From assembly GCA_029289235.1 (NCBI GenBank), contig JARFTZ010000052.1, forward strand, positions 84,512 through 148,511: DNA of 64,000 bases, written 5' to 3'. This DNA comes from Gammaproteobacteria bacterium. GTDB taxonomy: Bacteria; Pseudomonadota; Gammaproteobacteria; Burkholderiales; Rhodocyclaceae. Below are positions 1 to 64,000 of the stretch, piece by piece. Made by a program: the position numbers and the translations under genes. Under the pieces are notes generated by a model. That model was given only the letters and a program-made list of their open reading frames with translations. It was not told the origin of the DNA and searched no databases. Each line of letters starts with the position of its first letter. Positions within the stretch are counted from its first letter, which is position 1.

Positions 1-982
1 GTCCGGCGCGCCAGGGAGCGACCGTGCCGGCTGGCAGGCTGCCTACCGGTCCGAGGTGGCCTTGCGCGTCGGCAAGCACGGTCTGGCCGGCGGTCAGATC
101 CACGGCGGCGCTGTCGACGGAGGTTTCATTCTCCGCTCTTGGCTGCGTGCGGGCCACTCGCACGCTCCCTTCTTCCACCGATACGACGGTCCGGCCCTTG
201 TCCAGACCGGTGTCGGTGTGGCGCACCGAAAAACGGGTGCCGGTCACGGTGATGCGCACGGCACCGGCGTAAACATGGAAAGGCCGTTGCGCGTCGGAAT
301 GCACGGCAAACATGGCCTGCCCGTCTTGCAAATGCACTTCGCGTCGGTCGCGATACAACTGTACGTGGGCGCGGGTAAGCGTATCGAGTTGCAGGGTACT
401 GCCCCTGGCGCCTGCCGCGCCATCGGCGTCCGGCAACATTGCGGTGAGTCGTTGTCCGCGCCCGGTGGCATAGGCCTGCTCGAAAACAGCTTGCCGATGC
501 CAGGAGTCCCAGCCCAGCCATCCCGAGCCGGCCACGACGATGGCGAGGGCCACGGTGGCGGTACGGGGGCAGAGGGCGCGCAGGCCGCGCATCGTCCACG
601 TCACGATGTTTTTCTCCCGGAGGGAGCGTTTGCGGCTCGCCGGCGGAGCAACCCGCGATGCAGGCACGGACCCCGTTCGTGCCTTTTCCGGCAGGCAGTT
701 CTTCAACCGCGCCACATCCTCGCCGGGCAGCTCCTGCAGTTCGCCAAAGGTGGCGTCCATGTCTGCAAAGGCTTCTGCGTGACGCGGGTCGGCATCCAGC
801 CAGGCTCGCAACTCGGCTTTTCCCTGTGTGTCCAGTCCGCTGCGCTGGCGCGTTACCCAGGTGGCCGCGGCAATGTCCAGCGGATCCTGGTCGAGCAAGA
901 ATGCTTCGAACTGTCGTTCGTCGCTGTCCGGTCCCGGCGCGGGGTCAGGCAGTCGATTGCGAGGAGAAAGGAGGGGAGGCAT
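1..982 (-). CDS. FecR-family anti-sigma/sigma regulator (3' end cut by window edge)
   Basis: Reading the minus strand from an ATG at 982 gives about 327 open codons that run off the window. Residues about 35-75 resemble the FecR N-terminal cytoplasmic domain (ATWVTRQRSG, then WLDADPRHAEAFADM). One membrane segment follows at about 140-155 (TATVALAIVVAGSGW), then the periplasmic FecR domain with FHVYAGAVRITVTGTRFSVR and VVSVEEGSVRVA. FecR proteins relay a signal from a TonB receptor across the inner membrane to a FecI-type sigma factor. The sigma gene lies 97 bases upstream on the same strand, so the pair should be co-transcribed; the expected TonB receptor would lie beyond the window. The start could also be a TTG 12 bases upstream; no strong ribosome site is visible for either. 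Confidence 0.9.
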   Translation of the reverse strand, partial: MPPLLSPRNRLPDPAPGPDSDERQFEAFLLDQDPLDIAAATWVTRQRSGLDTQGKAELRAWLDADPRHAEAFADMDATFGELQELPGEDVARLKNCLPEKARTGSVPASRVAPPASRKRSLREKNIVTWTMRGLRALCPRTATVALAIVVAGSGWLGWDSWHRQAVFEQAYATGRGQRLTAMLPDADGAAGARGSTLQLDTLTRAHVQLYRDRREVHLQDGQAMFAVHSDAQRPFHVYAGAVRITVTGTRFSVRHTDTGLDKGRTVVSVEEGSVRVARTQPRAENETSVDSAAVDLTAGQTVLADAQGHLGPVGSLPAGTVAPWRAG

Positions 983-1079
983 GGCTGGAGGCAATGGCGT
1001 GCTCTTATAAATGTTGACGCATCAAGGGGGATATTCCTCACCCCATTGAACCTCGTCCGGTTCGACGCGGACTTGAGAC

Positions 1080-1646
1080 CTATGTTTTCTCCTCCGCCCG
1101 GGGATGGAGGGCGCTCGTTGCCACTCCCGCTTCGCCGCGCAATCGGCGCTGGCACTGTTTGCAGGCCATCATGCCGCGCACGATGTGTTTTTCAACCATG
1201 CTGACCGAAATACCCATGTGTTCGGCGATCCGGGCGTGGCTCAGTTCGTCGAAGACATGCAGCACGAAGGCCTCGCGGCAACGGGGTGGCAATGCATCTA
1301 TCGTAGCCAGATAGGCATGAGTGATTTGTCGCGATGCCAGAGCCTCTTCGGGCTGCAGGTGGCGCGGGGCCGGCGGGGACTGATCTTCCGCCAGGGCGTC
1401 GATGTCCTCGTGCCGGCGTACCTCGGCGCGACGGTACTGGTCAACGACCAGATTGCGTGCGGTGCGATAGAGCAGGGCGCGCATGTCCAGCACGGCCTGG
1501 CCTGAGGATTGCGCACCCAATACCCGGGCGAAGCTTTCCTGCGCCAGGTCGGCGGCGGTGTCGCTGTCGCCTACCTGACGGTTGAGAAAGTTCAGCAGTT
1601 CGCGGTGGTAGCGCTCCAGCACGGATGAGTCCCGATCAAGCTTCAC
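1080..1646 (-). CDS. FecI-type ECF sigma factor
   Basis: The 188-residue protein has the two-domain layout of extracytoplasmic-function sigma factors. Region 2 is at about residues 10-80 (SDTAADLAQESFARVL, LLYRTARNLVVDQYRR). Region 4 is at about 110-170 (LPPRCREAFVLHVFDELSHARIAEHMGISVSMVEKHI), a helix-turn-helix of the FecI/PvdS kind. The start codon is GTG, because the first ATG in the region is in another frame. The gene is followed by a FecR partner and preceded by a probable Fur box about 97 bases upstream, so iron starvation is the likely cue. Its target is usually the promoter of a neighbouring TonB-dependent siderophore or haem receptor, which is not in this window. Confidence 0.92.
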   Translation of the reverse strand: MKLDRDSSVLERYHRELLNFLNRQVGDSDTAADLAQESFARVLGAQSSGQAVLDMRALLYRTARNLVVDQYRRAEVRRHEDIDALAEDQSPPAPRHLQPEEALASRQITHAYLATIDALPPRCREAFVLHVFDELSHARIAEHMGISVSMVEKHIVRGMMACKQCQRRLRGEAGVATSALHPRAEEKT

Positions 1647-1742
1647 ATCAGATTTTTCCCGCCAAGCCGGGTGTGGCTGCGCGGGAAATGGAGCGTGTAT
1701 TCGCGCACGGGCAAGAAAGTGGTAGAAAAAAACGTATTGTAA

Positions 1743-1759
1743 ATGCGAGTTATTCGCAT
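1743..1759. promoter_or_regulatory. Putative Fur box upstream of the FecI-type sigma gene
   Basis: ATGCGA at 1743-1748 and TCGCAT at 1754-1759 form a perfect 6-base inverted repeat around GTTAT. The surrounding bases (AAATGCGAGTTATTCGCATG) resemble the Fur boxes found before FecI-type sigma genes in Bordetella and Pseudomonas, which have the pattern GAGAATnATTCGCAT. The site lies 97 bases before the GTG of the sigma gene. A fur gene is present at 45739-46206. Assignment rests on pattern only. Confidence 0.5.
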
Positions 1760-2046
1760 GTAAACGCGTAGGCGAGTGTCATTCCCGGATCGTGATCGGG
1801 CAACAGCTCCGTCCTGAAGGCTTTGGCCTGGCGGCGTGGTTCTCCAATGTCCTGCCAGGGCAGTGTGCCGAACAGCCGGTCGTATTCTCTTCCGCACAAC
1901 CACTTCAGGTCTGGAATTGAGGGCGGTAGGCCGGCGGAAGTGCTGATGCAGGCGAGGAGCGAATGGGGCGACACCGTAATCGAGAATACTCTCCACTCGG
2001 TGCGGTCTGCGTGATTCATGCAGTGGCGGATGAAAAAGGCGGTCAT
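1750..2046 (-). CDS. Possible hypothetical protein (98 aa), uncertain
   Basis: The 533-base gap between the sigma gene and the outer-membrane gene contains one minus-strand frame with protein-like composition, starting MTAFFIRHCMNHADRTEW and ending PGMTLAYAFTCE. Codon third positions are GC-rich as in neighbouring genes, and residues 58-85 (REYDRLFGTLPWQDIGEPRRQ) read like a real protein. The frame stays open upstream of this ATG, back across the start of the next gene, so the true start is unclear. Its stop codon falls inside the putative Fur box. I recognise no family. It could also be the remnant of a longer gene, or chance. The rest of the gap shows no other feature. Confidence 0.35.
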   Translation of the reverse strand: MTAFFIRHCMNHADRTEWRVFSITVSPHSLLACISTSAGLPPSIPDLKWLCGREYDRLFGTLPWQDIGEPRRQAKAFRTELLPDHDPGMTLAYAFTCE

Positions 2047-2179
2047 GGGTAGAGCGAAGACTCTCGAACCGCTCTCCGGGACGGGGTACGCAGCGATAAT
2101 CGCGGTGCTGCGCCGTGCGCCGTTGCGAATGAGCGCACGCGATTTTTCAAGAACTTGACCAGGGAGGCTGGGCAATCGA

Positions 2180-3823
2180 ATGTCTCGAAAACTGAACCCG
2201 ACTGCGCCGGGATGGTGCGCGTATCTCGCGGCATGCTTGCTCGTCTTTGTTGGCGCAACCGCGTCTGCTTCGGAAGCAGGTGTTGCCGGTGACGAAGCCA
2301 CCGATCGCTCCCGATCGCCGGGTACCAACTGGGAAGGGCCGTATTTTGGCGTACATGCGGGTTACGGAAGCGGTACGGCCAAATGGGGAGCCCTGCACAG
2401 CGACTATTTTGCAGGCAGCGATTATCCGGCCGACGGTTATAACGATGGTCTGCTTGGCGGATTGCAACTGGGCTACAACAAACAGTACGACCGATGGGTC
2501 GTTGGCGTCGAAGGTGACATCAGCTTCGGCAGCCTTCTGGGCTACGCCAACTGCGGCGGGATGGCGGGAGTCGGCGGTTCCGGAGATACCTGCCGGAACC
2601 GGACCGACTGGATGGCCAGCCTCACTGCCCGTGTGGGCTATGCCACAGGCCGGTCACTCATTTATGCCAAGGCGGGCGCTGCCTATGCCCGCGACAAGAT
2701 CGAGGTGACCAATTACTACGTGATGCCCATGCCCCCGGCGCGTGATTCGGCCAATCGCTTCGGCTGGACCGTTGGCGCGGGTATCGCCTATGCCCTCGAT
2801 TCAAGGTGGTCGGTCAGCGCTGAATACGATTATTACGACCTTGGCAGGGAAACCTATCATCTGACGGCACACGGTGTCCCCGCCGCCGTCGATATCAGGC
2901 ATGCGCAGCACGTCGCCAGGCTGGGACTGAACTACCGTTTGGGCGAAGCGGGTGAAAAAAGCCTTATTGCATCGCTTGGCAACGATTTTCGCGGCGAATT
3001 TGGTGCCCGTATCGGCTATTCAACCGGACGCTTTCAAAAACGGTTGTTTGATTCCGATGATCACGACCAGTTGTTTTCGGTGCTGACCTGGTCGGGACAG
3101 GGCGGGACCACCGTCGAAGCCTTCGCCCGGCTCGATCACAACGCCGGATGGTTCGTGAAAGGTACGCTTGGGGGGCTCAACATCCAGTCGAGCCGGATGC
3201 ACGACGAGGATACGGCCGAAGCGATGGCGCCCTATCCGTATTCCGATACCGTCTCGGTGACTCGAAACGGTCGCACCCGCTACGGCTCTCTTGATCTGGG
3301 GCTGATGCTCGAGCGGAATGACCGCTGGGATCTCGGCGCCTTTGTCGGCTATGGCTTCTACTCGCAACATCTCAATGCCTACGGCTGCAAGCAGGTTGCC
3401 AGCAATCCGTTCGTTTGTTCACCGGGGCAGGTCGTTTCCGGTGCGTTGATCCTGAGCGAGAACGAAGAATGGGATGTCGCCCGCCTTGGCCTTGCCGGCA
3501 GTTATCTGCCGACTGAACGCTTGCGGGTTTCCGGGGAAATCGTCTGGTTTCCATATGCGCACCTGACCTCGACTGACAATCACTGGTATCGGCCAGACAT
3601 CAATTCGTTGAAGCAGCACGGCAGCAGTTCCCGGGGCTTCGAGGTGGAAACCCGCCTGTCGTATTCAATCAGCCGGCAGTGGTCCATCGGCGCGATCTTG
3701 CGTTACCTCTCCCTGGAGGCTGATGGCAGTACGCGTTTTCCAGGGTCTGCGCATTCACCGATGCACTTCAGCTCGTCGCGAGCGACGGCTTTTCTTCAGT
3801 CCGCTTATCGCTTCGATTTGTGA
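2180..3823 (+). CDS. Outer-membrane protein: OmpA-like barrel fused to omptin-like barrel
   Basis: The 547-residue protein has a signal peptide (about 1-33, ending FVGATASASE). The first barrel, about residues 50-255, is of the Omp25/OmpA type: it opens NWEGPYFGVHAGYGSG, has alternating aromatic beta strands, and ends with RLGLNYRLGE. A second barrel at about 260-547 opens SLGNDFRGEFGARIGYSTG and includes WFVKGTLGGLNIQSSRMHDED. It ends in an outer-membrane signature (AFLQSAYRFDL, terminal Leu after aromatics). This second half looks omptin-like; Asp466-Asn-His468 echoes the Asp-x-His of omptin active sites, but that match is weak. A GGGAGG-like ribosome site is about 12 bases upstream. Whether it is a protease or only a structural barrel cannot be told from sequence alone. 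Confidence 0.75.
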   Translation: MSRKLNPTAPGWCAYLAACLLVFVGATASASEAGVAGDEATDRSRSPGTNWEGPYFGVHAGYGSGTAKWGALHSDYFAGSDYPADGYNDGLLGGLQLGYNKQYDRWVVGVEGDISFGSLLGYANCGGMAGVGGSGDTCRNRTDWMASLTARVGYATGRSLIYAKAGAAYARDKIEVTNYYVMPMPPARDSANRFGWTVGAGIAYALDSRWSVSAEYDYYDLGRETYHLTAHGVPAAVDIRHAQHVARLGLNYRLGEAGEKSLIASLGNDFRGEFGARIGYSTGRFQKRLFDSDDHDQLFSVLTWSGQGGTTVEAFARLDHNAGWFVKGTLGGLNIQSSRMHDEDTAEAMAPYPYSDTVSVTRNGRTRYGSLDLGLMLERNDRWDLGAFVGYGFYSQHLNAYGCKQVASNPFVCSPGQVVSGALILSENEEWDVARLGLAGSYLPTERLRVSGEIVWFPYAHLTSTDNHWYRPDINSLKQHGSSSRGFEVETRLSYSISRQWSIGAILRYLSLEADGSTRFPGSAHSPMHFSSSRATAFLQSAYRFDL

Positions 3824-3931
3824 GGGAGCGGTGACGGCTGGGCACCAAAGCGAAAAAAGGCGAGAAATAGTTCACGTTGTCCGCACGGCTTGTGCGCTAG
3901 ACTCCGCGCGTTTTCAAGGAGAATCTTCGCC

Positions 3932-5674
3932 ATGCGCGTATCAGGCCACCGATTATTGACCCTCGCGTTCTGCATCGCCTTGCCGTTTTCCGCGAATGCC
4001 GCGGGGCTCGGCGAACTTCGGGTGGCCAGCGCGCTTGGCGAACGGTTCAGAGCGGAAATCCCGGTCGTCAATGCTACGGAATCGATGTCGCAGGGCTGTT
4101 TCCATCTGGCGACGACGGCGCCCGAGGCGATTGCCGACGCCCCCTGGCTGGACAATGCGCATGTCGCCTTCGAAGCGAACCCGCCACGGCTGCTGATCAG
4201 CACGCGGAGGCCCGTGTTCGATCCGGTCGTGCAACTGGCGATCTACACCGGTTGCGGCACCTACCTCACCCGCCATTTCGTCGCCTTGCTCTCGCCGCCG
4301 AAAGACCCGGTGGCCAGCTCGCCGGCCCTTTCCCGCGAGATTCGCCCGGCCGTTGCGACGCCGCCTGTACAGCCCGCAGCGGGCGAAGGCATGCCTCGCC
4401 GAAAGGTGGCGAGTTCCGCGCGCACGGCCTTGCCCGGGGAGACAGCGAGCGACATGGCGCGCCGCTTGCACCCCCGCAGCAAGGCGGCACAGAAACGGTT
4501 CGTCGATCAGATGGTTGCGCTCAACCCGGAGTGGTTGAGTTCGTCGGCTGGCGATGAGTTGCTGCCGGAGGGCGTTGACCTCAAGTATCCGCAGCCGCCA
4601 CAGCGCAAGAAAGCCGAGCGCAAAGTCGCACCCGCCAGCGCGACAGCGGCGGAGCCTGCGACGAAGTCCTCTGCGACCGACACGGCGGACAAGAGCGATC
4701 GCCTGGTCCTCTCTCCCGGTGAACCGCTGCTGCCAGGACCGGCCGCAGAACTTTCTCCCGCCCGCGTGGATGCCGAGATAAGCGCCAGGATCAGCGGCGT
4801 CGAGCAGCAAATCATTACCGCGCGCGCCCAGATAAAGTCGCTGCGTGACCAGTATCCGTCGCCGCCGCCGGCTGTTCAGACCCTGCTGGCGGATCTGGAG
4901 GCGCGGCTCATTACCGTCGAGCTGAATGTCGCGCGCATCAATCTTGCCAATCTGGCGGGTGAGAAGCAGCCGGAACCGATGCCGCCACCGGTTGCGCCTG
5001 TGTCCGTTGCCGCTACAAGCAGCATGGACGCGCAGACCAATCCAGTTGAAAGCGAGAAGGCTGTCGAACCTCCCTTCGTCGCTCCGCCTGCGCCGACAGC
5101 GGTCCCGGTCGCTGATGCGGCGGACGGATTCGATGTCGGCGTGTTTTTGCTGGGCGTGCTGGGCTTCGGAGTCGGCTTGGGGACCCTTCTCTATCGCCGC
5201 GCCAGGGGCAGGGGCGTTCCGTTGAATACGCAGGAGGCCCGGGAGACGCAAGGGGGACAACCGCAGATTCAGGTGGTGGATACCGTGTTTGGCGGGGGGT
5301 CGGGAAGCCAGCGGATGCCCAAGCCGCAGATGGTGAGTCCGAAACCGGCGCTGTCGGAGGCCCCGGTCGGTGAAACAGCGGATCCAACACCGCGCCCCGT
5401 CGTTGATGATCCGGAAGAGATCGAGCGCCCGGTGGAAATGGCCGACATCATGCTGGCCTATGGACAGACCCAGAGTGCCATCGATGTGCTCAAGGGGTTT
5501 ATCGACGCACATCCGGCCAGATCCTTCAAGACGGCGATGCGCCTTCTGGAACTGTACAAGCAGGCGAACATGCGGATGGAGTTCGAGGAGTTCGCGACGC
5601 AACTTTCCCGGCAGCATGGCATTTCGCCAATGCGCTGGCATGACATGCGCTCGGGTGAGGCGGGGAAGAACTGA
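3932..5674 (+). CDS. Short FimV-like protein (inner-membrane TPR/LysM-type)
   Basis: The ATG at 3932 follows AAGGAG and gives 580 residues. There is a signal peptide (1-23), then GLGELRVASALGERFRAEI, the typical opening of the FimV N-terminal domain. Next comes a degenerate LysM-like stretch (about 165-225: ARRLHPRSKAAQKRFVDQMV), a Pro/Ala-rich linker with a coiled-coil-like segment at about 280-340, and one membrane helix at about 400-420. The C-terminal FimV domain has a TPR-like repeat at about 495-575 (MLAYGQTQSAIDVLKGFID). FimV organises the cell pole and supports type IV pili and, in some species, polar signalling. This copy is well short of the 900-plus residues of Pseudomonas FimV. 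No pilus genes are adjacent. Confidence 0.85.
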   Translation: MRVSGHRLLTLAFCIALPFSANAAGLGELRVASALGERFRAEIPVVNATESMSQGCFHLATTAPEAIADAPWLDNAHVAFEANPPRLLISTRRPVFDPVVQLAIYTGCGTYLTRHFVALLSPPKDPVASSPALSREIRPAVATPPVQPAAGEGMPRRKVASSARTALPGETASDMARRLHPRSKAAQKRFVDQMVALNPEWLSSSAGDELLPEGVDLKYPQPPQRKKAERKVAPASATAAEPATKSSATDTADKSDRLVLSPGEPLLPGPAAELSPARVDAEISARISGVEQQIITARAQIKSLRDQYPSPPPAVQTLLADLEARLITVELNVARINLANLAGEKQPEPMPPPVAPVSVAATSSMDAQTNPVESEKAVEPPFVAPPAPTAVPVADAADGFDVGVFLLGVLGFGVGLGTLLYRRARGRGVPLNTQEARETQGGQPQIQVVDTVFGGGSGSQRMPKPQMVSPKPALSEAPVGETADPTPRPVVDDPEEIERPVEMADIMLAYGQTQSAIDVLKGFIDAHPARSFKTAMRLLELYKQANMRMEFEEFATQLSRQHGISPMRWHDMRSGEAGKN

Positions 5675-5728
5675 AAGGGCGACCGGGCGGCACAACGCCG
5701 GGCCGCCGGCGGCGGATACGGTGTTACG

Positions 5729-5968
5729 TCAGGCCGGGATTTTGACCTTCGCCACGCTCGCGTTGGCAGCGTTGTCCGGCAGGTGACGTTTCGGCAGGCT
5801 CGTTTCCTGGAATTTGAGGAAATGTCGCGTCCATTCCTGTAGCGATATCTCGGCAATGACGACTTGCCGGCGGTCGCCGAGGCTTCGACGTTCGCGGCAA
5901 CCGGCCGGCGGACCGTCGTCCCTGATTCTCCGGTCTGCCTGCTTGCGTTTTTCGTCGAAAAGAAACAT
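5729..5968 (-). CDS. Hypothetical basic protein (79 aa)
   Basis: A minus-strand frame starts at 5968 behind ACGAGG, a good ribosome site 6 bases away. The protein begins MFLFDEKRKQADRRIRDDG and carries repeated Arg-rich motifs (DRRIRDDG, ERRSLGDRRQ), then EISLQEWTRHFLKFQ. It has no signal peptide or membrane segment and is probably a small soluble protein. The R-R-x-x-x-D-R-R pattern is common in short uncharacterised betaproteobacterial proteins. I assign no function. It lies 175 bases downstream of the LysR gene on the same strand and tail to tail with the FimV-like gene. Confidence 0.65.
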   Translation of the reverse strand: MFLFDEKRKQADRRIRDDGPPAGCRERRSLGDRRQVVIAEISLQEWTRHFLKFQETSLPKRHLPDNAANASVAKVKIPA

Positions 5969-6143
5969 GGATGTCCTCGTGGTAAATCACTGTGGTGACA
6001 GGCTTTTCTGCAACCCCTTGCATGGCTGGGTTCGGCGCCGGAGCGATTATCCTGAACGCAGTTGAAAGGTAGCATCCAGCGTGTCGGAAACGCGTGACGT
6101 AATTCACGCCTGGGGAAAAATATCTGCCTTTGGTAATAGCCGC

Positions 6144-7037
6144 TCACGCCATGGCGGCGAGCAGCATCTCGATGAACGCCCGCGTTTTCGCCGGCATCAG
6201 CCGCCGACCGGGAAAGACCGCCCAGGCAGTGTGCGAAGGCGGTGTCCAGGCCGGGAGGACGCGGCGCAGGAGACCGCTGCGCACGCTGGGTTGCGCGAAG
6301 ACGGTCGGCGCCGAGGCGATGCCGGCGCCGGCAATGGCGAGGCGGATCAGCAATTCCGGCGAGTTGGCGGTGGCGGTGCCCGGTGGCAGTCCTTCCCACG
6401 CTTCATCACCGTGCTGCAACCGCCAGTTGACCGGCTCGCCGTGGCGTCCGAGCAGGCGCAAGGAGCGGTGGCGGGCGAGGTCGGCGGGCGTTTGCGGATC
6501 GCCGTGCTCGGCGAGGTAGGAAGGCGCTGCGTAGAGTCCGGCGTCGAACTCGGCGAGCTTGCGTGCGGCGAGGAGTGCGTCGTCGGGCAATTCGCCCATG
6601 CGGATCGCCAGGTCGAAATTTTCGCCGAGCAGGTCGACGCGGCGCGGCGAGAGATCGAGTTCAAGCGAGACTTCAGGGTGCAGGGTGACGAAGGCGGCGA
6701 GCATCTCGGCCAGCAGCAGATTGGCGAAGTCGCTCGGCATGGAAACGCGCAATCGTCCGCTCGGACGGGCCTGACGGTATTCGGAAAGCGCCTTCACCGC
6801 ATCCACCTCGGCGGCCACCTGGCGGGCGTGTTCGAGCAACTGCAGACCGAATTCGGTCAGCGTCAGGCGCCGCGTCGTGCGCAACATCAGCCGCTCGCCG
6901 AGGCGCTCTTCCAGCAGAGTGATGCGTCGCGATACGGTCGATTTCGGCAGGCCGATGCGCTCGGCGGCGCGACTGAAACTGCCGGTTTCAGCGACGCGGG
7001 CGAAGATCAGGAGGTCGTTGGGGGTAAATTGTTCCAT
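6144..7037 (-). CDS. LysR-family transcriptional regulator
   Basis: This is a 297-residue protein of standard LysR length. The winged helix-turn-helix occupies residues 1-65 ([20 protein letters not shown], then [15 protein letters not shown]). The type 2 periplasmic-binding-like effector domain covers about 90-295 ([26 protein letters not shown]). It is divergent from azoR and pirin, the usual layout for a LysR regulator and its targets, so it probably controls those genes in response to a quinone, azo or electrophile signal. A perfect 9-base inverted repeat spans its own start codon, which suggests autoregulation. The effector cannot be read from sequence. Confidence 0.93.
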
Positions 7038-7049
7038 GGGTGGAACAAT
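7028..7049. promoter_or_regulatory. Perfect inverted repeat across the LysR start codon (probable operator)
   Basis: ATTGTTCCA (7028-7036) and TGGAACAAT (7041-7049) are exact reverse complements around TGGG. The minus-strand start codon of the LysR gene (7035-7037) lies inside the repeat. Perfect dyads in the gap between a LysR gene and its divergent target are typical regulator-binding sites. A second, looser dyad, ATCCG-N13-CGGAT, follows at 7053-7075. Confidence 0.55.
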
Positions 7050-7131
7050 GTTATCCGAATCAAGGTCTTCCGGATCGATTTTTGCAGGAATAAAGTGCGT
7101 CCATCGCTACCACAAACCCAAGGAGTCCCGC

Positions 7132-7728
7132 ATGAACATCCTGCAAATCAATTCCAGCGCCCGTCAGGGGGCCAACTCGACCCGCGTCGCCGACGCCATC
7201 GTCGCCAGACTGACGGCTTCGCAACCGTCGGCGAACGTCGTTCTGCGCAACCTGGCGACCGAGCCGCACCCGGTTCTCGACGAGGCCGCCCTGGGCGCCC
7301 TGTTTACCCCGGCCGACCAGCGCACCCCGGAGCAGGCGGCGCGCGTGGCGCTCGACGATGCGCTGATCGCCGAGGTGCAAGCGGCTGACGTGATCGTGCT
7401 GGGCGTGCCGATGTACAACCTCGGCGTGCCGGTGCAGCTGAAAACCTGGATCGACGCCATCGCCCGTGCCGGCGTGACCTTCCGCTACACCGAGAACGGG
7501 CCGGAAGGGTTGCTCAAGGGCAAGAAGGTCTACGTCGCCCTGGCGCGTGGCGGACGTTACCGGGATACGCCGTTCGACACCCAGGTTCCGTACCTGCGTA
7601 CCGTACTCGGCTTCCTCGGCATCGCCGACGTCAGCTTTATCTACGCCGAGGGACTGAACATGGGGCCGGACGCGGCCGAGCAGGGATTTGCCGAGGCCGA
7701 GGCGGACATCGCCGCGGCAGTGGCGTGA
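7132..7728 (+). CDS. azoR: FMN-dependent NADH:quinone/azo reductase
   Basis: The ATG at 7132 follows AAGGAG and yields 198 residues, matching AzoR length. The flavodoxin-like fold is visible: [13 protein letters not shown] binds the FMN phosphate, [20 protein letters not shown] is the conserved AzoR core, and ARGGRY precedes the last strand. The enzyme reduces quinones and azo dyes by two electrons with NADH in the cytoplasm and is thought to protect against electrophilic quinones. The pirin gene starts 13 bases after its stop, so the two form an operon divergent from the LysR regulator. Confidence 0.95.
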
Positions 7729-7741
7729 CGGGAGGAGCATC

Positions 7742-8623
7742 ATGAACGCAGAAAGGATCGTAGCAAGGAACGCGGCAACCATCCGGCATTCGCGCACGGT
7801 CGAGCAGGTGGTCGCCGGCAAGGCGACCTCGGACGGCGCCGGCGTCAAGCTGACCCGGGTGCTGACCCAGGGACTGCAGAAGCGCCTCGATCCGTTCCTC
7901 ATGCTCGACGCCTTCGGCAGCGACAACCCTGACGACTACATCGCCGGATTCCCCGATCATCCGCACCGCGGCTTCGAGACGATCACCTACATGCTCGCCG
8001 GACGCATGCGTCACCGCGACAGCGCCGGCCATGAAGGCGTCCTCGAAGGCGGCGGCGTGCAGTGGATGACGGCCGGGCGCGGCGTCATCCACTCGGAGAT
8101 TCCGCAGCAGGAATCCGATGTGATGGAAGGATTCCAACTCTGGCTGAACCTGCCGGCGCGGGACAAGCTTTGTGCTCCGTGGTATCGCGATTTCGCCGCC
8201 GCAGAATTGCCGCGCTTTGTGACCGATACCGGCGTTGCGGTGACGGTGATCGCCGGTGAGACCCATGGCGTGAGCGGGGCAGTGACGCGCGCGGCGACCA
8301 TGCCTTTGTACCTTGACATCCACCTGCCGGCGGGTGTGCGGTTCGACCAGGCGTTGCCTCCCGGATACAACGCCTTCCTCTACGTTTATCGCGGCGAAAT
8401 TGCGGTTGCCGGTTCGGTGGTTCCCGCGCAACGGATGGCTATCCTGGCGAACGATCCGGGAACGGACGGCGTGGTGATCGAAGCGGGTTCAGAGGCCCGG
8501 ATCCTGCTGATCGCCGGCCAGCCCCTGAACGAGCCGATCGTCCAGTACGGGCCCTTTGTCATGAACAACGAGCAGGAGGTCTACCAGGCGCTCGCGGATT
8601 ATCGTGAAGGGCGGCTGGCCTGA
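7742..8623 (+). CDS. Pirin-family protein
   Basis: The ATG at 7742 follows GGGAGGAGC and yields 293 residues. The N-terminal cupin carries the pirin signature (FPDHPHRGFETITYMLAG, then GGGVQWMTAGRGVIHSE), including the metal-binding His residues. The C-terminal cupin domain follows from about residue 170. Bacterial pirins bind iron or other metals and some act as quercetin dioxygenases, while others modulate metabolism. Co-transcription with azoR and a LysR regulator suggests a role in handling redox-active aromatic compounds. The exact reaction is not predictable. Confidence 0.93.
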   Translation: MNAERIVARNAATIRHSRTVEQVVAGKATSDGAGVKLTRVLTQGLQKRLDPFLMLDAFGSDNPDDYIAGFPDHPHRGFETITYMLAGRMRHRDSAGHEGVLEGGGVQWMTAGRGVIHSEIPQQESDVMEGFQLWLNLPARDKLCAPWYRDFAAAELPRFVTDTGVAVTVIAGETHGVSGAVTRAATMPLYLDIHLPAGVRFDQALPPGYNAFLYVYRGEIAVAGSVVPAQRMAILANDPGTDGVVIEAGSEARILLIAGQPLNEPIVQYGPFVMNNEQEVYQALADYREGRLA

Positions 8624-8644
8624 TCAGGCGTCGCCTTCCGTGCT

Positions 8645-8974
8645 TCATTTTTTGACCCAGGCGCCGGCAGGATTCTGTATGTAGTTGCCTGCCGCTGTCC
8701 GCGTCGCGGCTTCGCGCGCGAAGACCTTGGCTGCCTCCGCTTCCGTGATTCCGTTTTTGGCGGCGATCTGCGCGAACTGGGATTTTCTCTGGCGATTGAC
8801 ATCGGCCACCAGGGCCTTGACGTCGGCGGGCGCGTTGCCTTTGACGACGCCGAGATACCCGTCGTTCTGCTCGCCGATCCAGCCCTGGCTCTTGGCCGTC
8901 GTCAGATCGGCGGCAAAGGCGCCGGACATCAGGAAAAACAGGCTGAGGAAGCAGGCTCTTATCAAAGTCTTCAT
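8645..8974 (-). CDS. ydbL: YdbL-family (DUF1318) periplasmic protein
   Basis: The ATG at 8974 follows AAGGAA and gives 109 residues with a signal peptide ending AFAADL. The mature part (TAKSQGWIGEQNDGYLGVVK, then ADVNRQRKSQFAQIAAKNGI) matches the DUF1318/YdbL family. In E. coli the ydbH-ynbE-ydbL genes form an operon; YdbH is a TamB-like phospholipid transporter, YnbE an outer-membrane lipoprotein that extends the YdbH bridge, and YdbL a periplasmic modulator of YnbE. The same order is seen here. An ATG 30 bases upstream is possible but would place residues before the signal peptide. Confidence 0.92.
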   Translation of the reverse strand: MKTLIRACFLSLFFLMSGAFAADLTTAKSQGWIGEQNDGYLGVVKGNAPADVKALVADVNRQRKSQFAQIAAKNGITEAEAAKVFAREAATRTAAGNYIQNPAGAWVKK

Positions 8975-9009
8975 AGCATTTCCTTGGTCAAGATCGGTGT
9001 GCACGGCGC

Positions 9010-9204
9010 TTAAAACAGCCCCTTGTCGGAATCGAACAATTCCTGAACATCCTTTTCCACCTTGACCAGAATCTCGTGTTTGATGTTCAGGGTCATGTTG
9101 ATTTCGATCGGTTTTTCGGGGGCCTCGATGCGCACTGTCGGGGAGCAGGCGCCGATCAGCAGGGCCATTGCGGCGAGTGGAAGCAGGGGAAACGTCCTGG
9201 TCAT
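9010..9204 (-). CDS. ynbE: YnbE-family outer-membrane lipoprotein
   Basis: This 64-residue lipoprotein starts at 9204 behind GGAGC. The lipobox is LIGAC, with Cys at residue 19. The mature sequence (PTVRIEAPEKPIEINMTLNI) and the tail VEKDVQELFDSDKGLF match YnbE. In E. coli YnbE assembles end to end through beta-strand augmentation with the C-terminus of YdbH to bridge the envelope. The gene sits between ydbH and ydbL with short gaps, so the three are co-transcribed. The upstream frame is open, but the lipobox fixes the start. Confidence 0.93.
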   Translation of the reverse strand: MTRTFPLLPLAAMALLIGACSPTVRIEAPEKPIEINMTLNIKHEILVKVEKDVQELFDSDKGLF

Positions 9205-9244
9205 GGGGTGCTCCGGGCGGTGATGTGGTGCAAGATTAACAAAA

Positions 9245-11854
9245 TTACTCCAGCGAGCCCGAACGCAATTGTTCCAGGATGTGTCGGTTGAAGTCGCCGG
9301 AGAAGAGCGCGGCGCGGAACAGTCCGGGCAGAGCGCCATTGATGTCGAGCCTGAAACGGATGGGATAGCCGCCGTAAAAGTCGGGATTGTTGCCTTCCAG
9401 CGTGTTTTGCAGCCGGTAGGCGCCATCGGCGCCGTAGTGCAGCGTGACGTCGAGGTCGCGGAAGTGGAAGTTGCGCAAGGCCTGCAAGCCGGGGTTGTCT
9501 GGAATTACTGCCGATGGCGCATAGTTGATCGTTCCCGCACCGGGGCTTGTCAATCGGCCCTCGGGGATTTCCAGGCCGCCCGCTCGATAGACGAGCGGCA
9601 GAACACCGTTCAGCAGCCCGCTCCCGGAGAGTCCCTGAACGTTGGGCAAGGCCAGCAGTTGCCCCAGATCGATGCTCCGGATTTCCAGTGGCAAGGGTTG
9701 GCCCGTCAGCGGCCAATCCAAGGCGAGGGGGCCTCCGTGCACGCTTCCGCCGAGCAGCCCGGCATGCAGGGCATGCACGGTCAGCGATTGGTCGCCGAGC
9801 GCCAGGTCGACCTTCATGTCGGTCAGCGCCGTGCCGGTGGCCAGTTGGCCGCGTTGTGCCGTGAAAGTGATCCGGCCCCGCGGCGGATTCAGCCCGTCGA
9901 GTTGCAGCGCGCCCTGGATGTTGTCCGCCAGGGCCCGGTCCCAACCGAGCGTGGCGTCACGCAAATGAAAAGTCCCTTTGGCGTCGGCCGTTGCTGTCGC
10001 TTTCGCGCACCAGTTCAGCGCGAAACGGGCGTCCATTTCTCCGGAAGCGAGAACAAGCGGAAGCAGGTGCGACGGACGCGGTTGCAGCAGCTTGTCGAGA
10101 ACCGGCAGCGGCTGTTTCGCCGAGAGTGTTGCTTCGCCGCATACTGCGGACAAGGCGTGCGAACCGGAGAAGTGAAGCACTTCCGCATCCCGCAGGTACA
10201 GTGCGCCGTCGCCGTGCAGGGAGCCGTCGTTCAGCTGGACGCGGGTTCGCAGGGCGGGTGCTGGCCAGGATCCGAGGCGTACGGCATCGGTGGAAAGCAG
10301 CAACTCGCCGGTGGCGTTTTTCAGCGCCGGCTTGCCCGTCCGTTCCGCGGGCCGGAAGCGTGTCAGTTGCAGCCGGCTCGGGCCGAGCGTCAGCGTTTGT
10401 CCCTCGCCGGATTCGATTCTCAGTTGCGGGGTGCTGGCGTTGCCCTTCAACTCCAGCGTTTTCCAGAAGTTTTCATCGGTTTTGGCTGAGGCCTCCGCAT
10501 CCAGTTTCCACGTCGTCGGCCCCGCATTCATGGGCCTGTTTCCGTGCCAGGCGAGGCGATCCGCCGTTAGCTGCGCCGCAAATTCAGCACGAACACCGTT
10601 CCGGCGCGACCAGTGCAGTACGGCGTTTCCTGCCACCTGCGCGTTGCGGGCCTGAAACGCATCCAGCTGCAACTGCTTTGTGCCGCCCTTGATGCGCAGC
10701 TGCGTTTCGGCAGCATCGAGGTTCGGCTTATCCGAGCCCTTGTCCTGACCCAGTCGAATGCGTTGTACGGACCCTTCCCAATCGCCCCATGGTTTCGCGT
10801 GCAAGACGAAGGGGAAAATGCCTTGGCCCAGCAGCCCATCTTCGGAGTGGCTAAGTGCGAAAACGCTGTTCAGGCGCCCGGTGGCCTGCAAAGGGATTTT
10901 TCCGCCGGTGTCGATCCGCCATTGCCAGCCGGGTTGCAACTCGATTTGCGCAGAGGGGGCCTGCCAGGAAAAGCGCAGTTTTCCCGCGAAGGCAAAGTCC
11001 AGCGGTGCTGAGGTTTGCGTCGACCGTCCTTTCACATCGGTCAATTCGGCTTCTCCGCTGAGTTTCGTCAGGGTTCCGGCCGCGCTACCCAGGGCGGCTT
11101 CGGTTCGCAAGCTCAGCATTCCGTCTGACAGATCGATCGGTAGATCAAGTCCCAGATGGATCGAGAGTCCGGTCAGGGTAGTAAGTGGGATCCGGCCGCT
11201 CAGCGTCGCCGGTTGCCGTACCGGTTCACGGCCGATGCGCAGCGTCACGTTTGCCTGGGGGGCGTTCTTTGGTCGCCATTCGGTGAGGACTTCAAGCATT
11301 TCCTCCGGTGCTTCGGTCGGAGCTGCCGTCAGGCATACCAGACCGTTTGCCGTTTTGAATTCCGCCGACAGCCTTTCCTCGGTCAGACGAATCTGGAGAT
11401 GGCCGCGCGCTTCAAGCGGTGAAGCGTCCGGCCTGCGCACCGCCATGCGCAAATCGTTGATGCGTACGTCGTCGATCGGCAAGCGTGGCCAGGCAAGGTG
11501 TGGCCACGGCGATTCTTCCGTCGAATCCGCCGGAGTGACCTCCACGTCGGCGCGGGTGATATTCAGCTTCTGGATCTGGCGTTCTGCGAGTGAGTAGGTA
11601 AGCGCGATGTCGTGCATCGATACGCTGGCCCGGTGGCCACCGGGGCTGCGATAAACGGCGCGTACTTCGCGCAGTCGCGCCTGAACGGCCCCGATTTCGT
11701 CGATGTCCACGCGCAGCGACTCCACGCCGGGGATTTCCAGCCAGCGTTCCGCCGCCAGTCCGAGAATTCGCGGCAGGGCCAGCCAGAACGCGAACGACAC
11801 GAGCAGGAGGGCCAGCAGGCAGAGCGAGGCGCGTTTCCATGGAAAGGATGGCAT
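9245..11854 (-). CDS. ydbH: YdbH-like AsmA/TamB-family intermembrane phospholipid transport protein
   Basis: From the ATG at 11854 the protein has 869 residues: one N-terminal membrane anchor (about 8-30, LCLLALLLVSFAFWLALP) and a long periplasmic beta-rich body. Its C-terminal region, with SLTVHALHAGLLGGSVHGGP and ALRNFHFRDLDVTLHYGADG, is typical of YdbH (DUF748/dicarboxylate-transport-like). The final residues (RHILEQLRSGSLE) also fit. YdbH, TamB and YhdP together carry phospholipids from inner to outer membrane in E. coli. The frame is open further upstream (ATG at 11896), but those residues would precede the anchor. fumC is divergent. Confidence 0.9.
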   Translation of the reverse strand: MPSFPWKRASLCLLALLLVSFAFWLALPRILGLAAERWLEIPGVESLRVDIDEIGAVQARLREVRAVYRSPGGHRASVSMHDIALTYSLAERQIQKLNITRADVEVTPADSTEESPWPHLAWPRLPIDDVRINDLRMAVRRPDASPLEARGHLQIRLTEERLSAEFKTANGLVCLTAAPTEAPEEMLEVLTEWRPKNAPQANVTLRIGREPVRQPATLSGRIPLTTLTGLSIHLGLDLPIDLSDGMLSLRTEAALGSAAGTLTKLSGEAELTDVKGRSTQTSAPLDFAFAGKLRFSWQAPSAQIELQPGWQWRIDTGGKIPLQATGRLNSVFALSHSEDGLLGQGIFPFVLHAKPWGDWEGSVQRIRLGQDKGSDKPNLDAAETQLRIKGGTKQLQLDAFQARNAQVAGNAVLHWSRRNGVRAEFAAQLTADRLAWHGNRPMNAGPTTWKLDAEASAKTDENFWKTLELKGNASTPQLRIESGEGQTLTLGPSRLQLTRFRPAERTGKPALKNATGELLLSTDAVRLGSWPAPALRTRVQLNDGSLHGDGALYLRDAEVLHFSGSHALSAVCGEATLSAKQPLPVLDKLLQPRPSHLLPLVLASGEMDARFALNWCAKATATADAKGTFHLRDATLGWDRALADNIQGALQLDGLNPPRGRITFTAQRGQLATGTALTDMKVDLALGDQSLTVHALHAGLLGGSVHGGPLALDWPLTGQPLPLEIRSIDLGQLLALPNVQGLSGSGLLNGVLPLVYRAGGLEIPEGRLTSPGAGTINYAPSAVIPDNPGLQALRNFHFRDLDVTLHYGADGAYRLQNTLEGNNPDFYGGYPIRFRLDINGALPGLFRAALFSGDFNRHILEQLRSGSLE

Positions 11855-12030
11855 GTCGCGAGGATACGTAAGCGTATGGCCCGGGTCAAAATCCATTCGT
11901 CTTTGCTGCGCGGCACGAATGATTTGATCCCGCCCGCGGGACAACCTCTGCGTAATGCTGTTGTCGAAGACGTAAGCGATGAGCGGCGAGGCGTGGGCTG
12001 CGTTCGCGGATTGTCGGGAGAGGAGGGAAT

Positions 12031-13431
12031 ATGAGCGAGAAAGACATTCTTCCAAAGTCACGGGTCGAACACGACTCGTTCGGTCCGGTCGAGGTGCCCG
12101 GTAATTGCCTGTGGGGGGCGCAGACACAGCGTTCTCTCGAATTCTTCCGGATTTCCAGCGAGCGCATGCCCGGCGAACTGATCGATGCGCTGGCCCGGGT
12201 AAAGCGGGCCGCCGCGGTGGTCAACGGCGAACTCGGACTGCTTTCGCGCGACAAGGCGGCGGCGATCACGGCGGCGGCCGACGAGGTTATGGCAGGCCTG
12301 CATGCCGACCAGTTCCCCTTGGTCGTCTGGCAGACGGGGTCCGGGACGCAGACCAACATGAACATGAACGAGGTGCTGGCCAACCGCGCCTCGGAATTGC
12401 TGGGCGGCGAACGTGGCCCCAAGAGGTGGGTGCATCCCAACGACGAGGTCAATCTGGGGCAGTCCTCGAACGACATTTTTCCGACGGCGATGCATCTGGC
12501 CGTGGCGACCGGTATTGCACGTTCGGTACTGCCTGCGCTGGTGAAACTGCGCACGACGCTGGATGAACGCGCTGCGGATTTCGCCACTGTCGTCAAGATT
12601 GGCCGGACGCACTTGCAGGATGCCACGCCCGTCACGCTAGGCCAGGAATTCTCCGGTTACGTCGCGCAACTCGATCATGCGCGCTCGGCACTTGAAGCAG
12701 CACAGCCTGCCATTCATGCGTTGGCTGCCGGCGGCACAGCTGTCGGCACCGGACTGAACACGCATCCGGAATTCGGCGCGCGCATCGCCAGGGAACTTGC
12801 CCGGGCGTGCGGATTGCCGTTGGTCAGCGCCGCCAACAAATTCGCTGCGCTGGCGGCTCATGACGCGATTGTTTCGGCGCATGGTGCGCTGCGCACGCTG
12901 GCCGTCGCGTTGATGAAGATTGCCAACGACATTCGCTGGCTGGCTTCCGGTCCTCGCTCGGGGCTGGGCGAGATTCGCATCCCCGAGAACGAACCAGGCA
13001 GTTCGATCATGCCCGGCAAGGTCAACCCGACGCAATGCGAGGCGCTGACCATGCTCTGTGCGCAGGTCATGGGCAACGACGTGGCCGTCGGCGTCGGCGG
13101 CGCGCTTGGCAACTTCGAGCTCAACGTGTTCAAGCCGCTGATCGCCCATAACGTTCTGCAAAGCATCCGTCTACTCGCCGACGGCATGCATGGCTTCGAG
13201 GAGCACTGTGTGCGCGGCATCGCAGCCAACCGCGAGCGCATCGACGAACTGATGCGGCGTTCCCTGATGCTGGTCACTGCGCTGACGCCTCACATCGGCT
13301 ACGACCGCGCCGCCGAGATCGCCAAGCGCGCCCATCGTGAAGGCACGACCCTGCGTGAGGCGGCAGTGGCATCCGGCTACGTGTCGGCCGAGGACTTCGA
13401 TCGTTGGGTCCGGCCCGGGGAAATGGTCTGA
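12031..13431 (+). CDS. fumC: Fumarate hydratase class II
   Basis: The 466-residue product starts at an ATG behind GAGGAGGG. It has the fumarase/aspartase superfamily elements: [34 protein letters not shown], and the signature loop [16 protein letters not shown] at about residue 320. It catalyses reversible hydration of fumarate to malate in the TCA cycle. The class II, iron-independent, homotetrameric type is clear. It is monocistronic and divergent from ydbH. Iron-independent fumarase is often favoured under iron limitation or oxidative stress, but no regulatory site was recognised here. Confidence 0.97.
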
Positions 13432-13593
13432 ACCCGAGGTCTTCATTTTGCACTTTGGCCGAAGCGGGGGCGCGAACCCCGGAATTGTCGCGTTGTTGTC
13501 TTGTCAGTGCCGGTGTGCCACGCTGAAGAGCGAGAGGAATATCAGAATGGTGCGTACTCTCGTTCCAAACGTGCTTTGAGAAAGGAGTCAATC

Positions 13594-14478
13594 ATGTCAG
13601 GAAAAATGACCGCCATTGCCTTGGTCGTCGCAGCCATCGGGATGATGATCGGCGAACCGGTTTCGGCTCAGACAGGGGGAAGCCCGCCAGCCGCGAATGC
13701 CGCGGGCACTGTTCCGGAAAGCCAGCTTGTCAGTCACTACAGCACCTTTGCCGGCTCCCCCGCGAATGCCCAGTCGCTGGTGACCGGATTGCGCGATGGA
13801 ACAAGCATCACCTTGGTAAGCACGGACCCGACAGTTTCCTCGGCGACGTTTACGCCAGCGACAGGAAAACTCGGCTATGGAAACATCAATGTCGCGTTGT
13901 CTTTGGCGAGGGCGGATCTTGCCAGGCAAGGCATTGCCAATCCGACGCCGGCGCAACTCGCAGCGGCAATGAACGGGGGGGCGGTCGTAACCGCCTTGGG
14001 TCCCGTGTCCTTGTCGGGAGTGTTGGCTCAGCGCGCGGCCGGGATGGGCTGGGGGCAAATAGCGAATCAGATGGGCGTCAGTCTGGGTTCCATTGTCAGT
14101 GCCTCGAAGACCGATAACGCTGGGAAGAAAAGTGCGTCCGCCACAACGACGCGGACGGCTTCCGTGGCCGCCTCTGCCTCGCGTGGAAAATCGGGCCAAT
14201 CGAACACCGGAGGTGGCAGGGGCGGGATCGCCAGCAGCGAAGGAAACAGTGCCGCCAGCAGCGGCCGGGGCGGTGGCGGCGGCAGCGGGGGAAGTAACGC
14301 CGGTGGAAATGGCGGCGGCGGTCAAGGAGGTGGCAATAGTGGAGGCGGAAATGGCGGTGGTGGAGGTGGAAATGGAGGTGGCGGTGGAGGCGGTGGCGGT
14401 GGCGGTGGAGGCGGTGGCGGTGGCGGTGGAGGCGGTGGCGGTGGAGGCGGTGGCGGTGGAGGCGGTGGAGGCAAGTAA
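13594..14478 (+). CDS. Secreted protein with long poly-glycine C-terminus
   Basis: The ATG at 13594 follows AAAGGAG and gives 294 residues. A signal peptide (about 1-26, ending PVSAQ) precedes a folded region at about 35-180 (ALSLARADLARQGIANPTPA, AAGMGWGQIANQMGVSLGSI). From about residue 205 the chain is Ser/Asn/Gly-rich, and it ends in 33 uninterrupted Gly plus a terminal Lys. I do not recognise the family; AGMGWGQIANQMG-type motifs occur in small exported proteins of unknown role in betaproteobacteria. The glycine tail may be a flexible or surface-associated tether. Tract length could vary by replication slippage. Confidence 0.8.
   Translation: MSGKMTAIALVVAAIGMMIGEPVSAQTGGSPPAANAAGTVPESQLVSHYSTFAGSPANAQSLVTGLRDGTSITLVSTDPTVSSATFTPATGKLGYGNINVALSLARADLARQGIANPTPAQLAAAMNGGAVVTALGPVSLSGVLAQRAAGMGWGQIANQMGVSLGSIVSASKTDNAGKKSASATTTRTASVAASASRGKSGQSNTGGGRGGIASSEGNSAASSGRGGGGGSGGSNAGGNGGGGQGGGNSGGGNGGGGGGNGGGGGGGGGGGGGGGGGGGGGGGGGGGGGGGGGK
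14374..14472 (+). repeat. Low-complexity GGN repeat encoding 33 consecutive Gly
   Basis: The last 99 coding bases before the terminal Lys codon of the secreted protein are only GGT, GGC and GGA codons, with GGG absent. They form imperfect tandem units such as GGTGGCGGTGGAGGC. The opposite strand is open as a poly-proline frame, which is a shadow of this repeat. Confidence 0.9.
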
Positions 14479-14625
14479 GATACGTATCCGCAGGCTCTCG
14501 TAAAACACGGCAAGCTATCACTCTGTCATCGTCCATCGCTTGGCGAACAAGGAGGGTAATGCCACGGGCGCCAGCGCTCGTGGCAAAATCTGTCGCCATT
14601 TACCCACCTCATTCTCCGCAGCATC

Positions 14626-15501
14626 ATGCGCCACAAAAAATCGCGAACCGAGAAAATCGACATCCGTGGCCTGCGCTACAACGTCAGGCATTGGGGCTCC
14701 GATGACGCGCCTCTGGTCTTCTTCCTGCACGGCTGGCTGGATTGCTCGCCGACTTTCCAGTTCGTCGTCGATGCGCTCAAGAATGATTGGCACGTGGTTG
14801 CGCCGGATTGGCGCGGCTACGGTGAATCGGAATGGCTCAACCGGCCCTACTGGTTTCCGGACTATTACGCTGATCTCGATCGCCTTCTGAAGCATTTTTC
14901 GCCGGAAAAACCGGCGCGCCTGGTCGGCCACAGCATGGGCGCGAACATTTCGGCTTCGTATGCCGGAACGCGCCCGGAGCGGGTCGCCCAACTGGTGATG
15001 CTTGATTTCCTCGGCCTCAAGCCGGCGATCGATGATGATTCGCCGCGTCTTCTCGGCAAGTGGTTGCGGAATCTGGAGAACGGGCCGCCACGGAGTCTGT
15101 ATCCGACGGCGGACGCCTTCGCGGCGCGGCTGATGGAATCGAATCCTCGCCTCACCGAGGAGCGCGCGACATTCCTCTCCTGGTACATCTCCCGCGTCAA
15201 CGCCGATTCCACCGTCGAACTGGCCGCCGATCCGTGGCACCGCGTTCCCTCGCCGCTGCCGTATCACATCGATGATTCGCTGGCGTGCTGGCGACGCATC
15301 AAGGCGCCGGTGCTGCTGGCGATTGCCGAGCACGGCTTCGTCGTCCGCCGCTTCGGCAACGATCCGCGCGAGTTTGAGCGTCGCCGCGGGAGCATTCCCG
15401 ATCTCCGCTGCGTCGACATCCCCGATGCCGGCCATAACGTGCAGCATGATCAGCCGGAACTCGTGGCGCAGGCGATCGAGGCGTTCCTTGCACGCGATTG
15501 A
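14626..15501 (+). CDS. Alpha/beta-fold hydrolase
   Basis: The 291-residue protein has the alpha/beta hydrolase core. The oxyanion region is FFLHGWLDCSPTFQ, the strand after it APDWRGYGESEW, and the nucleophile elbow GHSMG with Ser103. The likely acid is in the region after PVLLAIAEHG, and the catalytic His is in DAGHNVQHDQPELVA near residue 270. It has no signal peptide, so it is probably cytoplasmic. The substrate is unknown; epoxide-hydrolase-like or esterase activity is possible. The gene stands alone and converges with the lipoprotein gene that ends 1 base after its stop codon. Confidence 0.9.
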   Translation: MRHKKSRTEKIDIRGLRYNVRHWGSDDAPLVFFLHGWLDCSPTFQFVVDALKNDWHVVAPDWRGYGESEWLNRPYWFPDYYADLDRLLKHFSPEKPARLVGHSMGANISASYAGTRPERVAQLVMLDFLGLKPAIDDDSPRLLGKWLRNLENGPPRSLYPTADAFAARLMESNPRLTEERATFLSWYISRVNADSTVELAADPWHRVPSPLPYHIDDSLACWRRIKAPVLLAIAEHGFVVRRFGNDPREFERRRGSIPDLRCVDIPDAGHNVQHDQPELVAQAIEAFLARD

Positions 15502-15502
15502 T

Positions 15503-16291
15503 CTATTTCAACTCGGGTGACGGTGCGGTGCGTGGGGCGTTCGGGTCGTATCCGGGCGGCAGGATCAGCCGCATGGAGGGATCTTTTGGCGCCTGCTCGC
15601 GGAAGGTTTTTACCTCCGCTTGCAGCTTGCCGATCATTTCCGTCATTGCTTCGTCGAATCCCCGGGTACGGGCCTCACGCGCCAGTTCGGAAAAGCCGAC
15701 CATCGTGGCTGATCCCTTGATGTTCGAGACACCACCGGCGCGTAACAGCAGACGGCGGCTCTTGATGTCGAAAACCGAAGTCTCGACGGCGGTGAGGATG
15801 TCGTACTGATCGCCCTGGACCACGTAGGCCCCGATCCCCGTCCAATAGAGGAACGACGAGCCGGTCGCGCCGGCGTTCTGAACCTGGTCGAACGAAATCA
15901 GCGCGATGACGTCGAGCTTGAGCAGCCTGGCGATGCGGTCGAGATTGGAAAATCCGCCTCCTGCCTCAAGATAGACCGAGGGAACAGCGACGATTTCCCG
16001 AACGAACGGATAACCGGTGAAGGCCGCGCGGACCTTCTCGCTCAGTTTCAGGCGATCGCTCTCCGGCAGGCGGAACTGGGGCGGCGTGTTGTCGGGAACG
16101 AAAGCTACGCCGATACGAAAGGGGACATGCAGTTCCGCCGTCGATTCCGGCGCTGTCGGTACGTTGCCGGTTTCCGGATAGAGATAGGAGAGGACGGATG
16201 CTACCTGTCGCTGCCGGGAATTTTGCTCCATCGAGGCGCAGCCGCCAAGCAAGAGAATGATGGTGGCGAAAAGGGTCGGAAACCTTGACAT
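15503..16291 (-). CDS. Rhombotarget-type lipoprotein
   Basis: The ATG at 16291 follows GGAGG and gives 262 residues. A lipobox LLGGC puts the lipidated Cys near residue 18. The mature protein carries VASVLSYLYPETGN, then LHVPFRIGVAFVPDN, LDRIARLLKLDVIALISFDQ, YWTGIGAYVVQGDQYD and SVFDIKSRRLLLRAGG. From memory this pattern is close to the family named rhombotarget lipoprotein, which was defined by its association with rhombosortase-type systems. No rhombosortase gene is seen in the window. It is probably anchored to the outer membrane from the periplasmic side. Function is unknown. Confidence 0.75.
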   Translation of the reverse strand: MSRFPTLFATIILLLGGCASMEQNSRQRQVASVLSYLYPETGNVPTAPESTAELHVPFRIGVAFVPDNTPPQFRLPESDRLKLSEKVRAAFTGYPFVREIVAVPSVYLEAGGGFSNLDRIARLLKLDVIALISFDQVQNAGATGSSFLYWTGIGAYVVQGDQYDILTAVETSVFDIKSRRLLLRAGGVSNIKGSATMVGFSELAREARTRGFDEAMTEMIGKLQAEVKTFREQAPKDPSMRLILPPGYDPNAPRTAPSPELK

Positions 16292-16467
16292 GGCCAGCCT
16301 CCACACGCGGGGTGACGCTTTCAGACTAGGCCGGATTCCAGACATGGGCAACCGCGGAAAAAAGGAAGCAAACGAACTTTTTCGGGGCAATCGCGGTCTC
16401 CTGCCCGCAGTCGGAAAACGCTGTAGAATCCGGCCCCTCCCCGCAGAAATACCCCTTCAAGGCCGCC

Positions 16468-18627
<2,160 letters not shown>

Positions 18628-18642
18628 GTGGTTCGGGTGTGC

Positions 18643-18648
18643 TAGAAT
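18643..18648 (+). promoter_or_regulatory. Probable -10 element of typA
   Basis: TAGAAT at 18643-18648 lies 30 bases before the typA ATG, with a TG two bases upstream as in an extended -10. It begins 16 bases after the ygiQ stop codon. No good -35 was found at 16-18 bases, so support is modest. Confidence 0.3.
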
Positions 18649-18677
18649 CCAGCCCTTTTTCAACGAGTTACCACTCC

Positions 18678-20525
18678 ATGTCCCGTTCAGTTCGCAACAT
18701 CGCCATCATTGCCCACGTCGACCACGGCAAGACTACCCTCGTCGACAAGCTGCTGCAGCAGGCGGGTACCTTCGCCGCGCACCAGCACGTCGCCGAACGG
18801 GTCATGGATTCGAATGACCTCGAAAAGGAACGCGGCATCACCATTCTCGCGAAGAACCTGGCGGTCGATTACGAGGGCGTGCATATCAACATCGTCGATA
18901 CGCCGGGGCACGCGGACTTCGGCGGCGAGGTCGAGCGGGTGCTGGGGATGGTCGACGGCGTGCTGCTGCTGGTCGATGCGGTCGAAGGGCCGATGCCGCA
19001 GACGCGCTTCGTTACCAAGAAGGCGCTGGCGCTGGGGCTGAAGCCGATCGTCGTGGTCAACAAGATCGACCGCGACGGTTCGCGTCCCGACTGGGTCGTC
19101 GATCACACGTTCGACCTGTTCGACAAGCTCGGCGCGACGGACGAACAGCTCGATTTTCCGGTGATCTACGCGTCCGCGATCAACGGCTACGCGATGACCG
19201 ACCTGAAGAATCCGGGAACCGACATGCGCCCGATGTTTGACGCGATCCTGAAACACGTGCCGGCGCCGGACGCAGGCAACGTGGACGGGCCGCTGCAACT
19301 GCAGATCGCCGCGCTTGACTACTCGTCTTATGTCGGACGCATCGGCATCGGCCGGATCCAGCGCGGGCGCCTGAAGCCGGCACAGCAGATCACCGTGATG
19401 TACGGCCAGCCCGATGCCGACGGAAAGTTCGAACATGGCGCGCCGAAGAATGCCAAGGTGAATCAGGTTTTCGGTTTCCGCGGTCTTGAGCGCACGCCGA
19501 TGGAAGAGGCCGTTGCCGGCGACATCGTGCTGGTGACCGGTATCGAGGAACTGTCGATCGGTTGCACGATCACCGATACCGCTTCGCCCGAAGCATTGCC
19601 GATGCTGAAGATCGACGAGCCGACGCTGAACATGACCTTCATGGTCAACAACTCGCCGTATGCCGGCACCGAAGGCAAGTTCGTCACGAGCCGGCAGATC
19701 CGCGAGCGCCTGCACAAGGAACTGCTCACCAACATGGCGCTGCGTGTCGAGGATACCTCCGACACCGATTCCTTCCTCGTTTCGGGACGCGGCGAACTGC
19801 ATCTGACGATCCTGCTCGAAACGATGCGCCGCGAGGGCTACGAACTGGCGGTCGGCCGGCCGAAGGTCATTTTCAAGACGATCGACGGCGAGCAGTGCGA
19901 GCCGTACGAAATGCTCACGCTCGACGTCGAGGAGTCGCACCAGGGCGGCGTAATGGAAGCACTGGGGTACCGCAAGGGCGATCTGGTCGACATGGTTTCC
20001 GACGGGCGCGGCCGCGTTCGTCTCGAATACCGCGTCCCGGCGCGCGGGCTGATCGGCTTTCAGGGCGAGTTCATGAACCTGACCCGCGGCACCGGCCTGA
20101 TGAGCCACGTGTTCGACGACTACGCGCCGGTCAAGGGCGACATTCCCGGCCGCCGCAACGGTGTGCTGATCTCCGCCGAACACGGCGAGGCCGTGGCCTA
20201 CGCGCTGTGGAAGCTGCAGGATCGTGGCCGCATGTTCTCTGTTCCGGGCGATCGTCTCTACGAAGGCATGGTCATCGGCATCCATTCACGTGAAAACGAC
20301 CTGGTCGTCAATCCGATCAAGGGCAAGCAACTGACCAATGTTCGGGCTTCCGGGACCGACGAGGCGGTGCGCCTGATACCGCCGGTGCAGCTGACGCTCG
20401 AATCCGCTGTCGAATTCATCGACGACGACGAACTCGTCGAAATCACCCCGAAAAACATCCGCATTCGCAAGCGTTTCCTCTCCGAGCATGAGCGCCGTCG
20501 CGCCCAGCGCAGCGAAGGAAGCTGA
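18678..20525 (+). CDS. typA: Ribosome-associated GTPase TypA/BipA
   Basis: The open frame extends far upstream, but the family start is the ATG at 18678 ([20 protein letters not shown]), giving 615 residues. The GTPase motifs are [10 protein letters not shown] (G1), [11 protein letters not shown] (G3) and NKIDR (G4). The EF-G-like domains III and V and the BipA C-terminal domain ([20 protein letters not shown]) follow. BipA is a translational GTPase that helps 50S subunit assembly and is needed in the cold and under stress. It appears to be transcribed alone, with a hairpin just after the stop. Confidence 0.97.
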
Positions 20526-20539
20526 GCGATGAAGCCCCT

Positions 20540-20563
20540 GCATCCCGGCAGGTGTCGGGATGC
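20540..20563 (+). terminator. Hairpin after typA (possible terminator)
   Basis: GCATCCCG and CGGGATGC are perfect 8-base arms around GCAGGTGT, 14 bases after the typA stop. No clear U-tract follows directly, so it may be a weak intrinsic terminator or an RNA 3'-end stabiliser. Confidence 0.45.
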
Positions 20564-20595
20564 ACTTCGTTTAGTTGATAAAAAACAACAAGATA

Positions 20596-20618
20596 AGGTG
20601 TTTTTCTAAAAAACACCT
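20596..20618 (+). other. Inverted repeat in the leader region of the GGDEF gene
   Basis: AGGTGTTTTT (20596-20605) and AAAAACACCT (20609-20618) are exact 10-base arms around CTA, in an AT-rich patch unlike its surroundings. It lies 79 bases before the diguanylate cyclase start. It could be a regulator-binding dyad, a promoter-proximal structure, or a second terminator for typA. Confidence 0.45.
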
Positions 20619-20696
20619 AAAGTATTTCCCGCGATATCCGATAACTCCTTCACAAATCTGAACCCGGATTACCGGGCTGTCGAAGAGTGGGGAAAC

Positions 20697-21431
20697 ATGA
20701 GTCGCAACTCCAATTCCATGTCATTGTTTCAAGCGAACCGGCCGGCATCACGCCGTCTGCATCGTCGTTCCGCTGTCCCGGTGGCGGGCCGTCCGTGTCC
20801 GGTCAGCCCTGATCACGCGCCGGCCGTTGCGCCGCAACGGCTGATCGGTCTGGCAGAGAAGGTCGTTCGCGAGGCAGGGATGCTGGAACTGCTGGCGGCG
20901 GAGATGCGTATTGCCGAACTGGAGGCCGCTCTGGAGGAAGCCAGGAGCGCAGCATTCACCGATCCCCTGACCGGCGCCCTGAACCGGCGCGGTTTCGAGC
21001 GGGCCTATGCCGCCGAGGTGGCTCGTGTGCGCCGTCGTGGCGGCCATCTGGCTCTGGTGATGATCGATCTCGACGACTTCAAGGCGTTTAACGACCGGCA
21101 CGGCCATCTTGCGGGCGACAGGGCGCTTGCGCATTTCGTCAGCGTGCTGCAGGCGACGATGCGCCCATCCGACGTTCTATGCCGCTTCGGTGGAGAAGAA
21201 TTCGTCATGCTGCTTCCCGATACGACGGTCGCGGAAGCGTGTACGGCGGCCAGGCGCTTTCTTGCTGCCTTTTCGTCCCGGGCGATTCCCGAACTGGACC
21301 AGTCGATGACTTTCAGTGCCGGCGCAGTCGGCCACGATGGCTCGGAATCGCTGGATGACGCCCTTGAGCGGGCCGACGCGGCGACCTACGCCGCCAAGCG
21401 GACAGGCAAGAATCGCGTCGTGGCGGGCTGA
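20697..21431 (+). CDS. GGDEF-domain diguanylate cyclase
   Basis: The 244-residue protein has a short basic N-terminus (1-55), a helical linker at about 60-85 (LLAAEMRIAELEAALEEARS), and a GGDEF domain at about 85-244. The active-site motif is intact as GGEEF (165-169). An RxxD inhibitory site is present (Arg156-Pro-Ser-Asp159), exactly five residues before it, so product inhibition by c-di-GMP is expected. It should make c-di-GMP from two GTP in the cytoplasm. No recognisable sensor domain is present; dimerisation through the helix is the likely control point. The start follows GGGGAA. Confidence 0.93.
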   Translation: MSRNSNSMSLFQANRPASRRLHRRSAVPVAGRPCPVSPDHAPAVAPQRLIGLAEKVVREAGMLELLAAEMRIAELEAALEEARSAAFTDPLTGALNRRGFERAYAAEVARVRRRGGHLALVMIDLDDFKAFNDRHGHLAGDRALAHFVSVLQATMRPSDVLCRFGGEEFVMLLPDTTVAEACTAARRFLAAFSSRAIPELDQSMTFSAGAVGHDGSESLDDALERADAATYAAKRTGKNRVVAG

Positions 21432-21516
21432 TATAGCGCTTGGATAGGCGCAGGAATGAGGAAGTGTGCGTGATAAACTCGCGGACTCTTCCTTTTCGTC
21501 GTTAATGCGGTCCTCC

Positions 21517-22962
21517 ATGCGCTACATATCCACCCGGGGCGACGCCCGCCAGTCGCAGAAAAAGTCCTTCACCGAAATTCTCCTCGGGGGATTGGCGCCC
21601 GATGGCGGGCTCTATCTCCCCGAAGAGTATCCGCAGGTGACGCGTGCCGAACTCGATCAATGGCGCGGCTACTCCTATGCCGATCTGGCGTTCGCCGTCC
21701 TCTCGAAGTTTGTCGACGACATCCCGCCGGCCGATCTCAAGGCGCTGGTCGACAAGACGTACACCGCCGAGGTGTACTGCAACGGGCGCGATGCCGGCAA
21801 GGCGCGGGAGATCACTCCGGTGCGCTGGCTGGAGCCCGGCCTCGGGCTGCTCGAACTGTCGAACGGACCGACGCTGGCCTTCAAGGACATGGCCATGCAA
21901 CTGCTTGGCAACCTGTTCGAGTACGTGCTGGAAAAGAAGGGCGAGGAGATCAACATCCTCGGCGCGACCTCGGGCGATACCGGTTCGGCGGCTGAGTACG
22001 CGATGCGCGGCAAGCACGGCGTTCGCGTGTTCATGCTCTCTCCGCACGGTCGGATGAGCGCCTTTCAACGCGCGCAGATGTATTCGCTGCAGGATGCGAA
22101 CATTTTCAACATCGCCGTGCGCGGCATGTTTGACGATGCGCAGGATATCGTCAAGGCTGTGTCCAATGATCACGAATTCAAGGCTCGCTACAAGATCGGT
22201 GCGGTCAACTCGATCAACTGGGCGCGCGTCGCGGCGCAGGTGATCTATTACTTCAAGGGCTATTTCGCCGGCACGAAATCGAACGACGAGCAGATCGCTT
22301 TTTCCGTTCCGTCGGGCAATTTCGGCAATATCTGCGCCGGGCACATCGCGCGCATGATGGGCCTGCCGATCGGTCGGCTGGTGCTGGCGACCAACGAGAA
22401 CGACGTTCTCGACGAGTTCTTCCGTACCGGTGTCTATCGCCCACGCGGCACCGCCGATACGTGGACGACGAGCAGCCCGTCAATGGATATTTCCAAGGCG
22501 TCGAACTTCGAACGCTTTGTCTTCGATCTGGTCGGGCGCGATCCCGCCGTAGTGCGCGAACTGTGGAGCAAGGTCGACGCGGGCGGCAGCTTCGATCTTT
22601 CGGCGACCCCGTATTTTTCCGAGCTGCCGAAATTCGGCTTCGTGTCGGGCAAGAGTGTGCACGCCGACCGGCTGGCGACGATTCGTCACGCGTACGAACA
22701 CTATGGCGTGATGCTCGATACGCACACGGCCGACGGCCTCAAGGTGGCGCTTGAACATCGCGCGAAGGGCATGTCGACGCTGGTGCTGGAAACGGCGCTG
22801 CCGGCCAAGTTCGAGGAAACGATCGTCGAAGCGCTGGGACGGCGGCCGGAGCGTCCTGCGGCGATGATCGGCATCGAGGAGTTGCCGCAGCGTGTCGAGG
22901 TGATCGATGTCGACGTCGATGCCGTCAAGCGCTTGATTGTCCGGAACGTGGGAGAAAGGTAG
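21517..22962 (+). CDS. thrC: Threonine synthase
   Basis: From the ATG at 21517 (MRYISTRGD) the product has 481 residues, typical of the long proteobacterial class. The N-terminal region has GGLAPDGGLYLPEEYP. The PLP-binding lysine is Lys123 in the motif LAFKDMAMQLLG. The phosphate-binding stretch GATSGDTGSAAEYAMRGK and the later SVPSGNFGNICAGHIA are intact. It converts O-phosphohomoserine to threonine. Homoserine dehydrogenase and kinase are not adjacent. The gene is followed by an intrinsic terminator. Confidence 0.97.
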   Translation: MRYISTRGDARQSQKKSFTEILLGGLAPDGGLYLPEEYPQVTRAELDQWRGYSYADLAFAVLSKFVDDIPPADLKALVDKTYTAEVYCNGRDAGKAREITPVRWLEPGLGLLELSNGPTLAFKDMAMQLLGNLFEYVLEKKGEEINILGATSGDTGSAAEYAMRGKHGVRVFMLSPHGRMSAFQRAQMYSLQDANIFNIAVRGMFDDAQDIVKAVSNDHEFKARYKIGAVNSINWARVAAQVIYYFKGYFAGTKSNDEQIAFSVPSGNFGNICAGHIARMMGLPIGRLVLATNENDVLDEFFRTGVYRPRGTADTWTTSSPSMDISKASNFERFVFDLVGRDPAVVRELWSKVDAGGSFDLSATPYFSELPKFGFVSGKSVHADRLATIRHAYEHYGVMLDTHTADGLKVALEHRAKGMSTLVLETALPAKFEETIVEALGRRPERPAAMIGIEELPQRVEVIDVDVDAVKRLIVRNVGER

Positions 22963-22996
22963 CTCGCGCTGACCGCCGGTCAGGAAAAAGCTACGA

Positions 22997-23021
22997 AAAG
23001 GGCACCGTTCAGGTGCCCTTT
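22997..23021 (+). terminator. Rho-independent terminator of thrC
   Basis: AAAGGGCACC (22997-23006) pairs exactly with GGTGCCCTTT (23012-23021) around GTTCA. The arms end in A-tract and T-tract, so the hairpin can work in both directions and may also serve the minus-strand small gene that ends at 23034. Confidence 0.8.
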
Positions 23022-23033
23022 GTCCATCAGCGG

Positions 23034-23171
23034 TCAGAGATAGATGACGGCGGGGAAAACCAGCACCGCCAACACGAGGACGAGCCACTCCAGATTGTGG
23101 CGGGCGAGAAAACCGGTGAAATGCAGGACAAGGATACTGATGGCTACCACGTAGAACAGCGCGAACAGCAT
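23034..23171 (-). CDS. Small hydrophobic membrane protein (45 aa)
   Basis: This minus-strand frame starts at 23171 behind AAAGGTGA, 5 bases upstream, a convincing ribosome site. The product opens MLFALFYVVAISILVLHFTG and continues LEWLVLVLAVLVFPAVIYL, so it has two hydrophobic helices joined by a short polar turn (FLARHN). It should be an inner-membrane protein. I recognise no family. It lies between thrC, convergent across a bidirectional terminator, and nadC, which is upstream on the same strand. It is easily missed by length cut-offs. Confidence 0.7.
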   Translation of the reverse strand: MLFALFYVVAISILVLHFTGFLARHNLEWLVLVLAVLVFPAVIYL

Positions 23172-23268
23172 GACGTCACCTTTCTTTTTCTGAAGTGCGA
23201 CCGGCAGGTGCCTGTGACGAGGTCCATTATAGTGACTCCCTGCCGATCCCGTCAGTGGTGCGGCGTTT

Positions 23269-24231
<963 letters not shown>

Positions 24232-24963
24232 CTAGCGGAGTTCGTGCCGCGACAGGTGCTGGCCATCCAATAGAAGGTATTCCCCCCGCCCATCGTGCCA
24301 GTCGGCAAGCACCCAGCGCTCGACATGGATGCCGTCGACAGTGTGGTCGTGCCGCGCGGGGCGGTGCGTGTGACCGTGGATCAGGGTGGCGTAACCGTTC
24401 TGGCGCAGGAAGTTGTCGGTGGCCGCGGGCGTCAGGTCCATCGCCTGCATCGCCTTGCCGCGTTTGGACGCTTCGCTCTGCTCGCGCAGGGCGCTGGCGA
24501 TGGCCTTGCGTTCCTCCAGTGGCCGGGCCAGGAAGGCTGCCTGCCATTCCGGCGAGCGAACCTGGGTACGAAAAGCTTGATACGCGCTGTCGTCGGTGCA
24601 CAGCGCGTCGCCGTGGGTCAAGACGAACTGCCCGTCGGGCGAGGAGAGCGCATAGGGGTCGGGAAGAAGTTCGGCCCCTGATCGTGTTGAAAACTCATGG
24701 CCGAGCAGGAAGTCGCGGTTGCCGTGCATGACCGACACACGCGTGCCGCTCCGGGCCAGCGCGCTCAAGTGCGCGACGATCTGCCCGGCGAACGGGTCCT
24801 CGGGATCGTCGATGGCGTCGTCACCGGGCCACGCTTCGAACAGGTCGCCGAGGATGAAGATGCGCTTTGCTGTGCGCGCTTCACCCGCGAGGTAGGCAGC
24901 AAAGAGACGCGTGATGTCCGGCGTCTCGGGCGAGAGATGCAGGTCCGACAGGAAATGGATCAC
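24232..24963 (-). CDS. lpxH: UDP-2,3-diacylglucosamine diphosphatase
   Basis: The 243-residue protein has all the calcineurin-like metallophosphatase motifs of LpxH: FLSDLHLSPETP, GDLFEAWPGDD, VMHGNRDFLLG, LTHGDALCTDD and LIHGHTHRPARH. It hydrolyses UDP-2,3-diacylglucosamine to lipid X in lipid A synthesis, at the cytoplasmic face of the inner membrane, using Mn2+. The start follows the ppiB stop by about 24 bases, so it is probably the last gene of the TPR/L,D-transpeptidase/cyclophilin cluster. ppiB-lpxH adjacency is common in proteobacteria. Confidence 0.96.
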   Translation of the reverse strand: MIHFLSDLHLSPETPDITRLFAAYLAGEARTAKRIFILGDLFEAWPGDDAIDDPEDPFAGQIVAHLSALARSGTRVSVMHGNRDFLLGHEFSTRSGAELLPDPYALSSPDGQFVLTHGDALCTDDSAYQAFRTQVRSPEWQAAFLARPLEERKAIASALREQSEASKRGKAMQAMDLTPAATDNFLRQNGYATLIHGHTHRPARHDHTVDGIHVERWVLADWHDGRGEYLLLDGQHLSRHELR

Positions 24964-24987
24964 GGCGCGAGCGGACCTGCCGGGGGA

Positions 24988-25479
24988 TCAGCAGATTTCC
25001 GCGCGCTGGATGATCACGTCTTCCTTCGGGACGTCCTGGTGGAAGCCGGCATTGCCGGTCTTGATGCTCTTGATCTTGTCGACGACGTCGGTGCCCTCGA
25101 CAACCTTGCCGAAAACGCAGTAACCCCAGCCATTGCCGTTGGGCATCTTGAAGTTCAGGAAGTCGTTATCGGCAACGTTGATGAAGAATTGCGCGGTCGC
25201 CGAGTGCGGGTCCGAGGTTCGCGCCATGGCGATGGTGTAGACATCGTTCTTCAGTCCGTTGTCGGCCTCGTTCTTGATCGGTGCCTTGCAGGGTTTCTGC
25301 TTCATCCCGGGTTCGAAGCCGCCGCCCTGGATCATGAAGCCGTCGATGACGCGGTGGAAGATCGTGTTGTCGTAGTGGCCGGCTTCAACGTAGTCGATGA
25401 AGTTCTTCGCGGTTTCCGGGGCTTTTTCGGCGTCGAGTTCCAGGGCGATGACGCCGAAATTGGTGTGCAGCTTGATCAT
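24988..25479 (-). CDS. ppiB: Cytoplasmic cyclophilin-type peptidyl-prolyl isomerase
   Basis: The start at 25479 ([20 protein letters not shown]) gives 163 residues with no signal peptide. The cyclophilin core is intact: [37 protein letters not shown] and [18 protein letters not shown]. It catalyses cis-trans isomerisation of peptidyl-proline bonds in the cytoplasm. It lies 13 bases after the exported paralogue (ppiA-type), with which it shares long identical stretches, so the two look like a tandem duplication that split into two compartments. Confidence 0.96.
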
Positions 25480-25492
25480 GGGGGTTTCCTTG

Positions 25493-26047
25493 CTATTTGT
25501 CGGAAAGGACTTTGACGGACTGGATGACGACCGGTTCCACCGGTACGTTCTGATGCATGCCGCGGTTGCCCGTCGGCACCTTGGCAATCTTGTCGACGAC
25601 CTCGATGCCCTGCGTGACCTTGCCGAAGACGGCGTAGCCCCAGCCATCGTGGCCGGGGTAGTCGAGGCCGTTGTTGTCCTTGTGGTTGATGAAGAACTGG
25701 GCGGTTGCCGAATGCGGGTCGGGGCGGCGGGCCATGGCGATCGTGCCGCGCTGGTTCTTCAGGCCGTTCTTCGCCTCGTTCTGGATCGGCTTGCCGGTTT
25801 TCTTTTCGTCCATGCCGGCGGAGAAGCCGCCGCCCTGGATCATGAAGCCGTCGATGACGCGGTGGAAAATCGTGCCGTCGTAGTGGCCTTCCTTTGCGTA
25901 CCTGAGAAAATTCTCCACCGTGCCAGGAGCCTTTTCCGCATTCAGTTCAATGACCATCCTGCCGAGGCTGGTCTGCATTTCGACGCTCGGCGCCGCGGCT
26001 ACGGCGGTGGAAATCGCCAGTGCGGCGATGGCAAACAGGGATTTCAT
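25493..26047 (-). CDS. ppiA: Periplasmic cyclophilin-type peptidyl-prolyl isomerase
   Basis: The 184-residue protein begins with a signal peptide (about 1-18, [20 protein letters not shown]). The cyclophilin domain follows, with [37 protein letters not shown] and [18 protein letters not shown]. It should fold proline-containing proteins in the periplasm. Its ATG overlaps the stop of the upstream L,D-transpeptidase gene as TGATG, which implies translational coupling and perhaps a shared envelope role. ppiB follows 13 bases later. Confidence 0.95.
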
Positions 26048-27261
26048 CAGGCGCTTCCTTCAAAAACTATCTTCCAGGCACCGTCCTCGCGGATCCAGTA
26101 CTGGCGTTTCTTCATCTGGTTGTTCAGGTTGTTGCTGCGGTAGTCCTGTTCGAACGTGACGACGACCAGTTCGTCCCTGCCAGGATCGCGGAACATCGAG
26201 AGGTTCGAGAGCTTGACCTTGATCCAGTCCTTGCTGGCGCCAACCTGGCGCTTTTGCCGGGCGAATTGTTCGAGCGTCTGTTTCCCGGTCGAAAAATCCC
26301 GGGCGTAGTGCCTGAGGTAGCGGTCGGTGTCGCCACTCTCCCAATCGGATCGCCATGCCTCGATCGTTTTGCTGAGAGCAGCGCGCTCGTTGCGCCAGTC
26401 ATCGAGGGACAGCCATTCGACCGAGTTGCTGATGATGACGGGCGTCAGTCCGATCTGCAGATTCTTCGCCAACGCGTCGAGGTCGGCATTCGCCAGGACG
26501 ACGCAGCCGTCAGATGCCTTGGGCGGTCGGGAATAGGTGTCCGGCGGTGTGCCGTGCAGCCAGATGCCGTGTCCGTTGCGCCCTTTGCGCCGATCCCACT
26601 CGTTCGGGTAATTGATCGGGAATGCGCCGGTGCCGTAGAAAACACCGACTTTCTTCGGATCGATACTTGACGTGACGTGATAGACCCCCACAGGCGTTTT
26701 CTTGTCGCCTTCGCGTTCCTTTTCTGCACCGAGCTTGCCCTGCGAGATGTAATAGTCGGCAACAAGGCGAGGGCGGCCGCCGGCGCTGGTGTCATTCTGA
26801 TACAGGTAAAGACGCGATTTTTGCGTGTCGACCACGATGGCATGTTTCTGGTCCGGACGCATCTGCAAGAGGTAGCGAGGAACCTGCTCGGTCGCTGCCG
26901 GGCGCTCGCGATTGGCTTTCAGCCGGGCGACGATTTCGTCGCGCAGGTCGCTGAGCGATTCCTGTGGTGCATTCCGCGCATTGCCAAACGTCGACAGCGG
27001 CATGCTGCGGGCCAGCAGCAAGTCGCCTTTGATCAAGTGCGCAAGGCGGAAATTCGGGTATTGGCGGAGCAATACCTCCGTGTGCGCCAGGGCGTTGTCC
27101 AGGCGGTTGTTCTCTATTTCATCGAGAACCTTGAACAGTTGGGCCTCCGGGCCCGAATCCGAGTAAGTCGCGGGAGACGTGCGGCTGTTCGACAAGGCCG
27201 AGGCGAGCGGCGCGGGAAGGCAGGCAGCGACAAGCATCAGCGCGATTGCGCCCCGCTGCAT
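26047..27261 (-). CDS. L,D-transpeptidase/carboxypeptidase of the Csd6 type with NTF2-like domain
   Basis: From the ATG at 27261 the protein has 404 residues. A signal peptide (1-23) is followed by an alpha-helical N-terminal region with a TPR-like feel (about 40-90). The YkuD catalytic domain is at about 138-270, with His236 in [15 protein letters not shown] and nucleophile Cys253 in [10 protein letters not shown]-terminal NTF2-like domain spans about 305-404 ([20 protein letters not shown]). This three-part layout matches H. pylori Csd6, a peptidoglycan peptide-trimming enzyme, and its proteobacterial relatives. It probably edits or cross-links periplasmic peptidoglycan stem peptides. The frame also has an ATG at 27291, but the TGATG overlap with the upstream gene favours 27261. 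Confidence 0.9.
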
Positions 27262-28388
27262 CAACCTACGCGTTCCTGCTGAATCAGCCATTTGTTGCTA
27301 CCTGACCTGATGAACACCAGCGTCTTGCCGGTGGATGACTTGAAGGATGGTGACGTGTAATGCTGGCGAAAACGCGCGGTGGCAGTATCGCCCGATACCG
27401 TCACCTTGATGTCTTCAACCGAAACCTGCAGTTTCCCCGGCTTGTCGATTCGCTGCCGGCGCTCGGCTTCCCAGTTCTTGCGCGACATTCCCCGGGGAGT
27501 CTCAAAGTCCTTGGCGTAGAACGACAAGTAGGCCTTGACATCCTTGCGCGACCAGGCACTGGCCCAACTTTCCACGAGCTTTTCCACCTCGTCCTCGACG
27601 GCGCCCGATTGTTTTTCGGAGTCGACCGCCTTGCTTTCCACCGGCTTTGCGGGGGCTGCTTCCAGCGGCTTTTCGGCTGGTTTGCTGGCCGCTGCCACGG
27701 GAGTGACCATGGCAGGCGCCGGGTCCGGTATCGTCGCCTCGTTTTTCGCAGCGGGAGCCGGGACAGGTTCGGCGGCCACCGCCGCCACCGTGGCTACCGT
27801 TCTCTTCGGTTCACTTTCCGCTCTCGGACTGGCCGGGGCCGGTTTGGCCGCCGGGGCCGCAGCGCTGATCAGATCCTTGATCATCGACAGCTTGTTCTGC
27901 GTTGCCTTGTTGGATGTGTCGAGCTGCAGCGCCTTGTCGTAAGCCTGGCTGGCCAGCTTTGCATAGACATCACCCAGGTTCTCGTGCGCGACCGCATAGC
28001 TCGGGTGGGTGCGAATCGCCATCTCAAGGGCCGTTCGCGCCTTGTCGTACTGTTTTTGCTGTGCGTAGAGGACAGCGAGGTTGTTGTATGGTTCAGGTAG
28101 CTCCGGGAAGTCCTCGGTCAGGCGGGTGAATACCGTGATCGCCTCTGCGTTCCTCCCCATTTCGGTGAGGATCACGCCTTTCAGGAAACGGCCCTGGGCG
28201 TCCTTCGGCTTGGCGGTGATGTAAGCATCGACTTTTTCGAGAGCCTGAGGGATTTGTCCCTGCTTCATCAGACGCTGGACATCGGGGAGCGTTTGTGCGC
28301 TGGCGAGGCTGATCGAAACGGACAGCCCGACGCCGACGACGTAGGCTGAAAGGCGCGCCAGCAAAGGCTTCTGGGAGATCGAGGGCAT
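27261..28388 (-). CDS. Exported TPR protein with C-terminal NTF2-like domain
   Basis: From the ATG at 28388 the product has 375 residues. A signal peptide (about 1-31, ending LASAQ) is followed by three or four TPR repeats at about 32-160 ([60 protein letters not shown]). Then comes an Ala/Pro/Lys-rich linker at about 165-270. The C-terminal domain at about 275-375 ([20 protein letters not shown]) is clearly related to that of the next gene product. It is likely a periplasmic scaffold that works with the coupled L,D-transpeptidase. Its stop overlaps the next start. The function is inferred from linkage and shared domain only. Confidence 0.85.
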
Positions 28389-28393
28389 CGCTA

Positions 28394-28402
28394 TGCTATA
28401 CT
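28394..28402 (+). promoter_or_regulatory. Probable extended -10 promoter of cysS
   Basis: TGCTATACT is an extended -10 element (TG at 28394-28395, TATACT at 28397-28402). It lies just outside the divergent TPR gene's start. No good -35 is visible, as is usual for extended -10 promoters. It would give a cysS leader of about 100 bases. Confidence 0.4.
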
Positions 28403-28469
28403 TTTCGCGTTGGTAAAAACCCGCTGATTCTAACAAGAAGCGGCATCGAAACCAAAACATTCCTTCGTC

Positions 28470-28495
28470 CTCCGCGCCGCGGCGGAGCTTTTTTT
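28470..28495 (+). terminator. Terminator-like hairpin in the cysS leader (possible attenuator)
   Basis: CTCCGC (28470-28475) pairs with GCGGAG (28482-28487) and is followed by C and seven T residues (28489-28495). The end of the T-tract is only 13 bases before the cysS ATG. No plus-strand gene lies upstream, so its natural position is inside the cysS transcript, where it would act as an attenuator rather than as a terminator for another gene. A weaker hairpin, CCGCT/AGCGG (28421-28443), precedes it. No leader peptide rich in Cys codons was found. Confidence 0.55.
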
Positions 28496-28507
28496 GCGAG
28501 CCAGAAA

Positions 28508-29890
28508 ATGCTGAAAATCTACAACACCTTGTCCCGGGAAAAACAGGAATTCGTCCCGATCGAACCCGGCAAGGTCCGCATGTATGTATGCGGGATGACC
28601 GTCTATGACTATTGCCATCTGGGACACGCCCGCGTGCTGGTCATCTTCGACATGGTCCAGCGCTGGCTGCGCGCGAGTGGCTTCGATGTCACCTATGTGC
28701 GCAACATCACCGACATCGACGACAAGATCATCAAGCGTGCGCTGGAAAACAACGAAACGATCGGCGAACTGACCAACCGCTTCATCGGTTTCATGGACGA
28801 GGACTCGGCGGCGCTGGGCGTGGAAAAGCCCGATTTCGAGCCGCGCGCGACCGAATACGTGCCGCAGATGCTCAACCTGATCGGACAACTCGAAAGGAAC
28901 GGCCTGGCGTACAAGGCCAATGACGGCGACGTCAATTTCTCCGTGCGCAAGTTTCCCGGCTACGGCAAGTTGTCCGGCAAGTCGCTCGACGATCTGCGGG
29001 CTGGCGAACGGGTTGACGTTGACCAGGCAAAGCAGGACCCGCTCGATTTCGTGTTGTGGAAGCACGCCAAGGAGGGCGAGCCGTTCTGGGAGTCCCCCTG
29101 GGGCAAGGGCCGGCCGGGGTGGCATATCGAATGTTCGGCGATGAGCTCTGATCTCCTCGGCAAGCAATTCGACATTCACGGTGGCGGGCAGGATCTGCAG
29201 TTTCCGCATCACGAGAACGAGATTGCCCAGTCCGAAGGCGCGCACCAGTGCCAGTTCGTCAATTACTGGATGCACAACGGCTTCGTGCGGGTCGATGACG
29301 AAAAAATGTCCAAGTCGCTCGGCAATTTTTTCACCATCCGCGAGGTGCTGAAGAAATACGACGCGGAAGTCGTCCGCTTCTTTATCCTTCGCGCCCACTA
29401 TCGCAGCCCGCTCAACTATTCCGACAAGCACCTCGACGACGCGCGTCAGGCCTTGTCGCGGCTTTACACCGCCCTGAAGGCGGTGGAAGCGGCTGATGTG
29501 GCCGTCGATTGGGCCGAGCCGCACGCCATGCGTTTCCGCGAAGCGATGAATGACGATTTCAACACGCCGGAAGCCTGCGCGGTCTTGTTTGATCTCGCCG
29601 CCGAGGTGAATCGCACCAAATCGCCTGTGCTGGCCGGACAATTGCGTGCGCTGGGCGGTTTGCTGGGGTTGCTCAAGCGCTGCCCGCAGGAGTTCCTGCA
29701 GGCGACGCCGGCAGGCGAGGGGGGGGCGGACGCCTATTCGGTCGAGACGATCGAGGCTCTGATTGCTGCGCGCGTTGCCGCCAAGAAGGCGAAGAACTTC
29801 CAGGAGGCGGATCGCATCCGCAGCGAACTGACTGCGGCCGGAATCGTCCTGGAGGACGGGGCGCAGGGAACAACCTGGCGGCGGGCATAG
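28508..29890 (+). CDS. cysS: Cysteinyl-tRNA synthetase
   Basis: The 460-residue class I synthetase has the Cys and HIGH-region motif [18 protein letters not shown] near the N-terminus. The zinc-site region [15 protein letters not shown] and [17 protein letters not shown] are present, as is the KMSKS loop ([19 protein letters not shown]). It charges tRNA-Cys with cysteine. The ribosome site is weak. A terminator-like hairpin ends 13 bases before the ATG, so expression may be tuned by attenuation. A bidirectional terminator follows the stop. Confidence 0.97.
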
Positions 29891-29901
29891 GCAGATAAAA
29901 A

Positions 29902-29928
29902 CAACCCCGCCTTCAGAAGACGGGGTTG
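29902..29928 (+). terminator. Terminator between cysS and the convergent PEP-CTERM gene
   Basis: CAACCCCG (29902-29909) pairs with CGGGGTTG (29921-29928). An inner CTT/AAG stem is separated from it by one mismatch. The A-rich flank (GATAAAAA) before it gives a T-tract for the minus-strand gene. It lies 11 bases after the cysS stop and 54 bases after the end of the minus-strand gene. Confidence 0.7.
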
Positions 29929-29982
29929 GTCGTCAGCCTGGACCGCCCGCTGGGGCCGGTTCAGTGCATGGATCAGGTCAGC

Positions 29983-31122
29983 TTAGCTGCGAATCCTGCG
30001 ACGCATTCCGAAACCAGCCGCAGCGAAGCCGAGGCCAAGCAGGGCCAGGGAATGTGGTTCCGGAACCTGCGTTGGCCCGACACCGCCGGCAATTCCGAAC
30101 TCTTCAAAACCATTCGTGTTGCAACCTTTGGTTGTTCCGAGCAAACCGGTTTCGACACCAAGTGGATTGCAACCGAGATTGACGGTTGCGACCCACAGGA
30201 AATCCGGGTTGAATAACGTCAGGTCCATGTCAGGTGCGTAGGCCATGAAATCAGGCTGTCCCGACCCCGTATTGTGGCTGCCGGAATAGGTTAGGCCGCT
30301 GTCCGTGACCCCAGCGCATCCTGTACCCGTCAGGGGGTTCCAAAGAGTGGTGCACTCGGCGGCGCTGGTGAACGTTATGTCGCCGAAATTATAGGTTGGT
30401 GCGTTTTGATCCCAAGCGTTGTTGGTCAAGGAATCAAGATCCCAGAATGCCACGGTGCTGCCGTCAGACGGGTCGATAATCCGCACTTGCGCGCTCATGA
30501 AGAGGGAATCTCCTGCACCGGTCTGATTGTAGTCCGCATATAGCACCGGAATGGTCCAGTCGGGATTGAACGACTGCAAGGCCGCCAAAAGTTCGCCGAC
30601 CGTGGAAGTCGTGCCTTGGTCGTCTGCTGGATCGCTGTAGCCTCCGGGGCTTATTCCTACTGTCTGCCAATAAGTTAACGACTGAGGGTCATTGCCCCAT
30701 TCGCCTACCCATCCCGTGACATTGTCGCCAGAACCTCCGAGATCCACAGGATCCTGAAGGTTGAAGTCGTTCGTAGCGCCGCCTGCGACGGACGTAAGAT
30801 TGACGACGATCGTGCCCGTGCCCGTGGAAAAGTCATACGTCCCAAACGTTGCTACCGGGAGCAGCGTTGGATTCACGGTCTGGATGGAGTCCAGAATTTT
30901 CGCGGAATAAGACCAGAAATCATCGTACTTGAACGCGATCGGGATACCGTCCATCAGGATTGCGTCCCTGTCAACGCCGTACGCGTCTTTGTATGTGCCA
31001 TAGATCGCGGTACTGTTGTCCGGCGTTGGCAGGACAAAATAAACCGCCTCTGCCATTCCAGAAGCGCCAAGGGAGAGCGCTGCGGTAATGGCCAATACTG
31101 AATTGCGTAACTTCGTTTTCAT
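29983..31122 (-). CDS. PEP-CTERM sorting-domain protein (379 aa)
   Basis: The start at 31122 follows GGAGGG. A signal peptide (about 1-26, ending GMAEA) leads into a Thr/Gly/Asp-rich, beta-strand-like body with four Cys in the last third. The tail is a classic PEP-CTERM signal: VPEPHSLALLGLGFAAAGFG, then an Arg cluster. Such proteins are processed at the inner membrane by exosortase and often end up in extracellular polymer or on the cell surface. No exosortase or EPS genes are in the window. The body matches no enzyme family I recognise. It diverges from a second PEP-CTERM gene, and one copy of the 18-base motif plus a possible sigma-54 site lie upstream. Confidence 0.88.
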   Translation of the reverse strand: MKTKLRNSVLAITAALSLGASGMAEAVYFVLPTPDNSTAIYGTYKDAYGVDRDAILMDGIPIAFKYDDFWSYSAKILDSIQTVNPTLLPVATFGTYDFSTGTGTIVVNLTSVAGGATNDFNLQDPVDLGGSGDNVTGWVGEWGNDPQSLTYWQTVGISPGGYSDPADDQGTTSTVGELLAALQSFNPDWTIPVLYADYNQTGAGDSLFMSAQVRIIDPSDGSTVAFWDLDSLTNNAWDQNAPTYNFGDITFTSAAECTTLWNPLTGTGCAGVTDSGLTYSGSHNTGSGQPDFMAYAPDMDLTLFNPDFLWVATVNLGCNPLGVETGLLGTTKGCNTNGFEEFGIAGGVGPTQVPEPHSLALLGLGFAAAGFGMRRRIRS

Positions 31123-31186
31123 GATGCGCCCTCCGAAGAGAAACATCGTTGAATTTTCTGGACGAGCCAGACGCTCAACACCACGC

Positions 31187-31200
31187 ATAAAATGCACCTG
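31187..31200 (-). promoter_or_regulatory. Possible weak sigma-54 promoter for the minus-strand PEP-CTERM gene
   Basis: On the minus strand AGGTGCATTTTATGC has the invariant GG and GC at exactly the sigma-54 spacing (10 bases between). The rest of the consensus is poor. It predicts a start near 31175 and a 53-base leader. Support comes mainly from the matched position of motif copy A. Confidence 0.35.
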
Positions 31201-31261
31201 ATTCATTAAGATCAACAATAACAATGGGTTGGCGTTGCATGGTTGTTTATTGAGCCCCGAT

Positions 31262-31279
31262 CTGTAAAAAAATCCGACG
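31262..31279 (+). promoter_or_regulatory. 18-base motif, copy A (candidate enhancer site)
   Basis: CTGTAAAAAAATCCGACG matches copy B at 14 of 18 positions. It lies about 95 bases upstream of the predicted sigma-54 start site of the minus-strand PEP-CTERM gene, the usual distance for an activator of sigma-54 polymerase. Confidence 0.5.
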
Positions 31280-31343
31280 TTTTTTCTGAAGAGCACGGCT
31301 GTTGTTGCCAACAAAGCCAACTCCCTTTCTTGATCGGGGTGAC

Positions 31344-31361
31344 CTGTAAAGAAATTTGACA
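31344..31361 (+). promoter_or_regulatory. 18-base motif, copy B (candidate enhancer site)
   Basis: CTGTAAAGAAATTTGACA is itself an imperfect dyad (TGT-N11-ACA). With copy C it forms an inverted pair separated by 6 bases, centred about 121 bases before the predicted plus-strand start site. Confidence 0.6.
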
Positions 31362-31367
31362 GCTTTG

Positions 31368-31385
31368 TGTCGAAAATCTTTACAG
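31368..31385 (-). promoter_or_regulatory. 18-base motif, copy C (candidate enhancer site)
   Basis: Read on the minus strand this is CTGTAAAGATTTTCGACA, matching copy B at 15 of 18 positions. The outer nine bases of B and C (CTGTAAAGA and TCTTTACAG) are a perfect inverted repeat. It is centred about 97 bases before the predicted plus-strand start. Confidence 0.6.
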
Positions 31386-31447
31386 ATATGGATGTGTGAT
31401 CGCAATGTTGAATCTCATGTTATTGAAGTTAAATGGTATTTATAGAA

Positions 31448-31463
31448 TGGCACTTATATTGCT
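31448..31463 (+). promoter_or_regulatory. Sigma-54 (-24/-12) promoter of the plus-strand PEP-CTERM gene
   Basis: TGGCACTTATATTGCT fits the consensus TGGCAC-N5-TTGC(A/T) at every conserved base. It lies 32 bases before the ATG at 31496 and predicts a start site near 31474. RpoN control of PEP-CTERM genes, through enhancer-binding proteins such as PrsR, is known from floc-forming betaproteobacteria. Confidence 0.85.
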
Positions 31464-31495
31464 TTGATTTTCCCGTGTCTAACTTGGGGCAAAAA

Positions 31496-32401
31496 ATGGG
31501 ATCCGCTAAACAACTTAAAAAGATCGCCGGCGCGGTTCTGGTGGGTATGTCTGCCGCAATCACTGCCTCCTCCGCCTTTGCCGGGACGGTGATGCTTCAA
31601 GAGTGCAAGACGAGCGATGTGCAGGTGACCGGCATTGCGCAGTACGACGGCACCAATGCGGGTGCCACGCTGGGTCCCGTCGTTCCTGTCAGTTCGCCGG
31701 CGGGGTATGCCGCCGCGTGCGTCGGCGCGTACTCGGGCAATGACCAGACGTACCCTGATACGAACCTCGGTTACTACGGTGATGGCTTGATGAACGGCGG
31801 CACGACCGGGCCGAGCGCCGGCAGCGTCCAGTTGTTCCCGAACGGTGTTTTCTCGGATCTCTACGTGTCGTCAGATCTTAATGGGGACAGTGTTCTCGAC
31901 CCCGGCTGGATCATGCTTGGGAAGTACGAGAATGGGGGGGTCAGCCCGGAATCGGTTGGTGATCTGAGTATCGTCCTGTCGAACTTTTTTACACTGACGA
32001 TGAATGCTGACGGGTATTCCGGAACCTGGGCGTTCACGCCGGATGCCGAGGTTGCGAAGCGTGCGGAACCGATTCTTGGAAAGAACTATTTCGATCAGTT
32101 CATGCTCGTCTTCAAGTCGGGCAATGCATGGGCGGCATACGATTTCACGGCCGAGCAGTTCGGGCTGCTTGATCCCTCGGCTGACGACCCGATCTACAAC
32201 TTCTTCGGGACATGGGATACGTCTGCAACGCTGCAGAACTGCAATGAGAACAAGGGTACCTGCAAGCCTTCCGGAATTTCGCACGTGACGCTGTATGCCC
32301 GCGATCCGGGGCCGGGCAACGATGTGCCGGAGCCGGCGTCGTTGGCGCTGCTCGGTCTCGGGCTGGTTGGCCTCTCAGTGGCCCGTCGCCGTCGCAGCTG
32401 A
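31496..32401 (+). CDS. PEP-CTERM sorting-domain protein (301 aa)
   Basis: The ATG at 31496 gives 301 residues with a signal peptide (about 1-30, VLVGMSAAITASSAFAG). The body carries five Cys and Gly/Asp-rich loops with no enzyme motif that I know. The C-terminus is a textbook PEP-CTERM signal (DVPEPASLALLGLGLVGLSV followed by ARRRRS). It should be exported, cleaved by exosortase outside this window, and released to the surface or matrix. A near-perfect sigma-54 promoter and an inverted pair of 18-base motifs precede it. It shares no clear sequence with the divergent PEP-CTERM protein apart from the sorting signal. Confidence 0.88.
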   Translation: MGSAKQLKKIAGAVLVGMSAAITASSAFAGTVMLQECKTSDVQVTGIAQYDGTNAGATLGPVVPVSSPAGYAAACVGAYSGNDQTYPDTNLGYYGDGLMNGGTTGPSAGSVQLFPNGVFSDLYVSSDLNGDSVLDPGWIMLGKYENGGVSPESVGDLSIVLSNFFTLTMNADGYSGTWAFTPDAEVAKRAEPILGKNYFDQFMLVFKSGNAWAAYDFTAEQFGLLDPSADDPIYNFFGTWDTSATLQNCNENKGTCKPSGISHVTLYARDPGPGNDVPEPASLALLGLGLVGLSVARRRRS

Positions 32402-32419
32402 AGCGCACGTCATAGAAAA

Positions 32420-32451
32420 AAAAGCCCCGCTCGTAACAAGGCGGGGCTTTT
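32420..32451 (+). terminator. Bidirectional terminator between PEP-CTERM gene and dnaJ
   Basis: AAAAGCCCCGC (32420-32430) and GCGGGGCTTTT (32441-32451) are exact 11-base arms around a 10-base loop. Further A residues on the left supply a T-tract for the minus strand, so it serves both converging genes. Confidence 0.88.
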
Positions 32452-32486
32452 CGCTGTGGATAGTTCCGTCGGGTTGGCGGGCAGTC

Positions 32487-33629
32487 TCAGCCCGCAAAAA
32501 ATTCCTTGACCTTGTCCATCCATGACTTGGCGCGCGGGTTGTGCCGCTCGGCGTCGCCGCTGCTGGATTCTTCCAGTTCGCGGAGCAGTTCCTTCTGACG
32601 CTCGGTCAGGTTTACTGGTGTCTCGACGACGACGTGGCAGAGCAAATCACCGTGCGCGTGGCTGCGAACCCCCTTGATGCCTTTGCCGCGCAAGCGGAAA
32701 ACCTTGCCCGACTGGGTCTCGCCCGGAATCTTCAGATTGGCCGCGCCGTCAAGCGTCGGAATCTCGATTTCACCGCCGAGAGCCGCCGTCGTGAAGCTGA
32801 TCGGCATTTCGCAGTGCAGGTCGTTGCCGTCGCGCTGGAAAACAGCGTGCGGCTTCAGATGAATCTGTACATAAAGATCGCCTGACGGACCGCCATTGAC
32901 GCCGTGCTCGCCTTCGCCGGACAACCGGATGCGATCGCCTTCGTCGACACCGGCGGGGATCTTTACCGCCAGCGTCTTGTGCTGTTTGACGCGGCCGGCG
33001 CCGTGGCAACTCCCGCAGGGGTCGGCGATGAACTTGCCTGTGCCGTGGCACTTCGGGCAGGTCTGCTGGATCGAGAAGAAACCCTGCTGCAGGCGGACCT
33101 GGCCGCTGCCCTGGCAGGTCGGGCAGGTTTTCGGCTGGGTGCCGGCCTTGGCGCCGCTGCCCTTGCAGGACTCGCAGACTTCCATGGTCGGAATGCGGAT
33201 CTTGGTTTCCGTACCGAAGGCCGCCTGTTCCAGCGTGATTTCGAGGTTGTAGCGCAAATCCGCACCGCGGTAGACGTTGGAACGTCCGCCTCGGGCGCCG
33301 CCGCCGCCACCGCCGAAGATTTCGTCGAAAATTCCGCCGAATGCGTCGGAGAAGCCGCCCGCGCCGCCGAAGCCGCCAAAGCCGCCGCCCATGCCTGCCT
33401 GCGGATCGACGCCGGCGTGACCGTACTGGTCATAGGCGGCGCGTTTCTGCCCGTCGGAGAGGATTTCGTAGGCTTCCTTGGCTTCCTTGAAATGTTCCTC
33501 AGCCTTGGGGTTGTCCGGATTGCGGTCCGGGTGGTACTTCATGGCCAGCTTGCGGTAGGCCTTCTTTATTTCATCGTCGGATGCGTCACGGTTGACGCCG
33601 AGAACGTCATAAAAATCGCGTTTAGCCAT
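32487..33629 (-). CDS. dnaJ: Chaperone DnaJ (Hsp40)
   Basis: The 380-residue protein has the full type I layout. The J domain (1-70) carries [11 protein letters not shown] Gly/Phe-rich linker (about 75-115) follows. Four CxxCxGxG zinc repeats at about 145-205 ([32 protein letters not shown]) precede the C-terminal substrate-binding domains. It delivers unfolded clients to DnaK and stimulates its ATPase. It is the last gene of the minus-strand grpE-dnaK-dnaJ cluster, 79 bases after dnaK. Confidence 0.98.
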
Positions 33630-33708
33630 GGGGAGGAATGCCGGGTGAGGTAAAGCAAATGGGCGAGGGCGCGATTATACGCTCCTCGCCCGTGAGGACT
33701 GGTGAGGC

Positions 33709-35649
<1,941 letters not shown>

Positions 35650-35745
35650 TTCAGTTCCTTTCAGTTGAGGCGTCCGGGGTGAGATGTGAGGAGCTCTTTG
35701 CGCTCACCACCGAATTTCCCCGCTGTTAATCGGTAGTTGTCGTCT

Positions 35746-35773
35746 ATTTGGGGTTATGGATAAGGTTTTCAAG
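35746..35773 (-). promoter_or_regulatory. Sigma-32 heat-shock promoter of dnaK, overlapping the end of grpE
   Basis: On the minus strand CTTGAAA (35773-35767) and CCCCAAAT (35753-35746) are separated by 13 bases, matching the RpoH consensus CTTGAAA-N13/14-CCCCATnT with one mismatch. The TGA stop codon of grpE lies inside the -35 element. The predicted start is about 90 bases before the dnaK ATG. Confidence 0.8.
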
Positions 35774-36314
35774 CCTTCGGCTTGGCAACGATCACCAGTG
35801 CCGGGCGCAGAACGCGATCGGCGAGCAGGTAGCCCTTTTGCAGCACGGTCACGACCGTGTTGGCCTCCTGCTCGGACTCGATCATGCTGATCGCCTGGTG
35901 GAAGTTCGGATTGAACGGCTCGCCGGCCGGGTTGATTTCCTTTAATGCGGATTTCTCGAAGGCGGCGACCAGTTGTTTGAGGGTCAGTTCGGTTCCCGAC
36001 TTCAGGCTTTCGACGCTCGGATTCTCGGTTGCCAGCGCGGCTTCCAGGCTGTCCTTGACCGCGAGGAGTTCACCGGCGAAGCGTTCGATCGCAAACTTCG
36101 ATGCCTTGGCGATGTCTTCCTGTGCGCGGCGGCGCACGTTCTCGGTCTCGGCCTTGGCGCGCAGCCAGGCGTCGTGGTGTTCGGCGACCTTCAGTTCGGC
36201 CTGGCGAAGCATCTCTTCGAGGCTGGGCGTGCTATCGACCGCGGCGCTTTCCGCATTTTCTGCCGGATTCTCGGCGCCGGGCTGGGGTGTCATATCTTTT
36301 TCAAGCTCTTGCAT
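35769..36314 (-). CDS. grpE: Nucleotide exchange factor GrpE
   Basis: The 181-residue protein has an acidic, disordered N-terminus (1-40). A long coiled-coil helix follows at about 40-90 ([20 protein letters not shown]). The GrpE head is at about 125-180 ([20 protein letters not shown], then [20 protein letters not shown]). It exchanges ADP on DnaK. The start follows GGGAG, and a near-consensus sigma-32 promoter sits 30 bases upstream. The gene order grpE-dnaK-dnaJ is standard. Confidence 0.97.
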
Positions 36315-36343
36315 GGTTGGCTATCTCCCGAAAAACTTCGTCT

Positions 36344-36371
36344 AGCTGGGGGCGATATCTGCCTTTTCAAG
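36344..36371 (-). promoter_or_regulatory. Sigma-32 heat-shock promoter of grpE
   Basis: On the minus strand CTTGAAA (36371-36365) is followed after 13 bases by CCCCAGCT (36351-36344), close to the RpoH consensus. The predicted start is about 25 bases before the grpE ATG. No CIRCE element (TTAGCACTC-N9-GAGTGCTAA) is present here despite an hrcA gene in the window. Confidence 0.8.
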
Positions 36372-36453
36372 TGTCTTTTTCAGGTGTTTGTTTTTTTTGC
36401 GTGGTATATCCTGTCGCGTCTCGGTTGTTTGGCAGGCGTTAATCGGTTGCGAC

Positions 36454-37788
36454 ATGGAAAAGATCGGCAAGTACGAAACCATTCGTGTATTGGGCAAAGG
36501 CGCGACGGCGGTCGTCTACCTGGCGCGCGATCCGGACAGCGGACGCGAGGTCGCGGTCAAACTGATCCGCTTTGGCGGCGATAACGCCGTGATGTCGCGG
36601 CGCTTGCGCAAGCTGTTCCAGATTGAAGGGGCGGTCGGACGACGTCTCGATCACCCGAACATCGTCAAGATCTACGACGCGGTCGTTGAAGACGATCAGG
36701 CCTACATCGTCATGGAGTATGTCGAGGGCAAGGCGCTCGACCAGTTTTGCGCGATCAATCGCTTGCTGCCGATGCACCGGGCCATCGGCATCATCTTCAA
36801 ATGCTGCCTCGCGCTCGACCATGCGTTCCGTCAAGGGGTGGTGCATCGGGATATCAAGCCGGCCAATATCCTGATTGACGCCGAGGACAATCCGAAGATC
36901 ACCGACTTCGGCCTTGCGCTGAACCTGCACAAGGACATGAACCGCGATTCCACGTTCATCATGGGGGTCGGCTCGCCAGCCTACATGTCGCCGGAGCAGG
37001 TCAAGAACTACCCCCTCAACCAGAAGACGGACCTCTATTCGCTTGGCGTCGTTCTGTTTCAGCTACTGACCGGGCGTTTGCCGTTCCGCGCGGCGAACCA
37101 TGGCGCGTTGATCTACAAAATCGTCAATATGGACACGCCGTCGGTTTGCGATCTCAATCCCAATCTTCCCGCCGGCCTCGATCCCATCATCAAGAAAGCG
37201 CTGGAGAAGGATCTTTACAACCGCTATCGCAACGGTGCCGAATTCGCCAAGGATTTATCGACGGTCCGCTATCAGATCTTCGACGACAACGCGATGAAGC
37301 AGGATGACCGGCATTTCGAAATGTTGCGGCAATTCGAGTTTTTCGGCGAATTCGAGGAGATCGAGTTGTGGGAGGTGCTCCGGATCAGCGTCTGGCGCGA
37401 GGTGGCGGACAAGGTGGCGCTGATTCGCGAAGGCGATTCCAACCGGGTCTTCGGGTTCATCGTCACAGGATTCGTCGAAGTCTCCATCGAGGGCAAGTCG
37501 CTGTGCCGGCTCGGCGCGGGGGAGGTAGTTGGCGAGATGGCGTATCTGCATCCGAGCGACACCAAGCGTTCCGCGTCGGTGGTGACGCTGGAGCCGACCC
37601 TGTTCCTCGAAATAAACAGCGCCGCGCTCGACCTGGCCTCCGAGGAACTTCAGGAACGTTTCCGCAAGGCGCTGATGACCACGCTGCTCGCACGCATGCG
37701 CGCCGCCGACAGGGCCTTGGCCAGATCCGGTCCGCCCGCCGTGCAGGGGCGCGGCATGGCCTGCGATCTGGAACTCGCGCCGCTGTAG
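36454..37788 (+). CDS. Ser/Thr protein kinase with C-terminal cyclic-nucleotide-binding-like domain
   Basis: From the ATG at 36454 the protein has 444 residues. The Hanks-type kinase domain (about 8-270) is complete: glycine loop LGKGATAVVYLA, Lys36 in VAVKL, catalytic HRDIKPAN (131-138), Mg-binding DFG (151-153), and GSPAYMSPEQ in the activation segment. A cNMP-binding-like domain (about 300-415) follows, with GAGEVVGEMAYLHPSDTKRS, which resembles the phosphate-binding cassette and ends in Arg-Ser-Ala as in true binders. No membrane segment is seen, so it is cytoplasmic. It is divergent from grpE. Nucleotide control of the kinase is inferred from architecture. Confidence 0.9.
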   Translation: MEKIGKYETIRVLGKGATAVVYLARDPDSGREVAVKLIRFGGDNAVMSRRLRKLFQIEGAVGRRLDHPNIVKIYDAVVEDDQAYIVMEYVEGKALDQFCAINRLLPMHRAIGIIFKCCLALDHAFRQGVVHRDIKPANILIDAEDNPKITDFGLALNLHKDMNRDSTFIMGVGSPAYMSPEQVKNYPLNQKTDLYSLGVVLFQLLTGRLPFRAANHGALIYKIVNMDTPSVCDLNPNLPAGLDPIIKKALEKDLYNRYRNGAEFAKDLSTVRYQIFDDNAMKQDDRHFEMLRQFEFFGEFEEIELWEVLRISVWREVADKVALIREGDSNRVFGFIVTGFVEVSIEGKSLCRLGAGEVVGEMAYLHPSDTKRSASVVTLEPTLFLEINSAALDLASEELQERFRKALMTTLLARMRAADRALARSGPPAVQGRGMACDLELAPL

Positions 37789-37897
37789 ACTGCCGTATCC
37801 CGTCTCGTTGGACCGCGGGCGGTAGTTTTCAGGTGGTATTCGGCGTAGCGCAGGAATTCGTTTACCATCGCGCGTTTTCGCCTGCTCTGTTGCTTTC

Positions 37898-39763
37898 GTG
37901 GACACTTCCGTTCCCGCCTCGCCTGATGAGATTTTGCACTCCGTATTCGGCTATGCGGCCTTCCGTGGCGCGCAGGCGGAGATCGTTGCACATCTGACGG
38001 GCGGCGGCGACGCGCTGGTGCTGATGCCGACCGGTGGCGGAAAAAGCTTGTGCTACCAGATTCCGGCCATTGCCCGGCATCGCGCCGGACGCGGCCTGGC
38101 GGTGGTGGTCAGCCCGCTGATCGCCCTGATGCACGATCAGGTCGGCGCGCTGGAAGAGGCCGGCGTGCATGCCGCCTTCCTCAATTCGAGCCTGACCTTC
38201 GACGAAGTGCAGCGCATCGAACGCGAAATGATGAGCGGCCGTCTGGTCATGCTGTATGTCGCGCCGGAGCGCCTGACGACGCCGCGCATGCTGGCGCAGC
38301 TCGATTCGCTGCAGGAACGCGGGCTGCTCAGCCTGTTCGCCATCGACGAGGCGCACTGCGTCAGCCAGTGGGGGCACGATTTCCGCGAGGACTATCTGGC
38401 GCTCAATATCCTGCACGAGCGTTACCCCGGCGTGCCGCGCATCGCACTGACGGCGACCGCCGATGCCTTGACGCGCATCGACATCATCGAGCGGCTGAGT
38501 CTTGACGACGCCCGGGTCTTCGTCAGCAGCTTCGACCGGCCGAACATCCGTTACATGGTCGTGGAAAAAAACGACGCGCGCCGGCAACTGCTACGTTTTC
38601 TCCGCGAGGAGCATGCGGGCGACGCCGGCATCGTCTATTGCCTGTCGCGAAAAAAAGTCGAGGAGACGGCAGCCTGGCTGGCGGCAGAAGGAATTCCGGC
38701 ATTGCCTTACCACGCCGGGATGGCGGCAGAATCGCGGCGCGAGAATCAGGATCGCTTCCTGCGCGAGGAGGGGGTCGTGATGGTCGCCACGATCGCCTTT
38801 GGCATGGGCATCGACAAACCCGACGTGCGTTTCGTCGCGCATCTCGACCTGCCGAAGAATATCGAGAGCTATTATCAGGAAACCGGCCGCGCCGGGCGCG
38901 ACGGTTTGCCGGCGGATGCCTGGATGGCCTACGGGCTGGCCGACGTGGTCAATCAGCGCCGGATGATCGACGAGAGCCCGGCCGAGGAGGCGTTCAAGCG
39001 CAGCCAGCGCGGCAAGCTCGACGCCTTGCTGGCGCTGGCCGAGGCGCACGACTGCCGGCGGGTGCGGCTGCTCGGTTACTTCGGCGAGGAGAGCGTGCCG
39101 TGCGTCTCTACGCAGAATGTCTGCGACAACTGCTTGCATCCGCCGGAAACCTGGGACGCCACCGAGGCGGCGCGCAAGGCGTTGTCCTGCGTCTATCGTT
39201 TCCATCAGGGCGGCGGGCAGCGTTTCGGCGTCGTTCATCTGATCGACGTATTGCGCGGCAAGCAAACCGACAAGGTGGCGCAATACGGCCACGACCGCTT
39301 GAGCACGTTCGGCGTCGGTGCGGATCTGGCCGAAGCGCAATGGCGTGCCGTCCTGCGCCAGTTGATCGCGCTCGGGCATCTGCGCGTCGAGGGCGAGTTC
39401 AGCACGCTTGAACTGACCGAGAGTGCGCGGCCGGTTCTGCGCGGCGAAGTCTCGCTGCGCCTGCGCCATGCGGCCAAGATTCCTGCCAAGGCGGGGCGGG
39501 GCTTATCGATCACCCGGCGCAAGGCGAACACGCTTTCGATGGATGACGAGGAACTGGCCCGGTTCGAGGCGCTGAAGACATGGCGGGCCGGGATTGCCCG
39601 CGAGCACAATCTGCCGGCCTACGTCGTTTTTCACGACGCCACCCTGGCCGAAATGGCCCGGGAGCTGCCCGATTCGCTCGACGCACTCGCCGAAATCGGC
39701 GGCGTCGGCGCGAAGAAACTCGAAGCCTACGGGCGCGAGATCCTGCGGGTGCTAAACGAGTAA
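37898..39763 (+). CDS. recQ: ATP-dependent DNA helicase RecQ
   Basis: The 621-residue protein starts at a GTG that places [20 protein letters not shown] at the usual distance before the helicase core. Walker A is [12 protein letters not shown], and Walker B with the aromatic loop is [18 protein letters not shown]. Motif VI is [12 protein letters not shown]. The zinc-binding RQC region has CDNC at about 410, and an HRDC domain closes the protein (residues about 545-621, ending [20 protein letters not shown]). It unwinds DNA 3' to 5' in recombination and replication-fork repair. It follows the kinase gene by 109 bases. Confidence 0.96.
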
Positions 39764-39789
39764 ACGGCGCGGGTAAAACAGCGGCTGAC

Positions 39790-40866
39790 TTACACCGTCA
39801 GGTCGACCTGCTGGATGCTGCCGACTCCGCCGCTTTCCCGCAGGTAGATGCCGGTTGTCTGAACCTGCCCCATCAGGGCGTTGCCGCTATCCTTGATCGC
39901 GAAAGGCGTGGCGACGCGAGACAGGCTGATGGCGCCCACTCCCGTTTCTTGGAGCGAACGCAGGATGTCGTTTCCCTCGCTGTCCCTGGTCCATACCGAC
40001 AGTTGCTTGTAGGCCGCATCGTTTTCATCGATCCAGCCGTTTTCGTCCGCGTCGAACGCCGCCAGTTCGGCGAAGCCGTCGCCGGTTTTTGCGCCGAACA
40101 GTTCCGAGCCGTCGTTGATCACACCGTCGCCGTTGCGATCGAAGGCCAGGAAGCCGCTGCCGCCGGTGACGAAGTTGATCTGTTCGTTGTTTTCGCCGTC
40201 GGCGTTGAGGTCGAAGGTGAAGCGGCGGTCGGTCAGTTGCGCGGCGGTTCCCGAAAAATTGATTACCAGCGGGTCGCGGGTCTGGCGGGCATCGCCGAGG
40301 CGGAGACTGATGTCGGTCTGCGTGTGATAGCTGCGCGCCATCTGCAGCGACAGGTTGAAGTTGATTTCACGGCCGTCGGCCGTCTTGACCGTCCCGCTTG
40401 CCGCGAACGAGGTCTGTTCGATTTCCGAATAGGAGGCGTGATAGTCGTATTCGAGGCCGAATCCCGCACGCTCAGGCGCAGGGGCGTGGGAGAGAGGCGC
40501 GCTGGTGGTTTGTGCCGGAACCGATGCTTCCTGGCGCAACTTGCCGCCGTCAAAAAGCTTGATTTCCTTGCCCGTGAGTTTCGATACGAGCAGGCGGATC
40601 AACGTCAGCATCGGATCGTTTTCCGCGGCTTCGAGCGAATCCTCGACTCCCGAGCTCTCGCTCGCCTGGGCGGCCCGGGCGGCGTCCGAGATCATTACCT
40701 TTTGCGCCACGTTTTCCGGAGCTTCCGGCGTTTTCGTCAGACTTCCCCGGCCTTCGAAATCGGGGCGCCGGTTTCCTGTCCAGAAGCGGAGCGATTCCGA
40801 TGTTTCCTGATGTGTTTGCAGAGTGTGGCTGGCTTCCAGCTGTAACGATGAACTGGCGACAATCAT
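39790..40866 (-). CDS. Uncharacterised protein with EF-hand/dockerin-like calcium motifs
   Basis: The 358-residue protein has no signal peptide. Residues about 115-215 form a conserved-looking beta-rich region (GLEYDYHASYSEIEQTSFAA). Calcium-binding loops follow: DLNADGENNEQINF at about 220, DRNGDGVINDGSELFG at about 244 and DADENGWIDENDAAY at about 272. It resembles a family of proteins annotated only as EF-hand or VCBS-like in betaproteobacteria and gammaproteobacteria. Calcium binding is probable; cellular role and location are unknown. It stands alone, tail to tail with recQ and upstream of hemH on the same strand. Confidence 0.85.
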   Translation of the reverse strand: MIVASSSLQLEASHTLQTHQETSESLRFWTGNRRPDFEGRGSLTKTPEAPENVAQKVMISDAARAAQASESSGVEDSLEAAENDPMLTLIRLLVSKLTGKEIKLFDGGKLRQEASVPAQTTSAPLSHAPAPERAGFGLEYDYHASYSEIEQTSFAASGTVKTADGREINFNLSLQMARSYHTQTDISLRLGDARQTRDPLVINFSGTAAQLTDRRFTFDLNADGENNEQINFVTGGSGFLAFDRNGDGVINDGSELFGAKTGDGFAELAAFDADENGWIDENDAAYKQLSVWTRDSEGNDILRSLQETGVGAISLSRVATPFAIKDSGNALMGQVQTTGIYLRESGGVGSIQQVDLTV

Positions 40867-40950
40867 GTTGACTCCCCGCGTGCGCGGTTAAACCATGTAA
40901 AGGCTTAACGGATCGCAACGGGGAATTCTTGAGCCCGATTCTTCAGCGGG

Positions 40951-41961
40951 TCAGCACCAGCCTTGGAGGTTTCTCAGAGCGATATCCCTCAGTGCCGCGA
41001 TCCAGTCGTCGCGTTCGTTCAGGCAAGGGATGTAGCAGTACTCCTTGCCGCCGGCCGTCAGGAAGGTCGATTTGCCTTCCATGGCGATTTCCTCCAGCGT
41101 CTCCAGGCAGTCGGCGGGGAAACCGGGGCAAAGAATATCGACGCGCTGAACGCCCTTGCGGCCGAGATCCTCGAGTACTGCGGAGGTGTAGGGTTGCAAC
41201 CATTGCGCCGGACCGAAGCGCGACTGGAAGCAGACAGTGACGCGGGTTTCGTCGAGGTTCAACGCATCGGCCAGCAGCCGGCCCGTGGTCAGACATTCGT
41301 CACGGTAGGGGTCGCCCCGTTTGACCGATCTGACCGGGATGCCGTGGAAACTCATGAGCAGCCGGTACGATTCGCCCGGATGTCCGTTCGTCATCCAGTG
41401 ATGCCGGACGCTTGTGGCGAGGGCGTCTATATAGCCGGGGTCGGCAGGGAAACTGCGTACCGAACGCAACTCCGGCTGGTTGCGCATCTTCCTGGTCCAG
41501 GCGAAGGTGCAGTCGAAGGCCGTGGCGGTGGTGCTGGCGGAGTATTGCGGATACAGCGGCAGCAGCAGGATGCGCGAGAATCCGTCGGCGGTCAGCCGGT
41601 CGAGCGTCGTCGGGATCGATGGCTGGCCGTAGCGCATGGCATACTCGACCCGGGCTGGGCAGCCCGATTTGCCGAGGAAACCGCGCAGCAGTCGTGCCTG
41701 CTTTTCCGTATGGATTTTCAGCGGCGAGCCTTCGGCAGTCCAGACGGCTGCGTATTTTTCCGCAGATTTCTTCGGGCGGGTGACGAGCACGATGCCGTTG
41801 AGGATCGGCCACCAAAGGATGCGCGGCAGTTCGACGACCCGCGGGTCGGACAGGAATTCCCGCAGGTAGCGGCGGACGGCAGGTGCCGTCGGTTCGTCAG
41901 GTGTGCCGAGGTTGATCAGCAGGACCGCGGTTTTTCCCGTTTCGTCAGGTACGGATTGCAT
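40951..41961 (-). CDS. hemH: Ferrochelatase
   Basis: From the ATG at 41961 ([20 protein letters not shown]) the product has 336 residues. Family motifs are [45 protein letters not shown] and [11 protein letters not shown], which holds the catalytic His. [15 protein letters not shown] and the C-terminal [15 protein letters not shown] are also present. It inserts Fe2+ into protoporphyrin IX, the last step of haem synthesis, at the inner membrane. Its ATG overlaps the hrcA stop as TGATG, so the two are translationally coupled; this pairing is common in betaproteobacteria. Confidence 0.97.
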
Positions 41962-42989
41962 CACGATTTGGCTTGGTAGGTGAGTGCCGAGGAGAGCAGG
42001 CGGGCGGTGATGTCGACGATGGGGATGACGCGTTCGTAGGCCATCCGGGTCGGGCCGATGACGCCGACCGAGCCGACGATCTGCCCGTCGACCTCGTAGG
42101 GGGCGGCGATCACGCTGCATTCGTCGAGCGGTGCCAGTCCGGACTCGCTGCCGATGTAGATCTGGATACCGTCGGCGCGCTGTGATACGTCGAGCAGTTG
42201 CATCAGCGCCGTGCGTTGTTCGAACAGGTCGAACAGTTCCCTTAGCCGTTTCATGTTCGACGACAGTTCCTCGACTTCCAGCAGGTTGCGCTCGCCGGAG
42301 ATGACGTAGTGATCGTCGGACGCGCGCATCGCCTCGTCGCCGGCGGCCAGTGCGGCGGCCATCAGGTTTTGCAGGTCGCCGCGCAGCCTGAGAACGTCCT
42401 CCTTCACCCGGGAACGGATCTGATCAAACTCGTGACCGGCGAAGAACTGGTTCAGGTGGTTGGTTGCGATCGCCAGTTCCGATGCGGAATATGGGCGCTC
42501 GGTGAACAAAATGCGGTTCTGCACGTCGCCATCGTCGGTGACCAGGATCAGCAGGATGCGCTTTTCCGACAGGCTGACGAACTCCATCTGCCGGATGCGT
42601 TGCGATTTGCGTCGCGGCGTGAGAACGATGCCGGCAAAATGAGTGAGTCCGGAAAGCAGGCGTGACGCACTGCTTATCAGTTCTTTCGGTTGAGAGGGGT
42701 GCAGCGTGTCTTCTATGGTGTGGATCTTGTCGCTTTCCAGCGGCTGCACGGTGAGCAGGCTGTCCACGAAAAAGCGATACCCGCGCGGCGTCGGTACGCG
42801 TCCCGCCGAGGTGTGCGGGCTGGCGATGTAGCCGAGATCCTCCAGGTCGGCCATCACGTTGCGCACGGTCGCTGCCGAGAGGTCAAGGCCGGAGTATTTC
42901 GACAGTGCGCGTGAGCCGACCGGCTGACCTTCCGCGATGTAGCGTTCGATCAGCGTCTTGAGCAGGGTTTTGGCACGGTCGTCGAGCAT
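41961..42989 (-). CDS. hrcA: Heat-inducible transcription repressor HrcA
   Basis: The 342-residue protein has the HrcA winged helix at the N-terminus ([58 protein letters not shown]). The GAF-like and dimerisation region follows, ending [20 protein letters not shown]. HrcA represses heat-shock operons by binding CIRCE. None of the heat-shock genes in this window has a visible CIRCE, so its targets, probably groESL, lie elsewhere. It is divergent from nadK and coupled to hemH. Confidence 0.96.
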
Positions 42990-43095
42990 GGGCTGGATTC
43001 TACAAAAATAACCGGTGACGTTTATAGTCCGGTTGTCCTGGATTCACATTTTCTTCGGAATGTCGGCAAATGAATTTGTGGTTTAATTCGTCACC

Positions 43096-44025
43096 ATGAA
43101 TGGCGCGCCTTCTTCCCAACCCGTCGACAGCCGGTTTTCACCGAAAACAATTGCGTTGATCGGGAAATATCAGAGCCGAGAGATCGCGGAATCCCTGTCA
43201 TTGTTGGCCAGAAGCCTGCACGAGCGCGGCATCGTCGTTCTCGTTGAAGAGGCTACGGCCAACATTTCGGAAGACGAGGGCTCTGCTCGCTACTGGCAGC
43301 GATGTGACTATGCGGCGATCGGAGCGCGGGCCGATCTGGCGATCGTGCTTGGCGGCGACGGAACGATGCTCAATGCGGCGCGACATCTGGCGCTGTACAA
43401 CGTGCCGCTGGTCGGGGTTAATCAGGGGCGCCTGGGGTTCATGACCGATATCGCGCGCTCCGACATGCTGACGTGTATCGACGATCTGCTGGCCGGCCGG
43501 TTCTCTCCGGAAAGCCGCATGTTGCTCTCCGGAGAGATTTTGCGCGATGGCAAGGTCGTCGCTTCGAACCTGGCGCTCAACGAGGTGGTCGTCGACAAGG
43601 GCGCCATCGGCCGCCTGATCGACTTCGATCTGGTCGTGGATGGCGAGTTTCTCTACAACCTCCGTTCCGACGGGTTGATTGTTTCGACACCGACAGGGTC
43701 GACCGCGTACTCTTTGTCAGCCAACGGACCGATCCTTCATCCCCAGGTGACAGGCATCGCGCTGGTGCCGCTGTGTCCGCATTCCCTGACCAACCGGCCG
43801 GTGCTGGTCGGCGATCGCAACGTGGTCGAGATCCGCATCGTGCGAGCCGACGATTCGCGCGTTCACTTCGACGGGCAGGTGACGTTTGACTTGAAACCTG
43901 CCGATATCGTGCGTATCCAGCGTTCCGAATTCTCCGTCTGTCTCCTTCATCCGCCCGGCTACAGTTACTTCGCCATGCTGCGTGAAAAGCTGCACTGGAG
44001 CCGCCAACCGATCATCCCGCACTGA
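43096..44025 (+). CDS. nadK: NAD kinase
   Basis: The 309-residue protein carries the NAD kinase signature [14 protein letters not shown] at about 88-101, then [13 protein letters not shown] and [19 protein letters not shown]. The Asn-Glu pair in [12 protein letters not shown] is also in place. It phosphorylates NAD to NADP with ATP, in the cytoplasm. It is divergent from hrcA by 106 bases, and recN starts 3 bases after its stop, so nadK and recN form an operon as in many proteobacteria. Confidence 0.97.
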
Positions 44026-44028
44026 ATC

Positions 44029-45684
44029 ATGCTGCAGCGCCTGACGATCCGCGATTTTGTCCTGGTCGACCAGCTGGAACTCGATTTCGCCGCCGGCTTC
44101 GGCACGCTCACCGGCGAGACGGGGGCGGGCAAGTCGATCCTTGTCGATGCATTGGCCTTCGTTCTCGGTGAGCGCGCCGATGGCGGGCTGATCCGGTCGG
44201 GTTGCGAACGCGCCGAGGTTTGTGCCGAATTCGCCCTGGACGATGCGCTTTCCGCCGGAGAATGGTTGCGCGAGAACGATTTCGCGACGGACGACGGCTT
44301 GTTGTTGCGCAGGGTGCTTGACGCCAACGGCCGTTCCCGTGCCTACCTCAACGGGTCTCCGGTCACGGTCCAGCAGATTCGCGAGGTGGCTGAGCGGCTG
44401 GTCGATATCCATGGCCAGCATGCTCATCAGTCACTGTTGCGGGCTGAAGCGCAGCGGCAGTTGCTGGATTCCCACGCGCAGTTGGGTGAATTGGCCGGAC
44501 AGGTGGCTGATGCCTGGCGCGCTTGGCGCTCTGCCACGGAGGCGTTGGAGAACGCCTCGCAGGGGGCTGACGCCTTGCTGCGGGAGCGTGAGCAACTTGA
44601 GTGGCAAGTTCGTGAGCTGGAAACCCTCGGTTTCAGTGCGGACGAATGGACGAGTCTGAATACTGAGCACAAGCGATTGGCGCATGCGGCAAACCTGGTT
44701 GACGGGGCGCGTTATTCGCTGGCGCTTTTGTCGGATGACGAAGCTGCCTGTGAAACGCTGCTCGATGGGGCGTTGGGGCGGTTGGACGAGTTGGCGGAGT
44801 TCGACCCCGCTTTGGTCGAAATCACCGACCTGTTGAGTTCGGCGCGAGCCGAGTTGGGCGAGGCGGTGTCGGCGCTTCACCGATACAGCGATCGCCTCGA
44901 CCTCGACCCGGAGCGCCTTGGCGAGGTCGAGCGGCGTATCGAGGCTGTCCTGTCGTGTGCGCGCAAGTACCGTACTGACCCGGAAGAACTGCCGATGCAG
45001 TTGCAGGCTTGGCAACGGCGCCTGTCGGCCCTGGGCGAGGAGGTCGATATCGCGGCGCTCGAGGCGCGCGTGTTGGCGGCGAGAAAGCGTTACACATTCC
45101 TGGCGGAGAAGCTGTCGGCGGAACGCGCCAAGGCAGCAAGGCAACTCGGCGCCGACGTCAGCCATGTCATGCAGCAACTGGCACTGGGCGGAGGGCGTTT
45201 TGAAATCGCGCTGGTGCCGGTGCCGGAAGGGGCCGCCCATGGACTTGAACACATCGAGTTCCGCATCGCGGGCTTGGCCGGGAGCGATTCTCGCCCGCTT
45301 GCAAAGGTCGCGTCCGGCGGCGAGTTGTCTCGCATCAGCCTGGCCATCCAGGTCGTGACGAGTCAGGCGGCGAAGGTGCCGACGCTTGTGTTCGATGAAG
45401 TCGATGTCGGCATCGGTGGCGGCGTGGCCGAGGTTGTCGGGCGCCTGTTGCGTGAGTTGGGATCAGAGCGGCAGGTTTTGTGCGTGACGCATCTGGCGCA
45501 GGTTGCAGCGCGAGCGAACTGGCAGTGGCAGGTTTCGAAGAGGAACTTCGATGGCGAGGTGCGCAGCCGTGTCGTCGACCTCGATGAGGATGGCCGGGTC
45601 GAGGAAGTGGCGCGCATGCTCGGCGGAGTGAAGATTACATCGATCACGCGCCAGCATGCACGGGAAATGCTTGGTTTCTCCTGA
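44029..45684 (+). CDS. recN: DNA repair protein RecN
   Basis: The 551-residue SMC-like ATPase has Walker A GETGAGKSILVDALAFVLGE near residue 30. The coiled-coil region is at about 150-360. The ABC signature region KVASGGELSRISLAIQVV, Walker B PTLVFDEVDVGIGG and the closing VLCVTHLAQVAARA are all present. RecN helps repair double-strand breaks and is normally SOS-induced. I saw no clear LexA box before nadK. Its gene overlaps the nadK transcript, 3 bases apart. Confidence 0.97.
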   Translation: MLQRLTIRDFVLVDQLELDFAAGFGTLTGETGAGKSILVDALAFVLGERADGGLIRSGCERAEVCAEFALDDALSAGEWLRENDFATDDGLLLRRVLDANGRSRAYLNGSPVTVQQIREVAERLVDIHGQHAHQSLLRAEAQRQLLDSHAQLGELAGQVADAWRAWRSATEALENASQGADALLREREQLEWQVRELETLGFSADEWTSLNTEHKRLAHAANLVDGARYSLALLSDDEAACETLLDGALGRLDELAEFDPALVEITDLLSSARAELGEAVSALHRYSDRLDLDPERLGEVERRIEAVLSCARKYRTDPEELPMQLQAWQRRLSALGEEVDIAALEARVLAARKRYTFLAEKLSAERAKAARQLGADVSHVMQQLALGGGRFEIALVPVPEGAAHGLEHIEFRIAGLAGSDSRPLAKVASGGELSRISLAIQVVTSQAAKVPTLVFDEVDVGIGGGVAEVVGRLLRELGSERQVLCVTHLAQVAARANWQWQVSKRNFDGEVRSRVVDLDEDGRVEEVARMLGGVKITSITRQHAREMLGFS

Positions 45685-45738
45685 GAATTCTCCGGTGCCG
45701 ACCTGGATGAGGCTGCGCGCGGCAAGCGCTTTTTGCGC

Positions 45739-46206
45739 CTACTCCTCGGTGCCGATGCTGATGGCCGGATTGGCTGCCTGCTTTTCGCGGTGCGGGCAGT
45801 CCGGTCTGATGCACTCGGCATAGAGATACATGGCGTGAGCCACGATCTTGAACCCCCGCTCTTTGGCGATGCGTTTTTGTCGCCGCTCGATTTCCTCGTC
45901 GTGGAACTCTTCGACGTGTCCGCAATGGGTGCAGACCAGATGGTCATGATGCTGCATCGCCTTGCGTTCGAATACCGCCTTGCCTGATTCGAAATGATGC
46001 CGCTCAAGCAAGCCGGCCTGTTCGAACTGGGTCAGGGCCCGGTATACCGTGGCCAGGCCGATATCCATGTTTTCACTGAGCAGCAGGCGGTAGACGTCGT
46101 CTGCTGTCAGGTGCTTTCCTTCTTCCCGGTCGAAAAGTTCGAGAATCTTCATCCGCGGAAAGGTGGCCTTGAGTCCTATGCTCTTTAGTTCGGTAGATTT
46201 GTTCAT
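45739..46206 (-). CDS. fur: Ferric uptake regulator Fur
   Basis: The start at 46206 (MNKSTELKSIGLKATFPRMK) gives 155 residues; an open frame upstream is not needed. The winged helix is at about 10-80 (DDVYRLLLSENMDIGLATVY, RALTQFEQAGLLERHHFES). Metal-binding residues are in HHDHLVCTHCGHVEEFHD and the C-terminal Cys pair in CIRPDCPH. With Fe2+ it represses iron-uptake genes; the FecI-type sigma gene at the left end carries a likely target box. It diverges from bamE, the standard proteobacterial arrangement. Confidence 0.97.
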   Translation of the reverse strand: MNKSTELKSIGLKATFPRMKILELFDREEGKHLTADDVYRLLLSENMDIGLATVYRALTQFEQAGLLERHHFESGKAVFERKAMQHHDHLVCTHCGHVEEFHDEEIERRQKRIAKERGFKIVAHAMYLYAECIRPDCPHREKQAANPAISIGTEE

Positions 46207-46288
46207 GACGTGTTCGGCGAAGTAAGTAAGCGTGCTTTCGGTTATGATATGCCGCTTCATATGACTCTGGTTCGGGGCCGTAAGTTTA

Positions 46289-46804
46289 ATGCCATTCGTA
46301 CATTATTTTCCCGGATTGTTATCACGCGCAGGAATTTCGCGTTTTTTTGGCGTGACAATCCTGTCGTTGGCGCTTCACGGATGTTCCTGGGTGCCGCGAC
46401 CGATCACCGAGTACAAGATCGATGTTCAGCAGGGCAACGTGCTGACCCAGGAGATGGTGTCGCAACTCAAACCGGGTCTGACCAAGGATCAGGTCCGCTT
46501 TCTGCTGGGAACCCCGGTTTTGATGGACATGTTCCACGCCAATCGCTGGGATTACGTTTATCGTCTGAAAAAAGGCAGTACCGGTGCTGTCGAGATGCGA
46601 CAGTTTTCGACGTTCTTTGACGAGAATGACCGCCTGATCCGGGTCGGCGGGGATGTCGCGGCCCTTCAATCGTCTGATCTCTCGGCACAGCCAACAAACA
46701 AGATGCGTGAAATCGATCTCGGGTCGGTGTCGGAGGGGGCTGTTGCACCCCCGATCGAGGAAAGAGGGTTTTTCGGAAAAATACTGGAGAGCGTGGGGTT
46801 CTAG
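46289..46804 (+). CDS. bamE: Outer-membrane assembly lipoprotein BamE
   Basis: The 171-residue lipoprotein has a lipobox LALHGC with the lipidated Cys at residue 32. The BamE/SmpA domain follows ([20 protein letters not shown], then [20 protein letters not shown] and [11 protein letters not shown]). It is part of the BAM complex that inserts beta-barrel proteins into the outer membrane. The N-terminus before the lipobox is longer than usual; no better start codon was found. dapB begins 1 base after its stop, so the two are co-transcribed. Confidence 0.95.
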
Positions 46805-46805
46805 G

Positions 46806-47612
46806 ATGAAAAAAATCAAAATTGCGGTGGTGGGTGCGACCGGACGCATGGGGCGCATGATCATTGAAACTGTCCTCAAGGACGATGCGGCCCAACTGGT
46901 TGCCGCGATCGATCTGGCAGGGAATCCGTTGATCGGCAAGCCGGCCGGGGAGTTGGTCGGCATTCCCTGCGACGTCCCGGTTACGAGCGATACCGAAGCC
47001 GGGATCGCCAAGGCAGACTGTCTGATCGATTTTACCCGCCCCGAAGGAACGCTTGAGCATCTGGCGATCTGCCGTCGCCTCAAGGTGGCGATGGTCATCG
47101 GAACGACCGGTGTCGACGATGAAGGAAAGCGGGCGATTGCTGATGCGGCGAGAGAAATACCCGTGGTTTTCGCTCCGAATATGAGTGTCGGAGTCAATGT
47201 GGTGTTCAAGTTGCTGGACATGGCCTCCCGCATTCTTTCCGAAGGTTACGACATCGAAATCGTGGAAGCCCATCACAAGCTCAAGGTGGATGCTCCTTCG
47301 GGGACGGCTTTGCGCATGGGAGAGGTGATTGCCGGCGCGCTGGGGCGCGATCTCAAGCAGTGCGCGATTTATGGTCGCGAGGGAGTCACCGGAGTACGCG
47401 ATCCCTCAACGATCGGTTTTGCCACGGTGCGTGGCGGCGATATCGTCGGTGATCATACGGTGATGTATTGTGGTATCGGCGAGCGTGTCGAGATCAGCCA
47501 CAAGGCAGGCAGTCGCATGCCCTATGCGCTGGGGGGTTTGCGTGCGGCGCGCTTCCTGTCCGGCAAGAGCAACGGTTTGTTCGACATGCAGGACGTTCTC
47601 GGCTTGCGCTGA
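46806..47612 (+). CDS. dapB: 4-hydroxy-tetrahydrodipicolinate reductase
   Basis: From the ATG at 46806 the product has 268 residues. The NAD(P)-binding Rossmann start is [20 protein letters not shown]. The catalytic segment [16 protein letters not shown], at about 155-170, holds the His and Lys of the family. It reduces hydroxy-tetrahydrodipicolinate in the lysine and meso-diaminopimelate pathway. Its start lies directly after the bamE stop. A promoter and hairpin for carA follow the gene. Confidence 0.97.
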
Positions 47613-47643
47613 GTTTCGCTGTCAGCTTGTAGGCAGGTTACGA

Positions 47644-47672
47644 TTGCCGGTATCCGGCTTTTCGGATACAAT
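47644..47672 (+). promoter_or_regulatory. Sigma-70-type promoter of carAB
   Basis: TTGCCG (47644-47649) and TACAAT (47667-47672) are 17 bases apart. The site lies 32 bases after the dapB stop and about 82 before the carA start, so carAB can be transcribed independently of dapB. Confidence 0.5.
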
Positions 47673-47692
47673 TCGAGCCTATTCAATACATT

Positions 47693-47722
47693 AAGCGGGA
47701 GAGCTGGCGCTCTCCCGCTTTT
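47693..47722 (+). terminator. Hairpin between dapB and carA (terminator or carA leader attenuator)
   Basis: AAGCGGGAGAGC (47693-47704) and GCTCTCCCGCTT (47709-47720) are perfect 12-base arms around TGGC, followed by a short T-run. It terminates dapB transcription, but it also lies downstream of a likely carA promoter, so it would be part of the carA leader. Confidence 0.7.
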
Positions 47723-47753
47723 GCATATCTAAGCTACGGAACAGGAGTTCTTC

Positions 47754-48902
47754 GTGTCATTGCTACCCTCTCTTCCGCCCGCTGTTCTCGTGCTTGCCGA
47801 TGGAACCGTTTTTCGCGGTTACGCGATTGGCGCGGCTGGCAGTACCAGTGGAGAAGTCGTATTCAATACGGCGATCACGGGTTATCAGGAAATCCTGACC
47901 GATCCCTCGTATTGCCGTCAGATCGTCACGCTGACCTATCCGCATATCGGCAATGTCGGTTGCAACGCCGAGGATTTCGAATCTCGCGCCAATTTTGCCG
48001 CAGGGCTGGTGATCCGCGACCTTCCATTGCGCGCAGAAAACTGGCGGTTGCAGGATACGCTCCCCGACTACCTGAAGAAGCATGGCGTGGTGGCTATCGC
48101 CGGCATCGATACCCGGAAACTGACGCGCATCCTGCGTGAAAAGGGCGCGCAGGCGGGCTGTATCATGGCGGTCGATGTTGACGAGGCGAAAGCCCTGGAA
48201 GAGGCAAAGGCCTTCCCGGGGCTGGCAGGAATGGATCTGGCGAAGGTCGTGTCTGCCGAAGCCCCGTATGAGTGGTCCGAAGGCGAATGGTCGCTGAAAG
48301 GCTATTTGCCTGCCGCCGAAGTGACATACCACGTTGTCGCCTTCGACTACGGTGTCAAGCGCAACATCCTGCGGATGCTCGCCTCGCGTGGCTGTAAGGT
48401 GACGGTCGTGCCGGCGCAGACGACTGCGTCCGAAGTGCTCAAATACAACCCGGACGGCGTCTTCCTGTCAAACGGGCCGGGCGATCCGGAGCCGTGTGAT
48501 TACGCGATCGAGGCGATTCGCGAATTGCTGGCCAAGGGTATTCCGACCTACGGCATCTGTCTGGGACATCAGTTGCTGGCGCTGGCTTCCGGCGCGCGCA
48601 CGGTCAAGATGAAGTTCGGCCACCACGGTGCAAACCATCCGGTCAAGGATCTCGATACGCAGCAGGTGATGATCACCAGCCAGAACCACGGGTTCGCGGT
48701 CGATGCCGAAACGCTGCCGGCGAATCTGCGGCCGACGCACGTGTCGCTGTTCGACGGCTCGCTGCAGGGCGTGGCGCGTACCGACGTGCCGGCGTTCTCG
48801 TTCCAGGGGCACCCTGAGGCGAGCCCCGGACCGCACGACGTGGCGTACCTCTTTGACCGTTTCATCAAGCTCATGCAAGCCAGGAAGGCCGAGGGAAAGT
48901 AA
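47754..48902 (+). CDS. carA: Carbamoyl-phosphate synthase small subunit (glutaminase)
   Basis: The start codon is GTG at 47754, 7 bases after AGGAG. The 382-residue protein has the CarA N-terminal domain ([20 protein letters not shown]). The class I glutamine amidotransferase domain is at about 200-380, with nucleophile Cys269 in [12 protein letters not shown] and the His-x-Glu dyad in [13 protein letters not shown]. It supplies ammonia from glutamine to CarB for carbamoyl phosphate, used in arginine and pyrimidine synthesis. carB begins 3 bases after its stop. Confidence 0.97.
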
Positions 48903-48905
48903 CTC

Positions 48906-51900
48906 ATGCCCAAGCGTACAGACATCCATAGCATTCTGATCATTGGTGCCGGTCCGATCATCATCGGTCAGGCCTGTGAATTCGACTATTCCGGAGCGCA
49001 GGCGTGCAAGGCGCTACGTGAGGAAGGGTTCCGCGTCATCCTCGTGAACTCCAATCCGGCAACGATCATGACCGATCCGGAGATGGCCGATGTGACCTAC
49101 ATCGAGCCGATCAACTGGAAAGTCGTCGAAAAGATCATCGAGAAGGAGCGTCCCGATGCGCTTCTGCCGACCATGGGCGGCCAGACGGCGCTCAATTGTG
49201 CGCTCGATCTGGCGCAGCATGGGGTGCTCGAGAAATACAACGTTGAGATGATCGGTGCGTCGCGCGAGGCGATCGACAAGGCCGAGGACCGCCAGAAGTT
49301 CAAGGAAGCGATGACCAAGATCGGCCTCGGTTCCGCGCGTTCGGCCATCGCCCACAGCATGGAAGAGGCGCAGCAGGTGCAAGCCGCGCTGGGCTTCCCG
49401 GTCATCATTCGTCCTTCCTTTACCATGGGCGGGTCGGGCGGCGGTATTGCCTACAACCAGGAAGAATTCGTCGAAATCTGTAAGCGCGGCCTCGAAGCCT
49501 CGCCGACGCACGAATTGCTGATCGAAGAATCGCTGATCGGCTGGAAAGAATTCGAAATGGAGGTGGTGCGTGACCGCAAGGATAACTGCATCATCGTCTG
49601 CTCCATCGAGAACCTGGATCCAATGGGTGTGCACACGGGTGACTCGATCACCGTCGCCCCGGCGCAAACGCTGACGGACAAGGAATACCAGATCATGCGT
49701 AACGCGTCGATCGCCGTGTTGCGTGAAATCGGCGTCGATACCGGCGGGTCGAATGTGCAGTTCTCGATCAATCCGAAAGACGGTCGCATGATCGTCATCG
49801 AGATGAACCCGCGCGTCTCGCGCTCGTCGGCGCTGGCCTCAAAGGCAACGGGTTTCCCGATCGCCAAGGTTGCGGCCAAGCTGGCTGTCGGCTACACGCT
49901 CGACGAACTGGCCAACGAAATCACCGGCGGCAAGACACCCGCCTCGTTCGAACCGTCGATCGACTACGTGGTCACCAAGGTTCCGCGTTTCGCCTTCGAG
50001 AAATTCCCGACTGCCGATTCGCGCCTGACGACGCAGATGAAGTCGGTCGGCGAGGTCATGGCGATCGGCCGTACCTTCCAGGAGTCGTTCCAGAAAGCGC
50101 TGCGCGGCCTGGAAGTCGGCGTCGACGGCATGAACCAGCGCACCACCGACCGCGAGGAACTGGAGAAGGAATTGGGCGAGCCGGGGCCGGAGCGTATCTG
50201 GTACGTCGGCGATGCCTTCGAGAACGGCTTCACGCTCGACGAAGTGCACAAGCTGACGCATATCGATCCGTGGTTCCTCGCGCAGATCGAGGATATCGTC
50301 AAGATCGAGATGCAGCTTGACGACATGAAGCTCAACGATCTCAACGCGCCGACACTGCGCGCATTGAAGCGCAAGGGATTCTCGGATCGTCGCCTGGCCC
50401 GGTTGATGAAAACGACCGAGGGCGAGGTGCGGGCGCGCCGTCATCTGCTGGGGATTCGTCCAGTCTACAAGCGGGTCGACACCTGCGCGGCCGAGTTCTC
50501 AACGAGTACGGCCTACATGTATTCGACCTACGAGGAAGAGTGCGAGGCCAACCCGAGCGACAAGAAGAAGATCATGGTTCTCGGTGGTGGGCCGAATCGC
50601 ATCGGCCAGGGCATCGAGTTCGACTATTGCTGCGTGCATGCCGCGCTGGCGATGCGCGAAGACGGCTATGAAACGATCATGGTTAACTGCAATCCGGAGA
50701 CCGTTTCGACCGACTACGATACATCGGACCGGCTGTACTTCGAGCCGCTGACGCTCGAAGATGTGCTGGAAATCGTCGCCATCGAAAAACCGGTCGGCGT
50801 GATCGTGCAGTTCGGCGGACAGACGCCGCTCAAGCTCGCGCGTGATCTCGAAGCCAACGGCGTGCCGATCATCGGTACTTCGCCCGACATGATTGATGCG
50901 GCCGAAGACCGCGAGCGTTTCCAGCAACTGCTGCATGACCTCGGCCTCAAGCAGCCGCCCAACCGCACGGCGCGCACCGAAGCCGACGCGCTGCGCCTGG
51001 CCGAGGAAATCGGCTATCCGCTGGTGGTTCGTCCGTCCTACGTTCTCGGCGGGCGTGCGATGGAAATCGTGCACGAACCGCGCGACCTCGAGCGCTACAT
51101 GCGCGAGGCCGTCAAGGTGTCGAACGACTCGCCGGTGTTGCTCGACCGCTTCCTTAATGATGCCTGCGAAGTCGACGTCGACGCCTTGTCCGATGGCGAG
51201 GAGGTCATCATCGGCGGCGTCATGGAGCACATCGAACAGGCTGGCGTGCATTCGGGCGATTCCGCCTGCTCCTTGCCGCCGTACTCACTGTCAAAGGAGG
51301 TTCAGGACGAACTGCGCCGGCAGACTCGGCTGATGGCCAAGGGACTCAACGTCTGCGGGTTGATGAACGTCCAGTTCGCCATCCAGAACGACGTGGTCTA
51401 CGTCCTTGAGGTCAATCCCCGGGCATCGCGTACCGTCCCGTTCGTCTCCAAGGCGACCGGACTGCCGCTGGCCAAGATCGCGGCGCGTTGCATGGCGGGG
51501 CGCTCGCTCGCCAGCCAGGGCGTGGCGAAGGAGGTCATTCCGCCGTATTTCTCGGTGAAGGAAGCCGTCTTCCCGTTCAACAAGTTCCCTGGTGTCGACA
51601 CGATCCTTGGGCCGGAAATGAAGTCGACCGGCGAGGTCATGGGCGTGGGTGTGACCTTCGAGGAAGCCTTCGTCAAGAGTCAGATGGCGACCAACGTCAA
51701 GCTGCCTTCGGGCGGCAAGGTGTTCTTGAGCGTCAAGGACTCCGACAAGGACAAGGTCGCCGCGATTGCCCGTGACCTGCACGAATCGGGTTTTCACCTG
51801 CTGGCGTCTCGTGGCACCGCGGCAACGATTACCGCGGCCGGAATTCCCGTGACTGTGGTTAACAAGGTGACGGAGGGGCGTCCGCACATCGTCGACATGA

Positions 51901-52112
51901 TCAAGAACAACGAGGTCGTCCTGATCATCAACACGGTCGATGAGAAGCGCAAGGCGATCAACGATTCGCGGTCGATCCGGACCTCGGGGCTGGCTGCCCG
52001 GGTGACGATGTATACGACGGTCTGGGGCGCAGAAGCTGCGGCGGTGGGTATCAAGAACCGTGGTGATCTGGTTGTCTATCCGCTACAGACATTGCACGCC
52101 CAACTCGGTTAG
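48906..52112 (+). CDS. carB: Carbamoyl-phosphate synthase large subunit
   Basis: The 1068-residue protein has the duplicated CarB structure. The first ATP-grasp half (about 1-400) starts [20 protein letters not shown] and has [15 protein letters not shown]. The second half (about 550-935) starts [19 protein letters not shown] and has [17 protein letters not shown] central oligomerisation domain lies between them, and the C-terminal MGS-like allosteric domain is at about 940-1068. It is full length. It makes carbamoyl phosphate from bicarbonate, ATP and ammonia tunnelled from CarA. Confidence 0.98.
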
Positions 52113-52131
52113 TATCCTTTCTTTTTTTCCG

Positions 52132-52173
52132 CCGCCGGATTGCCACGTCATCGTGAACCGGCGGTTTTGTTTT
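52132..52173 (+). terminator. Terminator between carB and greA
   Basis: CCGCCGG (52132-52138) pairs with CCGGCGG (52158-52164) across a 19-base loop and is followed by TTTTGTTTT. It lies within the 74-base gap, so greA expression depends on read-through or on a promoter in the carB 3' end. Confidence 0.6.
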
Positions 52174-52186
52174 CTGGTGAAGAACG

Positions 52187-52663
52187 ATGAACAAGACACC
52201 CCTGACGATTGCCGGCGCGGAAAAGCTCCGTGCCGAACTGCAGCACCTCAAATCCGTCGAACGTCCGAATGTGATTGCGGCAATCGCCGAGGCTCGTTCC
52301 TATGGCGACCTGTCCGAGAACGCTGAATACGATGCCGCCAAGGAGCGGCAGGCCTTCATCGAAGGGCGCATCAAGGAAGTCGAGTTGAAGCTTTCGAATG
52401 CGCAGATCATCGATCCTGCCCTGCTCGATGCGGACGGGCGTTGCGTATTCGGGGCGACGGTCGATCTGGAGGATCAGGACTCGGGCGATCAGGTGACTTA
52501 TCAGATCGTCGGCGAGGACGAGGCGGACATAAAAACCGGAAAGATATCCGTCAATTCGCCGATTGCCCGCGCGTTGATCGGGAAGTACGCAGGGGACGTG
52601 GCCCAGGTTCAGGCTCCAGGCGGGATCCGGGAATATGAAGTACTGGAAGTTCGTTACGAATAG
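52187..52663 (+). CDS. greA: Transcription elongation factor GreA
   Basis: The 158-residue protein has the N-terminal coiled coil ([40 protein letters not shown]) carrying the acidic tip that enters the RNA polymerase secondary channel. The FKBP-like C-terminal domain follows ([20 protein letters not shown]). It rescues backtracked polymerase by stimulating transcript cleavage. It follows carB on the same strand, behind a hairpin. Confidence 0.97.
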
Positions 52664-52719
52664 GCCTGTCAGTGCGGGCGGAGACTGGCTCAGGCCGATC
52701 TCCGCGCGTTCTTTACCGG

Positions 52720-53070
52720 CTATCCTTGATGGCTGCGTTTGGTCCGGCGGGGCTCGTGGCGCCGAGATGCCCGAAGCGATTCCTTCGCGATGGGTTGTTC
52801 AGGTGAGGGGCGCCAGATGACAAGCAACTTGCCGATATGTTGTACTGGCGCGGCTCCCTGATGCTCGCAGATTTCCGACAGGAATTTGTCCCGTTCTTCT
52901 CGCTCGTCGCTGTAAACCCGTATCTTGATCAGTTCGTGACTGTCAAGGCAGACTCCGATCTCCTTCATTACGGATTCGGTAAGCCCCTTCTGGCTGATCG
53001 AAACGACGGGCTTCAGGGCGTGGGCCCGGGCGCGAAGCGAGCGTCGTTGGGCGGCTGTGATATCAAGCAT
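52720..53070 (-). CDS. yhbY: YhbY-family ribosome-associated RNA-binding protein
   Basis: The 116-residue protein opens [20 protein letters not shown] and has the CRM-domain core ([40 protein letters not shown]). It ends with a basic extension of about 20 residues beyond the usual YhbY length. YhbY binds pre-50S particles and aids ribosome assembly. It is divergent from rlmE, which modifies 23S rRNA; this pairing is conserved in proteobacteria. Confidence 0.95.
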
Positions 53071-53114
53071 CGGCAGGAACCTTCAAAAGCGCGCATTCTA
53101 CAGGGTTTGATTCA

Positions 53115-53735
53115 ATGAAGCGTACAAGGACAAGCAAGGCATGGATGCACGAACACGTAAGCGATCCCTTCGTCCAGCGGGCGAAAGCGGAAGGTTACCG
53201 TTCCCGGGCCTCGTTCAAACTGATGGAAATCGACGATCGCGACCATTTGATTCGCCCCGGAAGCGTTGTGGTCGATCTCGGGGCTGCGCCGGGCGGATGG
53301 TCCCAGGTGGCGGCGCAGCGGATGAATGGACGAGGGCGGGTGGTGGCCCTTGACCTGCTTGAAATGACCGGTTTGCATGGCGTCGAGTTCATTCAGGGCG
53401 ATTTCCGGGAGGAAAGCGTCCTTGGCAGATTGGAGGAATTGCTTGCCGGCGAGAAGGTCGACCTTGTGCTTTCGGATATGGCCCCCAATATATCAGGGGT
53501 GCCCGTCTCCGATCAGGCGCGGGTTATGCACCTTGCCGAATTGGGGCTTGATTTCTCGCGCCATTGGCTGAAACCGGATGGGGCTTTTCTGGTCAAAGTT
53601 TTCCAGGGATATGGATACGAAGATTTCGTTCGTGAAATGAGAGAGGTTTTTCGGTCTGTGCTTACCCGCAAACCCGATGCCTCTCGCGATCGAAGCTCGG
53701 AGGTCTATTTGCTTGGAAAAGGTTTGAAAGTCTGA
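53115..53735 (+). CDS. rlmE: 23S rRNA (uridine-2'-O-)-methyltransferase RlmE (FtsJ/RrmJ)
   Basis: The 206-residue protein has the FtsJ layout. The first catalytic Lys is in [13 protein letters not shown]. The SAM site is [19 protein letters not shown]. Asp is in [13 protein letters not shown], the second Lys in [16 protein letters not shown], and the Glu in [11 protein letters not shown], giving the K-D-K-E tetrad. It methylates U2552 of 23S rRNA late in 50S assembly. It lies upstream of ftsH, as in E. coli, with a 124-base gap. Confidence 0.96.
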
Positions 53736-53859
53736 ACCCGAGGCGAAGGTAACCGGTAACCGGGCGATCTGACGGAACCGCGGAGAAGGTTTAGAATGTT
53801 GTCTTTCGTAGAGGACCAGTTCCTGGTGCGCCAGGGCGAAGCGAGGAAGAGGTACAGCA

Positions 53860-55743
53860 TTGAATAATATGTTCAAGAATCTGGCGGTCTGGCTTGTGAT
53901 CGGCCTTGTGCTGATGACTGTCTTCAACCAGTTCAATTCCCGGCAGGTGACGCAGGCCTCGATGGAATACTCTCAGTTCATGGATGAAGTGGGACGGGGG
54001 TCGATCACCAAGGTCGTTATCGAAGGGCGGGTGCTCAAGGCGACAACGGCTGACGGACGCAAGCTGACGACGTATGCGCCGCCGGATCTCTGGATGGTCT
54101 CCGACTTGCTCAAGAATGGCGTCAAGGTGGAAGCCAAGCCGGAGGAAGAGCAGTCCTTCCTGATGAATATCTTCATCAGCTGGTTCCCGATGCTGTTGCT
54201 GATCGGCGTCTGGGTGTTCTTCATGCGCCAGATGCAGGGCGGCGGCAAGGGCGGCGCCTTCTCTTTCGGCAAGAGCAAGGCGCGTTTGCTCGACGAGTCG
54301 TCGAATACCGTGACTTTCGCTGACGTCGCGGGCTGCGATGAGGCGAAGGAAGAGGTTTCCGAATTGGTCGATTTCCTGCGCGACCCCAGCAAGTTCCAGA
54401 AACTCGGCGGGCGGATTCCCAAAGGCGTGCTTCTTGTCGGCAACCCGGGAACCGGAAAGACGCTGCTGGCAAAAGCCATCGCCGGTGAGGCAAAAGTACC
54501 GTTCTTCTCGATCTCCGGTTCCGATTTCGTGGAGATGTTCGTCGGTGTCGGCGCGGCGCGTGTTCGCGACATGTTCGAGAATGCCAAAAAGCACTCGCCC
54601 TGCATCATCTTCATCGACGAACTCGATGCGGTCGGGCGCCAGCGTGGCGCCGGTCTCGGCGGCGGCAACGATGAACGCGAACAGACCCTGAACCAGATGC
54701 TCGTCGAAATGGACGGCTTCGAGGCGAGTTCCGGGGTGATTGTCATCGCCGCGACCAACCGTCCTGACGTTCTCGACCCCGCGCTGATGCGTCCAGGACG
54801 CTTTGACCGCCAGGTTGTGGTGCCGCTGCCGGACATCCGCGGTCGCGAGCAGATTCTCAATGTGCACATGCGCAAGGTGCCGCTGGCGCCCGACGTCAAG
54901 GCCGACATCATCGCGCGCGGCACACCGGGCTTCTCCGGTGCCGACCTGGCCAACCTGGTCAATGAGGCAGCGCTGTTTGCCGCTCGCGGAAACAAGCGCC
55001 TCGTCGATATGGAGGACTTCGAGAAGGCCAAGGACAAGATCATGATGGGCGCCGAACGCCGCAGCATGGTCATGAGCGACGAGGAAAAGCGCAACACGGC
55101 CTACCATGAATCAGGCCACGCGGTCGTCGCCAAGCTGGTGCCGAAGTCCGATCCGGTGCACAAGGTGACGATCATTCCGCGTGGACGTGCGCTCGGGCTG
55201 ACGATGCAGTTGCCTGAAGAGGATCGCTATGCCTACGACCGCACCTATCTGATGAGCCGTATCGCGGTACTTTTCGGCGGGCGTATCGCCGAAGAGTTGT
55301 TCATGAACCAGATGACGACAGGTGCTTCCAACGATTTCGAGCGGGCAACCCAGATGGCGCGTGACATGGTCACCCGCTACGGCATGTCGGATGTGCTCGG
55401 TCCGATGGTTTACGGTGAGAACGAGGGCGAGGTGTTCCTTGGCCGCTCGGTGACCACGCACAAGAATGTGTCCGAAGCGACGATGCAGAAGGTGGATGCG
55501 GAAATCCGCCGGATCATCGACGAGCAGTACGCACTGGCCCGGAAACTCCTCGACGAGAATCGCGACAAGGTCGAAGCGATGACCAAGGCGCTGCTCGAAT
55601 GGGAGACCATCGATGCGGAGCAGATCGATGACATTATGGCCGGCAAGCCTCCACGTCCGCCGAAGGATCCGCAGCCGAGAATGAACGGTGCGGCGGGTTC
55701 GCCGCCACCCAGTGCCGCGCCCAGCGCTACCGCTCCAGCATGA
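53860..55743 (+). CDS. ftsH: ATP-dependent zinc metalloprotease FtsH
   Basis: The 627-residue protein starts at TTG (53860), seven bases after GAGGAAGAGG; the ATG three codons later is the alternative. Two membrane helices (about 6-24 and 103-124) flank a periplasmic domain. The AAA domain has Walker [11 protein letters not shown] and Walker [12 protein letters not shown]. The zinc site HESGH is at 416-420. A Pro/Ser-rich tail closes it. It degrades misassembled membrane proteins and short-lived regulators, such as sigma-32 and LpxC in E. coli. A strong terminator follows. Confidence 0.97.
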
Positions 55744-55771
55744 CGACGGTACGGCCAATGGCATGAAATCC

Positions 55772-55796
55772 GGGGGAGGCAACTCCCCCTTTTTTT
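55772..55796 (+). terminator. Rho-independent terminator of ftsH
   Basis: GGGGGAG (55772-55778) and CTCCCCC (55783-55789) are perfect arms around GCAA and are followed by seven T residues. It ends 12 bases before the likely folP start, so folP is normally insulated from ftsH. Confidence 0.9.
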
Positions 55797-55808
55797 GTGG
55801 GGATATCG

Positions 55809-56639
55809 ATGCTTCGTTGCGGCAACTTCCAACTCTCTCTTGAACGTCCGCAGATCATGGGGATCGTAAATCTTACGCCCGATTCCTTCTCGGGCGACGG
55901 GCTGGCGAACGATACGGCGCGCGCTATCGCGCATGCCTGGCGCCAGATCGAGGCCGGAGCCGACATGATCGATCTGGGTGCCGAGTCCTCGAGGCCCGGG
56001 GCGACTCCGACGTCGCTCGACGAGGAACTGGCCCGTTTGCTGCCGGTTTTGGAAAGTTTGTCGGGTTGCCCGGTGCCGATTTCCGTCGATACGTACAAGC
56101 CGGAGGTGATGCGGGCTGCGTTGGCGCATGGTGCGTCCATGATCAATGACATTTACGCGCTGCGCCGCCCTGGCGCAATTGCCGCCGTCGCTGGTAGCGA
56201 TTGTGCGATTTGCCTGATGCATATGCAGGGCGAGCCGCTGACCATGCAGAAGAATCCGGTTTATCACGACGATGTCGTCCGCGAAGTCGAGGAGTTCTTG
56301 TGCGGACGTGTCGACGAAGTGATCGCCGCGGGGATTGCCCGTGACCGCCTGGTTCTCGATCCCGGTTTTGGGTTCGGCAAGACGCTTGAAGATAACCTGG
56401 CCATGCTTGCCCGACTAGGCGAGACCGGCTGTTACGGCTTGCCGATTCTGGCCGGGATATCGCGGAAATCGATGTTGGGTGCTATTACCGGCAGGACCGT
56501 GGCGGACCGGCTGGCCGCCAGTGTGGCGGCGGCGGTGCTTGCCGCAGCGCATGGTGCCCGCATTTTGCGGGTGCATGATGTCGCCGAGACACGCGATGCG
56601 ATAGCCGTCTGGCAAGCTGTCGAGTCGGCCAGGCACTGA
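55809..56639 (+). CDS. folP: Dihydropteroate synthase
   Basis: The ATG at 55809 (MLRCGNFQLSLERPQIMGIV) gives 276 residues; a GTG at 55797 abuts the ftsH terminator and is less likely. Family motifs are NLTPDSFSGDG, DLGAESSRPGATPTS, SVDTYKP, LMHMQGEP and LDPGFGFGKTLEDN. It joins p-aminobenzoate to dihydropterin pyrophosphate in folate synthesis and is the sulfonamide target. It follows ftsH as in E. coli, but glmM is displaced about 4.7 kb downstream. Confidence 0.96.
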   Translation: MLRCGNFQLSLERPQIMGIVNLTPDSFSGDGLANDTARAIAHAWRQIEAGADMIDLGAESSRPGATPTSLDEELARLLPVLESLSGCPVPISVDTYKPEVMRAALAHGASMINDIYALRRPGAIAAVAGSDCAICLMHMQGEPLTMQKNPVYHDDVVREVEEFLCGRVDEVIAAGIARDRLVLDPGFGFGKTLEDNLAMLARLGETGCYGLPILAGISRKSMLGAITGRTVADRLAASVAAAVLAAAHGARILRVHDVAETRDAIAVWQAVESARH

Positions 56640-56707
56640 CCGAATCCGTTTCGCTGTCCATGGCGGCAGTGCTGCCATTTCGAAAACTCCGACAGAAAGA
56701 GAGAAAC

Positions 56708-57205
56708 ATGCTGATACGCGCCGCAACGGAAAACGATTTCGAAGGAATTTGGCTGATTTTTCAGGCGGTAGTGGCGAATGGCGATACCTACGTTTTCTCT
56801 CCCCAAGCGACCCGTGAGGATGCGCACGATTACTGGTTCGGTCCGGGCGTCAGATCCTTCGTCGCCGAAGTGGATGGGGCGATTTCGGGAATGTATAAGC
56901 TGATCACCAATCAGCGTGACTTGGGATCTCACGTAGCCAACGCGTCGTTCATGGTGTGCCCGAAGGCGCACGGGAAGGGAATTGGCGAAGCGATGGGGCG
57001 CCACTGTCTTGAGGAGGCGCGAAAGGCGGGTTACGCGGCAATGCAGTTCAATTTCGTCGTCAGCACCAATACCGGTGCTGTCGCGCTATGGAAGAAGCTC
57101 GGCTTCAGCATTGTCGGAACCTTGCCGAAGGTATTCAGGCATCAGTCGCTGGGAATGGTCGATGCGTACGTAATGCATCGCTTTCTTGACGGCTCGGGCG
57201 CCTGA
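56708..57205 (+). CDS. GNAT-family N-acetyltransferase
   Basis: The ATG at 56708 (MLIRAATENDFEGIWLIFQA) gives 165 residues. The acetyl-CoA binding motif A is visible (ASFMVCPKAHGKGIGEAMGR), followed by FNFVVSTNTGAVALWKKLGF, the typical motif B. It transfers an acetyl group from acetyl-CoA to an unknown amine. Its place between folP and pstS is probably incidental. The ribosome site is AGAGA, weak. Confidence 0.9.
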   Translation: MLIRAATENDFEGIWLIFQAVVANGDTYVFSPQATREDAHDYWFGPGVRSFVAEVDGAISGMYKLITNQRDLGSHVANASFMVCPKAHGKGIGEAMGRHCLEEARKAGYAAMQFNFVVSTNTGAVALWKKLGFSIVGTLPKVFRHQSLGMVDAYVMHRFLDGSGA

Positions 57206-57271
57206 AGGCCGGGGCCGCTTTCCTCCACCCGATGACACTGATTGCAGGCGTGACTTGGTCCGTTCATCGTT

Positions 57272-57289
57272 GTGTCACGAAATTGAAAT
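57272..57289 (+). promoter_or_regulatory. Possible Pho box upstream of pstS
   Basis: GTGTCACGAAATTGAAAT matches the PhoB consensus (two TGTCA-like repeats 11 bases apart) at about 12 of 18 positions. A -10-like TAGACT at 57300-57305 lies at the distance expected when PhoB replaces the -35 contact. It is 57 bases before the pstS start. Confidence 0.4.
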
Positions 57290-57345
57290 ATTCGGTCGAT
57301 AGACTTCATTTGCTTTGTTCTCGAACACACACAAGGAGAAGCGCA

Positions 57346-58368
57346 ATGAAGAAGCTGATGAAGAAATGGACCGCCATCCCGCTGGCAGCGGCAGTTCTGG
57401 CCATGACAGCACCTGTTGCCATGGCCGCAAACATTACCGGCGCGGGCGCGACCTTCCCGTTCGCCGTCTATACGAAATGGGCAGAAGCCTACAATGCCAA
57501 GACCGGCAACCAGGTGAACTATCAAGGTATTGGTTCTTCCGGCGGCATCAAGCAGATCAAGGCCAAGACAGTCGACTTCGGTGGCACGGATGCGCCGCTC
57601 AAGGTTGGCGATCTGAAGGAGGCAGGCCTCGTCCAACTGCCGACCGTGATGGGTGGGGCGACGATCGTCGTCAATCTGCCGGGCTTCAAGTCGGGAGATC
57701 TCAAGCTCGATGGCGCGACTGCTGCCAGTGTTTTCAGTGGTGCGATCAAGAAATGGAACGATCCGGCAATTGCCAGCCTGAATCCCGGTGCCAAATTGCC
57801 CGATACGGCGATTACCGTTGCGCACCGCTCTGACGGCTCGGGAACGACATTCGCCGTTACGAATTATCTGGCCAAGCAGTCCGAAGCTTTCAAGAGCAGC
57901 GTTGGCGCCGGTACGACGGTGAACTGGCCGGCGAATGCTGTCGGTGGCAAAGGCAACCCGGGGGTGGCGGCCAATGTTACGAAGATCGTTGGCGCGGTCG
58001 GTTATGTCGACATTGCCGATGCAATGAAAAACAACATGACTTTCGTGGCCCTTAAGAACAAGGCCGGCAAGTTTGTCCTGCCGACTCAGCAGACTATCGC
58101 CGACGCGGCGGCCGGGGCTGATTTCAAGGTCGAGGGTATGGCGCCGGATCTCCTTGACCAAACGCACGAGAACGCGTGGCCGATCACCTCGGCAACCTAC
58201 GTTCTGGTGTATGAAAAGGGAAGTGACGCCGCCAAGCAGCAAAGCGTGGTGGATTTTTTCACTTGGTCTCTCAGTAACGGTCAGAAGATGGCCGAAGAGC
58301 TCGGATTTGTAGCGCTTCCCGCAAGTGTGGTGAAGATGGTCGAAGCCGAGATGAAGAAGATCAAGTAA
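57346..58368 (+). CDS. pstS: Phosphate ABC transporter substrate-binding protein PstS
   Basis: The ATG at 57346 follows AAGGAG and gives 340 residues. A signal peptide (about 1-27, ending APVAMAA) precedes NITGAGATFPFAVYTKWAEA, the PstS opening. Phosphate ligands are in GIGSSGGIKQI and HRSDGSGTTFAVTNYL. It binds inorganic phosphate in the periplasm with high affinity and passes it to PstCAB. A likely Pho box lies upstream. pstC follows after 121 bases, and that gap may allow stronger pstS expression than of the permease genes. Confidence 0.97.
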   Translation: MKKLMKKWTAIPLAAAVLAMTAPVAMAANITGAGATFPFAVYTKWAEAYNAKTGNQVNYQGIGSSGGIKQIKAKTVDFGGTDAPLKVGDLKEAGLVQLPTVMGGATIVVNLPGFKSGDLKLDGATAASVFSGAIKKWNDPAIASLNPGAKLPDTAITVAHRSDGSGTTFAVTNYLAKQSEAFKSSVGAGTTVNWPANAVGGKGNPGVAANVTKIVGAVGYVDIADAMKNNMTFVALKNKAGKFVLPTQQTIADAAAGADFKVEGMAPDLLDQTHENAWPITSATYVLVYEKGSDAAKQQSVVDFFTWSLSNGQKMAEELGFVALPASVVKMVEAEMKKIK

Positions 58369-58489
58369 CAAGCAAGAAGACAGTCGTTGAAATTGCCGGG
58401 GGCTGGTACGGTCCCTGGCCTCCCTGAACGATAGCTTTCAGCGCAATTCTTTCGGTCAAGGTTGGCTGCGCCAGGGAGGGCGCTTTAAT

Positions 58490-59500
58490 ATGGATCCCGC
58501 GACGATGGTTGGTCAAGTCAGCAGCATGGTGGGAAAAAGCATGGAGCAAACCGACGTACATTCAGCCCGGGTCAAGGTGTTCCAGTGGCAGGACGGGGTC
58601 TTTCACAAAGTCACCCTGTTGTTTGCGCTTCTGGTACTGGCCGGACTGTTCGGGATTCTGGTGTCTTTGGCGATCGAGGCGATTCCGGCTTTGCGCGAGT
58701 TTGGTCCTTCCTTTGTCTGGACCAACGTGTGGAACGTTCCGGAGGAGAAGTTTGGCGCGGTAATTGCGATTTATGGAACGGTGGTTACGTCGCTGATTGC
58801 GCTCTTCATCGCGGTACCTGTCAGTTTCGGCATTGCGCTGTTTCTGACCGAAACCTGTCCTGCATGGTTAAGGCGTCCGCTCGGTACGGCGATCGAACTG
58901 CTGGCTGGTGTTCCGTCGATCATTTATGGCATCTGGGGGTTGTTCATCTTCGCGCCGCTTTTCTCTGAGCATGTGCAACCCTATCTGCAGGGGGCGTTCG
59001 GCAGTATTCCGGTTGTCGGCGGCTGGTTCTCGGGACCGCCCATCGGTATCGGTATCCTGGCGGCCGGCATCGTTCTGGCGCTGATGGTCATTCCGTTCAT
59101 AGCGTCGGTCATGCGGGATGTGTTCGAGACCGTTCCGTCAGTACTCAAGGAGTCAGCCTATGGCGTTGGTTGTACCACCTGGGAGGTGGTATGGAACGTC
59201 GTGTTGCCCTACACGCGTGTCGGTGTCGTCGGTGGCGTCATGCTGGGCTTGGGTCGGGCGCTTGGCGAAACCATGGCCGTGACCTTCGTGATCGGAAACG
59301 CCAACCGGATTACAGGCAGTCTTTTTGCGCCGGGAAATTCGATTGCCTCGGTGCTGGCCAACGAGTTCGGGGAAGCGTCGCCAGGCCTTCACGTCTCGTC
59401 GCTGTTTGCGTTGGGGTTGGTGCTCTTTGTAATCACCTTCATTGTTCTGAGCTTGTCGCGCTGGCTTATTCGCCGTGGCACGGTCAAGCAAGGGCACTAG
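58490..59500 (+). CDS. pstC: Phosphate ABC transporter permease PstC
   Basis: The 336-residue permease has six predicted membrane helices (first at about 40-65, [20 protein letters not shown]) and the PstC motifs [17 protein letters not shown] and [19 protein letters not shown], the latter being the EAA loop that contacts PstB. A cytoplasmic N-terminal extension of about 35 residues precedes helix 1; internal Met codons at 12 and 18 residues could be alternative starts. It forms the transmembrane channel with PstA. Confidence 0.96.
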
Positions 59501-59518
59501 GTTGGGCGAGTTCGAGCC

Positions 59519-60361
59519 ATGAATCTTTATAACCGTCGTATTCTCATCAACCGCCTGGGCATCGGGCTTTCCATGCTGGCGATGGCGTTTGGCCTTCTCG
59601 CGTTGCTATGGATTCTGTTCACGCTTTTTTCCAAGGGCTTCGCGGTGCTGAGTTGGGATTTCTTTACACTGGATACGCCAGCCCCCGGTAATGAAGGAGG
59701 GGGCATGCGCAATGCCATTGTCGGCAGCCTAATGATCATTGGGGTAACGACGTGCGTGTCGACTCCGATCGGTATTCTCGCGGGGATTTATCTCGCGGAG
59801 TATGGTGCAACATCAAAGTTCGCCGCTGCAACGCGTTTCGTGGTGGACATCATGTTATCTGCGCCGTCAATCGCCATCGGGTTGTTTATCTACGCACTGA
59901 TGGTAGAAACGATGGGCGGATTCTCCGGCTGGGCCGGGTCGGTAGCCCTGTCCCTGATTGCGATTCCTGTCGTTGTCAGAACGACCGAGAACATGCTCAA
60001 GCTCGTTCCGCCGACCTTGCGTGAGGCGGCATTTGCCCTCGGTGCTCCGCGTTGGCGGGTCTCGCTCAGCGTCACATTGAGGTCAGTCAAAGCCGGTGTC
60101 GTCACTGGCGTATTGCTGGCCATCGCGCGCGTCACCGGCGAGACGGCGCCTTTGCTATTCACTGCGCTCAACAACCAGTTCTTCAGCACAGACATGTCGG
60201 AGCCCATGGGTAATCTTCCTGTCGTGATCTTCCAGTTTGCAATGAGTCCGTACGACAACTGGAATTCGCTTGCCTGGGGTGGAGCTTTGCTAATTGCCTT
60301 GTTGGTGCTTGCAATGAACATTGGAGCGCGCCTGATGTTCCGCGCCAACGACAAGAAATAA
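59519..60361 (+). CDS. pstA: Phosphate ABC transporter permease PstA
   Basis: The 280-residue permease has six membrane helices and the PstA motifs: [20 protein letters not shown] in the first loop, [20 protein letters not shown], and [20 protein letters not shown] as the EAA loop. It pairs with PstC in the inner membrane. It lies 18 bases after pstC and 18 before pstB, in one operon. Confidence 0.97.
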
Positions 60362-60379
60362 ATTACCGGAGTCTTCCTC

Positions 60380-61162
60380 ATGTCAACAAACGACGTAGAG
60401 CTTCGTCAGGATATCGCTCTGCAGGTCCGCAATCTCAACTTCTATTACGGCAACTTCAAGGGGCTCAAGGGAATCAATCTTGATATAGAGCGGCATCGTG
60501 TCACCGCATTCATCGGGCCGTCAGGTTGCGGGAAATCCACCTTGTTGCGTACCTTCAACCGGATGTTCGACCTCTATCCCGGACAGCGCGCTGAAGGAGA
60601 GATCATCTTTAACGGCAAGAACATCCTGGACAAGAAACAGGACGTCAATCTCGTTCGTGCCAAGATTGGCATGGTGTTCCAGAAACCGACACCGTTTCCG
60701 ATGTCCATTTACGAGAACATCGCTTTCGGTGTCCGCCTTTACGAGAAACTCTCGACCCCGGAGATGAACGACCGGGTCGAATGGGCGCTCCGCAAGGCCG
60801 CGTTGTGGGATGAGGTTAAAGGCAAGTTGCAACAAAGCGGATTGTCGCTTTCCGGAGGGCAGCAGCAGCGCCTGTGCATCGCGCGGGCGGTTGCGGTCAA
60901 GCCTGAAGTCGTGCTGCTCGACGAACCGACGTCTGCACTCGATCCGATTTCGACCGCCAAGGTCGAGGAACTGATTTACGAGCTGAAATCCGAATACACG
61001 ATTGCTATCGTGACGCACAACATGCAGCAGGCGGCACGGATTTCAGACTATACGGCGTTCATGTACCTTGGCGACCTTATCGAGTTCGGCGCGACTGACC
61101 AGATGTTCATCAAACCCCAGCAGAAGCAGACCGAGGAATACATAACCGGTCGATTCGGCTAA
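60380..61162 (+). CDS. pstB: Phosphate ABC transporter ATP-binding protein PstB
   Basis: The 260-residue ATPase has Walker [18 protein letters not shown], the PstB-specific [20 protein letters not shown] signature [16 protein letters not shown], Walker [14 protein letters not shown] and the switch His in [13 protein letters not shown]. It energises phosphate import. phoU and phoB-phoR, which often follow, are not in the window; glmM comes next after 145 bases. Confidence 0.98.
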
Positions 61163-61307
61163 TCAGGGGTTTGGGTGCCTTCCGCTCAGAAAAACAAAAA
61201 GACAGATGATGAATGTGTAAGCGATTGCCGTGATGTACATGTACGGCACAGTCTGACTCCCCGGATTTCAGTACAATGCCAGCCTTTGGGTTTGGTTGGG
61301 AGGCGGT

Positions 61308-62675
61308 ATGGCGCGGAAGTACTTTGGAACCGATGGTGTGCGTGGCCGGGTTGGGCAGGCGCCGATTACTCCGGATTTCGTCATGCGGCTCGGCTATTCG
61401 GCAGGGAAAGTGCTGGTTGCACATGGGGTGAAGCAGGGGCACCTCAAGCCTGGAGCGCGTCCCGAGGTGCTGATCGGCAAGGATACGCGCATTTCCGGAT
61501 ACATGCTGGAAGCAGCTCTGGAGGCAGGCTTTTCGGCTGCCGGCGTCGATGTCTGCCTGGTTGGGCCGATGCCCACGCCGGCCATTGCCTATCTGACCCG
61601 AGCGTTGCGCCTGCAGGCTGGCGTCGTGATTTCAGCGTCGCATAACCCTTACTACGACAACGGGATCAAGTTCTTTTCTGCTCAGGGCACCAAGCTGGAC
61701 GACTCGATCGAAGCGGAGATAGAGGCGGGTATCGACCTGCCGCTCGCCTGCGTGGCCTCTTCCGAACTGGGGCGTGCGCGGCGTATCGGGGATGCGGCAG
61801 GACGTTACATCGAGTTTTGCAAGAGTACCTTCCCCAATTCGTTCGATCTGCGCGGACTGAAGATCGTCATCGATTGCGCTCACGGAGCTGCCTACCACAT
61901 CGCCCCTCACGTTTTCCATGAACTCGGTGCGGAGGTCGTGGCCATCGGGTCCGAACCAAACGGGCTGAACATCAACAAGGACGTGGGGGCCACGTCCACT
62001 GCAGCGTTGAGCAGGGCCGTGCTGGCGAATCAGGCCGATCTTGGCATCGCGCTGGATGGCGACGCTGATCGCGTGATGATGGTCGATGCAGGCGGCAACG
62101 TGTATGACGGAGACCAGTTGCTTCTGGCCGTGGTGCGCAGCCGTTTACGCAACGGCCCGGTGGCCGGCGTGGTCGGCACCCTGATGACCAACCTGGCTTT
62201 CGAACACGCATTGGCGGAACTGGGGGTTCCCTTCGCCCGCGCTGCGGTCGGCGACCGTTATGTCCTGGAATTGCTGCAGGAAAAGGGATGGTTGTTCGGA
62301 GGCGAGAATTCGGGACATATCCTTTGTCTCGACAAGCATTCCACTGGCGATGGTATCGTCTCGGCCCTGCAGGTGCTGACTGCTTTGTGCGAGGAGGGCG
62401 GCGATCTGCAGTCGTTGTTGGGACGGCTTGAACTTTATCCGCAGCAACTGATCAATGTGCCATTGAGTAAAGGATTCCCGTGGAAGGATCACCCGGATAT
62501 CGTTGCGGCCAAGGATCTGGTGGAAACCGAATTGGCCGGCGCCGGGCGCGTTCTGTTGCGCGCGTCCGGAACCGAGCCGCTCCTTCGCGTGATGGTCGAA
62601 GGGCGTGATGCCGACAGGGTTGTTGCGGCGGCAGAAAAGCTGGCAAATGCGGTGCGGGAGGCGGTAAGCGGATAG
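61308..62675 (+). CDS. glmM: Phosphoglucosamine mutase
   Basis: The ATG at 61308 follows GGGAGG and gives 455 residues; a TTG at 61296 is less likely. The product opens [17 protein letters not shown]. The active-site serine lies in SASHNP (109-114), with Ser111 the probable phosphoserine. The metal loop [11 protein letters not shown] and the sugar-binding GGENSGHI are intact. It converts glucosamine-6-phosphate to glucosamine-1-phosphate for peptidoglycan and lipopolysaccharide. In E. coli glmM follows folP directly; here pstSCAB and a GNAT gene lie between them. Confidence 0.97.
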
Positions 62676-63005
62676 AGGCATCATCGTGCGTCAGTGGTGT
62701 GGCATTTGTCGGGTCGCTTGACCCGGTCGCAAGAGCTGTTCAGATCGACGACTTCTTGATGGTCTCTGCGCTGACCGGAGTCTGTGTCGAGGAGTTGCTC
62801 GGAATCAGAGGGGCGAGACGGGGCAGGGGGCTTCAAGAAACTTGTCATGGTGAGTCAGACGCCTCCGATGCCTCTCATTCTGTCTTCAGGTGTGAAATCA
62901 ACGCCCGTACGGAAGTCGGTATCAAATTCAACAACTTCCGGGTTTTTCGTGATGCGTTGTTCGCGTCAGCGCGAGTGTTTTCAAGGTTTTCTGGTCGGTA
63001 GTTTA
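62676..63005. other. Intergenic stretch without a supported gene
   Basis: These 330 bases between glmM and the tpiA promoter show no supported gene or RNA. A 55-codon minus-strand frame starting MTSFLKPPAPSRPSD (about 62681-62848) is open but has a poor ribosome site and no family resemblance. Base composition is slightly more AT-rich towards tpiA. Confidence 0.5.
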
Positions 63006-63035
63006 TTGACCGCATGCGACGTGAATCGCTATAAT
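63006..63035 (+). promoter_or_regulatory. Strong sigma-70 promoter of tpiA
   Basis: TTGACC (63006-63011) and a perfect TATAAT (63030-63035) are 18 bases apart and lie 25 bases before the tpiA ATG. This is the best sigma-70 match I saw in the window. Confidence 0.8.
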
Positions 63036-63060
63036 TTTGACTTTTTCGGCGGGGTGTTAT

Positions 63061-63816
63061 ATGCGTCAGAAGCTTGTTGCGGGAAACTGGAAAATGCACG
63101 GAGGTCTCAAGACCAACCAGCAGTTGTTGCAGGATGTTGTCGCTGGCGTCGCGGGCTTGCGTAATGTCGCAGTGGCCGTTTGTGTGCCGTTCCCGTATCT
63201 TGCTCAGACGCAGGCCGTATTGAGCGGAACGCCGGTTGCCTGGGGTGCGCAAAACCTTAGCGAGCAGGCGCAGGGCGCGTTTACGGGCGAGGTCAGTGCG
63301 TCCATGTTGCAGGATTTTGCTTGTCGCTACGTCCTGGTTGGACATTCCGAGCGGCGTGCTATTTACGGCGAGACGGACAGTCTGGTTGCAGAGAAGTTTG
63401 CTGCGGCTCTGGCCTCTGGTTTGCGTCCGGTTCTTTGTGTCGGCGAGACGCTGGAGCAGCGTGATGCCGGCAAGACGCTGGAGGTGGTTTTTGCGCAGAT
63501 CGATGCGGTTCTGGCGCGTGTCGGTGTCGCGGCGTTCTCTGGCGCAGTGGTTGCGTATGAGCCGGTATGGGCAATCGGAACCGGGCGCACGGCCACCTCG
63601 GCCCAGGCACAAGAGGTTCATGCGGCGATTCGCGCCAAACTTGCCAAGCTTGATGCTGGTGTGGCGGAAGGTTTGCAAATTCTTTATGGCGGGAGTGTCA
63701 AGCCGGGTAACGCCGTTGAACTCTTTTCCATGCCAGATATTGACGGGGGGCTGATCGGTGGCGCCTCGCTGGTGGCGTCCGACTTTCTTGCCATTTGTGC
63801 TGCTGCTGAAAAATAG
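63061..63816 (+). CDS. tpiA: Triose-phosphate isomerase
   Basis: From the ATG at 63061 (MRQKLVAGNWKMHGGLKTNQ) the product has 251 residues. Catalytic residues are in place: Lys in AGNWKMHG, His in YVLVGHSERRAIYGE, and Glu in VVAYEPVWAIGTG. The phosphate loop ILYGGSVKPGN is also intact. It interconverts dihydroxyacetone phosphate and glyceraldehyde-3-phosphate. secG starts 5 bases after its stop, so the two are co-transcribed, a pairing conserved widely in bacteria. Confidence 0.98.
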   Translation: MRQKLVAGNWKMHGGLKTNQQLLQDVVAGVAGLRNVAVAVCVPFPYLAQTQAVLSGTPVAWGAQNLSEQAQGAFTGEVSASMLQDFACRYVLVGHSERRAIYGETDSLVAEKFAAALASGLRPVLCVGETLEQRDAGKTLEVVFAQIDAVLARVGVAAFSGAVVAYEPVWAIGTGRTATSAQAQEVHAAIRAKLAKLDAGVAEGLQILYGGSVKPGNAVELFSMPDIDGGLIGGASLVASDFLAICAAAEK

Positions 63817-63821
63817 TCGAC

Positions 63822-64000
63822 ATGAGCTATCTCTTCTCTATCATCCTGTTCGTTCATGTGGTTTCCGCGCTTGGAATCATCGGTCTTGTGCTCGTCCAGC
63901 ACGGCAAAGGGGCGGACATGGGAGCCGCGTTTGGTAGCGGTGCTTCCGGTAGCCTGTTTGGGGCGACAGGGTCAGCAAACTTTCTCAGCAGAACGACGGC
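63822..64000 (+). CDS. secG: Protein translocase subunit SecG (3' end cut by window edge)
   Basis: The ATG at 63822 opens MSYLFSIILFVHVVSALGII, the first SecG membrane helix, followed by the conserved loop LVLVQHGKGADMGAAFGSG and then SLFGATGSANFLSRTT at the window end. About 59 codons are visible, roughly half of a normal SecG. It is an accessory subunit of the SecYEG channel. It lies directly after tpiA. Confidence 0.95.
   Translation, partial: MSYLFSIILFVHVVSALGIIGLVLVQHGKGADMGAAFGSGASGSLFGATGSANFLSRTT

Follow-up and report, generated by a model that had tools for sequence, protein, structure and literature searches.

Two genes for PEP-CTERM proteins diverge from a 373-nt intergenic region in which an 18-base motif occurs three times, and the question raised by this locus is which regulator would bind the three copies and which of the two genes each copy would serve. 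Here, we describe the copies, the two promoters and their counterparts in other genomes, starting from a window (the whole stretch of DNA analysed, 64,000 nt) in genome G000 (63 contigs, 3.81 Mb, 95% complete). Judged from sequence, the region very probably comprises a divergent pair of sigma-54 promoters, one for each PEP-CTERM (exosortase cargo) gene and both activated by PrsR, in which predicted binding of PrsR to copies B and C would activate the plus-strand gene, and to copy A the minus-strand gene, through short phased loops.

The plus-strand gene (31496..32401, start at 31496) encodes a protein of 301 aa with a PF07589 score of 33.0 bits, and the minus-strand gene (29983..31122, start at 31122) encodes one of 379 aa scoring 30.4 bits (cut-off 20.7 for both). 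Copies A (31262-31279, plus strand), B (31344-31361, plus strand) and C (31368-31385, minus strand), as placed by the initial annotation, all have zero mismatches to the 18-mer CTGTAAARAWWTYYGACR. Each is also, as had been claimed, an imperfect TGT-N11-ACA dyad, and since the halves are unequal (TGTCG and TTTACA) a direction can be assigned to each copy. Written as directed 17-bp predicted PrsR boxes, A is CGTCGGATTTTTTTACA (31263..31279, minus strand) and faces the minus-strand gene, B is TGTCAAATTTCTTTACA (31345..31361, minus strand), and C is TGTCGAAAATCTTTACA (31368..31384, plus strand) and faces the plus-strand gene. B and C form the inverted pair originally described, 23 bp apart centre to centre. 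Elsewhere in the window, an ORF adjoining recQ (36388-37788, plus strand) encodes a protein with a protein kinase domain and, C-terminal to it, a domain that binds cyclic nucleotides (Pfam).

Five matches to the 18-mer at ≤3 mismatches were found in the window versus 0.61 expected (100 shuffles), and 52 in G000 (3 with zero, 0 with one, 4 with two and 45 with three mismatches), where A, B and C are the sole zero-mismatch matches and the next best carry two. These counts are partly circular because the consensus was derived from A, B and C themselves, and conservation was therefore taken as the independent test. As a genome probe the 18-mer was rejected as noisy (45 of its 52 matches have three mismatches), and the directional 17-mer, TGTCG-N6-TTTACA, performed better, with 7 exact and 23 one-mismatch matches. 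This directional core is exact in C and has one mismatch each in A and B, with the TTTACA end present in all three; at ≤1 mismatch it matches the 373-nt region three times, versus 0.013 on average and never more than 1 across 2000 dinucleotide-shuffled sequences. A further exact box lies inside the plus-strand PEP-CTERM gene (31977-31993, plus strand) and was rejected as a fourth site, having no sigma-54-like element (≤3 mismatches) at 40-94 nt.

A motif of this kind has been described (Haft et al., 2006; PMC1569441). In the available text of that report, motif 1 is a 17-nt element that ends in TTTACA, is sometimes repeated and is followed by a sigma-54 motif after an average of 62.8 nt (SD 10.6, range 32 to 92); it precedes 99 of 167 PEP-CTERM genes from Proteobacteria and was attributed to the sigma-54 activator PrsR by phylogenetic profile. 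By their letters, A, B and C fit the motif 1 of that text, with motif borders that may differ by a base or two. The window shares with the 2006 description a TTTACA-ending 17-mer with a sigma-54 element about 63 nt further on, PEP-CTERM genes downstream and more than one copy, and differs from the part available to us in having three copies between two divergent genes, two of them as an inverted pair. The spacers of A and C fall inside the 32-92 nt range, PF07589 genes lie on both sides, and PrsR, PrsK and PrsT are encoded in the genome. The mechanism put forward in the initial annotation thus appears largely right, but has been in print since 2006; what we add is a spacing rule and a reading of the B/C pair.

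The predicted sigma-54 -24/-12 element of the plus-strand gene, TGGCACTTATATTGCT (31448..31463, plus strand), contains an exact TGGCAC-N5-TTGC at 31448-31462, which begins 63 nt from the end of C. The candidate element of the minus-strand gene, AGGTGCATTTTATGCG (31184..31199, minus strand), is degenerate, with 5 mismatches to TGGCAC-N5-TTGCW and GG and GC kept, and its GG-N10-GC likewise begins 63 nt from the end of A, in line with the matching distances first noted on the two sides; by arithmetic from the sequence, the predicted start points and the box centres are separated by about 97 bp. For copy B, no GG-N10-GC was found at 40-91 nt in its own direction. The minus-strand promoter is a degenerate match whose assignment is supported by a position conserved in one relative, G002, where CGGCATAGTCATTGCT occupies the same aligned columns as AGGTGCATTTTATGCG.

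Orthologs were sought in 59 genomes, own included. The minus-strand protein has three other full-length orthologs, in G002 (76% identity), G018 (56%) and G027 (54%), and each is preceded by an exact box, with a spacer of 63 nt in G002 and G018 and 64 nt in G027. In a four-way alignment, the box and promoter of G002 share columns with those of the window with no gap between the two sequences, while those of the more distant G018 and G027 lie outside the window's columns, so that the support from these two is one of spacing and not of alignment. The plus-strand protein has two orthologs, one in G002 with a box at 74 nt and one in G006, where the only candidate is a 3-mismatch box that lies 95 nt ahead of a good element. 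Functionless repeats, arisen by chance or through low complexity, would suit the A+T-rich N6 core and the three of seven exact genome matches that lie inside ORFs without a sigma-54-like element, but such an origin is scarcely credible given the excess of copies over the shuffled sequences and the conservation of the box in orthologs at a fixed spacing.

The own genome encodes one RpoN, and in profile searches PrsR (744 bits, curated cut-off 502.6), PrsK (864, cut-off 300) and PrsT (907, cut-off 312) were found clustered together with an XrtA-type glycosyltransferase. PrsR combines a receiver domain with one for sigma-54 interaction and an HTH of the Fis type. Across 99 genomes, own included, the box with promoter was present in 40 and PrsR in 39, with both in 34, the motif only in 6, PrsR only in 5 and neither in 54 (Fisher p 3.5e-15, relatedness ignored). 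Three of the five PrsR-only genomes (G013, G015, G021) have a box in the 77-107 nt range, and in the other two (G437, G438) the exact pattern is absent from both spacer ranges searched. Four of the six motif-positive genomes without PrsR over the cut-off are 70-84% complete, and in another, G037, the single match equals a single control match. The last, G039, belongs to the same order, is 96% complete and has 7 box-plus-promoter matches with no PrsR over the cut-off; it may have a diverged PrsR or use another activator.

G039 would also be accommodated if the boxes were bound by another NtrC-family activator instead of PrsR, as would the 17 further ORFs of the own genome that match the PrsR model at E < 1e-79, none of them above its cut-off. 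Such a substitution is very unlikely in view of the co-occurrence across the 99 genomes and of the published phylogenetic profile, which, in the text available, points to PrsR (PMC1569441). The initial proposal of sites for one PrsR-like sigma-54 activator is accordingly supported as a prediction, with PrsR itself the most likely candidate: PrsR, PrsK, PrsT and RpoN are all encoded, and the boxes stand at PEP-CTERM promoters. No report of PrsR binding to this box was found in the literature searched. The nearest studied gene is pepA of Aquincola tertiaricarbonis, described in the available text (PMC9850573) as a PEP-CTERM gene with a start mapped at a -24/-12 promoter, dependence on rpoN1 and a predicted upstream enhancer; it differs from the present locus in being a single gene. 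The same text calls dependence on PrsK-PrsR probable, and reports that a plasmid with prsK or prsK-prsR failed to restore flocs in a mutant of the epsB2 region (PMC9850573).

Searching the genome for the motif upstream of sigma-54 sites and listing the genes downstream, the check proposed at the outset, showed a box (≤1 mismatch) with a downstream GG-N10-GC at 5 of the 7 PEP-CTERM genes found in the own genome. The spacers are 63 nt for both window genes, 63 nt for the gene on contig C61, 64 nt for C42 and 84 nt for C46; the C42 promoter overlaps the longest ORF reading, so the start of that gene probably lies further in. The suggestion of an exosortase-cargo regulon is not a new idea, having been published in 2006 (PMC1569441, available text). 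At the remaining two genes, C27 has no box within 3 mismatches in the stretch scanned, and C60 has upstream only a 3-mismatch box, 74 nt before a 3-mismatch promoter element. An exact box does occur inside the C60 PEP-CTERM coding sequence (C60:82498-82514).

Of the 30 genome matches at ≤1 mismatch, six sit in these five promoters. Among the other 24, 21 overlap an ORF (≥90 aa) and have no sigma-54-like element (≤3 mismatches, 40-94 nt), and two overlap an ORF and have such an element (at 58 and 53 nt), which is probably a chance occurrence. Two of the three exact matches that lie inside ORFs without an element are in PEP-CTERM genes. The one remaining match is intergenic (C56:33283-33299; L120:484-500), with an exact box and CGGCGTTTTTCTTGCT at 64 nt, before a 115-aa ORF that has no Pfam or NCBIfam match. 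This ORF is a possible PrsR target outside the PEP-CTERM genes.

The distance between box and promoter was then considered over many genomes. Among the 150 matches listed for a first spacer range, 86 have spacers of 61-65 nt (24.2 expected), 36 have 72-75 nt (19.4 expected; this cluster is clipped by the end of the search range) and 21 have 51-54 nt (19.4 expected, p 0.38), with only 2 matches in the trough of 55-60 nt and 1 in that of 66-71 nt. The 51-54 nt cluster is not above uniform by itself, and it is the empty gaps that make the pattern. G039 contributes its 7 matches to the tally by genome and none to the matches listed. A prediction for a second range (77-107 nt) was set down before 396 genomes were searched. 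Among the 150 matches listed there, the predicted peaks held 64 matches at 82-86 nt (24.2 expected) and 29 at 93-96 nt (19.4 expected, p 0.017), and the predicted troughs, which held only partly, 12 at 77-81 nt (24.2 expected, p 0.003) and 18 at 87-91 nt (24.2 expected, p 0.10). The last trough is shallow because the prediction used a period of 10.5, while the observed peaks, at 85 and 96, come later (about 11).

The clusters have means of 52.2, 63.0, 73.7, 85.0 and 96.4 nt, and the 300 matches listed give a period of 11.05 (95% 10.90-11.25, genomes resampled). With one match per genome the median R was 0.82 (n=39) and 0.50 (n=71), values that none of 20000 null draws reached, and with one fetched locus per genome in the second range the signal was weaker (R 0.38, p 0.014, n=30); these phase tests and the uniform tests above take a null uniform over the scanned range, and include rows from related genomes with relatedness ignored. 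A third sample was drawn with TGGCAC from GTDB genomes whose record titles span alpha-, beta- and gammaproteobacteria as well as Desulfuromonadales. Among the 80 of 119 stretches listed, 65 of 74 rows fall at comb positions versus 31.0 expected, with six rows titled as non-proteobacteria set aside and a Nitrospira-titled record kept (68 of 80 for all rows). When all 119 stretches are considered, the proportion is 46 of 48 where a PEP-CTERM-like ORF lies downstream; the ORF test is a rough pattern, positive at 16/30 and 15/30 fetched loci, and in this wider scan it was positive at 48, negative at 50 and undecidable at 21 of the 119.

A period near 11 bp agrees with the helical repeat that looped DNA is reported to have in living bacteria, about 11 bp per turn (PMC8501960, available text). 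LuxO-regulated Vibrio qrr and synthetic NtrC enhancers, in the available text of PMC4740811, are likewise sigma-54 enhancers with loop lengths that cluster about 11 bp apart; they differ in their activator, in their loops of about 80 to 120 bp and in their sampling (61 enhancers from one genus). By analogy with the qrr enhancers, the spacing comb would reflect a short, helically phased DNA loop. An 11-bp spacing rule for PEP-CTERM promoters was not found in the literature searched: the 2006 report, in its available text, gives a mean spacer and SD (62.8, 10.6) and no helical comb (PMC1569441), and a term search of the available text of a sigma-54 regulon comparison (PMC12316311) did not find PEP-CTERM named.

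At the observed period of 11.05 bp, B is separated from C by 2.1 turns and from A by 7.4 turns. Boxes placed back to back within 30 nt of each other were found in 2 of the 399 genomes sampled within the order (the congeners of the ortholog comparison lay outside this sample), one of these being the window's own. Among 60 loci fetched from the 300 matches listed, none has a reverse copy within 300 nt upstream and one has an extra forward copy; in the wider scan, 2 of 119 loci have a reverse copy within 200 nt and 3 have an extra forward copy. With reverse-directed copies this rare (0/60, 2/119, 2/399), an inverted pair as a common design was rejected. One of the 119 loci, L203, has a reverse copy at exactly -23, the geometry of B and C. 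A PEP-CTERM ORF lies downstream of this pair, and none of the ORFs listed on the opposite side is of the PEP-CTERM type. The record for L203 is titled as a Nitrospira MAG, so that box, pair and PEP-CTERM ORF occur there outside the Proteobacteria of the 2006 motif report (PMC1569441, available text); misbinning or transfer is possible.

From the near-integral B-C distance and this one recurrence, we infer that B and C are a dimer pair on one face of the DNA serving the plus-strand gene, and by position B probably pairs with C. B may instead be a second, distal box of the minus-strand gene, which B faces: the available text of Haft et al. reports occasional repeats of motif 1 (PMC1569441), and the G002 minus-strand ortholog has two exact boxes that face the same way at a distance of 284 nt. 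This alternative is doubtful, since B lies 145 nt from the minus-strand promoter and out of phase with A, yet close to two turns from C, and since at a single gene in L203 two inverted boxes show this 23-nt offset too.

The initial annotation had gone further in proposing one enhancer module common to both genes, in which a single PrsR complex on A, B and C would serve both promoters and couple or alternate their firing. The three sites do fall within 124 bp, the spacers are equal on both sides, and the centres of A and C are 105 bp apart, which is 10.0 turns at 10.5 bp per turn. At the period found here, however, that distance is 9.5 turns, with A and B out of register as well, and the B/C geometry recurs in L203, where no divergent PEP-CTERM ORF accompanies it. 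In G002, the plus- and minus-strand orthologs lie on different contigs (1.5 kb of flank read for each), each with its own boxes, so that the divergent order is not kept and the units would work apart. Each promoter of the window has a directed copy to itself, at the usual distance, sharing is therefore not needed, and B fits best with C; a shared module is accordingly unlikely, and this part of the proposal was not upheld.

Under the preferred reading of two separate promoters, PrsR, whose gene shares a polysaccharide-type locus elsewhere in the genome with those of PrsK and PrsT, would be phosphorylated by PrsK and would use its Fis-type HTH to bind the 17-bp boxes, presumably in dimeric form. 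The assembly on B and C would contact sigma-54 polymerase at the plus-strand promoter and that on A would contact it at the minus-strand promoter, with the intervening DNA, about 63 bp in each case, bent into a short loop, and the two genes would be co-regulated in this way. Such a loop would be too short for free twist, so that box and promoter would be held in a fixed helical register. We lean towards the broader view that PrsR enhancers follow a helical ruler (about 52, 63, 74, 85 and 96 nt; period about 11 bp) across Proteobacteria, that the window places two such loops back to back, and that the inverted dimer pair B/C, with its 23-bp offset, forms a stronger enhancer unit of a distinct kind.

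The comb makes a sharp prediction, that spacer changes of 11 bp would be tolerated and changes of 5 bp would not. Checking the spacer should sharpen calls of exosortase-cargo regulons compared with the motif alone, and a regulatory site predicted in 2006 gains a direction, a spacing and partners.
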